NCBI GenBank assembly: GCA_023079485.1
Contig: CM041092.1
Coordinates: 8,321,127 to 8,385,126 of the forward strand
Length of the DNA: 64,000 nucleotides
Origin: Archilochus colubris
Taxonomy: Eukaryota; Chordata; Aves; Apodiformes; Trochilidae
Direction of reading: 5' to 3'
Below are positions 1-64,000 of this stretch, piece after piece; position 1 is the stretch's first letter; every line of letters starts with the position of its first letter. Below the pieces are notes generated by a model. It searched no databases and was not told the DNA's origin. It was given only the letters and a program-made list of their open reading frames with translations. The position numbers were made by a program, and so were the translations under genes.

Positions 1-3000
1 GTTTTATATGCTTTTCAATAGACAAGCACAGAAATAATTTAAGAATATAGTAAATATTCTAGGACATTTTGCCTGGGGCGAGTTTCTGTTGTTTACCTTC
101 TTGGATAACAACTTACCAGCAAACTGGTAGAGCGTAATAGTTGGATTATTTATTTTTTTTTACCCAAACCCTGTTGTACTTGTTACCCAAATCCAAATCT
201 ATTAAAATCATCATTGCCATAAATGTTAAATGTCTTCCAGCTATTATAAGCAGATCTTTTTCATAATCAGCTCATTTGCTTAACTTAGAGTGCATTGCTT
301 TATTATAGTGAAGAGCCAGAAGCTGACAAGTCTGACACTTTCTGAAACAGTTCCTTATTTTAAAGTTTTATACTGACTTATTTTCCTGTAATGTTAATCT
401 ATTTCAAAGCAAAGTGTCTAATGTTCGAATGTTATTATGCTTCTAGTGTAATGCAGAGCAAATCCCTTTGTTCAGCTTACTGTCTCTGTCAGCTTTGCTA
501 AGATAACAATCACAGACAGCAAGATCCAGATATGTATCTTTCAATTCACAAAAGTCCCAAAACTGACCAATGAAACAAGATGTGCTGGACATTTTTGAGT
601 GATCATAAAGGTATTTAAAAACTGTGAAACTGCCTCCATAGAACTATTTAGCAATTGAGATCATGAAAATAAAGGAAAACATTCCACAAATAAGCAAGAT
701 TTAAAATATAGGTCTTCAAGCTAGGCAAAGGGTAATAAACACCTTTGATATTTAACATATTTCATATCATCAGTGAAAAAAGAACACAGATTTCATCAAG
801 TTACAAGTCTTTGGGAAAAAAAAAGGTAATTGCCATATGCTCAGGAAAGACATTTGCTGTCAACACCTACAGCTGAACATTTTTTGCTTGCTGATTATCT
901 TCCATCCCTCTCAGTCTCCAACCTTCCTCCGTGTGCAACACCTCCTTGGCACACATGGGATGTTCCAGCTCCTGCTGTTGAGCTGCCCTGTCATGTCCTG
1001 ATTCACAGGCCTAAAGAAAAGCTCTACATTCTTTATACCGATTATCTCATATTATTGCCTCAGGCCAATCTGAAGGGAAGCAAGAGATATAAATGCTATA
1101 AAGAGCTCTACATCTGGTCAAGGAGCTTGAAGCCCTTGTTTTTATGCACTGCCTGATTCAATCCAATGCAGAATAAAGTGAGTCACATACAAACTCCTTC
1201 TATACTGACAGATCATGGGATGCTGTGTAAGGACACTGCCTTTGCTGTGTTCAGTGTTTTTAGTGTTTTCTGTCAGAGTTATTGAGAGTAAAGAAGCTAA
1301 CTTTGGAGTTCAGAAAGAAAAAAATTGTAGGGCTGATAAAAGGGAAGAGACTAAAAAGCCTGAGATGAAAACTTGATTAGACATAAAAATGGGGACTGGC
1401 TAAAAACCAAAAAGGCAGGTCAGTGAGGCAGGGAATGAATGAAGTTTTCTTGACATCAGGGATTTCATTGTGAACGCTGAGAGCTGGTGAGATGGTGGGG
1501 GGGATAGAGGAGATGGGTATCAGAAAATGGATTTTATGGTTCCCATCTTAAAGCAGCCCTACTGTAAGAAAAGGGATTAAAAAGGAAAAACCTGGGAAAA
1601 CTGGCTACACAGAGTGTAGGAGAAAGAAAGTTAACAGTGGGGTAAGGAGACACAGCTTGAATAAAACAAGGCAGAGCGAGAATTAAAAGGCCACTCTCAT
1701 TAGGCCAATTAAATGCTAAATGTGTATTCTGTCTCTGCCACACAGCCCCTGTGTGATACAGAGTTTAAACTCACGTTGCACAAAGGGATCGATAATTGTG
1801 TTTGCTACTCTTTGGACATGAAGTAAATTAATCCACAATCTGGTTTAAGAAATGTTCCTGAACAAAGGTGAAAGTTGTGCTTTGAACAAGCAAAGTGCTG
1901 TAGAGCACCTGATTTGATAGGTATCTAACGGAGCTTCTAAAATAGGTCTAATTTTTTATTTAACATCTTGCTTCCGTCCTTTGTCCAGGGAGCAGTTGTA
2001 GTCTTTCCTCTTCAAAGTGATATTGTGAGGAAATATAATGTATGTACAGATGCAGAGGGTTTAGTAATACTTTTGTAGTCGTGTATTTGGGTCTGAAGGG
2101 AAAGAGTGTTTTTCCATTACCAGAACAATAGATTAGCTGCAGAAAAAAAGCCTGTGAAGTTGGGATGCAAACTAACAACAGCTTCCTCAGATCTAAAACA
2201 GTTTTTGCCCTGCAGGCTTCAGCCAGTCTAATAAAACATAAGATTTCCTTCTATGAACTTTGACTTGGTTGTATCTATTGACTTGTGACAAAACTACTAC
2301 TCTGTCTGTGTGTATGTACGTGAGATGTGTGAAACAACAGATTGACTGCAAAACTGCACATTAAAAAGGAATGTCACCTGGAGGTGGTATTTAATTTCAG
2401 AAGGATGTGTGTTTCTACATATATATATATATATATAGTGAAATTTGAACGTGCTTTTAAGCATAGTTTATGAAAGGGGGGATAAAAAAAACAAAATTAT
2501 CTTTTGCTTTCATTTCAGTGATCAAGGAGTTTTATGTCAGTAATAGAAGATGATGTTATGGTTTGATTTGGACTTTTAATTTCTACATCGGCTGGATTCT
2601 GACTGATTGTATCTGCTGTTTTCATCTTTCACTTTATCAAATAGAACAGTTTGGGCTCCAATTTTTAGAATTTGATTTTGAGATAATTTTGGCTTTGTTG
2701 TCAGTGGATAGTGTCTTACCTTAATGTCTGAATACCAGTATCTCCTTATATACATGTTTTGAGCATTTCCTTTTGGCTATCTTCGGGCTCCTGTATGCAC
2801 AGTTGGAATGATTCAGAATGACCTTATGAAGACATGACTGCAGAGAGAGAAGTTTTAACCTCTTGTTTCTTGAGTTCTGATACAGAGAAACAATTACCAG
2901 GGGCTTGGCATTGCAGTCCCCAGTTTTTTTGCTGGATCATTGCTTGTCTTTGACCAGTCATCTTATCTTGTGTTAAAACTTGTGTTACTTTTGGTGTACA

Positions 3001-4295
3001 CTTTTGCTCCTCAGTAAGTTGAAAAGTTTTTGAAAACTAACCACTTATGTATTAGACTCAGGATGTACCTGACATGATTTCTAATCATTCTGGTATCTAC
3101 ATGTGAAAATATCTGTCTTCCTAAAAGTCAAACATAAAAGCCAGCAGAAAGTTGTGCATATTTGGTTGTTCAGCTGTGTTCTTCAAATATAGCACCCAGC
3201 TGAGGCTGAAGAAGCTGCAGGGACTTGCTGTCTCCTGCATCTCTTGTGGGGAGCATCACAGTTGAGCACAACTCGACTGTTGGCTCTGCTTAGGATCCTT
3301 GAGCTACTAGGGAGTCTTTTGAATGTATAATTAAATATACGTTGTCAAAGAGTAATGACATCTCCATCAGTATTAGATTAAAAGCCTAATTACGTGCAAG
3401 CCAAGAGCCTTGTTTGTGAGGGGGGCTGAGTTTCCAGATGAGTTCACTCCACTGTTGCCCATAACTCAGGTGGACTGAAAGCTGCCACAGGTAGAGAAAT
3501 CAAGCAAGACTGGCTGGGCTGACTACTGCAACAGATCTTCTTCTGTAACATCCCAATCTGACAGCCTCAAAGGATTTAGGGAAGAGAGCGGCAGATACTC
3601 CATACCTTGAGTCTGTGCCTAGGAAGCCTCCCTTGCTCTGCCAGAGTCATTGAGGGACAGCTAATTTGGCCAATAATTATGAACTTTGTTAAAAGTTTTG
3701 TTAAGGTTTTGTTTGTTAAAATGGAAGCTGGCATCCACTGGATTGGGTGTGACTTCCCCTTTGTGCAGAAGTCCTCTTATAAAACACTTACTTGTTTATA
3801 ATAAGTAAAATTTTAAAGTGGTCTGGCCTGCACTCTTAACATTACAACTTACCATCCTGGTTTATTTTGTGGTAGGGCTGGGTTCTTCTACAAAACTGTG
3901 ATTCTTCTGAAGGTATTTCCTAAGGGGAAATGCTGACTTCTGCTGGAATTCAGTGTCTGCTTTTAATCTGTCCAGCAAGTAGCTGGCTCATGTGTGTTCA
4001 TGAACAAATGCTTCATGAATATGTGCTTCATAGGTGGTAAAGTTTATCCATTTCAAATGGCTGAGCAGGGGTGTTTGTGGAGTATAGATTTCCCAGGGGA
4101 GCAGCCCAATTGAACTCAGCCTTCCTCCTCCTCAGAACACAGATGTCAGGCTTTTGGGGGCTATTTTTTCCATCCATCAGTACTGATACTGTGATGCAGT
4201 ACAACTCCAAAATTTGATGAACTCTGTATTTTTTAAGCAAAAATGTCTCATCTTCAACAGGAATGATCTGATTGTTTTTTCCAATTTTTACTTAG
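1..4295 (+). other. DPP10 intron upstream of the first exon in the window (partial)
   Basis: No coding exon could be recognised here. The exon that should precede 4296 would encode the stretch ending SFKSR in mammals, and I did not find it. The intron has a (TA)n run at about 2418-2437 and ends in a pyrimidine-rich acceptor (tttttacttag, ending at 4295). Otherwise it is ordinary AT-rich DNA. Confidence 0.7.
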
Positions 4296-4419
4296 AGAAT
4301 ATTACATCACTATGGTGAAATGGGTAAGCAACACCAAGGCTGTGGTGAGGTGGTTAAACAGACCTCAGAATATCTCCATCCTTACACTTTGTGAAACCAC
4401 AACTGGGGCTTGTAGCAAG
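4296..4419 (+). CDS. DPP10: DPP10 exon e1 of window (propeller)
   Basis: The exon starts with the last base of a split arginine codon and reads [20 protein letters not shown], then [21 protein letters not shown]. It ends in phase 0 before gtaagt. This is a beta-propeller blade of the extracellular domain. NIS is an N-glycosylation sequon conserved in DPP10. CETTTGAC places two cysteines near the blade edge. Confidence 0.96.
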
Positions 4420-7400
4420 GTAAGTTGTTTTTCCTAAATTTTCTTTTCAAGGTTTCTTCCTGCATTTTTGTTTCATATTCAGGAAAGGATTTTCAGAAAT
4501 CAGTTTTCAAATGCATTATTTGCAAGTTGAATATAACTAGTCAACAGAGAGGAAATAGATGTAAGAAAACTCCATTTCTGTTGAGATGATTTCATGCAAT
4601 TAGCAACTTTGAGTGACATTTTTAGAATTACTAAGCTTTGTTCATTCATTAAGTTCAGTGGAAACTGCAGTTGCTAAACATCATGTACTTTGAATATAGC
4701 TGGTGCAGGGACAAGCTCATCTTCTGTCAGATATTTTCAGGTGCCTGTTTTCTCCTCTCTCTCCCAACAGTTTTATTCCAGATCTTCTGTCTCTCACAGA
4801 TTACATGTTTAAGGAAAAATGTGTTAAATTCTGATAATTCATGCACATTCAACAGCAGAATTAAATAACTTTAGAAAAAATCAAATTGGAAGGCAGCTGG
4901 AATATTTAATTTTGAATGTAAGCCAAACTGAAATATTTGAGTCCAACCACATCCCATCCCTTGACCCAGACTTTGACTTCTGACACTCCTGCATTACATC
5001 TCTCCTTTTTCACAGTCAATCTTGCATCCTGATGCAGTTGGCCCATTTCCCATTCTGAGTCATGGTCTCTTCCCAGATCTAGCTAAAAGTATAAATATTT
5101 TCTATGCATGCTAATAACAGTACCAACAGATGCTCCAAAGCATGGGGTATACTTTGGCAGTGTGAATGATTATGAGTGATGATATAAGTCTAAATTTGGC
5201 CTCTGAGTCAAAAGGCTCCCATTGGTGTCTGCTGCTGAATCAGTAATTCTAAAGCGTTAGGGAGACTTTGCTTCTTTTGATAGATAGTGCAGGTTGGTTT
5301 TCCTGACTCAGAAACTGTGAATAAATCCCCAAAGTATGGATTAAGATGGTGCACATGGAGGCTTGTTCATTGAGTTTCTTCTTACCTTGTGCCCTTTTGT
5401 TCAGAAAGTGAGTTGTGAGCCACTGTGAGCAGTCACTTCAGAAAGGAAGCCCTTGTGTGCTCCATGGTCAAGTGGACTTGACCACAGCCTGAAGCAGGTA
5501 TCCAAGGAGCTTTGAAACAGGACATAATGTGAGAGAGAGGAGTTGAAAAGTTCCACTTCAGAAGAAATAAAGTGCAGCAAAGGACCTTGTAGATGGGTGA
5601 GGAAGGTCACCACATGGAGCACAGCTCAGATGGGGCTCACGCTTGTAACCCTGACTGGTTCCCATGCTGGGATAAAGGGATGCTCTTGGACTCAGCAATG
5701 AATGAGGAAAGGCCGTATTGTGAGGATTTAAAATTGTATCAGACCATTCAGTTTCAAATATAAACCTATTTTTTAAATTTTTTTAAATCATTTTGTGGAT
5801 GTTCTTGATTCCAAAATAGCCCTGCAGAAAACCAGCTGCTGTAGTAGCTACAGTTTTTTCATTTTTCAGGCTATAGATGATCCTTCTATAGCTAATAAAT
5901 TTTAATTACTTCAGTGTGACTGTGACAATTTACAACAGCTAATGTATATTCTATAAATTTTTCAAACAATATATGCATAGTATTTGGGTCTGGGTTTTTT
6001 GATGTTATGATATGAAATATGAGTCTGACCAATCAACAGCAATAATTTGATTTTTTTTTTCGTCTTCACTAATGCCACACTACAAGCCATTAAAACAAGG
6101 GATTGTGATTTGGAAAAGTTTCATGCTTTGAGCTTGATGTTGGCTGTTTGCCCAGTGTTGATGAAGGACCTAAGATATCCAGATATCAAGATATCATGCC
6201 CAGAGATAAAAAACAAATAGAAATGCCTGCATAAAGCTTCTTGATATCTAATCAGAAAGGACTAAAAAAAGGCATTCTTAGGTCCCATGTGGTGTTCCAC
6301 TGAGAATTCTGGATAAAGCAGCTGAATTTTTAATTATCACTTGTTTCAACGTAGGTGCCAGTGAGGAGATGTGAAGATTGTAATGCAGTAGAAAAAACAC
6401 ATGAAATATGTAGAGACCCATTGCTGAGTGTGGGAAGTATTTTATTATCTATAGCTTTTCCATAAAAGCAATTTTATTCTTTTTTAGAAATATGAAATGC
6501 AGTCAGACCTGTGGCTTCCTAAGCAGGTATAGTATAAATGCTGTTTCTGGGTGTACAATGTGCAATTACTTCATTGTAATTTTAATTATTTGTTATTCTG
6601 TAGGCTATTAAAAGCCAGTCCCTTTAAAACTGAATACTTTTTAGGATCCTAAATTAATTTAAGAGCTGAGGATTATAGCAGTGTCTATGTAAACATTCAG
6701 ATGGCAGCTTGTTTCTCTGACAGTGGGAATCCTGTCACTTAGCATCACCCAGAGGACATTTCACCAGCTAACTAACTGGGTCAGTGCTGGGGAGAGATTG
6801 CACTTCCAGCCAGCAGTTCAACCCTTTGAACTGAGACACCTGTCTGGGGTTCCAAAGTGATGTTCCCTTCACTTTCTGATCTCTGCATTCAGTGAAGTCA
6901 GCACTTGGATGAATGTGTTAAGTACCTTGGGTGGTTAAAGACAGATCAGACAAATCCCATTCCAAATGTGTCCCATCTACTGCACTTATTTTTTTTCTGA
7001 TTAAAAAATAACCTCACCAAATTAAGGAGTCCAAAGATTGATTAGAGGTCATACAAGCTATAATTGGAATGTGTAAAAATAAGATTTCTAAATTAATACC
7101 CAGAACAATATGCTGAACTAATATGTCAGCAACTGATTCCATTTTCATTGCTTCAAAAGAGCTATCCGGTAAATGGATGAAACACATTCTATTTAAAATA
7201 AATTTCAGGCTTCATTTTGCAATGTGCAAATGAGAAATCACTTTAAAAAAAATCTATGCTTTTATAGCAAGCCATTTTCCTTTAATATTTCTGTGTAAAG
7301 TTAGACATGGAGAGATGGCATCACATCAGGCTAAAATTTATGGTAAGGCAAAGCACTTCAATATGGGGTTTTTTTTCATATTACTTTAACAAAATTATTA

Positions 7401-10400
7401 AGTATTAAGCATGCACTTAGTAATGTTTTGCTGAGTCCAGATCATGGAAACATCTGTTCCCCTCCTCACTAGTAGGAATTACCTCTGCCATAAACTGCAT
7501 GTCTGTAAAAGAACGTACCCTGGAAAGTCCTGTGGTCCTAGGGATGAGACTATCAGACCTGTCATTGGGAAGGAGAGTTTTGCAAGGGCTACAACCCATG
7601 TTTTAGGACAAGATTGCACAATGGTGGCTACTGGCATGAACTACATTTCCCCTTAGCCACCACATTTTTGTTAGGCTTTGCAGAATATATTTAAAAGGCA
7701 GGGATTTTTCTCTATTTGTCTTATGAGCCCAGCAACTACCAAAACCAGGCAGACAAAAAAACTGAACTGATCTTTGGTTATGAAGTCCATGGAAAGGTAT
7801 CACCAACTTTCTCACATCTGTAGAATGAAGAACCAGTTTTCTCCAAGGATGGCAGCAAGTTCTTCATGACTGTCCCAGTGAAGCAGGGAGGCCGGGGTGA
7901 ATTTCACCACATAGCCATGTTTACTGTTCAGGTAAGGTTTTAGTTCACTGTATTTTTAATATGCTGGTGGTTGTCTAGAACCTTTACTGAAGACACATGA
8001 CCCTTGCACTTCAATAACATATATGCACTTGTGTTGAGGTCCTGTCACAGGTTGCCACTTGGCACAGAAGGACATATTTATGACTTCTTGCAGATTAAAT
8101 GGAACTCTGTCTCTTAGATCTCTGCTAAGAGATCTAAGGTATGTAAATGACAGGTGCTTCCAAACTACTGTTTCTGGAAGATCTCATGTTTCTGTTCTAC
8201 CTCTGTAGACAAGCAGGGGTGTTTTCTTAAACCTTTCTGTCAGTAACAATTCTAGAAATCTAAAGAAATGCTCATTTTTATCTCTTTATATACAGTATAT
8301 ATGGATAAGTATAATATTTGATGGCAATTCAGAATATTCAGAATTCTGCTTTTACAGACAACAGTAAAGGGAGGCAATTCCCAAAACTTAAGATTCTGTG
8401 AAAATTAGAACTCTTAATCCCAACTGCAACATTTTCCAGTGGTTTCCATTTCCCAGGGTCATTGCTTTTTCCAAAGAAGAATTTGAAAGAAGATAAATTT
8501 GCACTATGACTTTGAAGGTCACTGGTATGAAGTTGTGATGAACTAATATGGGAAATTATGCCCTGGAACAGAGCACTCCAAGGCATCTATTTAAATCAGC
8601 AGAGCATTAATCCAGGTCCTTTGCCAGAGCCAGATGACATAGGAGGGATTATCAAGGTACCCAAAACATCAGAATATCAGACTTGCACCAGGCAGCTCTG
8701 TTATCTCCCTTTATGACAGTGTTCTGGTATGAACATTATTAAGTCTGAAACAGGTTCACAGCACAGTGCAGACTGAAAAAGAGCAAAAGATTTTTAATGC
8801 AAATTTAACCTGAGGAAGCAAGAGAAAGATATTCATTCACTAGAGTTAATATATCAAGAAAGAATAAAACAAGGAAAAAAGGATCAAAACCATGTCAAAC
8901 TCTTATCTTCTAAAGAAAATGGTAACTCAGATGCCAATCTGTTAAAAGTGTATTAATACAGTAACCACACAAAAACCACAGTAGAACAAAAGCTTTTAGT
9001 CAGTCAAGTCTTGTTTTGGCTTATTTCCCATGGGAAAAAGTATCTTTAATTTACATTAAATTATAATGATGAAGAGCTGAAAGATAACTTTCAGAGTTCC
9101 CAAGGGTGTTACAAGTGGAATCAAATGTGTCTTAGACCTGTAGACTCTGACATTTTTCATTGCTAAAGAGCCCAGGAAACTCAGTCCTCATTCAGAAAAA
9201 TACTTACGCAAAAGGTTAAGCCCACTTGTATTCACTAAGATAATCAAACATATACCTACTGCTGAATACATGTTTTAATCCCATCAGAATGATATTTAAA
9301 GTCAAGTTTATGATTAAGAATTTAGTATTCCATCCCTTTTAGGCAGAATTAGAGCCTTGGGTACTGTACAGATCCAAAAATAAATAAAAAAAATAAATTT
9401 TGGTTGCTATCACCATGAATAAACAAATCTACATGGCATCTCCAAGGATGAGTTTGACTTTAAGTATACAGCTGCTCCTGAAAAGAAGAGAAAATGTGGT
9501 ATCCCATGTTTCTATCACATCAATAAGCAGCATTCTGTGTGGTAATGGGGCTGATACAGGGCAATAAGGGACAGGAAATGTGTTTATATGATGTGCTTTA
9601 CACACTGCATTAATCTGATTGTCTATTATTCCTAAAGCAAAGACCAAGACATAAAAGTTATATTAACCATTGCACATAAAGCCCTTTGTCACATCAGATT
9701 TTGTCACACCTTGGGAGAGCCACAGCAGCATAACAGGTGCCCTGCAGAATTTAAACCAGTCAGCAGGTTGCTGCTACCCAGGTGATCCCAGTTTTTTCAT
9801 GATGAAGCTTGGATAATATTGGGATTTGCCACTTAGAGTCTCATTACTTCTCTGTTTTACTCAGGGCAGGTATCAGCTCATTAACAGAAATCAATCTCCA
9901 AGTGCAGGGGAGTTAAAACCCAGAAGTGACATGGACATACCTGACAAAGAAGTAAATCTTAATGGCTTGCTTTAGGTTAATTAAATCACTGGAGCTTATT
10001 TGTCAGTCTTACAACAAATGATGACAAATGATGGTCTTTCTTGGGCTGTGTTTCTTTGACTGTACTTTAGGAAAGCAGTGTCAGTGATACAACCAAAGCA
10101 GATGAGCAGAAACATCTAATTAAATCTTGCAAGGGGAGGCCACTGTTAAGAAGGTTACTGTTTATCATACATTATTTACTGTTAGGGTACGGGTTAGATG
10201 TTGGGTTTATTGTTTTCAAATGCTTTTAGTTGCTTATGAAATATTTAAAAGAAATTAATCTCAAAATGAGATTGAATCGTGTGTTACTCCTCTAGACTTT
10301 TCTTACTTTGGGCTTTGCAACTCCAGAAAGTCTCTTTTTCCCAACCAAAAAATAATAAGAATTATAAAGTAACTGTAATGGATCAAGGCAAGAACTTTCT

Positions 10401-13400
10401 GCAGGCTTCATAAATTATGTATTATGGCTGTAACCTTGAAAAAAATAACTGTGTTTATGCATGCTTGGCTGAGCTTTTTATTGCTGTTTCTTGTTAGATT
10501 CTGTAATCTCAATATTTAAATATCTTTTTCAATTGCTGCAGCTTCTCTCTCTCTACAGAGAAGAAATAGTCACTTATAATAAATCACTGATTTGTATTTT
10601 AATCATTCCTGGAGACAGCAATAAGTATGAGACCCTTCCAGAACAAGGGAACCAATGTCATAAACATATGTACAGCACCTGGCACAGTGTCCTGTTTTCA
10701 GTTGGGATGTGCAAGACTTGTCACAGAGTTACTGCATGATTCTTTCTTTGTGGATCTCCTACAGAATAGATCTGTTCTAAGGGACTCATTTCTGCTTTGC
10801 CATTTCCAGTCATGTCTCAAAGTTCTTGAGCTTTTTCTGCTTTCTACTTATTGCTGATGGTGGTGCAGAACTCTGAGTTTACAATGAACAGTTCAGAAAC
10901 TCGGGGAGTTAAAAAAACCTCTTTATGACTTTTTGCAGGCCACATAAGCCCTTAGGCCACTCTCATTATGTATGGACTGGTGCTTCATGTTCACAGGGCA
11001 TGTGGCCAGAAAGCCCCATTAGATCCTCCCTCTGATCTCCTTTGTAACTCCAGCAGCTCAGTGTCACCCACTAAGGCTGAACTATAAGCTGAAGTATCAT
11101 ATCTTTTCTTTACAACATTTGTTTTGAATTTAAAACCAAGGAATTATTATATTGAGGCCAAGCATCACAGCCCTGGTGCAGAAAAAGCACTTTTCAACTC
11201 TATTAATGGCTGAAGTTTTAATGTTCAGAAGCATAAAGAAGAATTTTACATTTTGCACTAGGAAGCAGTCTCAAATGAGGTTCTCACTCTTCAGTTTTCA
11301 TTGGTTTTGACTTGTGTCTGATGAGGAGTCTGCTGCAGCTTCCAGCCACATAGTTTGGTTTTACCTCAAGGTAGAAATGTGTTGCATCCTGATGTTTTCC
11401 TAGTTCAGTTCCTGGTGCATTGGCTCAGAAAGCTGCCAGCACTGTCTGTAACAGAGTTTTTGAAGTTTCACTCCTGGCAGTTATTTTTCCTAAGATGCAT
11501 CTGGAATAGAAACAATTTATGGGATGTAGCAAGGTGTGCTTCCCAGCTTGTAAGCATTTGGTACAGCTGCCAAAATTTGGAGCCTGCTCTTAGATTCTTC
11601 TTATAGACCCTGGATGAAGAGAGAGCATCTTGGAGCAGGGGCTTTAACTACGTTTAGATCTTGTGAGCTATGTCTGAGTCTGTATGGTGCATTTCTCATC
11701 GAGGTTTGCCTTCCTCCTTGGATGAGGGTGGTGTTGGTGTCCTCTCTTGGCACAGCATCTTTGCAAGCAGTCTTGGCTCAGTAGAAGCATTTGATAAACA
11801 TGAAAGTTTGGTGAGCACACATTGGGTCAGAGTTTGGGGTTACAAGGTTCTGTGTTAGATTGCACTGCTCTGCTCCTATAAATGAGAAGATACACAGAGA
11901 AACAAAAAGTGGACTTAGAAGATCCTTAGCCTGAAGTATAAGACTTGTATTGGCTGTTTACTTATGGGCAGAAAAAGTGTAACAGAAACTGAGATAATTT
12001 ATATAAACTTTGAAAGGTTATATATAGAGAGAGGGGAAGTTATACTAGAAGTTCAGGCCTGCCAAAATGGGAAGGTTGTGATTTCAAGATGTATTGTGGC
12101 ACATGAAAGCTTAAAACCCTGTAATCATCAGTGTGCAGACAGTACTGCTCAGCAAAGAAAAATGTTACAAGTAAGGTGAAAGTTAATATTTTCCATCTTC
12201 CTCCAGGCTAAAAGTGAACAAATCAATGTGAGACACCTCACATCAGGAAACTGGGAAGTTATCAAAATCCTGGCGTATGATGAAAATACTCAGAAGATGT
12301 AAGCATTATTCTCTTTGTATATTTCTGAAAACATCTGAGTTATTAAAATGGAATCAATGTAACTGCAAATAGTAGATACAAAATTAAGCCGTGATATTTC
12401 TTTCATTTTTGAGCATTATCATGAATTTTACATTTCCAAGTACCTAAAAGGCAGTTGTAAGACAATTTATCTGTCAGTGTCTTACTGGGTGTTGTTTTTA
12501 TGCTGAGGGAAAAGGAGCATACCCTGACATCAGTTGGCTCAGTGTATTTTCTTAAATAAAAGAAATGAACACACAATACAACAATAATAACATTTTGGTG
12601 ACTTATTTCCTGGATTCCAGAAAGAAGTCATAGTGTATATTTAGTACTTGATAAAAAACCAGATCTTCAGTTTTATGCTTTCTTTGTTACTGCATGAGAT
12701 CTCTGGACTTTGGAGGTGTGATTCAACCTCATAAATTGAAATTATACAGAGGGATTATCCAAAACTGATTTATACCCACATCACTCTGAGAGAAGTCTTT
12801 CCAAAGCCTATCTTGGGGCTATAGTTGAAAGGAAATGCAGCACATCTGGTGATGTTTTGGGATCAGTAAAGAACTGACTTAAAGCATCTAAAAGATCCAA
12901 ATAACTGTAGTGCATCTTAGTTAGTCCTCATGTATACCTGCACATGTCAAAAATATAAATAAATAGATGTGTCTAATTCTGTAAAATAAATATTTCATAA
13001 CAGACCATTTTGAGATGGCAACAGTGCCTGTTATCTCCAATGCCCCTTCTGGCTAAGCCCTTCCATGGGTTTGAAAATATCTCTGTAAAGAAATTATTGA
13101 TAATTCTGCCAAGGTCCAGATAAAAAATGAGATCTGGATGCCCTCAGCCTGGAGAGGTGGGAGATTGCATGTGGGTTGTCTGAGCCACCTGAGTGAACTT
13201 CTTACCCTCCTTCACCTTCTCATGCAGAAACCTTATGGGGAACTCATCCCAGACACACCAAGGTCTTGCCTTAATATCCTTGCAGCAGCTCTGCTAAGCC
13301 TTTCTCCATCCATGCAAACTTGTCTGTAAAACCTTGACTACAGTGCTAGGTTGTGTCTAACTAGAAGAATATGTGTCCTACAGCTATTAAGGCTTTCAGG

Positions 13401-16400
13401 TATCACAAGGCCTATTGTATTTTAGAATATGATTTCAATATGATTTTTTATACTCCTTGGAATTAAACAGAAAACTGGGAGACAAAGAAAACCATTCTGT
13501 TCTGTGCTTGTAATATGCAGAAAGGAGTCCTGGTTGCTACTGGAGCTCCTGGGCATTACAGGAATTAAAAAGAAACTGTGAAATACTATGATCATCACTG
13601 TCTTAATGTGAAATCATGTAGCATCTGTAATAACTACTTTTTATAGTAGGTCTAAGTTACTCATATTTATATATAACTATTTGCTCTTGTTCATATTTGA
13701 GAATTTTTATTTTTTAAAAATGTTATTTTTGATATGTCTCACTTCTCTAAGCACCACCTGAATCAGACAGTTCACTAAACTGAATTTAACTTTTTCATCT
13801 CTTGGGCACAGTTACTTCTTAAGCACTGAAGAATCCGCAAGAGGAAGGCAGCTACATAGGTAAGAAGTGCATGGGGCTGCATTAACAGGATCTTCATCCT
13901 GAGCTTTAAGTGCTCTGAGCTTTATTACTGCTTTTAGGTTGGGTAATCATTTATATTGTGTAAAAATTAGTACACTTGAGCTGTAAAAAGGAAAGAATCA
14001 AAGTTTTTCAAAACTAAAAATGCCAATATATTATTTTAAAAAATACAATTAGTTATTCTAGTATTTTATGAAACATTATATTAAAGTATGATATTGCATA
14101 TAATATATATTATATAGATTATATATATCACTCTGTATAAGCATCTAAAAAGCTAAACCTAAATGGAAGCATATAATATGCCTAATTTTTAAAGTTCTGA
14201 AAATCTTCTAAAGAAAAATAATATTTATGAGGACTAATAATGCAATTTATTGTGTGAGCAAAGAACCTTTTTGTTCCACAAACATCACTGCTTAAATCTG
14301 AAGTTTTTCAGTGGTTTCCTACTAACACTGTTACCTTGCAGCAATTCTGGTTATTGCAGCCCCAGTTGTGCTTTGGGCAGGTTTGGAATCCCATCCATGT
14401 TCCATCAGTCACAAAGTGAGAAAGACATATTTTGGCAAATATAGAGAGTGAAAACAATGTTGTCACTTTGATTAGCTAATTCTTGGTTCATTTAATTTTA
14501 CCCCAATAGAAAATGTTTCTGCTCCATTTTTTCCCCAGCGTATCAACTGCAGGATCATTGAATCGTCAGTGTCTCTCATGTAACTTCTGGAGAGATCAGT
14601 GCACATACTTCAGTGCAAAGTTCAGCCCCATGAACAGGCATTTTTTACTGCACTGTAAAGGTAAGTCAAATGCACGGCATGGAATAGTTCTGTGTTTTCT
14701 TCTGAGTTATAATGTATTCCCCTGAGAAGTGCATTAGGCTGGAGTCTAACATTTAGCTCACTTTCTGTACAGAGTGTATTGCAAGGCTGTAAGTAAAGAT
14801 GTTCTGTGTAAAATCTAGATAACAAGAGATATCAGAAAGCTTCTCCAGTCCTAACCCCTCAGTCCTAATGAAGGACTTCAGCTTCTATATTCACCCTAAA
14901 TCCTTCACCAAAAAAAAAAAAAAAACTGTATAGTACAATTAAAAGTGATGGCACTGGGGTTGATAACAGCTATAATATATATTATATTATATATTATATA
15001 TACATATTATATATTATATATTAATTATATAGTATATTATATATTATATATTATATATTAATTATATAGTATATATATATAATATATACTATATATATGT
15101 TATATATACTATGTGTATTGTATGTATTATATATATATATAGGATTATATATTGGCATTGTTCTTGTGCAACTATAGCCAGTTAAAAAATTAGGGCCTGC
15201 TTTCTGCAACAAAGTGTCTCCATGTATACACAGTCTGTCTACAAACACTCACCCACACATGTAGTGTGTGTCTACCAAAAAATGGGTATGGTTTAATTCA
15301 TGTAGACAGATAGTCTTTATCAGTACACTTGCAGTAAGTAAGTTTCAGCTTTTTATTGTTGGCTGCATTCCAGTAGCACTATGTGGCACCAATTGGGTTC
15401 AGAGCTGGTGTGTATAAACAGAAAATTAGAACTGTACCTTACCTAGAAATTTATAACCCACACCTAGAGAACAAACACTGATAAATCAGTAAGATTATAA
15501 AAACAAGTTCAGAAAAGCATGAGACAATAATACAGTGCATAGTTACCTATACTATGTTGACCTTGAAACTTGCCATATTTTACAAATGTTTTCCCAGTAT
15601 TTTTTCTTAATTGGCATTGGATTGAAAGGAGTAAAACACAGTTCCTTTGAAATTCATGTGAATAGCCCACTTTATTTGCATGCATTTTTTTTCTTTCTTT
15701 TGCAACTGTACAGTGGTTTTTTGCGCAAAAATAAAATATCTGCCAGCTTGAGAATTTAATCTATTCAAACAAACAATCTATGAATATATATTGGCTAAAA
15801 TAAGGTTGGGTTTTGTTATGGTTTTTTTTTTTTTTAAAGTGCACCTATATTACATTGCTGATTAGAAAAAAGATACCAGGTGTAGGGCTTATATATGGTT
15901 GAAGCTGAAGGAGAAGTTATGTTGCTAATCCCAAAGCCCTTATCTGAGTAAAGACTGCACTGGTAATGAACTCCCTATGCTTTTAACACAGTTTACCCCT
16001 GTGCTTGACATGAGAAAAGTCTCAGATTCCTGCAAGTAGGAGGGCTGCTAAATTAGGAAGAGCTTTTTGCCCTGAATCAGCAGTGTGCTAGGACCCGAAA
16101 ACATAGCTGCTGCTTCTTATTATAGCAAAGTATATGCAGCCTGTAATTTTTAATTTGTTTCTTTGATTTAAAAATATGGATATCAGTAGGAGGTTGCAGA
16201 TGAAATTTCTGACAGGCTCATGACTTTCGGTGACTTTGGAGGTGGCAGTTCTCTGAGCTGGCCAGACTGTAGGATTAAACCTACATTCCACTGAGTTGCA
16301 ACTATTGGACTGCCCTGAGCTCCAGGTGTTGGGCAGGGATTTTGAGACACTGTCATTAAGTTTTCCTACGACTGCCATTAATGCACAGTTATCAACCTGG

Positions 16401-19400
16401 GGTTATTCAGAGCTCTTCTCTTGTGTCTCATCAGAGATTAACCATTACAGCAGCAGTGTGGCCCTGTGTACAGCCACAGCTCTGCAAGATGCCTCTGGTG
16501 GGCAGGTACTTGACAGAAGCAAAGTTGATGGTAACATCACCACAGAGCAGGTATTAAAACTCCTCTGCAGAGAGTTGCTTTGAAGAGGATGAGGGGAAGT
16601 GCTTCAAGGAGACAGATGACACCCCACCTAAGTACATACACATGTTTTTCTCCAACAAAAAGCCTGACTGAGTTCTTACAAAAGCAATTTGCCCAGAAAA
16701 GTCCTCTGGGGGACTCTGGACTGGTTTGATCTATTCAAGTTTCAAGTCTTCCACAGTCTGTTTACCCAGAAACACCTGTTTTAGGATAGCTTTTCCTTCT
16801 TAGTTGCACTCAGCCAGGAGATCTGTCTCAGTATGCTGCCTGTATCCATCTCCAGAGACTCTCCAGAGTGATGAGTTATTTCTAGCCTGCTGGATGGAGG
16901 ACCAGCTCTACAGCCTCTCCTTTCTGGCAGGAATGCCTTTTACACTTATTTTCTACAGTGCTTGTGGGTTTTTCCTTTAGTATTTCCTAAATGCTACCAG
17001 ATGTTCATCTATCCACTCAAATAAGGTACTTCACAAAGGGAGTAATTGGTTTTCCCTTTTTATGCAGGAGGAAGTAAGCTGTGGAATTAGTGTTGGTTGT
17101 AGGTAACAATGGGAAATCCAAGAGCAGTGCTTAGTTTTGATGAGCTGTAACACAGCACCTGTAGTACCAGTCAGTCTTTATCTTTTTGATTATCGTTTTG
17201 ATCTACTGTAATCTCCCTTTTTCAAAATCTGTCATCATCCTTCCATCTCTTAGCACAGCAAAGAGAGCTGGCCTGGAGAATGCCAATGCTTCCACCTCCA
17301 GCAACTTTTTAAATTGGAATTCAAGGCAAAATGACAAATTCAGAAGTAAAAAGAGCTGGAAAAACAAAGCAAAACAAAAAGAAAGAGACAGCTGAAGAAA
17401 TTATCTTTTGAAGAGCTAGGGCATAAAGCTTTGATTTGTCAGCAATCTACCTGTAAAATCTCTGTCAATAGTCTCCCTTGAGGCAGAAAATGAAATTGAT
17501 AAAAATCTTCAGTGGAGGCTGTCAGAGGCTGTGAATGGCATCATGCTATTTATTTCAGGTATTTACTTTTCCCTAGTCTCATACCTTAATTAATTGAGAG
17601 ATACAACCTTCTCAGGATGACTCAAAACATATAAATTAAACTCTGTCTGTGGAATGCTCTCAAAGGGAAATTTTTTTCCTCCAAAAAAGAGGAGTCTGAA
17701 CTCCTAATTTCAGAGGGTCCATGCGTTCATCTGCTATGAAGTCCTCAGGGACTTCAGCTTTTCTATATCATCCTTCCTAGGCCACTAGCAACTGCCTGCA
17801 TGGAGTTCTTGTCTCACAGAGATAAAACTAAGTTTCTGGAGTACAAATTCCATATTTGAGTTGGGGACACAACATTTTCTTTTGCAAATTTAAGCTAGTG
17901 GAAGTCTTCTGGGCAAGGACTGTGATCTCAGCTATATTTCTGAGTGCTGAATGCTCAGTCACCTCCATTTCACACACCATCCTGTCCATTTGCACAGTTC
18001 TTACTAATGTGGAGAATTATTCTTGGTGCTTTTAGTTTCTCAGTGGAATGTCAAAAATACGTATCTGTTATTACCATGAAATCAGATTAGATGTCATTCC
18101 ACCTGGATTTAACTGTGATGCTCTTGGTCTTCTGGAGCTGAGGTACCAATGCAGCTTCTTAAGTAGCTAATTAAGTGAAGTATGTGATAATTTTCAACAC
18201 CTCTGTAGGCAGTTTTTCCATAGAAAACATAAATTAATATCATCATTAATTCACTTCCCTGACAACCTAAAGTTACTGTTCCTGAATGTCAAACTGCTTT
18301 ATTTTAGATGGTAAGTGCTTATGTAATTTTTTTTTTTTTTTTTAGTTTTCACTTCTAGCTAAAACATGAGGATTAAAAATGTGCAGGCTCTAGGCAGCTT
18401 GCCCAACAGGGACATTTGGGACATCATTTCACACTTTATTGGTACCATACTCTAACCTGTGTCTTTCCCAAAAGACACCAGTGGAGTGACTGCTATGGTT
18501 GAAGGAAAGTGTGTGCATGCAGCTTGCATGGTTACTGGTGTTCTCATTCTTTGTTATTGACTGAAATACTGAGTACTAACTACCCTACACAATGATTTTT
18601 TCTTTTTTTTTTTTTTTCTCTCATCAAAATAGGGCCAGGAGTTCCAGTTGTTAGCGTTCACAGTACAAGTAATACTGCAAGTAAGTATTCCTTGTGGAAT
18701 GGATATATTTATATATTTTATTATTATCCTGGGTTGGTCTGGGGAGCATGGGGGAGACAGAAGGCAGTTACAAGTAAATGAAAATGAATCAATGGCTCAT
18801 TCATACAAAGTTCTATTAATTACCTTTTAGCACATCACATCTGCAAATGATAAAGAAAAAAAGTTGCTCAAATTGCTAAACTTTCCCAGGCTTTTCAGAA
18901 ATGTTTTGTGCTATGTGCATATCATTCGTCTTCTATTTACACTTGAGTTAAATAGATGGCAGGTTGGGCTTCATCCATGTCATTTTCTGTGTTAACTATG
19001 CTGCCATTGTGATATACCTTCTGTGTTTTTAGAGATGTTTTTTAAAGTTATAATCTAGTTATGTTGAGGTACAGTCTTTTGACAGTTGATTGTAAAATCT
19101 CACCTACATACAATGAACTTAGTTATTCTCTAACATTTTCAAACCAGAGCAGCTCCACTGACATTTTTCAGTGATGGCAAATCCAAGAACAGAGGCTTTT
19201 TAGGAAGGTATAAAATACTTCTAATTCTCAAGTTTTAGTCATTGCTTTCTGTATGCCAACACCAAACCTGTTGCTTTTCCTTGGCTGCATGAGGTGCTTT
19301 GCAATGACAGATTGTCCCTTCAGCAGCACAAGTTTCTTCACTTAAGTTTTTTTCTGATGCAGTAGAGGTGACAACTCTGCTACTTCCAGCTCCACTGTGG

Positions 19401-22400
19401 CTCCAAGCAGCATGACAGTGTGGATCAGAGGACAGGGGATATCTTTCCATTCAGAACCACTAAACCAGTCCTTATTTAGTGAATCTATGTCACTCAGAAT
19501 TCTGCTCTGAATTCAAGTCCTGGTCTGTAGTTGTCTGCATCCCTTTTGTCATAGGCAGCTGCAATGGTGGATCTAACATGCATGGTGAAGTTCCATACTG
19601 ATAATAGTATCATGCTGTCAAGTGTTAATTAATATCTACACTTTTTCTTCCTTTATTTTTTTTTTTAATGTCACTGTTGATAGTATTTGCAAAGCTGAGT
19701 GCCATGGTACACTGGGGACAGAGCTTTATTCAATTAAAGGATAAAGCTATAAGGAGTAGCTATTACTACTCAAAGTAAATCTGTTTACTTCCAGTAACTA
19801 CTCAGTTCTGTGAAGGCAGACTTTAATTCTTTCTTACTTGTCTCTAAGGTACTGTTGGTAGTGAATTATTATAAAAAACTATACATACAGCATCTTAGAG
19901 CAAGACAAAGCAAGTCAGGATGGGGGACATTGTTGTAACAACAAGAAACCAAATAATAAAGAGGTAATTTACCATTAAAGTTTTCATGCAAGATTAGATT
20001 ATCTTCTTCAATTCATAAAACAATGATTAAGATTATTTCAATTTTCTCTCCTCAAGACTATAATCACACCATTTTAGTTGAGTGCCCAGAGCAAACATTC
20101 ACCTTAGATTACCCATTTTGGCCCTACATGGACGGTTTATTGTTTAGTTAAAAACCCTGTATTTTGGAAGCAAGGTCAGTAATCTGAATAAAAGAAATGA
20201 CAAAAAAAAAAAAAAGAAAAAATAATACATAATAATTCTTTCATGTGCAAAAGCATTGCCTCAAATTTGTCTGCAGCTTTAAACCAAAGTGAACTCATTC
20301 TCTTGATTGAAGTGGAGAAGACAGAGGACATGCAGGGATCAAGCAGAGCTCTGCTGGCTGATATTGACTTGGAATATGGAGCTTGAAAGAGATGCCTGCC
20401 TGAGGCTGAGGGTACTGCCCAGCAGAATAACCTTTCCCTGTAACAGCTGCTGTTGGTATTTGCCAGGGGCAGTAGTATTCACAGCAATTTTATTGTCAGT
20501 GCTTAACAAAAACAGAGGCTATTGATGCCAGAAAATGGAATAGATGTATGTTTTGAATTAGGCTGATTGCTCAGTTCCTGAATTGCAAAGCAGTTGCATT
20601 TTTACAAAGTATTTACAGAGGGAATGCTTTTAGCATTTATCATTGCACATTTGGTCTCTTTTTCTCTATTTTTTTTTTCAGCCTTGATTTGTCTCTGGTG
20701 TGATGATTCTCTGTACCTTTTACTTGCTTTATCTTCCTGTTTTCTACAGAGTTTTACATTTTGGAAAATAATGCTGTGTTGAAAGAAGCTGCTTTTAAGA
20801 AGAAGAATTCCAGGACTGAAATTAAAATGCTTCACATTGAGGATTACGGTAAATTTGGCAAAATAATATTTTAAGAAGCCACATTTTTTCTTACAGTATT
20901 ACTGTTTTTTATTTGTGTAACTACCAGCCTTTAATGTTTTGCTCTTTTCTCAAAAGAACTCCCTTTACAGTTGTCTCTGCCAAGAGATTTCACGGATCGA
21001 AACCAGTATGCCCTTCTATTAATAATGTAAGTATCTCTGTAAAATCACTCAAAATAATAAACAAGCACTTCATAGAAAACATTTAACTCTAATAAGAAAA
21101 TGGTTTTTTACCTTGTGTCAGAAAATTACCTCATGGATTTGAGTGGATAATCAAAAGGCTTGCACTTGGGAACATCTTATTATCTGGTAGAGATGCCTGG
21201 AGATTTTTGAACTTCTCAAACCTAACTCTACTTTGTTGTACTTTTATATGCATGAGGCACTGGCCCTTCTGATGGTGCAGCTGGGGGTAGTTCTGCAGTT
21301 TTTCCTGGACTTATACTGATCCCTACCCCCATTCATAGGCTCTCATTCAGAGCATGTACTTTGGGTTTATTCTGTTTTATCCCTGATTGAGATGGGTTGA
21401 GCTTGTAAGAGGGGCTCAGTTAAAATGCATAAAGGAAAACTGCTTTTTGGAAAGAAGAAAAAATTACTTTTGAGCTTTGATGGCTGAAGACTTTACAGGT
21501 ACCATACAGTCTGATGTTGGTAGAAAACTTCCTATGGGAGGAAAGGGGTACTCCCTGGCAACCTGTGTTGTGCTTTTAAAAAGAAATAGTGTGTTTATTT
21601 CTTTCAGATACAGTCAGCTTTCAGGTTGCACGCCTACAGAATGTATAGCAGAGGAAGTCATGACCATACCTGCATCCTACCTGGGAAAACCAGTGATAGC
21701 CTGGGTTTGACTCAGTTATTTGCTGCCCTCCAGCTGAGCTCAGCAGCATGAGTTGGCCATGGGTGTAGGGATTTTTTTCTGTACCTTGAGATCTTCTTCC
21801 AGTCTTATTTGGAAGGAATTTCACTAACTCATATGTAGGAGTGCACTGCTAAATTGATGGAAATGCCCCCATATCATCTGGAGTAGACCTCCCCTCCATG
21901 GCAGCAGAGATCCTTATTATTGCATAGGAGGTCAAATTTACAAGCTTGAGCTGCTGAATGATCCCATATTTCCCTCCACTTATATCAGATCTTAGATAGT
22001 TGGATGGAGAGGCTTAAAACTGCTTATTTCTAAGTCCAGTGTCTGTTAAAAGCTCAAGTGTTTCAGTTTATTTATCTGCAGCTATGGAGGTTCTTGTCTT
22101 TAAGTAGCTCACAAACAGATTTTTCTGTTGGAGAAACAAGACACAGGGACTATTTTATCTCTGCAGTAGTTAGCCTGGTCTCAAAGCAGGATATGTTTTA
22201 AGCAGGTCTTTCAAGTGTGCCTAAGGCCAGTTGACTCTGAATTGACACGATCAGAGTTACAGGGAGCTGCAAGTGTTTCTTCTTATTCCTTTTTTTGAGA
22301 GTAAAGAAACACTGAGGTGTTAGCAGTGTAACACTTCCCTTTTTAAGTACCCTAGGAAGTACATCATCTGCCATGTAGAGTTATGGTAGAATATGAGGTT

Positions 22401-25400
22401 AGATACTTGTGGATAGCCTGGAGAAGACAGGAGAGAAGGATCACAAACCTGGAGAAGGACAAGGCCAAAAATTACAGGAAAAGGGAAAAAAGAATCTGAG
22501 GAAATACTATTATGAAATGGGTTTAGAACAATATTGAAGCGGGATCTGAATTTAAACTTACCAAAGTTGTCAGTACTCAGTGAGGGAATAATATGGCCAA
22601 GTCGTGGCATATGGGTATTTTTTATAATGGTTGTATATTTTATGATGTGCATATGGGATAAAAGGAAATTCATCCACTTATGAATACACATTGTGGCATC
22701 TTCATTTATCAAAAGCCTATAAAGTCTGTGAAGACTGCATCTTTTTTGTCAAATCCATACCTTTTTAATAAGTAATTAGCTTTGATATTAGCTATTTTTA
22801 GAAAATCCTATACATTCATGAAAGTATGAAACTGGAAATTTGAAATCTACCGTGGCTCATGTAATTGCGTTGTTCTCCCTCTTCCCTAGAAGAGAAAGAA
22901 GTTATGGTTCTTCAGCAGCTTTTTACAGACTTTAAACTAAGGTTGCTAGCAATCCTTCTTTGAGTTAAATATTTCCCCAGATGAGATATAAAACTGAAAA
23001 CTGTCACTGAAGTTATGGGAGGATCCCTTGTGGGGTGATTATTTGAGCCTAATAAATTCCGCCTACCTCTTGAGAAAGAACAATTGGAAAACCTGTAAAT
23101 GTGCAGAGAGTAACACAACTCCAAATTGACACCTGAACATTTATTTCATTATCAGAAGCAATATTTTTAAAAAAAAACCCACAAAAAAAGTATTCAGAAC
23201 CAAGAAGAACATGTTTCATTGGTAACACTGGTTATTTGTGTATAGGATATAATATCCCAGATATTTGACTTCCCTGAGTCCCAGAGTGGTACTGTTGGGA
23301 CTGATCAAGAAACACCCTATTCCTACAGCAAGTGCAAGGCAGGAATTGTATTAGTGACTGATAACAAGCTCTGGCTTTCTTATTATTCAGCTGCACCTAT
23401 TTTCTTGTTTATATGCTAAGCTATGCTACAACTATCATTATATTCCAGCTGCTGGAAATTTGAAAAAGAGAACTTGCCAGTGTCCTTGGAAAGAATGTTT
23501 GTTTGGCTGTATATCCATTTTTTGGAAAGGAGATTCAATACAAAACCTTGATCAAGGCAATATGCACTTTGATGTATGTAAAGAGAAGAGACATATCTGG
23601 GAAAGTGAAGCATTAGCAGATATGAAGTGGCTTTTTGCTTTCTGTCTCAGTAGCAGTGCAATTTCACAAGGATTTAGAAAAAAAGAGGGAGGGAAGGAAA
23701 GAAAATGTGAATTTAAACCTCAGATTCATCTAGTACATCTCTGCAAATTAAATGCCCAGTTAAGTGCATATAAGCTTCTGAGTGCATAAAGGCTTTGTTC
23801 CCTAAGCTGGAGAATAAATCTGGTGTATGAGATCGAACGCTGTTTGGCTGCAGTGATTGCTCCAGAGTCACTCCAAAATCTTCATTAATATTTTCCCTCT
23901 GTCAGAAATTTTGCCAGGATCTAGTTTACCTGTGTGGTCTTGGCTCTGTCTGCAGGATTTTTGCACTGGTGAATGTTTTCCCTGACTCAGAGTAAAGTAG
24001 GATTTGGTGGCTGAGGTTCGTCATTTTACCGTACATTTTCAGTAGTAATTTCTGAGTAGTGTAATCTGCTCTCTGGATCAGTAGGGTTACAATGGAGATA
24101 ACAGAAATTGGAAATGGATAAGGGGAAGAAAGTTTGGTATTATTTGGTAGTTGTTTTTTTTTTAATCACTAAAAGCTAGTAGCCATAGCAAAGGTGAGTG
24201 ACTATAATAAGGCATATTCATGCAGGGATGCCTACAGATAAATTTGAACTCCCTGAACGTGGCACACAAGCGTCTGAGTGTTAAAGCTGAATCCTAGAAG
24301 GTAGGCTGTACCAGAGGCCCCTGGTCCTTGTGTGAAACCCGGGTGTCAGCTCAGTACAACTCCCATGTAGACACAAGCTAAACTTAAGGACCAGGCCCTG
24401 AATATCCTGTAACCATCAGCGTAAGTATTTTGTCTATGAGCAGCTGGAAAACATCCTGCAAGGTTCAAATAGAAAATCATTATGTTGTTATGCTCATGTG
24501 TATGGCTGGACTGTGTAGCACATGTAGAAAAGAGTTTTGTTTGTTAGCACTATTTTCCTTTCCAAAATTGTGATGCATAGGCCATAAAATGCTAAATAGA
24601 TTATTCCTTCCATTTTTCCTCCTTAACCACTAACACAGTTCACACTAAGGTTCCTTCTGATATAATACATACAGTGTAGCTATATATTACAGAGATGTAC
24701 AATAATTGTCTGAAAGAGTGATTACCATCTCTTTTCTATATAATTAAGATCAAAGTTTAAATTTCAGATCCCTGATTTTCTCATTATGGTTCACCTTACT
24801 CATTAAAAATGTTGGAAGATCCACTCATTGGTAACACACAGGAAATGATTAAGTAAAGACTGGCATTTAATCTGGATAATAGAATGAGAGGTGGTCATCA
24901 TTCTTTATTTTCCTTGAACATAATTAACCTCATCCCTTCAAAATCTGTAGATAATGTATCTTAAATGTCAGCATTTATTATTTAACACCATTTAAAATTA
25001 TGCATTATATAAATGGCTACTGTAAAACTGAATCAGTGGATTGTCCTGGTCTGAAGTGATGCAAAACCACAGAGATTCTCCAGCGTAACAGTGAATTGTC
25101 TCCAAGAGGTTTTGGTCTTTTTGGGTTTTTTTAACCTGTTTTTGTAGATTTTGGTAATAAAAGGGAATCACTTCTCCCATTATTGAAATTATGAAAGTTT
25201 TAGGCCTTTTTCACAGGCAAGCAAACCTGTTTATGCCTTGAGTTTACACACTGTAGGGACAGATAGCAAGGTAAGACAGTAGGGTTGGAAGTGAAGATTT
25301 ATTTACAGCTTCAGGAATAACTCTTCAAAAGACTAGAAAAAATGCAGAGGTATAATCCAAATACTGGGAAGTACTCAAGATCTGACGTAGATAACACTTT

Positions 25401-28400
25401 GCATATTAGTACCTGTCTTGCCTACCTTTCATTTGTTGGGAAGGATATTACTCCTTTTACCCAGCAGCTGCTTCCAGTGAAGGAGCAGTGCTCACCTGCA
25501 CCATGGAGTGGGAAAACACGGGGTGGGTTCCACCACCTTGCAGTGTGCTTGCGAGGAGGACATCCCTGAAGGTCTTTTTGTTTGAGCAGCCCTTCCTCTG
25601 TAAAACAGCTGCAAAGTTCATTTTTAGGGGCATCCCTAAGACATGTGCAAGCCACGCATCTAATGCCTCTGTTCATCCTACCTCTGCCCACTGGGGCAGT
25701 ATTTTACTGCTCTTATTGTGTTTCTTTTACAACAAAGTATTTTATGGTGTCTTGTCTTCTATGTTTTCTTCCTCATTCTTTGTAATATTTTTCAAAGCTC
25801 AGAGGGAAAAATTCATTTCCATTAGGCTAAAAGAAGGATAACTAGAGGGGTACTTCAGCTTTTTCATTTGCACTAGTGATTCTGATGCTGTGGACAGTCA
25901 TGGTCCAGATCACTCTCTCCATTCTTTTCCCCAAAAAAGTCTTGAAGAAGAGTGTGAGCCCCTTTCACACTTCCCCAGCAGCAGGACATGTCTTACTGTG
26001 TGAATAAAATGCTTATTTAATCTTCCTTAGAAGAAGGTAAGGATATTTAAAACTTCTCTTTTTTCCTGATGACACAGGGCAGTGTTACTATATCACTTGT
26101 TCTCAAAATTGCATTTTTCAAAGCCCTAAGGGTTTCAGAAAGATATTTTAACAAAAGAAAAAAACCCAACAAACAAACGAACAAAAAAACCCACCAAATA
26201 CACAAGCTCTACTGATCTTCCTACTTCAGTCCTGTCTACCCTAGTAATGGGAACCAATTCCGGTGATGTGTTTTAATGTGGTTTGCCATATCTGCAGGGA
26301 GTGATTGTACTGCTGCTGTTCTTGGCTGTAGTGTGCTATATCTACACAGGGTATATGAACAGAGAGAAAACACCTGGGATTTTCTGTCCTCAGTATTTGA
26401 GGCTATTCATGCTCACAAATGCCTGAAGGGTGGGCGTCAGGAGGATGGGACCAGACTCAGTCATGTCCAGTGACTGGACAAAGGAGAATGGTCACAAAGT
26501 GGAATACAGGAGATTCAATCGAAACATCAGGGGAAAAAAATTCACTGTAAGAGAAACAGAGCACTGGAACAGGCTGCCCAGAGAGGTTGTGGAGCCTCCA
26601 TCTCCGTAGACTTTCAAAAGCCACCTAAACACCATCTTGGGAAACCTATTGTATGTGAACCTGCTCTGTCAGGGAGGTTGGACTACATGATCTCCAGTGG
26701 TCCCTTCCTGACATTCTCTGATTCTGTGATTCATGCTCTCTGGTTTTTGAGCTGTAATGATGGGTGTGCTTGAACTCTTACGTCTATGAAAGAGATGCTC
26801 ATGAAATCTGAAGACGAAGTGCATTTTTCTATTGCACCTATTTTGCAAACTAATCATCTTCCCCACTCAGTTTCACCAGAAGCAAAAGATGACTTTTATC
26901 AGTGACACATTTTTTCGCAGATTTTATCCTCTGATAGGGGGATAACATGTGAGTTGCAGTCTTTCTCACATAATCGCTGAGCAGGTTGCCTTTTCTGTAT
27001 GCTGCACTGTTTTGCAAAAACAGAAGCTGTAATGGAAATTAAGCAGTGATTTGCCATGTATCTTCTAAAATTGTTTCCCCTCCTACTCGCTCAGCCCTGT
27101 AACTTCTGAAATTCCTATTTAAAGTCTTGCCACTTAGTTTTCAAATGGTGCAAGACCTGGAACAAATTTTGCTGCTGTCTCGATAACAGAGTGGCAGAGG
27201 AGTATTGCTGAAAGTAAAGCAGCAGCAGCCTCTTGGTAACTGTATTATCCCCTGTCGGCTGTAACTCGGGTCATGAACAGAGACTTTAATTTAAGCTTTT
27301 TGTTATAGAATCTGAAAGAACAGATTCTTCTCTTTTCAGCAATATATGAACTTACGATGAGCTGCCCCTTTTTCCAGCCAGTCTGAGATGTGACTGCCTT
27401 GCAAGAAGCATCCAAATTACCCACTAAGGTCAATGATAATAGTATATTATTGATGGCTTCTGTCTATTTAAATAGTGACACAGTGGTGAACTTCAGTAGC
27501 ATGCCAAAGTCATCAGCAATTGTGCTGCCACAGTGGACTCATAATCCAAGTGTAGTTGCTGTCACAGACACAAACACACCAGGCAGTTCTGAATCTTGAA
27601 AGAGAGGAGTAAGGATTAAAAAGGGGAGTAGCAAGTGCTGTGACTTGCAAGGGGAAAAAAATTAATCAGGAAGAATTAGGTCTATCCTTCATTTGAGTCA
27701 TTCTGCTTTTGCTGTTCTACTCTGGAGATGATGCTCCTTAAGGAACCCTTGAGGGGAGCTGAAAAGCATGGAGCCTCATGTAGCCCTTTCTGTGCTAGGT
27801 TTCATTTTGCTGTAGTGCTTTGGCTATTCCATGGTTCCCTTGTGGCCATCCATAGTTAGGTGGGAAGAAGGCTTTTGTGTTTGTATTACACACAAGCATA
27901 AACCTCATGGACTTTCTTCCAGGCTTCCTAGTGGGGTCAAGAAATAATGTTCTGGAAAGGGTGCCAATGAACAGTAGTTAATTTAATTAGGCTGTAAGTA
28001 GTGATGAGCATAAAACAAAAACTGACCTTTGAGATAACTTTAATCCCAGGGCAAACTTCACAAATCAGGCTGTGCATCTTGTATGGCACTGCAGTAATAA
28101 ACTTGCTTTGTTATAGAGCCCTCAGGGTGATGTTCCAACTTACATAAGGGATTAATACCTTGCAGAAGTCCTATTTAAAAGGTTAAAAGTGGGGCTTAAA
28201 TTGTACATAGAATATATGCTGTCTCTCCATGGAGGACAGAAGCACACCTCAGATAATCAGTATCATTTTATAGCAGCAACTGAAGAGTAAAGAAACCTTT
28301 TGATGCTAATGGGAATTTTGACATGTGCCTCAGTGGAAATGGCTTTAAATGCCTGTCACAGGCTACTTATATGGACATTCTTAAAATAAATTAGACACTG

Positions 28401-31400
28401 GAAAATTGCTTCCCAAAGCAATATGTCAAGCAGCCCATCAAGCTGGAGTGGGAGATGTATAAACTCTGAGCCTCAAAGTAGCCCAGCTATGCCCTCCAAA
28501 GAAGGATCTTGGGAAATGATCACTGTCAGTTCACACCCACTGTTTGTTGTTCTTAATAGAAGAAATTATCTGAGGGTATTGCCTTTCATTTAAAACCCTC
28601 TTTGGTTTTAATCCCTTCAGGATTGTATAATCCTTTTTTGCAAAATAAGAATTTCTGTCTTCATCTTTCTTTAACCTGAGACAGGATGTTCCTACAGACA
28701 CTGCCCAGTCTCATTTCTATAGAACCAGCACACTTTCACATTCTAATTTGCATTCATCTGGCAGCTGCAACTTACACAGAAGTATTTTGCATTTTATACA
28801 ACTTCATGGTATCCTGCTCTCTTATTCTGTGTTTATCTTAAGGGAAAAATAATGACAACCTTCCTTTATAAAACTGACATTTTATTTTCTTTGGAAGGAA
28901 AGTAGTATATTTGGCTTCAATGGAAAATGCTTATTGTTCCTCTAAAAACTACATTCTCCCATTTTATTTCACCTTGTAAACCACATTTTTTTTTTTCGTC
29001 ATAAAATAGTTGTCACTCCTGCCTGCATCTATTTCTTGCTGTGAATCTGGAAGGAGAAAATATAATTTTCTCCAGTGTGCACTTCAGGTTTTTTGTACTC
29101 TATTTCAAAAAATTCATTCAAGGATACAATAATGCAATTATTTCTGTTTTCTGAGTTGACATCCTTCTTAATAGTATTATATATCCTACAAAGTCATAAT
29201 CAGGCTACTGAAAGGATTTTCCTTTTTGTCTGTTTAGTGTGACTTAAAATTGTACATGAGCCTGCTTAGAACTGAGTTAGACATTAGTGATTATGCTATA
29301 TTTTTTGTTCACTTTGTGAAAGTATAAGCAGCACTATACACTGCAATTTTCTGTTTCTTTCTCTAAAGAATAGTCAAGTATTGGCAACACTACAGCATCG
29401 TGATTGTAAAGCTAAAGAAATTATTTTGCATACCACAACTGCAGGGCTACCAGCACTAGCTAATGAGATGGTATTGATGGAAGTGACAGTAATTCAGCAG
29501 GATTGCATAACCCACTGAGCTCTGCCTTCTAGGGTAAATAAATACAGGGGAATGGCAAAGTGCATCACATTGTCAATAGTCCTCGTTTGTGTCTGGTGTG
29601 TTGGTATTTGCAGTGATGAAGCTCCAGGCAGCCAGTTGGTTACAGATAAGTTTCACATTGACTGGGACTCAGTGCTTGTCAACTCTGATAATGTCATCGT
29701 AGCTCGATTTGATGGCAGAGGGAGTGGATTTCAAGGCCTTAAGATTCTCCAGGAAGTCCACCGGAGCTTAGGATCAGTGGAAGTGAAGGACCAAATAGCA
29801 GCCGTAGAGTACGTATGTGCAAACTTTTCTTCTCTCTTACCCTGCTTCCATTTTGATGTGATAGCATTTTTAACTGCCCAGACTGTTTTCTTTGCTTAAT
29901 CAATGCCATTAATGTTTATTTTAAATGCAGTGGTAAAATTGGAAACAATATTTTCATTACAAACAGCAAATAGAATACCAAGGTGCTGTTTGCTTTCTGT
30001 GTTGGTGTTTCTTCATGATAAAGTTGCCCTTCCCTATGCAATCTAAATATGCCACCTGACTGAATTCAAATTTGTCTTTATTCCTTAGGAAAATTTCTTG
30101 CAGCACAGATGTTAATGCATTTGAGTTACAATATTTTAGGTCTGTACCTAGGACACTGCTTTCGTTTCCATCACAGAGTAAAGGAGTGATCAGACAAAAC
30201 AAATGGAGTTACAGTGGTGTAATTTATAACAAAATTTGGGCAAACACTTGTTATTTCTCATTCCCATGAACATTCTTAGACTGATACAAATCCACCAAAA
30301 CCAGAAAAGAGTAATTTCCATCTGTGGAGTAATCACATGTGACTTTGAGAACACCCTTTACTCAGGATGCCCATGTCAAAATGGTTATTATCAAGGTCTG
30401 GAAGGACATTTTCCAGAGATTCTCAAGTTAAGCCAGAGATTTTATTTATTTATTTATTTTTTTAATTGTTTCTTCTTTTGAAAGGGGTGGAGATTCAACC
30501 ATTGCATGAGTAGGCAACTGCTCCAACTTGACTTACAAGGACCAGAGGGCTCCTAGGATTCATGTTGGTCAGGAATGGGCTGCCTCGAGCAGAGCAGTTC
30601 AGGGTGTCCCTTGTGAAAGGGCCATCAGGAGCAGACCCAGCACTGTGCTTTGAGAACTGAGCTCAAATGCTGAGAGATTTTAGGCCCCATTACATCTGGC
30701 CTTGTTTTGGATGCACTGCAGGGGAAAAAGGGAGGGTGCCCTTGGCACTGCAGCTGGTTGGAACCCCTCAAAAGAAGTTGGATTTTGCCCTCAGGTTTGT
30801 TTTTTGGGTTGTTTTGGTTTTTTGTGTTTTGTTTTTTTTTTTTTTTGTCTTTTCTGCATAAAATTTACTGTGGGTAATTTATGGCCTTGATGAGAGAACT
30901 AATTATTTGGGTAATTATCTAGACTGAAGAAATTGCATTCATCTTACCTTCTTTAAACCATCAAACCCTAGGCACCTCATTACCCGCTCATTGCTGGGAA
31001 ATCATGACACCCATGACATGGGTGGTGATTCTCCCCAAACTGAGAGAGGTTTCCAACATGGATAGGAAAGAGCAACTGTTTGTGGCTCCCTTCTCTAACT
31101 GAAAAGAGGGTGCAAATGGGCAATTTAGACAAGATCCTCAAACACAAATATCTAAGGTTAGGTGAGATGAGCCCAACACCAGCTGTTTGCCATACTGAGA
31201 GGGAACTGGAAAGCAAATTGCATTTCCCAGTGCTGCAATAATTTTGTTGGTGTCATTTGTTCTACCTGATCTGCATGTGTGGCAACTCTTTACAGTGCAA
31301 GTAAATTTCTTTACATACTAGATTTAACCATTCAACAAAGGTAAAAATAATCAAACTGTAGCACATTAAAAAAAAACAAAAACTTTTTTTCTTGCAGATC

Positions 31401-34400
31401 ACTACTGAAACAGCCCTTCATTGATCCTAAGAGGCTGAGTATATTTGGAAAGGTAATGTGCAAAGTAGCATCATGATTCTTTAAGAAAATCTTATTGGAT
31501 CCTAAGCAACTATTTTCCTAAGATAATTTCAGTTATTAATATAGGGGAAAAAGCCTTCCATAATTTACTTTATATTCTGTATATTTGCTTTATGTCAGAA
31601 TGGGTGTTTGAGATAAATCAGATCAGTTTTATGTTTTGTGTTTCAGAATCTGCAGGAGAAAGGATTGGTCAAAAAAACATCTGCTTGCCTTATAAATTTT
31701 TTAAACGGTCTTAGGCTTTATGCCAGCTTGTTTCTTACGTTTTCACATTTGGGCTGCAGTTCATTTGACAGTGGCCTTCTAGTACAACTTCTGTATCTGA
31801 ATGCCTTAGTGCCCCCTGAAGTTAGCTGAAGTTCAGTGCTGTGGTTTTCTTCTTTTTTGCATCATTTGCTAGAAGTCTCACTGCTTCTTTTTAGTCAACT
31901 GGCGTTGCTGTGGGGCACATTGTTGCCTCTAACATGAGACAGAACAAGGCAAAGGCTTAATCTTTAGTAACAAACAAAATAGCATTTTATTGATGTATAT
32001 AAAAATACAGCACTTACATACACCTCATAATTGCTTCTATAAACTAGCATGTGCTTTTTTGTTGTTGTTTTCTTAAAAATGCATATTTTGTGCCACTGAC
32101 CTCAAAGTAACAATAAACCATGGTCGAGTACCTAGACAAACCCCTCAATCATCATGTAAGAGCATCGTGTTCCACTAGGAAATCCCTTCCTTCCCATCCC
32201 CACTCTGCTACTGACTCTGCATGGCCTCGGGCAGGGCTTTTAACCTCTGCATCTTGGTCTGAATTCAAGATGAGGATATTGCCTCCTGCATGGCAGCATT
32301 TTAAGACAAGTTAATGTTTGTGTAGTGAAAATGAAGTACTATTACTGGCATTCCACGTGAATGTGACCTGCCTCAAAGATTCCTTGGAGCTCCTGCCATG
32401 CTCCCTGAGCTAAAGAAACTATCACTGCAAGGGTATCAGTAGCACTGAAAACTGGATTTGGTTTGTAGGGCAGCAGCCAGAGACTGTTCAGCTGAGGGTA
32501 TATAAGTACACCCTGATTTCATCCACCAAATAATTGTGGCACATATTTCTATTCCATTTTTGATGCCTGTTACCAATGTCTAGGAAAGTACACAAGGCAT
32601 ATAAACATCTACATTTTCCCATGTCCTCTTCCCACAAACGGTTGAAAATATTATTTCTGAAATGAAATCACCAAGTCTCCTGAATTGCTCACTTTTTTCT
32701 GACCTCAGGAATTCTTTTCATTGATATTTGAAAATCAACTACATTCCTGTAGGAGATTCAGCACTATCTTGTTTCCAAACAGTCACATCATGAGACAGTT
32801 ACCATAGAGCATGCATTTAAATAAGTTTTTACATAGCTGCTTAAAGTCTAACCCAAATTTTTTTTTCCTTAACAAAATATTGTCAGTGATGGTGCTCCTG
32901 CATAATCTTTTATCAAAGAAAGAGAAATGGAAAGTGGAAATGTAAGAAAGTAAAGATCGAAAACTGGGAAATTTGCTAAGCTTCAGTGCTGCTTTAAATT
33001 CAGGCAATTTACCCTTTCCAAGTTAGCATCTCAAAATTGTTTTTTTTTAGTGTCATACAAAAATTCATAAAATTTAAAAGTCAGGTTTAGAATTAGGAAA
33101 AAAGCCCAAAACTATATAACAACTTCTGAAGATTAACTATTGGCTTCCACTCTGCTTATGTTAGAATCAATTAAAAATTTTATTTAAGACTCTTTCCATT
33201 TTTATCACGTGCAACAGTGTGATAGGAAAAATCTATCTTTTTTTTTAATTTCTATATATTAAATTGGACTTATTGATAGAAATAGAATATGCACATTGCT
33301 TGATAATAACGTGACTTTGGAATTTCTTAATGCTGATCTTATGAAGCTGGGCTCAGTGCTCACTGGACATAAGCTCTTTTAAGAGACATGAGAACTACAC
33401 AGAAATAAAATTCTTGTTGCAATCCATAGCATAAAGTAGACACAAGATTATGGAGACTGTCCAGAAGGGCACAGTGTGGAAAATACCTGTTTCTGCCTGC
33501 CAGGCAACCTGCTGATGCCATTGTGCTTATTGCCATGAGGGGTACAAGCCCAAGCCATGCATGATCCAAGGGTCTTTCTGAGCTGCTGGACAACAAATTG
33601 TGTTTCCATGTAGTTTGCATTTTCATTCATGGAAGCAGAAAGAGAGCCTGAAAATAAGTTGCAACTTTCACAGCCAGACAGCTTCTTGAAAATATGGCAA
33701 TTAGGCTGTAACCACAGAAACCCAGCTGGTGAGTGAGGCACCAAATATCCTTGCATCAGGACACATGAACTGTTTTCTACATTGTCATTGTGAAGTGTTT
33801 CTAAAAATGTGATCTCACTGTGTAGTGTTTTTGTCCTGGAAAGCCTGGCTGGAAGCAAGGGCAGAAGCAAAAAGGAAAGAAATTCCCAGGAGAACTAAAC
33901 CAAGCTCTTAATGAATACATGGCATAAATAATAAATAACCTGTCAATAGCTATCCTAGGATTAAAATTGTGCTGTGGAGCTTCTTGGAAAGACACAAGTA
34001 GAATATTAAATAACAGCAAAAGTAGAGAAGCCAAAGGCAGAGGAAAGTTGCTATTCTCTTAAACTATTTGAATTATTCAAGTCGCCAGTGCCCACTCAGA
34101 AATTCTTTCTTAGGTGAAATCCACTCCTTCACATAGAGAGTCTGGGTGGCTTTTGGTCTCCTGGGCTGGAATTTCTATGGGAAAGGGATAACTCAGTTCC
34201 TCATGCTCCCTTGAAAATCCAGCTCTTATTCTGTATTCCCTTTGGTGTGCCTGTTTATATTTACTATAGGTTGAGTCCAAAATAACCCACCTCTTTCCTT
34301 ATTTTTCTTACCTAAGGTTAAAGATTTTTCAAATATTCCAGTTCTTCCAGACAGATCATCTGTTCATTAAATATTTAGACAGAAAGAGCAGGCAGGATTC

Positions 34401-37400
34401 AAAAAAGTCCAAGAGAAAAAAACCCACAACTTTCTGAGCATTTGATACACAATGTGTTTTTTTTTTTTGAGTTGGCTCATAGGTTGGATTTTTCTTTCCC
34501 ATCATGGGAAAATTTCTTCTTCCTGAAGTGCCAAACACAAAACAACAAGATAACTTCAAAAATCAATTTTCCAGCACTGATGAAGGGAAAACAAAGATGG
34601 TAATTAGAGAGATTTGAAGGACCAATAGTATTTGAAAAAGTCATTCATTGAGCCCATCTTCACAACTGGGAGTTTATTTTTCTGTAGGTCTGGAATGATT
34701 AGAGGTGTATAGACATGGATTGCCAGTGTCATGCCAAATAAATCTGTGCTCTCAAGCTTTCATGTTTTCATGCAAAGCAAAGATTTTGTGACTCTTTTAT
34801 GTCACCTCTTCCCAGGGAGGTGTATTCTATAGACTTTACAGAGGAGATGATGAAGAGGTGTGCCATGAGGACAGCTAAATGTGAGCAAAAGGAGTGACCC
34901 TCTTCCACATCTCTCCCAGCTCCTTCATGCTGTCTGTGCTCCCTGCCTTGTCACACAGCCACAAGATGGGTCCTCTTGTGTCCAGAAATTGGATCCATAA
35001 TATCAAGCAATGTGGATTTTTGACACTGTTGTAGCAGGAGTCTCTCCACTAGCAGTAGGATTTAGTCTGAGGTTCTAAGTGTGAGGGGGAGGCCACGCTG
35101 CAATCAGTTCCCATGTTTCCCCCACACTCTTAGTGTCTGTCCTGTCAGCAGAATGCTCAGTGCTCACTGGAAATCAGCAAATATCTACATTAGGCTGAAA
35201 ATTTGTTAAAAAAACAAGCAGAAAACTTCCTCTCTAGTCTGTTTTCCCCAATGCCTTACCTTTGGTTTTTGTTTTTTTCCTTTGTTTTTTTCTGTAGCTT
35301 TAAAATCTTTTACTAACTATAGGCTAGTGTGCCATGGTGCAATTATGGAGCTTGAACTGGGATATTCTCTTTATTATTAATTGCTATGTGAGCTTTAGTG
35401 ATTCTTAACTGTAGGTTTGCATTCCCTTTAAAAGCAGTTCTTGCAAATATAAATACATACTGTAAAACAGTAGCATCAGGTTAGCACGATGGCCTTTAAC
35501 TTTATTGTTGCTAAAAAGAAGTGAACAAACAAAAAAAATCTCAATCTGATTTTCATTTTTAGGGATATGGTGGCTACATTGCAGCAATGATCCTGAAGTC
35601 CAGTGAAAGGCTCTTCAAGTGTGGAGCTGTGGTGGCACCAATTACAGATATGAAGTTGTATGGTGAGCATCCCCTGCCCTACACCTGCATGATTGTCTGT
35701 GCAAAACATCTTTTTTAATGCATGGAGCTGCTGTTAATTTTAACTATGGGCAGATAATGCACCAGTTTGGTTTCACATCACTGTCTCATTTTCTTCTTTA
35801 AAAGAAGGGGCTTCTACCAAAGCATGCAACAGATGCATTGCTATTAACACCCCTGATTTTGCAAAGGAGTTGTTTCCCATTTCCTACTTCCCACTGAAAT
35901 TCAGTCAGGTATTCCATTTCCTAAGAATATTTTAGGTATGTCAGCTTGAATCAAGACTTTTAGTAGGAATGATTTTTTTAAGGTTAGTGGTGAATTCCTT
36001 ACAGTATCAACCATGTTGTCATTCAGTGGGAGGATATTTGGTTCTGCATGTGGAGTGTTGGGCACAGGCTGTGGACTGTCACGCCCAGGTAATCAGACCA
36101 GGTTATTTCAATGTCTGGGGGGAGTTGTGAGGTTTTTTTCAGCCCTTTCAGAATTATTCTAAATGGTACATTCTGTTTTCAAATTAAGATCTCTTTCTTA
36201 TCTTAATGGCTTAAATAGAACTGCTGTGTTTTAAACCAGAAGCAATTGTCATTAATTCACAAGTTTTTGTTTTCACTCTCACAGCATCAGCTTTTTCAGA
36301 AAGATACCTTGGTATCCCATCAAGAGAGGAAAATACCTATCAGGTAAGGTAGCTTAAAAAAAGTAACTTAAAAATTACAGTTACAACTTTAATTCAGTTA
36401 TAACTTTGTGTGTGTTTGTTTGCCAGGCATCCAACATATTACACAATCTTCATGGTTTAAAAGAAGCAAATTTGCTAATCATTCATGGGACAGCTGACAG
36501 TAAGTATTTACAGATGCAATTTCATTTGGTGTCAGAGTTTTTAATAAGCAGACAGATTGGGTACACACCTAGCAAGTACATTTTTAGTTTTATTATCCCT
36601 CCAATAGGATTTTTCATTTTACTTTAAGTGTCACTTCTAACTCTGAACTGAAGACACCTTACTGAATATTTGAAATGTTCAGGTACTGTATATTCTAATT
36701 GATTTAAATCTTGTGGAGCACTGTCTTACTAGTGAGAGGTTATTATATGAATTATTAATAGCACAACATTAATTTTTAATAGCATTTTAAATTCATAGAG
36801 ATTCTGCAATTGAAGAAAGAATTAACAGTACAGTTGAGGAAGTACAGCACCAAATAGGAAGTTAAAGTTTTCAGCTAATTAATTACAAGGTAGAGCCCAA
36901 GCATCTGTAGCTGAAGCTATAAAGAACCTTTTAATAGCATGAATAGTTTTAGTAGTAGTTAAACACAGAATGAGTAAAACAGAGTAAGCTCTAGCACTTT
37001 CACTGGAATGATGAGATGTGTCAATCAAGAGATAATATGTAATTAAAGATTTAAATTCAACTGAAGAATACTTTTCTGAACTTTCATAAGTGATGTAGGT
37101 CTACAGAACAGGCTTTGATGCAGACACAAAGCACTGTGCTGCAACGAGTTCTTCTGTACAGATGGATACACATGCATCCTTTTCCTGGTGAATTTTCCTG
37201 GTGCATGTGGGATAAGACAAGGTTTCTTAGTCCTCAGTTTGGAGATATAAGTACCTTTCACTGACAGGGCTGAGGTGAGAGTGCCCACACCACAACTGAC
37301 ACAGTGAAGGTGAGGGTGAGGGCACTCACCAGCCTGTCACCCCAGCATAATTTGTCCAACCCATGTTACAGATTCCAGATGCAATCAGAAGGGTGGAAAC

Positions 37401-39739
37401 AGAGGCCTGTGTTCTCCCCAGTGCAGCAGGGAGAGTGACAGAGGAGATATTCTGGGTGACTGGGCAGGCAGGAGGGTCTCAGGTGCTGCTGATTGTAAAA
37501 GGCAGCAGCAATTTCTGCCCCTCTGAACTCAGTACTAGATGGAATTGGGACTCTGAGAGATGTCTGAACTGTGCAGTGTGTTCAAGACCAGGACTCTGAT
37601 TGCCTGCTGCCCTTGCTTAGTATCATGTCTAGTGACACCACCCAGCCCACTTGCAGCCAACTCTGCAGGTAATAAATTTGCCTGGTTTTACCACACCAAA
37701 TCACTGATATGCTGGAGGAAGTCCATTATCTACAAAAGCATGGGCTTTAATAACCCTGTGCAAGCAGTAGAAAATCCAATGTGTTTTCCTTTATCACAAT
37801 TATAAACTGTCATGATGTTCAAACATAATGGTTTTACAGACCTCTAGACTATCACAGTGTGTATAAATCAAGAGTAAGGAGAGAAGTCCTCATGGAGTGC
37901 CTGAAAAGCATGGGCTTCCTTGGTGCTCCTTCTCCAAAACTGTTTTTCCACCCTGCATGGCTGCTACTGATGGAGCTGTGCTCTTGTGACCAGAAAGTCA
38001 CCTTCAGATCTGGTAATTACAGAGACTGGAAATGTTTTCAGTCAAAGCTGTTTAACAGAGAAGCATTTCAAATTACCTTTGTTTTTTCTAATAATATCCA
38101 AATGTTGTTGTCTTGCAGCTAAAGTCCACTTCCAGCACACAGCAGAACTAATTAAACATCTAATAAAAGCTGGAGTTAATTACACTATGCAGGTATGTGC
38201 AGCTGGGACATTTCCTGTAAACACAGTTCAACATTTAACCTCACATTGCTATTTCTTCCCTGAGAAGGACCCTTCATCTCAGTTTGCAGCCATTTAATCC
38301 CATTTTCCTTCCTGTTAATATGGTTATCAAGAAATTTATCTTCTTGTTCTTCTGGATTCTTCTTCCTCATGTTTCTTTTTTCCACCTGTTTATTGTATGA
38401 TGCTATACAAAATATACAAAATGTTTCAGAGTCCATGTGCACTTTTTGTAATATGGAGATAGCCCTACTTTAGTCCCTTTTAACCTAAGAAAGTATTGGG
38501 TCACATGAAACTGCTTTCCCCTTATTTTCAACATTTAAATTTATGAAAAGGCAAGAGCACTGTTCTCTCTTTCCATGGCTGTATGGAGCGTGAGGGTGCT
38601 GTGGCAGAATGTGCTTCTTCCATACAGGCTTCCAGGGGACCTGCTGTGGTGTGTGTGGATGTTTCTGGCTGAGGGTTGCATTAAAGCTTCATGAAAATCA
38701 TAGACAACATGGTTCTGGGTCATTCCTCCAACTATCTCTGATGTTACATTTGGCAAACCTTGACCTTACTGAACCTTAGGTTAACCTGTGGTTTCCACTG
38801 AAGCAAGTGAACTCATGTCAGAGAGGTGTTAGCAAGGGGGTTAGCATCACATAAATGCAAAAGGACTTGATGCATGAAATCTGAGTTGGGTGGGATCAGT
38901 CTCTGAGGTTTCAGCTGATGTGAAAGCCTGTGGAGAGAGGAAGAAGGAGGAATTACAAAGGTCTCTCAGAAGAGCCCCACTGAACTGTTCCTATGCAACC
39001 TTGTGGTAACCCCAGTTTGAGGCTGAAGCCTCATCTGAAGCTTTTTGGCTCAGGCCACCACAAGTCTTTTGTCCTAATATTTGTACCCTGGACTTTTTTG
39101 TTCCAATTTCCAGTGGAATTTGATTTAAGAGATGAAAATGCCCACGTCCACCCTAGGAGAGAGATGATGGGCTTTAGATAAGATAGGAAGATAGTTAAAA
39201 ATCTGTGTAAAAAATCTTTTCACTCAACACTTAGAAGCTGAGACATTGAGAGGTCCCTAAAAGCATGAGGTAATTAGTCCTTGTTAATGTTAATGGGATT
39301 TGGATTCCTAGACACTATTGAAAACACCAGCTAAGGAAACTTTTGTAAGCACAATGACTGAGAATAGACTTTTTTTCACTTCTGCAGAGCCCACTGCAGT
39401 GGTTTTTTTATGTAAGTTCAAATACCAAGAGAATGAGTTTTACTTGGAGTTTTATTAGCTTTTCTTGATGCCATAAAGCTAATGTTACCATCCTGTTGTC
39501 ATCTAAAACACTTTGAAGATCAGAAAAAGAAAATTAGAGCCCTAAATATTTGAAAAGCCTTTTAAAAACTGTTTGTTTTTTTTTCCTTTCTCCTCTACTA
39601 GATCTACCCAGATGAAGGTCATAACATTGCTTCTGAGAAAAGCAAATATCACCTTTACAGCACAATCCTCGGGTTTTTTAGTGCTTGTTTAAAGGAGGAA
39701 GCACCCATTTTACCACAGGAACCTGAAGAGGATGAATAA
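4296..39739 (+). CDS. DPP10: DPP10, inactive dipeptidyl peptidase 10 (3' portion, 16 coding exons, partial)
   Basis: Sixteen exons (4296-4419, 6488-6526, 7824-7931, 12207-12298, 13812-13859, 14539-14660, 18633-18680, 20750-20848, 20957-21026, 29614-29808, 31398-31452, 35563-35662, 36285-36343, 36427-36499, 38119-38192, 39602-39739) join in phase into 480 codons plus TAA. The family is known: DPP10 is a type II membrane glycoprotein of the S9B/DPP4 family that binds Kv4 channels and alters their trafficking and gating. The reading ends in LPQEPEEDE, the DPP10 C-terminus, which separates it from the paralogue DPP6. The serine nucleophile is replaced by glycine (GKGYGG), while the aspartate (HGTAD) and histidine (DEGHN) of the triad remain. 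N-glycosylation sequons NIS and NYT are present. All introns are GT-AG. The signal anchor and first propeller blades lie upstream of the window. If the 26-exon mammalian layout holds, these are exons 11-26. Confidence 0.97.
4420..6487 (+). other. DPP10 intron
   Basis: A 2.07-kb intron with gtaagt donor and tttttag acceptor. It contains nested short inverted repeats at 6166-6285, just upstream of the 39-bp exon, and no recognisable transposable element. Confidence 0.8.
6166..6285. repeat. Nested short inverted repeats in intron upstream of the microexon
   Basis: GGACCTAAGA (6166-6175) pairs with TCTTAGGTCC (6276-6285), and GATATCAAGA (6182-6191) pairs with TCTTGATATC (6239-6248). The two 10-bp stems are nested, so the RNA could fold into an interrupted hairpin ending about 200 nt before exon 6488-6526. 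It may be an old element remnant or a chance structure. Confidence 0.5.
6488..6526 (+). CDS. DPP10: DPP10 exon e2 of window (39-bp microexon)
   Basis: Thirteen codons reading [13 protein letters not shown] lie between a tttttag acceptor and a gtatag donor, phase 0 at both ends. Human DPP10 has a KYEM...WLSQQ segment of the same length at this place. Because its length is a multiple of three, skipping would remove 13 residues from a propeller loop without a frameshift. The donor (gtatag) is weaker than most in this gene. Confidence 0.92.
6527..7823 (+). other. DPP10 intron
   Basis: A 1.3-kb intron with gtatag donor and ctgtag acceptor. Nothing beyond AT-rich sequence was seen. Confidence 0.8.
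7824..7931 (+). CDS. DPP10: DPP10 exon e3 of window (propeller)
   Basis: Thirty-six codons, phase 0 at both ends, read [20 protein letters not shown] then [16 protein letters not shown]. The [10 protein letters not shown] motif is the typical SxDGxxF beta-propeller repeat of S9 peptidases, and [12 protein letters not shown] matches DPP10 closely. The donor is gtaagg. Confidence 0.96.
7932..12206 (+). other. DPP10 intron
   Basis: A 4.3-kb intron with gtaagg donor and ctccag acceptor. It holds a perfect 11-bp hairpin at 8113-8138 and no CR1-like sequence that I could recognise. Confidence 0.8.
8113..8138. repeat. Perfect 11-bp stem-loop in intron
   Basis: CTTAGATCTCT (8113-8123) is followed by a 4-nt loop (GCTA) and the exact reverse complement AGAGATCTAAG (8128-8138). 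It lies 180 bp after exon 7824-7931. Its function is unknown. Confidence 0.85.
12207..12298 (+). CDS. DPP10: DPP10 exon e4 of window (propeller)
   Basis: The exon reads [20 protein letters not shown] then [10 protein letters not shown] and ends with two bases (AT) of a split isoleucine codon before gtaagc. [10 protein letters not shown] is a propeller-blade motif shared with DPP4 and DPP6. Confidence 0.96.
12299..13811 (+). other. DPP10 intron
   Basis: A 1.5-kb intron with gtaagc donor and gcacag acceptor. No repeat or other element was recognised. Confidence 0.8.
13812..13859 (+). CDS. DPP10: DPP10 exon e5 of window (48 bp, propeller)
   Basis: The exon completes the split isoleucine and reads [15 protein letters not shown], then ends with AG of a split serine codon before gtaaga. 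YFLSTE..RGRQL is the classic propeller repeat before the Cys-rich segment. Confidence 0.95.
14539..14660 (+). CDS. DPP10: DPP10 exon e6 of window (cysteine-rich blade)
   Basis: The exon reads (S)[20 protein letters not shown] then [20 protein letters not shown] and ends with one base of a glycine codon before gtaagt. The cysteines in QCLSC, QCTYF and LHC correspond to the conserved disulfide-forming cysteines of the DPP family. FSPMN is a propeller repeat. Confidence 0.96.
14661..18632 (+). other. DPP10 intron
   Basis: A 4.0-kb intron with gtaagt donor and an acceptor preceded by a long T tract at 18602-18617. It contains an A16 tract near 14910-14925, a palindromic AT tract at 14971-15150 and a T18 tract near 18327-18344. 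Confidence 0.8.
14971..15150. repeat. AT-rich palindromic dinucleotide/satellite-like tract
   Basis: About 180 bp consist almost only of A and T, built from ATATTATAT-type units with a duplicated TTAATTATATAGTATAT block. Many segments are self-complementary, so cruciform extrusion is likely. It begins about 310 bp after exon 14539-14660. Confidence 0.9.
18633..18680 (+). CDS. DPP10: DPP10 exon e7 of window (48 bp, end of propeller)
   Basis: The exon completes a glycine codon and reads [15 protein letters not shown], ending in one base of a lysine codon before gtaagt. The GPxVPVVSxHST segment marks the last propeller blade near the linker to the hydrolase domain. Confidence 0.94.
18681..20749 (+). 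other. DPP10 intron
   Basis: A 2.07-kb intron with gtaagt donor and a strong pyrimidine-rich acceptor (tgttttctacag). An A-rich run lies near 20201-20221. No transposable element was recognised. Confidence 0.8.
20750..20848 (+). CDS. DPP10: DPP10 exon e8 of window (linker)
   Basis: The exon reads (K)[19 protein letters not shown] then [13 protein letters not shown] and ends with one base of a glutamate codon before gtaaat. The lysine-rich KKKNSRTE stretch is the variable part of this exon. Mammalian DPP10 has a similar KKKIGKPEIK. Confidence 0.95.
20957..21026 (+). CDS. DPP10: DPP10 exon e9 of window (start of hydrolase domain)
   Basis: Only 108 nt of intron separate it from the previous exon. 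It reads (E)[20 protein letters not shown] then LI and ends with AT of a split codon before gtaagt. The LPLQLSLP..F segment is the entry strand of the alpha/beta-hydrolase fold. Confidence 0.95.
21027..29613 (+). other. DPP10 intron (largest complete intron in the window, 8.6 kb)
   Basis: The donor is gtaagt and the acceptor ttgcag. It contains one CR1 fragment at 26400-26732 and no other recognised element. The open frames in it look random. Confidence 0.8.
26400..26732 (+). mobile_element. CR1 LINE 3' fragment
   Basis: It contains the CR1 landmarks GCCTGAAGGGTGGGCGTCAG, GAGCACTGGAACAGGCTGCC, GTTGGACTACATGATCTCCA and the terminal repeat ATTCTCTGATTCTGTGATTC. It is 5'-truncated, as usual for CR1, lies in the same orientation as DPP10 and is diverged from intact copies. 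Confidence 0.88.
29614..29808 (+). CDS. DPP10: DPP10 exon e10 of window (hydrolase domain)
   Basis: The longest exon here (195 bp) reads (I)[59 protein letters not shown] and QIAAV, then GA of a split glutamate before the donor gtacgt. DGRGSGFQG is the conserved DxRGSGxxG motif of the S9 hydrolase fold. The split first codon is ATT (Ile) where mammals have Met. The frame requires the donor at 29809; the overlapping gtatgt four bases later would shift the frame. Confidence 0.96.
29809..31397 (+). other. DPP10 intron
   Basis: A 1.6-kb intron. It contains a (TTTA)n stretch near 30442-30460 and a T-rich run at about 30829-30846. The acceptor is cttgcag. Confidence 0.8.
31398..31452 (+). CDS. DPP10: DPP10 exon e11 of window (55 bp)
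   Basis: The exon completes the split glutamate and reads [18 protein letters not shown], ending phase 0 before gtaatg. RLSIFGK leads directly into the nucleophile elbow, so the G-K-G-Y-G-G motif spans the junction with the next exon. Confidence 0.95.
31453..35562 (+). other. DPP10 intron
   Basis: A 4.1-kb intron with gtaatg donor and tttttag acceptor. A 140-codon antisense open frame at 33870-33448 shows no recognisable family or splice context. No repeats beyond short T or A runs were seen. Confidence 0.8.
35563..35662 (+). CDS. DPP10: DPP10 exon e12 of window (nucleophile elbow, Ser replaced by Gly)
   Basis: The exon reads [20 protein letters not shown] then [13 protein letters not shown] plus one base of an alanine codon before gtgagc. 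With FGK from the previous exon it gives GKGYGG, where active DPP4-family enzymes have GWSYGG. The catalytic serine is therefore glycine, as in DPP10 of other vertebrates. APITDMKLY matches the segment after the elbow. Confidence 0.97.
36285..36343 (+). CDS. DPP10: DPP10 exon e13 of window (59 bp)
   Basis: The exon completes alanine and reads [19 protein letters not shown], phase 0 at the end before gtaagg. It corresponds to the SERYLGxPxxEExxYQ helix of the hydrolase domain. The preceding 622-nt intron holds nothing recognisable. Confidence 0.95.
36427..36499 (+). CDS. DPP10: DPP10 exon e14 of window (catalytic Asp region)
   Basis: Only an 83-nt intron (36344-36426) precedes it. It reads [20 protein letters not shown] then GTAD and one base of a threonine codon before gtaagt. 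HGTAD holds the aspartate position of the former catalytic triad, which is retained. Confidence 0.96.
36500..38118 (+). other. DPP10 intron
   Basis: A 1.6-kb intron with gtaagt donor and tcttgcag acceptor. No element was recognised. Confidence 0.8.
38119..38192 (+). CDS. DPP10: DPP10 exon e15 of window
   Basis: The exon completes threonine and reads [20 protein letters not shown] then YTMQ, phase 0 before gtatgt. NYT is a conserved N-glycosylation sequon close to the C-terminus. Confidence 0.96.
38193..39601 (+). other. DPP10 last intron
   Basis: A 1.4-kb intron with gtatgt donor and a strongly pyrimidine-rich acceptor (cctttctcctctactag). No element was recognised. Confidence 0.8.
39602..39739 (+). 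CDS. DPP10: DPP10 terminal coding exon e16 with stop
   Basis: The exon reads [45 protein letters not shown] and TAA. DEGHN holds the triad histidine position. The acidic tail PEEDE is diagnostic for DPP10. The bird-type differences from mammals are mostly in [12 protein letters not shown]. Confidence 0.97.
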   Translation: MYPDEGHNIASEKSKYHLYSTILGFFSACLKEEAPILPQEPEEDE

Positions 39740-39795
39740 GGAAGCTTATTTGTGTAGCACTGGAGGGACTTACTTTGCAGCTCTATAAAACCTTA

Positions 39796-39801
39796 AATAA
39801 A
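39796..39801 (+). promoter_or_regulatory. Poly(A) signal AATAAA, proximal
   Basis: A perfect hexamer 57 nt after the DPP10 stop codon. Its use would produce a very short 3' UTR. Confidence 0.4.
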
Positions 39802-41026
39802 AGTGACTGTAAGATTGCAGATTCTGCAGAAGCTCAAGGGCAGCTAAAGGATATCACAGTGGAACAGCACATTTACAGACAATGAGCTAATAAACTGGAA
39901 TTCGACTACAAAGTCCAAACCCTTTACCAAGGGACTAAAACTTTACCTTTGTGGAAGGTCAAGAGTTGGTTACAGTTTCCTGGAAGAACTTAGTTTTACA
40001 TAGGTGTAGGGTTAGTGCATGTTTGTTATGTTAAACCTCACTGTTGGTTCTGTAAGTGGTTGCTCAGCTTTTAATTTAAATGCACATCTTTATTCATCTT
40101 TGCATAATGCACAACCTATTATAATTATTATGGCCACTAATATTTTAAAAGGTGAGCTGCAACCTAACACTAATGTTACAAGAAGTGCAATTCTTCTGTT
40201 GTCTGTTACACATAAGAAACCACAGAGATAATAAAGGGCACGATATTTTCTCTAGGCTCTGCTCAAAGGGGATATACTGTCTAGTGCATCATATAACATT
40301 GAGACTGGAAATTATTTTTTTTCCCCAATTTCAGCATTATTATTACTGTACCTAGTAGCAACCAGTAAGGGACTTTTTGGTGGTGTACACTTGGTCTTTA
40401 TGTACATACCCAGGACTCCCTGAGCAGAAAATGTTTCTGAGCTTGAAGAATTTTTTTCAAGATGTGATTAACAGCTGTAATTAAAACAATATCTGCAATT
40501 GAAATCTTTCACCCGTCCAAAATGTATCGAATGTTTCTGTAAAAACTGTTTGGGTTGTGTTTTAGTATTGTTTATAGTAGTTAATAGTTTGCTGGTTACA
40601 CTCTAATTTTAGAATATGCTACTTTGTCACATGTAAATTAGATACATAAATATTAAATTATAGTTTCAGATAAAGAAAATTTATTAACAATGCATAATGC
40701 CACTGAGTAATACTTTACTCCTCAAATGAAGCTGTATTTTGTATAGTGCATCTTTTTCTTCCATTGGGTCTCAGATGTAATTTTATTGTTCTTCACGGTG
40801 ACCATGTAGCTGGAACACTCCATTAGCTTTTTATTCCAGGACAACTCATTAAGTCTCTTGCAACAGGAATTAGATTCAACAGCATCACAAAGAAATTAGA
40901 TGTTTTTCATTCAAGGCAAAGGAAGCTCCTGACAAGTTAAATTTTATTATTTATTCAGAGGGCGAGCCCCTCATACATCTGCTTATTTGCCAAGGTGAAT
41001 TACAGCAATAGAAATTGAAACTATGA

Positions 41027-41032
41027 AATAAA
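41027..41032 (+). promoter_or_regulatory. Poly(A) signal AATAAA
   Basis: A perfect hexamer with a GT-rich downstream stretch. It is a candidate for the main DPP10 3' end. Confidence 0.4.
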
Positions 41033-41814
41033 CAAGGCAGCCAGTTTGGGTTTGCAGAATATTAACTCTGATCAATGAAATCAAGTACAATGTTGACTTA
41101 ATTTGAAACATCTTCCTGAAGGTATGTGAAAGCTCTTGATGGACGCTGTGCCACTTACATGAGAATAGCTGTATTTGTTTCTGGATATATTCCAAATACT
41201 TTCCTACCCAAAAAAAGGTTTAATTTCTTGCAGGTTTAAAAAGCAAGTAATTTTTGAAGGTAACTTATACTATTTAAGATGAAAAGTTCTGCATATTTTA
41301 TGAAGAATGGGAGTTATTTTTAATGTAATCAAAAATCACCTGAAGCTTTTTCCTCAATTACTTCTGGAGTATTTTCTTTCATGGTTAACATTTTTTTTTT
41401 ATGATGCAAATGATTGATTTGTCTGAAAGGTGTGGTTTTATGGAACACTGGAAAATCTCTGTCTTTTAATGTTTAGTATTTATCTTGGTTTACTAGCAAT
41501 GTTTAACTATTTTTCAATTAGTTTAATACAATTTTACTGTGCAATGGTATCTTGTCTGGGTCCCAGTGTCACCACAAAGTGTGGCTTTGCTTTGTGGTTT
41601 TTACAGTACATATGGACTTCATATGTCTCAGATAGGTACAGTATATGTCTATGGATGCTACTATCTGCACTACTGTAAGACCATGCAAAGCCAAACAAAA
41701 GGAGAACTCAAGCAGGGTTTTGCAAATTCTGTTTTCTAAAGAGGAACAAAATTTTGAAGCCCTCTCTTGGCTGGAACTTCTAGATTGTGATTTTATAAAT
41801 TACACCCCCTACTT

Positions 41815-41820
41815 AATAAA
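41815..41820 (+). promoter_or_regulatory. Poly(A) signal AATAAA, distal candidate
   Basis: A perfect hexamer inside TTAATAAAAGC, the last one before the CpG-richer patch at 41943-41985. Confidence 0.4.
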
Positions 41821-41840
41821 AGCTCACCTGAAAATATCAA

Positions 41841-44804
41841 TGCTTTTTCTAAAAAAACACAGTAAACTAGGTCCTAATCCAGTTTAACTCCATGAGACAT
41901 TCCCTGATTTTAACCCAATGCACACAAAGAGCTGCCCAACCTGTGGAGCGCGGTGCGTGGGCTCGCCGTGGGGAGGCTGCAGGAAAGAGTTCATTTTTCT
42001 CAGTATATGTTCATTTTTCTCCAGTTTTGATCCATGTACCTGACTATGAAGGGGACGTGAATACATGGTTTCTGTAAGAAAGTTTTTGCCAGGACTGGTA
42101 TGTTAAAAAGTCTATTATCTGAAATGTGGGGTATCTGTGTGGAAATGCGGTATGCCTTTAATGTTTTTAATATTTCACTCACTGTCCTACAAATACAAGT
42201 ATTTTTCTATGTATGTGTACACGAGGTTAAGCATCAGACCCAGATAAATTGGTTGTACTGAAATTTTTATGGATGAGTTAAATTCAGATGTTGCAAAAGT
42301 ATTTGCAGATGCAGCCTCTGGTTCTAGCTGGACTCAAGAATTTGGTACAAGGGCAGATCCAGAGCTCTCTCGCCTCTTCCTAACCAGCTCAACTATTTCT
42401 TCCACTGCCAGCACAACTGAATATTGGTACCTGTCAAAATCTACATACACAACTAGTGGTAATCTATCATTCATTAGTCTGTGTGACCCAAAGCCACATA
42501 GCTTTTGATCAAGAATTAGCACGCATTGCACAGAAATAGCATGAAAACATAGATATTTCCATAGCTTACCCATGTTAAGTACTGTTGATTACATTTTAGG
42601 TCAATGACATTTTTAGGTGAAAAATTACTGTTTGACCCACTGTTCTTAAATATGGCATTTACTAGACTAGGCTAATTAATTTATGGAAAGCTAGGAAATC
42701 AGCATATTCATTTACTGCTTACTAGAGCTTGTCTCTACACTTCTTGATTTCTGTTCTCTTTTCTGCTATGAGGACTTGCAAAATATATGAAACCTGCAAG
42801 TTATATTGAAATTTCAATTACATTACAAGATGAAGAGTAATTGCATGTCAGCTGGAATATTTTCCCAGATTTTTGAGTACACAGAAAGGCTGATGATTTG
42901 TAAATTCTTTTTTTTAAATCTTTTTTGCAGTGAGCACAGAAATATTTATGACCTGGTTTGATCAAAATCTGCTATGATTTGCTGTAACCAGCTGCTCATT
43001 GTTCCTGTGTTTTTGGCATATGTAGATCTACTTATGTCTGAAAATGAAGATGATTGCCTCTGTTCTTTCAGCTCTGGCCCTTATTTTGAGTATGGAGTCA
43101 GGTTCATTTAGGTGATAAAATGTGTCTTTTAAGACAGGAGAGCTTATATTTGATCTGAAGCCAAAGATTTTCCATGGAAGCTTGGGAGTGTCGAGTACTG
43201 GTTCCATGAACAAAAAGCAGAGGATACAAAGGTGTGACCTAATATCCCTCCTTTCAGGTTTACTAGATGCTACTGAAGAAACTGAAGAGAAAGAGTGGCC
43301 CCAAAACCCTGAACACCAGTTTATTTTGCACAGCCTAAAAACACATAGGCAAGGTGCAGTGGTCCTAGTATTTTATATTGACTTCAAGTCACTCCTGCTG
43401 TCAAGTTGGCTGCCTCTGGGGAAGGAAGAACCTCACCATTATTGATTACTGGTGCATCTTCTTCAAAACAGCTTTTGGTGCTGTTAAGATCACTCTGCTT
43501 TTCCTTTTGCACCATTTCAAGAGTGCTTCAGAGAGTGGTGAACCTGTGGGATGTGGTTCAGGAGAGTGACAGCCTCCAAGGTGCCTGGAGCTTTGAAAAG
43601 AAAAGAAAGAATTTAGTTAAAAGTTCCATCTGTTGCACTTTGTACACAAAAGTCAAGAGGGAGCCTGGCTTCAAGGAGGCAGGTGGATGACAAGAGTTGC
43701 TGATGCAGTCATCACAGGGTAACACAACATTCCTCCCACAAAAGTAGCACTAAAATTTGGCAATGGTAAGTAAAATATATGCCTGCTTTCTGATGCCTGG
43801 AAATTAAAGTACTATTAGGTAAAGTTGATCAAGTATTTGGATAGAATTAAAGAAAATAATCCACCCAAGTGTATCCAGTCCAAATTTTCATTAAACATGG
43901 GACCAGACTGCTTACCTGTATAAATAGTTTTGAAATCCAGTATCCTGCCTTTACATAAGTCTAACTCAACAACAACAAAATTGATTTAATGTTGGCTATG
44001 CCCATGGGGATGTGAATGATACATAAAAATCTTTTTAAAAAAAATACTCCATCAGACCATGTCTAGATTTGATGACCAAAGAAAAAAAGAAAAGCTTCTG
44101 ATTGATAGAACAAAGAGATGGAATTCAATTGATAGGAAGATACTCAGGAAATGCTTCCCTAAGGAAGTGATCTTAAGGAAATTATTTCTGCCTGAGTGTG
44201 TTCTGTGTCATAAGTGAGCTCAGAGTACAGGTATCAGGGGGCTTCTCAGAGAATTCAGATGCTGATATAATAGCTGATGTACAAAGGGCTCAGGTAGGGA
44301 GCAGGTACCTGTACAGGCAGATGGGCCCATCCACCAGCAGAGCTTTGCAGCTTTCTGTTGAGGATTAAATCCTGTGAGTTCACTCAGCTTCAATTCCCTT
44401 GGAATCCAGCACCACTCCTGAGGTTCTGGGATGGTGAAGGGATACTAGAACAGGAATGCTACTGATAAGCAAAGACGAGAAAAAAGAAGCAGCTTTGGAA
44501 AAAATTGCTAAGCAGTATGGTGCTTCCTTTCCCCACTTAGTCAAAGATGAGGGTGGGAAGCTGGGGCAGGGCGCTCAGTGACGGACTCAAATGCTCCCCA
44601 GCTGAGACACCAGCTGGCAGAAATTACAGCTCTGGCAATAAGTGTTCTGATACCATTGTAAAGAAGAGAACAGGAAATATGTGCAGACAAAACACAGAGT
44701 TACTGTAATAAATGGGCAGGTCTTTCCAAAATCTTAACAAAGAGCAGAGTAAGCCTGAAGAAGTGTGTTGGTTTGTTCCAGCTGCAGAACCTATCATCCT
44801 TTTC
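41841..44804. other. Intergenic sequence downstream of DPP10
   Basis: No gene recognised. A small GC- and CpG-rich patch at 41943-41985 stands out from AT-rich surroundings. Short open frames here have no family resemblance or splice context. Confidence 0.6.
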
Positions 44805-44810
44805 CTGGCA
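44805..44810. repeat. Target-site duplication CTGGCA, left copy 1
   Basis: Identical to 45435-45440 and directly adjacent to the TGTAGTG terminus. Confidence 0.85.
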
Positions 44811-44999
44811 TGTAGTGAAATGAGGCAACCAGGTGCCACTAATTGCCTGGGAGTGGCATGAGCTGTGTTAAGCCCACCTGTGCCTGATTAAGGCAGGCCC
44901 TAACTGCGCATGAGCAGGATTAGGGGGCCAATAAAAGGTAAGTCTTGAAGCACAGGTTCAGCTCATTCCTGAGCACACCTGCAGAGAGGTCAGTTGCTT

Positions 45000-45036
45000 C
45001 TCTCAGCACCGCACTACCATTGCACCACTAGAGCTC
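45000..45036 (-). pseudogene. tRNA-like 5' half unit, left arm of copy 1
   Basis: On the minus strand it reads GAGCTCTAGTGGTGCAATGG then a TAGTGCGGTGCTGAGAG stretch. It resembles the acceptor and D arm of tRNA-Ile but lacks the 3' half. A mirrored copy lies at 45155-45194 (+). Confidence 0.6.
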
Positions 45037-45052
45037 ATTGCCCTTAGGGTGA

Positions 45053-45137
45053 GGCTCTGAGGAGTCTCCAACCCGTGGCCTCAGCATTGCTCGGGTTGTC
45101 TGTATGACAGCGTGCTAGCCGGCTGCGCCACTCAAGC
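45053..45137 (-). pseudogene. tRNA-Ile(UAU)-derived unit in copy 1
   Basis: Read on the minus strand it starts GCTTGAGTGGCGCAGCCGGC (an A-box-like D arm) and contains GCAATGCTGAGG and CACGGGTTGGAGACTCC (a degenerate B box). It aligns with the vertebrate intron-containing tRNA-Ile(UAU) gene, which starts GCTCCAGTGGCGCAAT and has AATGCCGAGG after the intron. The ends can still pair (AGGCT with AGCCT, TGAG with CTCA). The anticodon region is altered, so a functional tRNA is unlikely. Confidence 0.72.
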
Positions 45138-45411
45138 CTCACCCTAAGGGCGATGAGCTCTAGTGGCGCAATGAAGGTAGTGCAGTGCTGAGAGAAGCAA
45201 CTGAACTCTCTGCAGGTGTGCTCAGGAATGAGCTGAACCTGTGCTTCAAGACTTACCTTTTATTGGCCCCCTAATCCTGCTCATGTGCAGTTAGGGCCTG
45301 CCTTAATCAGGCACAGGTGGGCTTAACACAGCTCATGCCACTCCCAGGCAATTAGTGGCACCTGGTTGCCTCATTTCACTACATGCCAGGAAAAGGATGA
45401 TAGGTTCTGCA
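45135..45411. repeat. Right arm of long inverted repeat
   Basis: Reverse complement of 44783-45056, including the 28 bp of left flanking DNA. It is 3 bp longer because of one small indel in the tRNA-like half unit. Confidence 0.9.
45155..45194 (+). pseudogene. tRNA-like 5' half unit, right arm of copy 1 (inverted duplicate)
   Basis: Reads GAGCTCTAGTGGCGCAATGA and then AGGTAGTGCAGTGCTGAGAG. It is the inverted duplicate of 45000-45036 with a 3-nt insertion. Confidence 0.6.
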
Positions 45412-45434
45412 CCTGGTTGCCTCATTTCACTACA

Positions 45435-45440
45435 CTGGCA
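45435..45440. repeat. Target-site duplication CTGGCA, right copy 1
   Basis: It follows the outermost CACTACA terminus, not the internal one at 45383. This identifies 45434 as the original element end. Confidence 0.85.
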
Positions 45441-46749
45441 CATACATCTGACAAAGAAATGTCTAGGATCTCTTTTTGAGAAGGTTTTCACCACCATTGG
45501 GAGAGAGGTAAGAAAGAGAAATGTCATAAAGAAACAAGCTAAGAGATGTTTTATTGCAATATATTGGTCTGTTCAGGGCTTGTGCTCTAAAATGAAGTGG
45601 TGTAGCATGTACCACAAAAATTGAGAGAGAAATGTAGCCAATGGTTGATTCAGTAAACTTTCAACTAAGGCAGGAGAGTCAGAGCATTCGGTTACTTTCA
45701 TGACAGAATGGTTAATTTCATGGGTTTGTATGGATTTTTAGTCCTACATTGCAGATAGTCATTATACAATTTTACAGTGTGAATCGTTACACTTAAAGCT
45801 ATTTCTGTTGTCAAGATAGGTGTTCTTCCTTTTGGTTGGCTGGATTTGCAAGACTGATGGGTTCATATTTTTTTAATCAGAATGGAAATGATATTGAGCT
45901 TGGCAGAGGGGCTTATCTGCTTGTGTAAGAATTTCTTGTGGAAATACAGTGACTGAACAAGTACAAAATATTTGTAGGAGGGTTTTATAGATTATGATAT
46001 GAAAAGTATGTGTTACCCTAAGAAGCTGAAGAGTACAAATAAAAAAAGCAAGGTCATTTGGCAGTGTCAGCAGAATTAAACAAGGCAAAATAAAAATCAT
46101 TGTGGAAAACTGATTTAGCTAGAATTTGGGGGCTGAAAAGAAGTACTGTGTGAGTATATTGTGTTTTGTAGCTTTGCATTATCTCATAAATTTGGGTTCA
46201 AGAACTTGTTTCTGAGCTGGGGCTTGAAGCAAGGTTATGATTCATATTTTTCCAACAAGGTCCTGAGTGACTTTCAGTACATTTTCTTCACTAAATGGTT
46301 GAAGCTCAGCATGTAAAGAATTTAGCAGAAACAAACTGGAAGATCAGAAGTCTGAGCTAATTGCAACAAGTGGTCCAGTGCTTCATGAAGAGGCCTCCCC
46401 ACTGAGAAAACAGAGCAAGGTGCCTTTTACCCTGAGTGAAAAAACAGATACGTGGTTCATAAACATGAAGATGAGACCATTTTAATATAATGTAATGAGA
46501 CTAGGATAACAAGGTTTAATTCCTTGGTATGCTAATGAGTGTTCCTTAATTATAGCAGAGACCAAACTCGTGAGTCTGAGTGTCACGTGCAACTGGTGCA
46601 CAACACAAGACAAAGTCAAGACTGTGGTCAGAGTCTTCTCTTAGTTGTTGATTTGCTTTCCCATACCACTAAAGAAAGAGTTCAAGAGCACCCCTGGGGG
46701 GATGCAGCACCCTGAGACCACCCTGGGCAAGGGGAGAGAGCGAAAGGCA
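45441..46749. other. Intergenic sequence
   Basis: No gene or recognised repeat. Confidence 0.6.
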
Positions 46750-47062
46750 GCTGCTACAACTCCCTGAAAGGAGGTTGGAGCCAGATGGGGGTTGGTCTCT
46801 TTTTCCAGGCAACTCTCAGCAAGACAAGAGGGCACGGTCTCAAGTTGTGCCAGAGGAGGTTTAGGTTGGACATTAGAAAGAATTTCTTTACCGAGAGGGT
46901 GATCAGGCATTGGAATGGATTCTCCGTCCCTGGAGATATTTAAGAAGAGACTGGATGTGGCACTCAGTGCCATGGTCTGATAACTGCAGCGGTAGTGGAT
47001 CAAGGGTTTGACTTGATGATCTCAGAGGTCCCTTCCAACCCAGCCAATTCTATGATTCTATG
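46750..47062 (+). mobile_element. CR1 LINE 3' fragment
   Basis: Landmarks in order are CTACAACTCCCTGAAAGGAG, GACAAGAGGGCACGGTCTCA, GGAGGTTTAGGTTGGACATT, GACTTGATGATCTCAGAGGT and the 3' end ATTCTATGATTCTATG. It is 5'-truncated and shows several differences from typical CR1. Confidence 0.93.
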
Positions 47063-49098
47063 AAAGGAGAGCTTCTCCTCTGCTTGTCCTTGGGGAACAC
47101 GAACTCTTTCAAGAGAAGTGTTTGGGGTGAGAGTTAAGGTTGAAGCAAGCTGGTTCTTGGATCTTCTCTCATTCCCCTATGGGGCTCTTTTGGAGGGGGT
47201 GGGTGATGAAATCCTGCTTTTCACAGGGAGCAAGGAGGGAGTGAAGTTGGAAATGTGTGTCTGGGAATGTGCTTGTGACCCTGAAATGTTTGGGAAGTAA
47301 ATGGTGGTGCTTGGTTGTGAGAGAGGGCAGCCCCTCTGGTCCTTTGCTCACCCTCTGCTGGGAAGGGAAAGAAACCTTGGTGGGAGATATGTGGGACCAA
47401 CTCTTCTCTGCCCTGTGCCATGAGTGGGGTGCTGTGAGGGAGCTACTGCTTATCTATGGATCGGTTACAATTCTTTTGCCTCATTGCTAATGCTATTTTA
47501 TAGTTTCCATATATTTCAAACAATTTTATGTTTTTTTTTCTCCGAGTCTCTATCATGCATCACAGCTTTATGTGTATCAGGCTAGTTTCACATTTTAACT
47601 GGATCAGTGCATGTGAAGGCAAAATAGTAGTAATTTAAAATGCAATAGGAGAGACTGTGAAACTCCACAAAGGCACCCCACAGAAATCTGTGTAAAGTAG
47701 AATTGGATGTCTGCTACCCAGTGTAGGAACAAATACAGATGCTGAGAGGGAGGGAGCTTGCAGATTTCGTCCAAACAGGGCATGACTGAAGGAGGGAATA
47801 AATGAACAAGCAAATGAAACCATTGAGCATGATTTAAATAGGATTTTTAATGGAAGAAAAAAAAAAAAAAAAAAAGTTGTGTGTTGTTTCTGCACACCCC
47901 CTGCCCCTTGTTTTAAAAAATAGAGCAGACCAGCAATCTGCTGTCAAGCTGGTCTATGACAAATCCAACCTGCTATTCTTTGGCTAAGTATCAAAGAATT
48001 GCTTTGGTGAGGAAAGGAGCACAGACCTTGAAAGCAAACTGTTGTGTATGAACTAAGCAACAGTGAATTCTCAGTAAGGGACTTCCATGTGGGGTATCTG
48101 AAATGTTCAAGACCTCAAAATCCCTACTTGAGTGCTGATGTTTGAATGTTGTACACTCGGATGGTGCTCTCACTGGAAGCATTGCTATGAGTAAGTCCTG
48201 TAAATGCTGTGTATTTTAGAAATATTTCATGTTTCTACATGGTAACTTTTCTGTTAAGGTTTGTTTTCCCAGCACATTCAGAGTCTGTGTACATAGTACA
48301 CCAGCTAGAGCTTCCATCTTCCCAGAGAAACCTTACCGCTGCTGTGCTCAAAGTCTTGTTTATGTGCAAGGACCAAACACCTTGTATACAAAAGTGAGAA
48401 GTTATTATTACTATATCAGTAATACTTATTTCCTCCTGGTTGTGACACTTATTGCATAGTGGGGACTGTGGCATCCTCCCTGGGTACAACCAGAGCTAGA
48501 GCAAATCTTGTCTGCAGGGCAAACACTGCCAGGGGCAGGAGAGCCCTTTTGAGGAGGGCTGGGGCTGAGTTCTCTGGGGCTACCAGGAGTAGGGAGCTGA
48601 GTTCATATCTGGTCTCTCATCCCTCTGCTCTGTCTTTTCCTTGTGCTCCTGCAGCATCCCCTTTTGTGTCTTGGATACTGCAATTTCAGAGCCTGTACCC
48701 ATTGCTCCCTCAAGCTCCAAACAGACCCTTTTGGTTCCTTGAGATCTGTGTCCAACACCCACCTCCTCTGGGTTGTTGAATTCAATGTTGCTTGTGCCTT
48801 GGGCTGCCCACAGGTCTGCTCAGCAAGGCCCTGGGACCAGTGACACTCAGGATTTATGTCATATGTGTACCTGCCATGAGGTTATGTATAGCCTTAGCTA
48901 TACACAGGCTTGCTCTCTGTTGCTCTCTCAACTGCTAAAGGCACAGATACTTGAGCTGTGCCTGTACATTTGTCTCTGTAAGTACAGCCTGTGCCTACCT
49001 CCCTGTCAAGCACTGCTCTTTCCTCCCCACCTCGTAGTCTTTTCCTTAAATTAATCAGTGAACCTCCTGGCATGGCTCACACAGAAATAACTGGTGTT
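47063..49098. other. Intergenic sequence, locally GC-richer
   Basis: 47090-47470 and 48450-49060 are richer in G and C than the rest of the window, but I could not assign them to a gene or repeat family. An A19 run lies near 47857-47875. Confidence 0.55.
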
Positions 49099-49286
49099 CA
49101 TAGAATGACAGATTGGTTTGGGTTGGAAGGAACCATAAGGATCATCCAATTCCAAGCCCCCTGCATGGGCAGGGATACCTCCCATCAGCCCAGGTTGCTC
49201 CAACCCCCATCCAACCTGGCCTTGGACACTTCCAGGGATGGGACAGCCACAGCTTCTCTGAGCAACCTGTGCCAGTGTCTCACCAC
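49099..49286 (-). mobile_element. CR1 LINE, 3' part (interrupted by TIR element copy 2)
   Basis: In the plus direction it reads CATAGAATGACAGATTGGTT and continues with CATCCAACCTGGCCTTGGAC, then CTTCTCTGAGCAACCTGTGC. This is the reverse complement of a CR1 3' end. It continues at 49800 after the insertion. Confidence 0.93.
49281..49286. repeat. Target-site duplication CACCAC, left copy 2
   Basis: Matches 49794-49799. The uninterrupted CR1 has this hexamer once, before CCTCAGAG. Confidence 0.92.
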
Positions 49287-49443
49287 TGTAGTGAAATGAG
49301 GCAACCAGGTGCCACTAATTACCAGGCAGTGGGCATGAGCTTGTGTTAAAGCCCACCTGTACCTGATTAAGGATGGCCCCCACTGTGCATGAGCAGGATT
49401 AGGGGGCCAATAAAAGGTGAGACTTGAAGCACAGGCTCAGCTC

Positions 49444-49526
49444 ACTCCTGATCTCAGGACCTCGGCATTGCTTGGCTTTCTACTGCTTCTATGAGCACCG
49501 CGCTAACGTGATTGCACCACTGGAGC
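49444..49526 (-). pseudogene. tRNA-Ile-like unit 3, copy 2
   Basis: On the minus strand it begins GCTCCAGTGGTGCAATCACG, continues with TTAGCGCGGTGCTCATAGAA, and contains AATGCCGAGG. The first seven bases equal the tRNA-Ile(UAU) acceptor strand. The T arm is truncated. Confidence 0.72.
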
Positions 49527-49529
49527 TTT

Positions 49530-49569
49530 CTCTCAGCACCACACTAACTTGGTTGTGCCACTAGAGCTC
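49530..49569 (-). pseudogene. tRNA-Ile-like 5' half, unit 2, copy 2
   Basis: On the minus strand it reads GAGCTCTAGTGGCACAACCA and then AGTTAGTGTGGTGCTGAGAG. It has the acceptor and D arm only. Confidence 0.65.
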
Positions 49570-49573
49570 TTGA

Positions 49574-49657
49574 GGCTCAGGATTGAACCCACGGCCTCAG
49601 CATTGCTAAAGGTTTGCTGTATAAGTACCACGCGCTAACCTGCTCCGCCACTCGAGC
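49574..49657 (-). pseudogene. tRNA-Ile(UAU)-derived unit 1, intron retained, copy 2
   Basis: On the minus strand it reads GCTCGAGTGGCGGAGCAGGT, TAGCGCGTGGTACTTATACA, then GCAAACCTTTAGC as an intron-like insert, AATGCTGAGG and GTGGGTTCAATCCTGAGCC. CTTATA contains the UAU anticodon in the expected place. The insert lies where tRNA-Ile(UAU) genes have their intron. The acceptor ends still pair (GGCTC with GAGCC), but the 3' strand of the T stem is partly lost and one D-stem pair is broken. It is therefore a decayed gene copy with A- and B-box-like sequence. Confidence 0.82.
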
Positions 49658-49793
49658 CTTACCCTTTTTATTGGCCCCCTAATCCTGCTCATGCGCATTT
49701 TGGGCCCACCCTAATCAGGCACAGGTGGGTTTAACACAAGCTTATGCCCACTCCCTGGTAATTAGTGGCATCTGGTTGCCTCATTTCACTACA

Positions 49794-49799
49794 CACCAC
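49794..49799. repeat. Target-site duplication CACCAC, right copy 2
   Basis: Lies between the CACTACA terminus and the CR1 continuation. Confidence 0.92.
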
Positions 49800-49846
49800 C
49801 CTCAGAGTGAAGAATTTCCCCCTAATATCTGACCTAAATCTACCCT
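49800..49846 (-). mobile_element. CR1 LINE, continuation after the insertion
   Basis: CTCAGAGTGAAGAATTTCCC and CTAATATCTGACCTAAATCT follow directly on 49286 once the element and one CACCAC copy are removed. The CR1 similarity fades near 49846. Confidence 0.88.
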
Positions 49847-52800
49847 CAGGGCTGAGCATGCTGAGGTGCATGTTCCCAGTCTGGAGTAGCCCTGTGGGTA
49901 ATGTTGTGCAGGGTGTGTATCCAAAGGCAATTCTCCTGCACGTGTTCTAATTACCCACTGTTGGCCATGACATAAATCCCATAGCTTTCATTTATTTATT
50001 TTTAATGCCCTTTGAGAATGCTAGCTGTAAATTTGTTTTTGGGAGGATTGTATAATTCCAAATCCCCAGTAAGTAGGCACTTGACCATGCAAGCTGTGTT
50101 GTTGCCTGTGCCCTGCCTGAGGAGGTGTTTCCAGATGAAGGGGTGGCCAGGACCTTTCTGTGTCAGCTGCTTGATACAGGAGAAGATGAGCCACACCACG
50201 TGTGCTTTGCCTCTCTGGAGGTGATGGATGAAGGGTATCTGCCATATCTAGCCCCTTCAGCCCATGAAAGATGGAAAATGAAAAGCAATCCCAACCTCTC
50301 CTGATAACTCAATTTACGATTATGGTTCTGACAAAAAAAATATAATGCACTCAGCCTGAGGATGTAAATATAAATTGAGTGATAAGCACCTCTTTTTTGG
50401 CAAAACAGTATCTCTTATAGGTTAATCCATCTGCAGAGTTAACTCTGACTGTCAATTAGCATTTTTCAGCCTATCAGTCCTGGTTCCTTTGTCACTGTAA
50501 GTAAGGCACCCTGGGAAGGTGAGGGAGCATATCTCAGCAACACTGATATGTACAACAGCATTATAAAGTGTGAAACCAGTTTGAAAGATTTCAGAGCACT
50601 TTTTTTGTAGTCCTATCTGAAGCTTGTAATTTCTGTAGATAAATAATGATATTCTTGCCATAGAAGTTTTCAATTCTTCATCAGCTCCTGTTTTGGAGTT
50701 TGCTCAGTGGCAGACTTTGGGATGGGGAAAATTCAGGAGTATATGGTATCTGAAAGCCAAGGAACACTATAACACACACTTATGATGTGTGTTGTATCAT
50801 TAACCTGTGCTTCACCCTTCATCCAGTTACTGCAATAGGAGTCTGGAGCTACAAATGTTTTGTAGGATAAGAAAACCAACTTGATGCCTGCTGAGACACC
50901 TTAGTATAAATGTATAAAAACTTTTTGATACAAAATGAAGATAGCTTGAATGTGGGAGAGGATGCCTGGAAGGAGTAAAAACAGGTTTTCAATTCTTTTT
51001 CTCTTCTTTAAATCACTGGTACAGGCTGCTTATTATGGATGCTGAGCTTTAGTGGTGCTTTGTCCCAATTAACCTGCCACCTTCTCTAAATAAAGCTTGT
51101 ACAGATGTTGCCCTGCATGACCACCAAATGTCACTGCAGCTCAACACATGCAAAACAGTTGGCTGTTTTATGTTTCCTTTATTATATCATTAAATGGGTT
51201 CTTTATGCATCAATTATTAGACCAAGTTAATCAATTTAATGCTATAATAAACTTGGCGTTGAGCACAGTTTAGGACATGTTGAAGTATGAAAATCTGCAT
51301 ATGGCTGGACATTTCTGAATTGCAGGAATGTGGACCAGACAGAGAGCAAAAACTGAAAGGTATTTGTGACATTTAATGACCATATTATTATCCCTAGTCA
51401 TGGAAGTAAAAGAACATATCCAGCTTGAGGGGAAGGATCTCAGATTGTCCAAGTAAATTAATTATTCAGATTATTGACATCTCATGTAAGGAGCTGCACA
51501 ATGTAGTGTATGAAGTGGCACATATGACCATTTTAAGAGATGCAGAGAGTTATAAACATCTCCTGGGTGATGCAGAAATGAATATACAGGTGATTCAGGC
51601 ACCACAGTTACAGAATAGATTAACATAAAGGAAGGAAAAAAAAAAAAGGAATAAGGTTTTATATAGTTGCTGCTCTGTGCAAAAACCTGTGCTGGACCCA
51701 GGTTACTGGATAATCTAAGACCAAATTTAAGAGGTTTATATGTAGGGATTCGGGTTATCCTGGATGGAATAGTGTATAAAGCTACCAGTTTGCAGTACAA
51801 AATGTTGGATGATCTTGTAGTTTGCTTGATAAGAAACCAGGGTTATGGAGATCCAGTTCTGTTACTGTGTTGTGATGTGTTTAGATAAAGACATAGAGAA
51901 TCAATCTCCTGTGCCACAGTCTCTGTTGGATCTGCATGTGCCTCTCTATATCTTGATTTTTCAATTGATTCTGGGCATAATATGTCCCTGTGAGGGAGAT
52001 GTACAGGATATAACACACTCAGGTACCAGGGTCAGGATGGTAAAACAGAGGTGAAAGTGGTGCAGATCATAGAGTGCACACTAAGCAAATACTATAGAGT
52101 TATTGTTATTTCCTTTGAGAGAAGAAAATCACCTATTATATTTGCTAAGATAGTTTTCCCAGCATCTTAACGTGGATCTGTTTAGTCTTGGTTATGTGAA
52201 ATACTCTCCATGTTCAGTGCAGGTGGAGTCTTTATCTGATGTCTCTGAGGATACTTCTTCAGATCAAGTAGGAAGAATGTTCTCTGGATTCATCACAATA
52301 AACTGGTGTTTCATCTCCAAACTTGAGAAAACCTCTTTCCTTGGTATTTCTATGGCAAATTCTGCCAGGACAAGAGATTGAAGCACTGTATCTGCATAGA
52401 ATGAAGGTCTCTGACACCTGTAATCTGTGGTTTAAAAATGAAGTAAAGCTTTCAAGTCCCATTCATCCTTAAACTTCTTCAAGTGACATCCCTGCCATCT
52501 CTTCAGGAATCATCTCTTGATGAACACAGTTTTTTCTACTCCTGTTGACAGCTCTCTTTTCTGCCAAAACTATCTTTTTTTCAGGAAACAATTGCATTTC
52601 TTTAGCTCTTTGTCCTGATGAAAACTAATGAGACACACTAATGCTCCCTGAGTTGTGTTTGATGGGCAATAAAAACTTGCACTCTCCTGCTGTATTGATT
52701 TGCAGCTCCCCCCAGCATTCAATACCATGAGCCAAATTCCCTGGGAATTATGGCCACTTCAAACTCTGCTGTTACATTAATCTTGTCTAGCAGCCTGCTT

Positions 52801-54112
52801 GACTTTGGTGGATCAACTCTGTTGGTTTGCCAGAGCCATGGAAGCTCAGAGCAAGCCATCTCTCTTCTCATGACAGTGGTTGATCCAGGAATACTTGGAA
52901 TACTAGTGGGGACACCTTTATTTTCAGCTGTGCTGGGATCCCCTGCAGGGACATTGGAGAGATGTGCTCAGAGGGAGGGCAGTGGCAGGATTTGTTCTGT
53001 CTGTAATGATTTTGACGTTTAGTTTGCATGTTATTCTAGAACTGTCCTCTCATTTTAATGGCTTGGGCTTGCACTCACAGCACCACAGGTGGGTGAGCTC
53101 TTTGTAAACTGGGATGTCTAGGTACAGCTTGGTAAAAGGTATAGTAAAAAAGGATTAAAAATTGCAAGCCAGTATTTTATTTACTTTTTTTCAAATAACA
53201 AAAGTGACAGAGGCCCCTGGGGGCAAATTCACCCACTCTTGTTTTAATTTATCAGATTTTGGAAGCTCGTTCATACAGCACCTGCTGTGCATAATACAAG
53301 TTTTTGTTTTCTTGTCTTGTTGGAGAGGGCTTGATGGAAAGGGAGATAACAGATTTGCTCCTACTCACAGCCCTATAAATTTCCTTTGGATTCTCTCTTT
53401 TCAAAACCTCATCTTGTGTTCTGCATGGATGTGAACTGGCACCACAGCCAGCAAAAGAAGGAAGTCACAGGAAAAACCAACTTCTGCATGTGCTGTTCCC
53501 CACCAGGAGACAGTTCCTTCTGCACTGGTTTAGAGTGGAATTGCCCGGCCTCTCCCAATGGGTGTTTGTACCAGATGAGTCTTGAAAAGATAACCTGGTA
53601 TTTGTTACTGGATGAGTAAAAAGGCCAGCAGTGCATTGGGCACAGCTACACTGAGTGATGAAGTGACACAAATCTTGTTACTTGCAGTCGATAGCATGGA
53701 TCTGATGGCTTTGAGTTGGATTCTTTGCTTTCTACCATCTGCTGTGGGTATTTCAGGTTGCAAAATCCTGAAAGCAGAAACTGCTTCACCCAGAATGTCT
53801 GCAGTGCTTTAGTGGGGATGTGTGACAATTTACAGAAATCTAAATGAGCTTTCAGATGGAATATATAGAAAATAACAGTGTTCCTAGACAGCAGAATTCT
53901 TTCCAAAGCCATGCAATAATTGCTGCTTAAGGGTGGGTTTTTGAATTCAGGTTACTAAGTATGTGGAATAAACTGATTCTGTTACTAGTTTACCTAGTAT
54001 ATTCTTTTCTATTTAGTTCCCTTGTTATCTAGTTTGCAAATTCAGATCCCCATTTGGGAAAGCAGTGGAAATAATGGAAAGAAGAGCTCACTTTGAACAT
54101 GAACACCCATGG
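49847..54112. other. Intergenic sequence
   Basis: No gene recognised. TAAT-rich sequence lies at 51180-51262. Short open frames have no family resemblance. Confidence 0.6.
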
Positions 54113-54118
54113 TTTATT
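54113..54118 (-). promoter_or_regulatory. AATAAA downstream of the candidate minus-strand exon
   Basis: A perfect hexamer on the minus strand, 20 nt after the TAA of the frame ending at 54138, followed by GGGTGTTCATGTT. Confidence 0.35.
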
Positions 54119-54137
54119 ATCAAGATGATTATCCTTT

Positions 54138-54649
54138 TTAAGTGAGGTCCTCAATTTCTTGAATATGACTTTCATCTAAGGGTATATAGATCTGAATTTC
54201 ATTCCAGAATCCAGGAGCAGCCCAGTTCATTGTACACTGAGGTTTTACTTTGCTGAATAAGTCTTCAAAAGCACAATGACATGTAGGACACTTCAGCAAG
54301 CAATATAGATTCTCAAAGCTTAATGTAAGAGAAACCTCCAATCTGGCCTTCTTTTTACTCCCATTCCTTATCTCACATCCATTTACTGAAAAAGTGGACT
54401 TTAATCTAAGTAACTTGAGGTTATTTAAAATATGAGATTGGTTTCCTTCCAAAAGCATATTCTCTAGACAGTCTTGATTTGTAGGGATCATGAGATACTT
54501 TTGGTTCCACTTTTCTCTAGGCAAGGAGGATAAATTTGCTGAAGAGGTGATATTTTTCAAGAACTTTATGCTTCTTTCCTGGATCAAGTAATCAGGGAAG
54601 CTGAAGGAGGATTTAGCTGTGAGTAATTCAGTGAACCTTGTATTGCAAA
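54138..54649 (-). CDS. Candidate terminal coding exon of an unidentified gene
   Basis: Reading the minus strand, a pyrimidine-rich acceptor (ctttctttcctactttccaactag) ends at 54650. From 54649 the frame stays open for 169 codons to TAA at 54140-54138. The protein includes LKCPTCHCAFEDLFSKVKPQ (a CPxCxC cluster) and ends IPLDESHIQEIEDLT. An AATAAA lies 20 nt past the stop, followed by a GT-rich stretch. The open frame continues upstream of the acceptor to about 54695. I do not recognise the family. It may be a real last exon, an old pseudogene or a chance frame. Confidence 0.3.
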
Positions 54650-55159
54650 CTAGTTGGAAAGTAGGAAAGAAAGGGCAGTGATTATCAGGTTTTAGTTATT
54701 CCAATAAAAACTCTTTTTAGATCTGTTCTGCTCAAAGTACTCAAAAATTATCAGAAAAAGAGACAAAAAAAAAATCCAAGAGAACACCTGAGCTGATGAT
54801 AGAAAATTGCAGTGTTCTGACAAACCCAGAGCTGACTTCCAAGGTGTATAGAAGGATCCTGCAGTCCCATATAACTGGGCAATAAAATTGTAGATGAAAT
54901 TCAGTAGCAATAATGCAAATTAATGTATAAAAGGGAAAAAATTGTTCTATTTTTGTGCCTGGTAGGCTCTGACTGCACTATTACTATTCAGGGGAGAGAT
55001 CATGAAGCTTCTGGACTGTTCTCTGGATAGTGCCTGGTGTTCAGCATCAAGAAGGGCAATCAAAGCATTGGGGGTTATAGAGGAGACATAAAGAACAAGA
55101 AGGAAAATATTGTGCAGTTGTAGAAATTTCTTCAGTTGTAGAAGTTTCTGAATTTCTGT

Positions 55160-55389
55160 ACTGAGAGAGTAGTTTTGCATTGGAACAGACTGCCGAGGGA
55201 GGTGGTGGAATCACCATCCCTGGAAGTATTAACAAAAAAGTGTGTATGGGGCACTTCAGGACATGTTCAAGTAGACATGGTGATACAGGTATTGTTAAAT
55301 ATATTTTAGTTATTTTACAGGGTGAGGGATGTTGATAGTTGGACACAGTGATCTTAGAGGTCTTTTCCATCTGTAACAGTTCTATGAAA
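55160..55389 (+). mobile_element. CR1 LINE 3' fragment, diverged
   Basis: Landmarks are GCATTGGAACAGACTGCC, GAGGTGGTGGAATCACCATC, GTTGGACACAGTGATCTTAG and TTCTATGAAATC at the 3' end. The start is uncertain by tens of bases. Confidence 0.85.
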
Positions 55390-58300
55390 TCAGGTTTTTA
55401 GAAAGGCATCCAGAAATCTTGAATACCATGTATATTGTTATCCTCCCTCAAAAAAAAATGTGGTAGAAGTAGAAACAGGTAGCTAGAAATCTTGAATATT
55501 TACTTTATAAAGATGATGCACTGAGCAAATAAATATGTATGTTCTCAACCTCTATGTCTGGAGACCTTAGGCTATAAAGATTTACTAGAAATGTTTCCCA
55601 GAAAGTCTCTGCATCAGAATTGCCTAACTCTGTGAATACATAATAGCCAATTGCTGAAATAACTGGAAATTTGGAGAAATTTGATCTAATGAGATTTATT
55701 GTTGTTCCAGATAGATTTTGTGCATTTTTAGCCAAAATGGACTTATAAGTTTGTGCATTTTAATCCAAATTTTCATACCAAACAGGCAGGAAGGATTTGC
55801 TGTGAGGGAAGGGATACATGAGGGATAAATGGAGAGCAGTGGCAGAGCTGGCTTTCCATGCAGACTTAGCAATTTCTTAGGGATGAAAGAAAATACTTGG
55901 TTTGAGAGTTATTTTGCCCTACGGATTGTGACATTTTTTGCATTACTTTGTAATGGGGTAGAGCTGTTTCCTGTGCTGTTCATTTCCAGAAACATTGTCT
56001 CTGAACTCCTGCTATGTCAGGCACATGCCAAGTGACACAGAGATGCTGCCCGTGGGACTGTCACTGTCAGAGGGTCTAATCCCTTGTCTAACATCAAAGT
56101 AAATGTCAAACCACTTCACTGACATACAAGGATGTTCCCAGTGCTTTACATTCTCATGTAATTTCCAGACCTTTCAGCACTGTACTGAGCAAAAGTCCTT
56201 TTATATCAAAATAAAATAGAAATACAAAGCAAGCAGAAGTAGTTATTTTGCTGTACAATGCCAGATAAGCTACCTAAAACTAAAGTTAACTTATAGTTCA
56301 CATAAGACAATACAAATCTAGGTTCTGAAGCATTGTTTAATAGCAGGATTTGTATGGTCTCCTTTTATTGATTTGCATGGTATGGTTCATAAGGAATCCC
56401 CAGTACTAGCATAGAATCATATGATAAATCACATCTGGATGAGGCCAACAGGAAGTTAATACAACATTAAATAATTGGAAATGTTTTCTGTTCCATAAAA
56501 GCAAATGGAGAAATGCTAAAGCATGCTCTAAACTGCCTCTTTCATCATGCTGTTCCACAGTGTTAATGCATTATCAAAGTGGTAATTTTTCAAGTACTTT
56601 ACTGAATGGCACCTATCTGTTACAGAGCAATAAATGAATTGAGGGAAATGAGATACAGAAGCAAAGACTTTTCAAATGAGAAATGAAAGGTCAGTTTATG
56701 CTGGAGATAAAAGTAAAATAGACATGGTCTGTGGCATTTGGGCACAAGAGATACACCTAGAAATGTGAGGTCTTATTAATTTGCTAGGACTTTTGAACTG
56801 AAGCCCTGCTGACACAGCAGAAAGATTCAGCATCTTCTAAGGCAGACCAGGGTGCTTGATAGGTTGATGGAAATGTCCCAAATCAGGTGGCCTCAGAGCC
56901 AGACAGCTCAGGCACAATGTTTGTAACCTCAGCACATCCTCCTGACCAAGCAGTTAGTTCTGTTCTGTTCTGCAGTTTAGGATCAGAGGATCTTAAATGT
57001 ATTTAAGGACCTATTGACCCCTTAAAGTAACAAGGTACCTGAAGTTTGCTGGGCACCAGAGGTGTTTCCATCATTCCAGTTCAGCTGCTGACTCTCTCGT
57101 ATGCAGGAATTTCATTGTCATTTTTCTACTGGTATGTAGAAAATGAAAAATATGGATTAAGACATTTTTAAAAACCTTAAGAAGTCTCATGTAACAATGG
57201 AGTACTGTTATGGGTTCTTCATGCCTTTCCCGTGAGAGAATGTTACAGCTTCTTGCAGAAATCCAAGTCATTATTACAAAACTCTCAATTTTTGTCCTCT
57301 TCAGGAAAAGGCTTGGCTGTAAAAGCAGTGAAAATCACCAGATTTCCTGTTTTATGACAGTTTGGTGGCTGAAATGAGGCTGTCTGAAAATAACACCCCA
57401 GCTCAAGATCTACACAAATCATTGAAAATCTCTTGATTTCAGACACTGAATAGAAGATCTTGATTACTTAGAGTTTTAACATCATTCTTGTGAAATGTTT
57501 GTGCTTAAAAAAGACCCTCCATCCTCAAAAGGCAGCTAAGGAAGCTCCGTGAGCCTGTTTGCTCTGAGCTGGACTGGGGAACCTTCAGCTAAATTAAACA
57601 TTGCATCTGTGTCACTCAGGGATGTGGGCAAAGGATTAATCTGAAATGGCCTAAAAAAGTAGAAAACACCAGAGGCAATGGAACCTCAGAAAGATGACAT
57701 GGATACAATAAATTGTTCAAAACTCTGGTTTTCTGTGGAGAATCATCCTCAGAGATCTGTATCTCAGCCTGCATCCAACACAAGTAACAAAGCCAAACTC
57801 CAGTAAATAAGATTTTAATGTTTAAAAGGCTTTAGATACCCTTAGGAATCTCTGTAATCATAAAGTCAGTGTGTGTAAAACCAAATTCTGTCCTCAGCAG
57901 TATCTCTTTGTCCCTCACTGTATCCAGGTCTTGCACATTTTTTCATAAGCACCCTTAGGGAAACTGCTAGTGCAGAAACTGCAAACTTGTGAATTAGGAA
58001 TATCTTCTTTATTCTCTTGCTAATTTAAATTTTCCTCTCAAGCAGTTAATAGTTTTTATTTGGTTTTGTTTTGATTGTTAAAGTTTATAACATCTGAATA
58101 CTTTAGAGAATGGGAAAAGCTGTTTTCTCAGGGCAGTGAAGAATGGCAACATAATAGCATAAATCAGATGTGGAAAGTTTATTTTTGTTTTGTGAATCTG
58201 TTCATTTGCAGTGCTTGAATTAGTTCATTTTGCATGCTGATAGAATGTCTTATTCAGTCTTGGAAACCACACACATTACCCTGTTTTTTTCTTTATAAAA

Positions 58301-59834
58301 AATTGCCCCTTGCAATACAGATCATTATCTTGAGTGGAAGATGATAATGTCAAGGGGAAAGATCCAGGGACAGACTCTGATTTGACTTTGCTTTGGATTA
58401 TGGATGTGTTTACATCTGTCTGTGGAATCAATCTAGACTTTTACTGTAATTCATAAAGCCAGCCTGCAGGAAATCTACTGGCTGATTTCATACAGGTCTG
58501 TGAACAGTTTACCTTTATATATGTAGCTACTGCAGGTCAGTAAGCCCAATTTTCCATGGCTCTTTTATTTTGCATGAAATTGGACTCTTGTGGCTACATT
58601 CCTACCCAGGATCCTGGGTGAAACCTTCCTCTTCACATTTCCCTTCAGACAGTCATTACCAAGGGGCACAATACTTCTAGTTCTGGATGCTTGAAGGGTC
58701 CCTGAGAATTGGGAAGTCTGAAATATTCTTATAATATAATATTCTTATAAATTAAAAACTGAAATTACTTTATTAAATAATATGACCTAGTTGCTATTAT
58801 CATAGGCTTTCTCTCTCCATATGTATCTTCTATGAAAATATTGTTTTATAGATACAATTCTATATTTTATATAGAATATAACTTTTTACATATGTGTTTC
58901 CTAGTTCTTTGGCCTTGTATGTGCCCAATGTGGACAACTGCGGCTGAGGGTGGAGCAAAGAAAGGATTCTATAGTTTTCCTCGTGTCCTTTACCTTTCTT
59001 TTTTTATTTTATTTGTCCTTTGAAGCTGGGAATGTGCCATCCCTTCTGATCTAGTGACACAAGATCCATTGACAGCCTACCTAAAGGAAAGGGCCAGAGA
59101 TTTCTGAAAGCTTCTTAATTTATCCTAACAGAACTTACAGAGCTGTTGAAAGCCTGATATGCCGTGTGATATTCATCTATAGAATATTCATAAATTATAT
59201 TAACTCATAGAGTAAAAGAGAAGACTCTCATACAAGTAAGAAAAAAAATCATAAAATCTCTCTGTTCTTCTGAGTGCTTGCTGCAACATCATCTATAATT
59301 TAGATGCTGGTGGCTGCCAGCTGTTGGGGACGGTGAGTAAGATATAGGACTAAGTGACCCAGAGGAATATGAAGTCCAAGTTTCTTAGGAAGACACAAGT
59401 GTACATCACAGTATTTTAACTGTTTTTCTTTCCCTACCTGGGTGCCTAATGGAAATAAAACAAAATGCAAGTATAGTGCTCAGCTATGAGCATGGAAATT
59501 GCTTCTTGATCACTGACCAGAGGAATGTACAAAGGTACCAGGTGAAGGGAGGCTTGGCCAAGCACTGAAGTGGAAGATCTTGATGTATGTGAGAGGCACA
59601 CTGGTGAGACGTGGGGCACCTCAGGCTGTGGAAACACTTCAGAGTGGGTAAATCCAGGCTTAGGACAATGATGGTGAAGAGCTGTGAGGCTGTTAGTGTT
59701 GTATATGTGAAGACCAGGAGCTGGAGGGACAGAGCTGCCCAGCTCTGCAGCTCCCACCATGCTCCTACCCTTCCTCTGCCCACCACATCTGCAAGTGATG
59801 CTTCCACAGATCCATGCATGGTGCTCTGGGAGAT
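55390..59834. other. Intergenic sequence
   Basis: No gene or clear repeat. A minus-strand open frame at 55735-55505 looks moderately protein-like but lacks convincing splice donors. Confidence 0.55.
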
Positions 59835-59904
59835 GTCAATGGTTAAGGTGGTGTAGGACTGTTGGTTGGACTCTTGAAGCTCCTTTCCAACCATGATTCT
59901 GTGA
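59835..59904 (+). mobile_element. CR1 LINE extreme 3' end, short
   Basis: GGTTAAGGTGGTGTAGGACT, GTTGGTTGGACTCTTGAAGC and CCTTTCCAACCATGATTCTG correspond to the last part of CR1. The 5' limit is unclear. Confidence 0.7.
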
Positions 59905-62900
59905 GCCTCAGGAGACCAGCACAGCTGACTCTGAGGGACCAGTGTCAGATGCAGCGTTGGCAGATGTGGGTGTAGGTAATCCTGGAGCCTGGGCTGTTTC
60001 TATCAAGGCAAATCTCCTCCTGTGTAGTGAAGTCATCAGACCATGCTTCAAGCCAAGCAGGATCAGGTAGAGGATGTGGTCAGTGCCCTACACTGGTGAC
60101 AGCCTGAGAGCGAACCATTGGTGGTCCCTGTCCAGCCTGACTGGCATCATGCATGGCTCTGAGGTGTGTGTGAGGATATGAGGGGATGGATGAGATGGAA
60201 GGAATTCACCTTGTCATGGGGGAGGTCCCACTTACAGCTCTGTGAGGCTCATGCTTGGTGTGGTACCCAAGGTTCTGTAGTATGTTCTCCTGCCTTTCTG
60301 AGCCGCGTGCTGAGACCACAGGGATTCATTAGTGGTGTTTGTACAGAACATTGGGCTCTTGCCTGAAAAGCAAATACAGTGTTTGTGCATACATTAAGGA
60401 AATAAAACTTCCCACCCCACCTGTATTGAAATTCAATTACGCTAAAACTGTAGGAGCATCCTTTGCCTGGGCACAGCATGGTTCAAATCTCTAGAAGACA
60501 CATTAAACATTAAAATGTTACTTTGTCAGCAGGCACCCAGCAAACCCAGGCTGGAAGGGGAATGGTAGAGACAGGGGGTGTGCAAGGTAGAGCTCCTTTG
60601 AGTGAAAAACTCACAATCCCACCACAGAAATTCCCTGTGCATCTCCCCGACCCACCTGGCAAGAAACAGAGGGTGCTCTATGCAGACCTGTTACTTCCTT
60701 CAACATCAGCAACAAAAAGTGAACACATTTCTTTCCTCATTTCTTTCAGCAGAGCTAGAACTCTCCAGCTGAGCACTCTGACTCTACCCCTGAGCCTCTC
60801 ATTGCCCTCAGCAACTCAAATGCTGGTGGCTCCTGACCCTCCTGCTGATGGGCTCTGAGCTCAAGGTGTGCAATCCCATCAGAGCCCAGCTCACCCAAGA
60901 GCTGTCCTACTGCCAAGGAAGGGCTGAGGTCTTTATATTATTTATTACCTTTAATATTTCTTATAATAAGTGACAAAAAAACCAAGCAGCATCACTCATA
61001 CCCAGGTGCTTCTGTTATAAGATCCCAGTGTAATCCTTGGGGGGGTCTAGGGTAGCACTCTCTGTGTCACCATGGCCACATGGTTTCCTAAAATGTCCCT
61101 GAACACCCTGTTTGCCTGGATGCAGCCACCCGTGCTGGGTCTGTACAGATTATTTCCTCACCTGTAACCAAAGGGATGTGTGGTGATGGGGACATATGAT
61201 GGGGACACTTGGCATCCCATCAGGTGCTGGGCAGCTGCAGCCTTTCTTCTGAGGCTGTGTGATGTTGCTGGGCCTGGGGAGGGGTTAGAGCATTAAAAGC
61301 ATCATCCATCTCAGGAGAGCAAGAGCACAGGGCTCAGAGTGGTGACTGAGAATATGCTGAGGTCATTGTGCTGTGAGATGGACACAGAGGGATTCAGAGG
61401 GGTTTACGGCTCTTGCCTCCTCCTTCCATCAGTCCACCTTGGCTCTCTGTGTCTGAACTAAAATTCCCTCTTGCTCTCACCCTCCCTCTCTATCTGCTTG
61501 TAAAAAATTTCCTCCAAGACAAATAATTTATGCCATAGTGAAAAGATGTCTACGTTAACACCCTGACTTGTCCTCTGCTGCTGACTGCACTGTGCTGCGC
61601 ATGGGAGTGCAGAAGCTGTGAGCACTGCTGCTGCTCTGTGAGCCCTTCTCAAATTGGAAGTTGTGTCAAGAGTTGAACTTTAACAATTTTTTTGTAGCCT
61701 CTTATTTTTGCTGGTTCAAAATGAATCACCTTCTGCCCCCATGTCATTTATGACAATGGCACAAGGTCCCAGAAAATCACTTTCTGCTATAAACTGACCC
61801 AAGAAATTTATTAGGAAAAAGGAAACAGTATTAACCCCACAGCTACAGCTCTCTTTTCCTTTTTCTAAGAAAAAAAATAGAATTCATGATCTTTTTTTCT
61901 GTCTCTCTTCACTTGATTTTCTTGTACAGGTTTAAAGAAACAGCCACACAGCATTTAGCTTAACTAGGCCAAGTGCAGAAGCCACACCTGTAAGCATAAA
62001 CATCTTTCTGATGACCCAGTTAAGGATTATACTTTTAAAGACACCAATTAATTTTTTTGGTCCTTCCCACTTAATGTTGTTTTTAAAAATGAAAATTTTA
62101 GAGGTCAATAGCTGAAAACCCTTTCAACCAGCTTCTTCACACAATAGTGTTCTAGATGACACTCAAGTCCTAAGACATGTCAAACTCCTATTGGGAGTAT
62201 TTTTCATCCCAAGGGTGGTTGGGATGAAGAGGTTAACAAGCAACTGGTTGAATCCCTGGGAATGGTTAAGGTTTGACCAAAGACCTTGAGCAAACTGCTC
62301 TGCTGGTCCTGCTCCAGCCAGGACAATGTCCAGGTGTCACTTTCAACCAAAGCTATTCTGCCAGACCTAAGAAGTGTAAAGGCAAACAAGTTCTTAAATT
62401 TTTTATTGTCTTTTTCATCTCCTTAGACAGGGGATGAAATATGTTCTGCATATTAGTGTAATATTTTATACTGAAATATATTGCTGTATATAATCCTAGA
62501 GCTAGATGAAAGGATAGTACTTGCCTGCTGGTTCAGCTTTTGGAAGTGGGGTTGTATCTTTTATCCTGTTGAACTGTCAAACCTAAACCTTGCTCTCCCT
62601 CCAGTATGGTAAAGAACACCTTGTGGCTTTTGCTGTGTTCAAGGATGATTGGTTGAGAACCTTGATAGGCAGTGGGAAAAGTGTTAATATTAAAGTCTGA
62701 GATCTCAGCCTTCTGATAACACCAAAAACTGAAAGCTTTTGCACACCAGCACCAGTTTATTGCTTTGAGCATCACATGGGAGCTTGACAGAACCAGCTTT
62801 CTCACACAGTGCTTAGGGGAAAACTTTTCTGTGGGATGAAAGGTTGAGCTGCTGTGAGCAGGGAGACAGGGAACTGTGTCACACAGCCTGGGGAGTGGCT

Positions 62901-64000
62901 GCTGTGCTGCCTCTGGTCTCTCTCAGGCTCTTCCTGGGGTCTTCCTAAATGACTACATTGGTATCAACAGTGACTTGGGTCATTTCTGCCACCTGAAGCT
63001 TAAATTTTCTTCCATGAAATGGATTGATAATATTCCGTGCCCATCTGTAAAGCATGCTGATGCCTGGAAGATGGACAAAAAGAAAAAAAGAAAAAAAAAA
63101 GAGCAGTCAAGTAAAGAAAAAGTGTGATCAGTGTGAGGTCATCCATTGCTCTGCAGGCAAAATCAGCCATTTCATTTGCAGAAATACTGAAATTAGTTCA
63201 AACTGCAGAGGTTTTGGAGTGAAGCTTCTTGAGTGAGTGCTGTGTTTGACTGATGGGTGTAATTTAAAAGAAGAAAGGATGCTATAAATATTTTTAAAGC
63301 TAACATAACTCCATGTCTGAGTATCCGGGTCTTTCTGCCTCACAAACTGCATATAAAGATGTATGTCCTTGGGAGACAGTAAGTAAAGTAGTAGTGAAGC
63401 TTTTATCTCTCCAAACTGTAAAATAACAATGACAAAACCAAGGGTTATTCACATCATACCTTACAAATGGAAAATAGAGGACTAGTTAAAATGATGCTGT
63501 GAAAAATATCCATCCTGCATGCTAAATCTATGATATTACATTTACCACTTTTTGATTGCTAATTTAATTAATCAGACATAATCGCTTTAATTATCAGGAA
63601 TACCTGAAATGTTTTAGTGGCTTTTTTTGATTGATGTGATGAAGGATATTTTTCGAAGGCTGGTTCATTAGCATTAAAGATGTTCTTCTTTAGAGCTGGG
63701 CTCCATCATGTCACTTAGCACCTTTGGTTGATCTGCTTGTTTTATATTTTTGGATGGTGAGGTGAATCTCCCCTTACCCATCTTTGTCACCCTACAGTTT
63801 CTGAAGTAAATGATAGATGCTCACGTGATGAAAACCAGAAAAGATATTATAATTTAACCTGTGCACAACCAGGATTTTTTTGCTCTCACAAGGCACCTGC
63901 TTATAATTGATTCTTGTAGAAAACCTTCCCAACACTCTGGGACTATTGTACAACTTGTTTGAAAGGGTCAGCCCAAGGAATGGGATCAGAGGAAGGTAAA
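59905..64000. other. Intergenic sequence to window end
   Basis: No gene recognised. A TAAT-rich block lies at 63540-63605. A purine-rich A/G run is at about 63072-63121. Confidence 0.6.

Follow-up and report, generated by a model that had tools for sequence, protein, structure and literature searches.

The window, that is, the whole stretch of 64,000 nucleotides of Archilochus colubris DNA analyzed in this work, harbors two palindromic elements, one of 624 bp (copy 1, minus strand, 44811-45434), which is rearranged, likely by a template switch, and one of 507 bp (copy 2, minus strand, 49287-49793), both of which carry tRNA-derived sequence between two inverted arms. The two elements probably represent a non-autonomous DNA transposon, which would have captured the region of a tRNA-Ile gene and taken it along when moving, a reading to which we assign a probability of roughly 0.6; they are thus classed as a non-autonomous terminal inverted repeat (TIR) element with captured tRNA-Ile sequence, leaving the superfamily unassigned. 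None of the literature matches listed describes such an element, and an earlier description may exist.

Ends, arms, and target site duplications

Both elements have TGT...ACA ends and inverted repeats of about 129 bp. The sequence TGTAGTGAAATGAGGCAACC opens both copies and its reverse complement closes both; the 20-bp ends are identical and the 6-bp target site duplications are perfect in two out of two copies. Copy 2, which lies within a CR1-like repeat and reads TGTAGTGAAATG...CATTTCACTACA according to its ends, its flanks, and BLAST, is flanked by CACCAC (49281-49286 on the left and 49794-49799 on the right, plus strand), and copy 1 is flanked by CTGGCA (44805-44810 and 45435-45440, plus strand). 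Shifting the element ends by up to 4 bases left 6 bp as the longest duplication in both copies; a hAT element, which would leave an 8-bp duplication, is ruled out by this value. The 18-base end occurs five times in the window, each time exactly, and 0.05 occurrences are expected at up to three mismatches.

The arms of copy 2 occupy positions 49287-49415 (plus strand, downstream of the tRNA-derived units, with TTTT, a predicted pol III terminator, at the inner edge) and 49666-49793 (minus strand, upstream of the units), and share 90.7% identity over 129 columns in the BLAST comparison. Folded as a DNA strand, copy 2 has an energy of -168.2 kcal/mol, with a z value of -19 relative to 100 shuffles. 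Inverted repeats at the exact ends and a fixed 6-bp duplication (in both copies, which are only two) are what is found in TIR DNA transposons of the MITE or foldback type.

No third copy was retrieved from the window by BLAST (E ≤ 1e-3), and no ORF of 110 residues or more overlaps either element; moreover, neither a transposase nor an autonomous relative was seen, the copies being only two and both in one window. Probing viral contigs, prokaryotic genomes, plasmids, and phages did not retrieve further copies, a result of little weight, since such collections are not expected to hold bird DNA.

tRNA-Ile(UAU)-derived units of copy 2

As a query we took the spliced form of tRNA-Ile(UAU) given in PMC12135372, placed a free slot after TTATA, and aligned it with both strands of both elements; the slot was 16 nt long, a length chosen to fit unit 1 of copy 2. 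The alignment scores were compared with those of 300 dinucleotide shuffles of the element strand, using the same slot, and with those of 940 decoys, i.e., tRNAs with a length of 61-109 nt that ARAGORN had predicted in 120 phage stretches (repeated ones were retained), each run without a slot and with the slot at ten different places.

Unit 1 of copy 2 (49657-49571, minus strand) scored 80, the best of the 300 shuffles reaching 27. It keeps the TAT anticodon, shows an A-box match (TGGCGGAGCAGG, from 49650), and reads, in this order, GGTACTTATA, an insert of 16 nt (49619-49604) located by the alignment at the position of the tRNA-Ile(UAU) intron, and ATGCTGAGG. Unit 2 (49526-49435, minus strand) scored 63, again with shuffles at most at 27; as in unit 1, an insert, here of 21 nt (49489-49469), occupies the intron site and is followed by ATGCCGAGG, and the anticodon region is decayed, reading GGTGCTCATA and not GGTACTTATA. 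With a slot-free query the two units still scored 60 and 47, respectively, and the plus strand of copy 2 scored 23, its shuffles reaching up to 30. The best phage decoys for units 1 and 2 (69 and 43) were both Ile(tat) tRNAs. Unit 1 of copy 2 is the only aligned unit that keeps the TAT anticodon, and the only one in which this anticodon goes together with an intron-site insert.

The presence of an intron at this site is in agreement with a zebrafish pre-tRNA primer given in PMC2229849, which continues beyond GGTACTTATA into other sequence, and with the length of a typical human tRNA-Ile(UAU) gene as stated in PMC4694795 (93 nt, versus 74 nt for the spliced form).

Between the two units lies a half unit (49568-49528, minus strand), which duplicates the 5' half of unit 2 in tandem over 41 bp: Tandem Repeats Finder reported a 41-bp period with 2.0 copies at 49487-49568, and 32 out of 41 bases are identical between 49568-49528 and 49527-49487. 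When aligned alone, the half unit scores 25, a value that falls within the shuffle range and ties the best decoy.

The original prediction had placed two tRNA-Ile(UAU) units on the minus strand, at 49657-49574 and 49526-49444, with the same sequence at the anticodon, an insert at the intron position, and a 5' half unit between them. Both units and both inserts were recovered by our alignments; the anticodon sequence was found in unit 1 and is lost in unit 2, and the half unit holds as a duplication and is not recognizable as tRNA by its own score.

tRNA-derived units of copy 1

Unit 1 of copy 1 (45053-45137, minus strand), detected by both alignment and covariance search, lies in the loop between the arms; its aligned portion (45137-45062) scored 46, with shuffles at most at 31. 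Unit 2 (45034-44974, minus strand) is decayed and scored 35, the best of 300 shuffles being 31. Lastly, a plus-strand unit (45157-45235) was aligned between 45157 and 45220, with a score of 32 and shuffles at most at 29. Two of these values are exceeded by decoys, that is, by an Asp tRNA in the case of unit 1 (50 versus 46) and by an Arg tRNA in the case of the plus-strand unit (35 versus 32). Because the decoys score higher, copy 1 has no unit that is assignable to isoleucine when taken by itself, and an assignment to Ile from the unit's own sequence is possible only for copy 2; hence the isotype proposed in the original prediction is retained for this copy and not for the other, considered by itself. 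The homology of the unit at 45053-45137 with tRNA rests on its position and on its rank in the covariance search (see below); this rank, together with the alignment of copy 1 to copy 2, suggests that both copies hold the same tRNA. The predicted tandem set takes two forms: copy 2 has two units plus the 41-bp duplication, and copy 1 has two units, one of which is also present in inverted orientation.

Covariance, gene-finder, and folding analyses

The printed tRNA was combined with 14 Ile(tat) tRNAs of phages into a covariance model with a cloverleaf structure, which was run on both strands of the 64 kb with the filters off. It retrieved 15 matches at E ≤ 10 (the E-values being rough), the top three of which are units of the two elements: unit 1 of copy 2 (49657-49567, 27.7 bits, E 2.6e-6), unit 1 of copy 1 (45137-45088, 16.8 bits, E 0.007), and unit 2 of copy 2 (49526-49443, 13.5 bits, E 0.077). 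The fourth match lies outside the elements and has 12.0 bits. In copy 2, tRNA homology is thus firm for unit 1 and, once the alignment scores are added, for unit 2 as well; a chance similarity of the units of copy 2 is ruled out by the shuffle alignments together with the covariance ranking.

The Rfam models, in turn, gave no match in the window at the gathering score, and no tRNA match on either element even at E ≤ 10; the units are thus recovered by our covariance model and not by that of Rfam. The threshold of the covariance family is not reached by any unit, the best value of our own model being the 27.7 bits reported above. ARAGORN with default settings did not predict any tRNA. With the threshold relaxed to 90% and without introns, it gave two predictions in the window, one of which is the copy 1 unit (called Val), and at 85% it gave seven, including the same copy 1 unit and unit 1 of copy 2 (Ile, tat); at 80% with introns, the predictions were 117, whereas 20 simulated windows gave 121.65 on average, a control that covers this last setting only. 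We consider all of these relaxed runs weak evidence. Furthermore, the RNA folds of three of the units were not better than those of shuffled sequences (z 0.25, 0.86, and 0.21), and no intron-bearing tRNA-Ile pattern was found in viral contigs.

Since the Rfam and ARAGORN defaults are empty and the folds do not surpass those of shuffles, the units are to be regarded as decayed tRNA-derived cargo and not as working genes; the term "gene copies", with which they had been described in the original prediction, is not supported.

A probable template switch in copy 1

Copy 1 contains a tract at 45135-45411 (plus strand) that repeats 45056-44783 in inverted orientation, apart from a gap of 3 bases, and carries the second, inverted unit 2. 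The inverted arms of this copy (44778-45018 and 45176-45416) show 98% agreement, and only 3 mismatches over 236 positions separate 44783-45018 from its inverted counterpart, the host flank 44783-44810 included. Inside copy 1, indeed, a 25-bp segment (45384-45408, plus strand) is the exact reverse complement of the host flank 44786-44810; it sits between the inner end of the arm and a 26-bp end piece (45409-45434), which is followed by the CTGGCA duplication. The flank reads CCAGCTGC at the switch point and the arm reads CCAGGTGC, with an 8-base near match, CCAG[C/G]TGC. The tract continues through 45135-45173, the inverted partner of 45018-45056 (95%). Moreover, the two arms of copy 1 agree with each other at 134 out of 135 positions and with either arm of copy 2 at 122-124 out of 135.

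The simplest account of these data is a single template switch across the hairpin of copy 1, which likely occurred after the insertion, the mechanism being inferred; such a switch would have overwritten the upstream side of the element with the downstream side in inverted orientation and, in addition, with 25 bp of host DNA. The scar of copy 1 is a clear natural record, whose simplest reading is that hairpin-guided DNA synthesis drew host sequence into a transposon.

At the inner ends of the same arms (44933-44943, plus strand, and 45261-45251, minus strand) a splice-donor-like sequence, AAAAGGTAAGT, is located beside a TATA-like one, AATAAAAGG.

Possible origin of the elements

If the tract attributed to the template switch is set aside, copies 1 and 2 have their parts in the same order (arm, then units 1 and 2, then the other arm), and no match was found between the flanks of one and those of the other. 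This order, shared at two different sites, implies that the units were aboard before both insertions. We can depict the following scenario: an intron-containing tRNA-Ile gene region would have been captured by a TIR element before at least two insertions, the source being presumably the gene or its precursor, since the intron is retained; unit 2 might have arisen by duplication, or else a second gene in the neighbourhood was its source. Integrase-type DDE enzymes leave TG...CA ends together with a short duplication of fixed length, here 6 bp, and the mover was presumably a transposase of this type acting in trans. MITEs and foldback elements that have captured pieces of host genes are short, non-coding, and provided with long inverted repeats, like the element described here; the difference is that the captured piece consists of tRNA gene sequence, with two units and an insert at the intron site.

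A different origin, which we consider unlikely and yet the first to be weighed, is that of a solo LTR, or another LTR derivative of an endogenous retrovirus, that turned palindromic and acquired tRNA sequence. Avian solo LTRs resemble the element in the TG...CA ends, the 4-6 bp duplication, and the size; long inverted arms are present here in both copies (129 columns at 90.7% identity in copy 2), together with a tRNA-derived interior. LTRs have only short terminal inverted repeats, and tRNA-derived units are not known to be part of them. The duplications of 6 bp and the TG...CA ends do agree with the rule of thumb for solo LTRs in a curation guide (50-500 nt, TGT start, CAC end or variants, 4-6 bp duplications, as worded in PMC8969392), and a study of bird solo LTRs, as described in PMC11009239, works with duplications of 4-6 bp; the TGT...ACA ends and the lengths of 507 and 624 bp are near the wording of the guide without coinciding with it.

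Pol III features and the SINE route

tRNA-like repeats of animals are usually ascribed to SINEs, which spread through RNA. The A box was matched in unit 1 of both copies, and the full B-box pattern in neither, a shorter one, GTTCAATCC, being present in copy 2. In both copies, the first minus-strand TTTT after unit 1 (49415-49412 in copy 2, 44936-44933 in copy 1) lies where the arm begins on its inner side. A pol III transcript starting from unit 1, if made, is therefore predicted to contain neither the upstream arm nor the outer part of the downstream one (125 bp in copy 2, 122 bp in copy 1). An RNA made from the internal promoter and lacking the outer arms could not regenerate them, which argues against retroposition of the SINE type. 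Moreover, unit 1 of copy 2 begins 136 bp inside the element and not at the 5' end of the mobile unit, and neither a LINE-related nor an A-rich 3' tail was read, both ends being inverted-repeat arms. The distinction from an ordinary tRNA-headed SINE, drawn in the original prediction from the location of the units in a TIR element, is supported by the inverted repeats and the target duplications.

These data also bear on the idea that a tRNA-Ile-headed SINE landed in a palindromic transposon and the two then spread together, a nested insertion that we regard as rather improbable. Passerine birds do have a tRNA-Ile-headed SINE, TguSINE1 of the zebra finch (PMC5729268), and in some bird genomes, as reported in PMC8044554, the tRNA-like sequences located within transposable elements number from hundreds to thousands. 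The TguSINE1 described in PMC5729268 shares with our element a tRNA-Ile-derived part in a bird genome and is formed by a tRNA head and a CR1-derived tail, whereas here there are two units, no tail, TIRs, an insert at the intron site, and, in both copies, a 6-bp duplication; in the main text of that paper, the words "anticodon" and "inverted repeat" do not occur. Further observations stand against a nested SINE: as read, neither a CR1-like tail nor an A-run separates the units from the arm; the only direct repeats of at least 12 nt in the region are the tRNA units themselves; the units have an insert at the intron site; and the similarity between the arms extends into the first bases of unit 1.

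Comparison with other elements

Maverick/Polinton elements combine long inverted repeats with 6-bp duplications, and a miniature derivative of this group, inserted by a retroviral-type integrase, would account for both features. We hold this origin to be very doubtful: with about 129 bp, the arms are shorter than expected of the group, the characteristic genes were not encountered (no ORF of at least 110 residues overlaps the elements), and the termini of Mavericks/Polintons differ from the TG...CA ends seen here. According to the description in PMC8969392, the TIRs of Mavericks extend over hundreds of nucleotides, their duplications are of 6 bp, and autonomous ones are 15-40 kb long, versus the 507-624 bp of our elements.

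The Dada DNA transposons, as described in PMC3706591, resemble the element in their 6-7 bp duplications and in their link with tRNA genes; they insert, however, into multicopy small RNA genes, whereas here the tRNA lies inside the element, and terminal inverted repeats, which the element has, were not found in them according to the same source. On the basis of TIR presence and of the target, Dada was rejected; the target of copy 2 is a CR1-like repeat and, at the gathering score, no Rfam family was found in the window around either target site. Working tRNA-Ile(UAU) genes with the element as their carrier, to which the TAT anticodon, the intron-site insert, and the A box of unit 1 of copy 2 might point, are hardly credible and were rejected on the Rfam, ARAGORN, and folding results, the full B box also being missing with only GTTCAATCC in its place. 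Overall, the element is not a full match to any of Maverick, solo LTR, Dada, or TguSINE1.

Returning to a non-autonomous transposon with captured tRNA-Ile sequence, a broader and more tentative reading, which we would not favor as a whole, is that the two copies belong to a palindromic TG...CA family of the bird lineage, moved by a retroviral-type integrase and having an intron-bearing tRNA-Ile(UAU) pair as its permanent core. In such a family, copies of tRNA-Ile(TAT) would be scattered over the genome at the DNA level, the pol III promoter of the tRNA would be a working part of the element, and the palindrome would make the copies hot spots of template switching. If true, this would represent a DNA-level route multiplying tRNA genes and pseudogenes, different from the usual SINE route, and the counts of tRNA-Ile(TAT) genes in such genomes would need a different reading.

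Genomic surroundings

Copy 2 splits what we take to be the 3' part of a CR1 repeat (49100-49286 and 49800-49960). When its flanks were joined, BLAST matched them for only 38 bp to another CR1-like end in the window; the putative empty site is thus derived from the CR1 consensus, no other repeat of the window spanning the insertion site, and a search of viral contigs for the CR1 pattern of an empty-site relative did not retrieve any. A further stretch, at 46850-47065, is presumably another CR1-like 3' end, with TTCTATGATTCTATGA. Tandem Repeats Finder also reported a TA-rich tandem repeat, with a period of 7 or 2, at 14971-15141.

Regarding coding sequences, 10 out of the 15 stop-to-stop ORFs of 110 residues or more were probed against Pfam, with a single match, Peptidase_S9. 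An exon at 29606-29815 (plus strand) matches the inactive dipeptidyl peptidase 10 (PDB 4wjl, E 2.9e-33), and exon-like stretches on the same strand, at about 35.6, 36.3, 36.5, 38.1, and 39.6 kb, carry what we take to be DPP10-like motifs. The last of them (39.6 kb, to about 39740) ends in a stop, and the two elements lie about 5 and 9.5 kb downstream of the DPP10-like exons.
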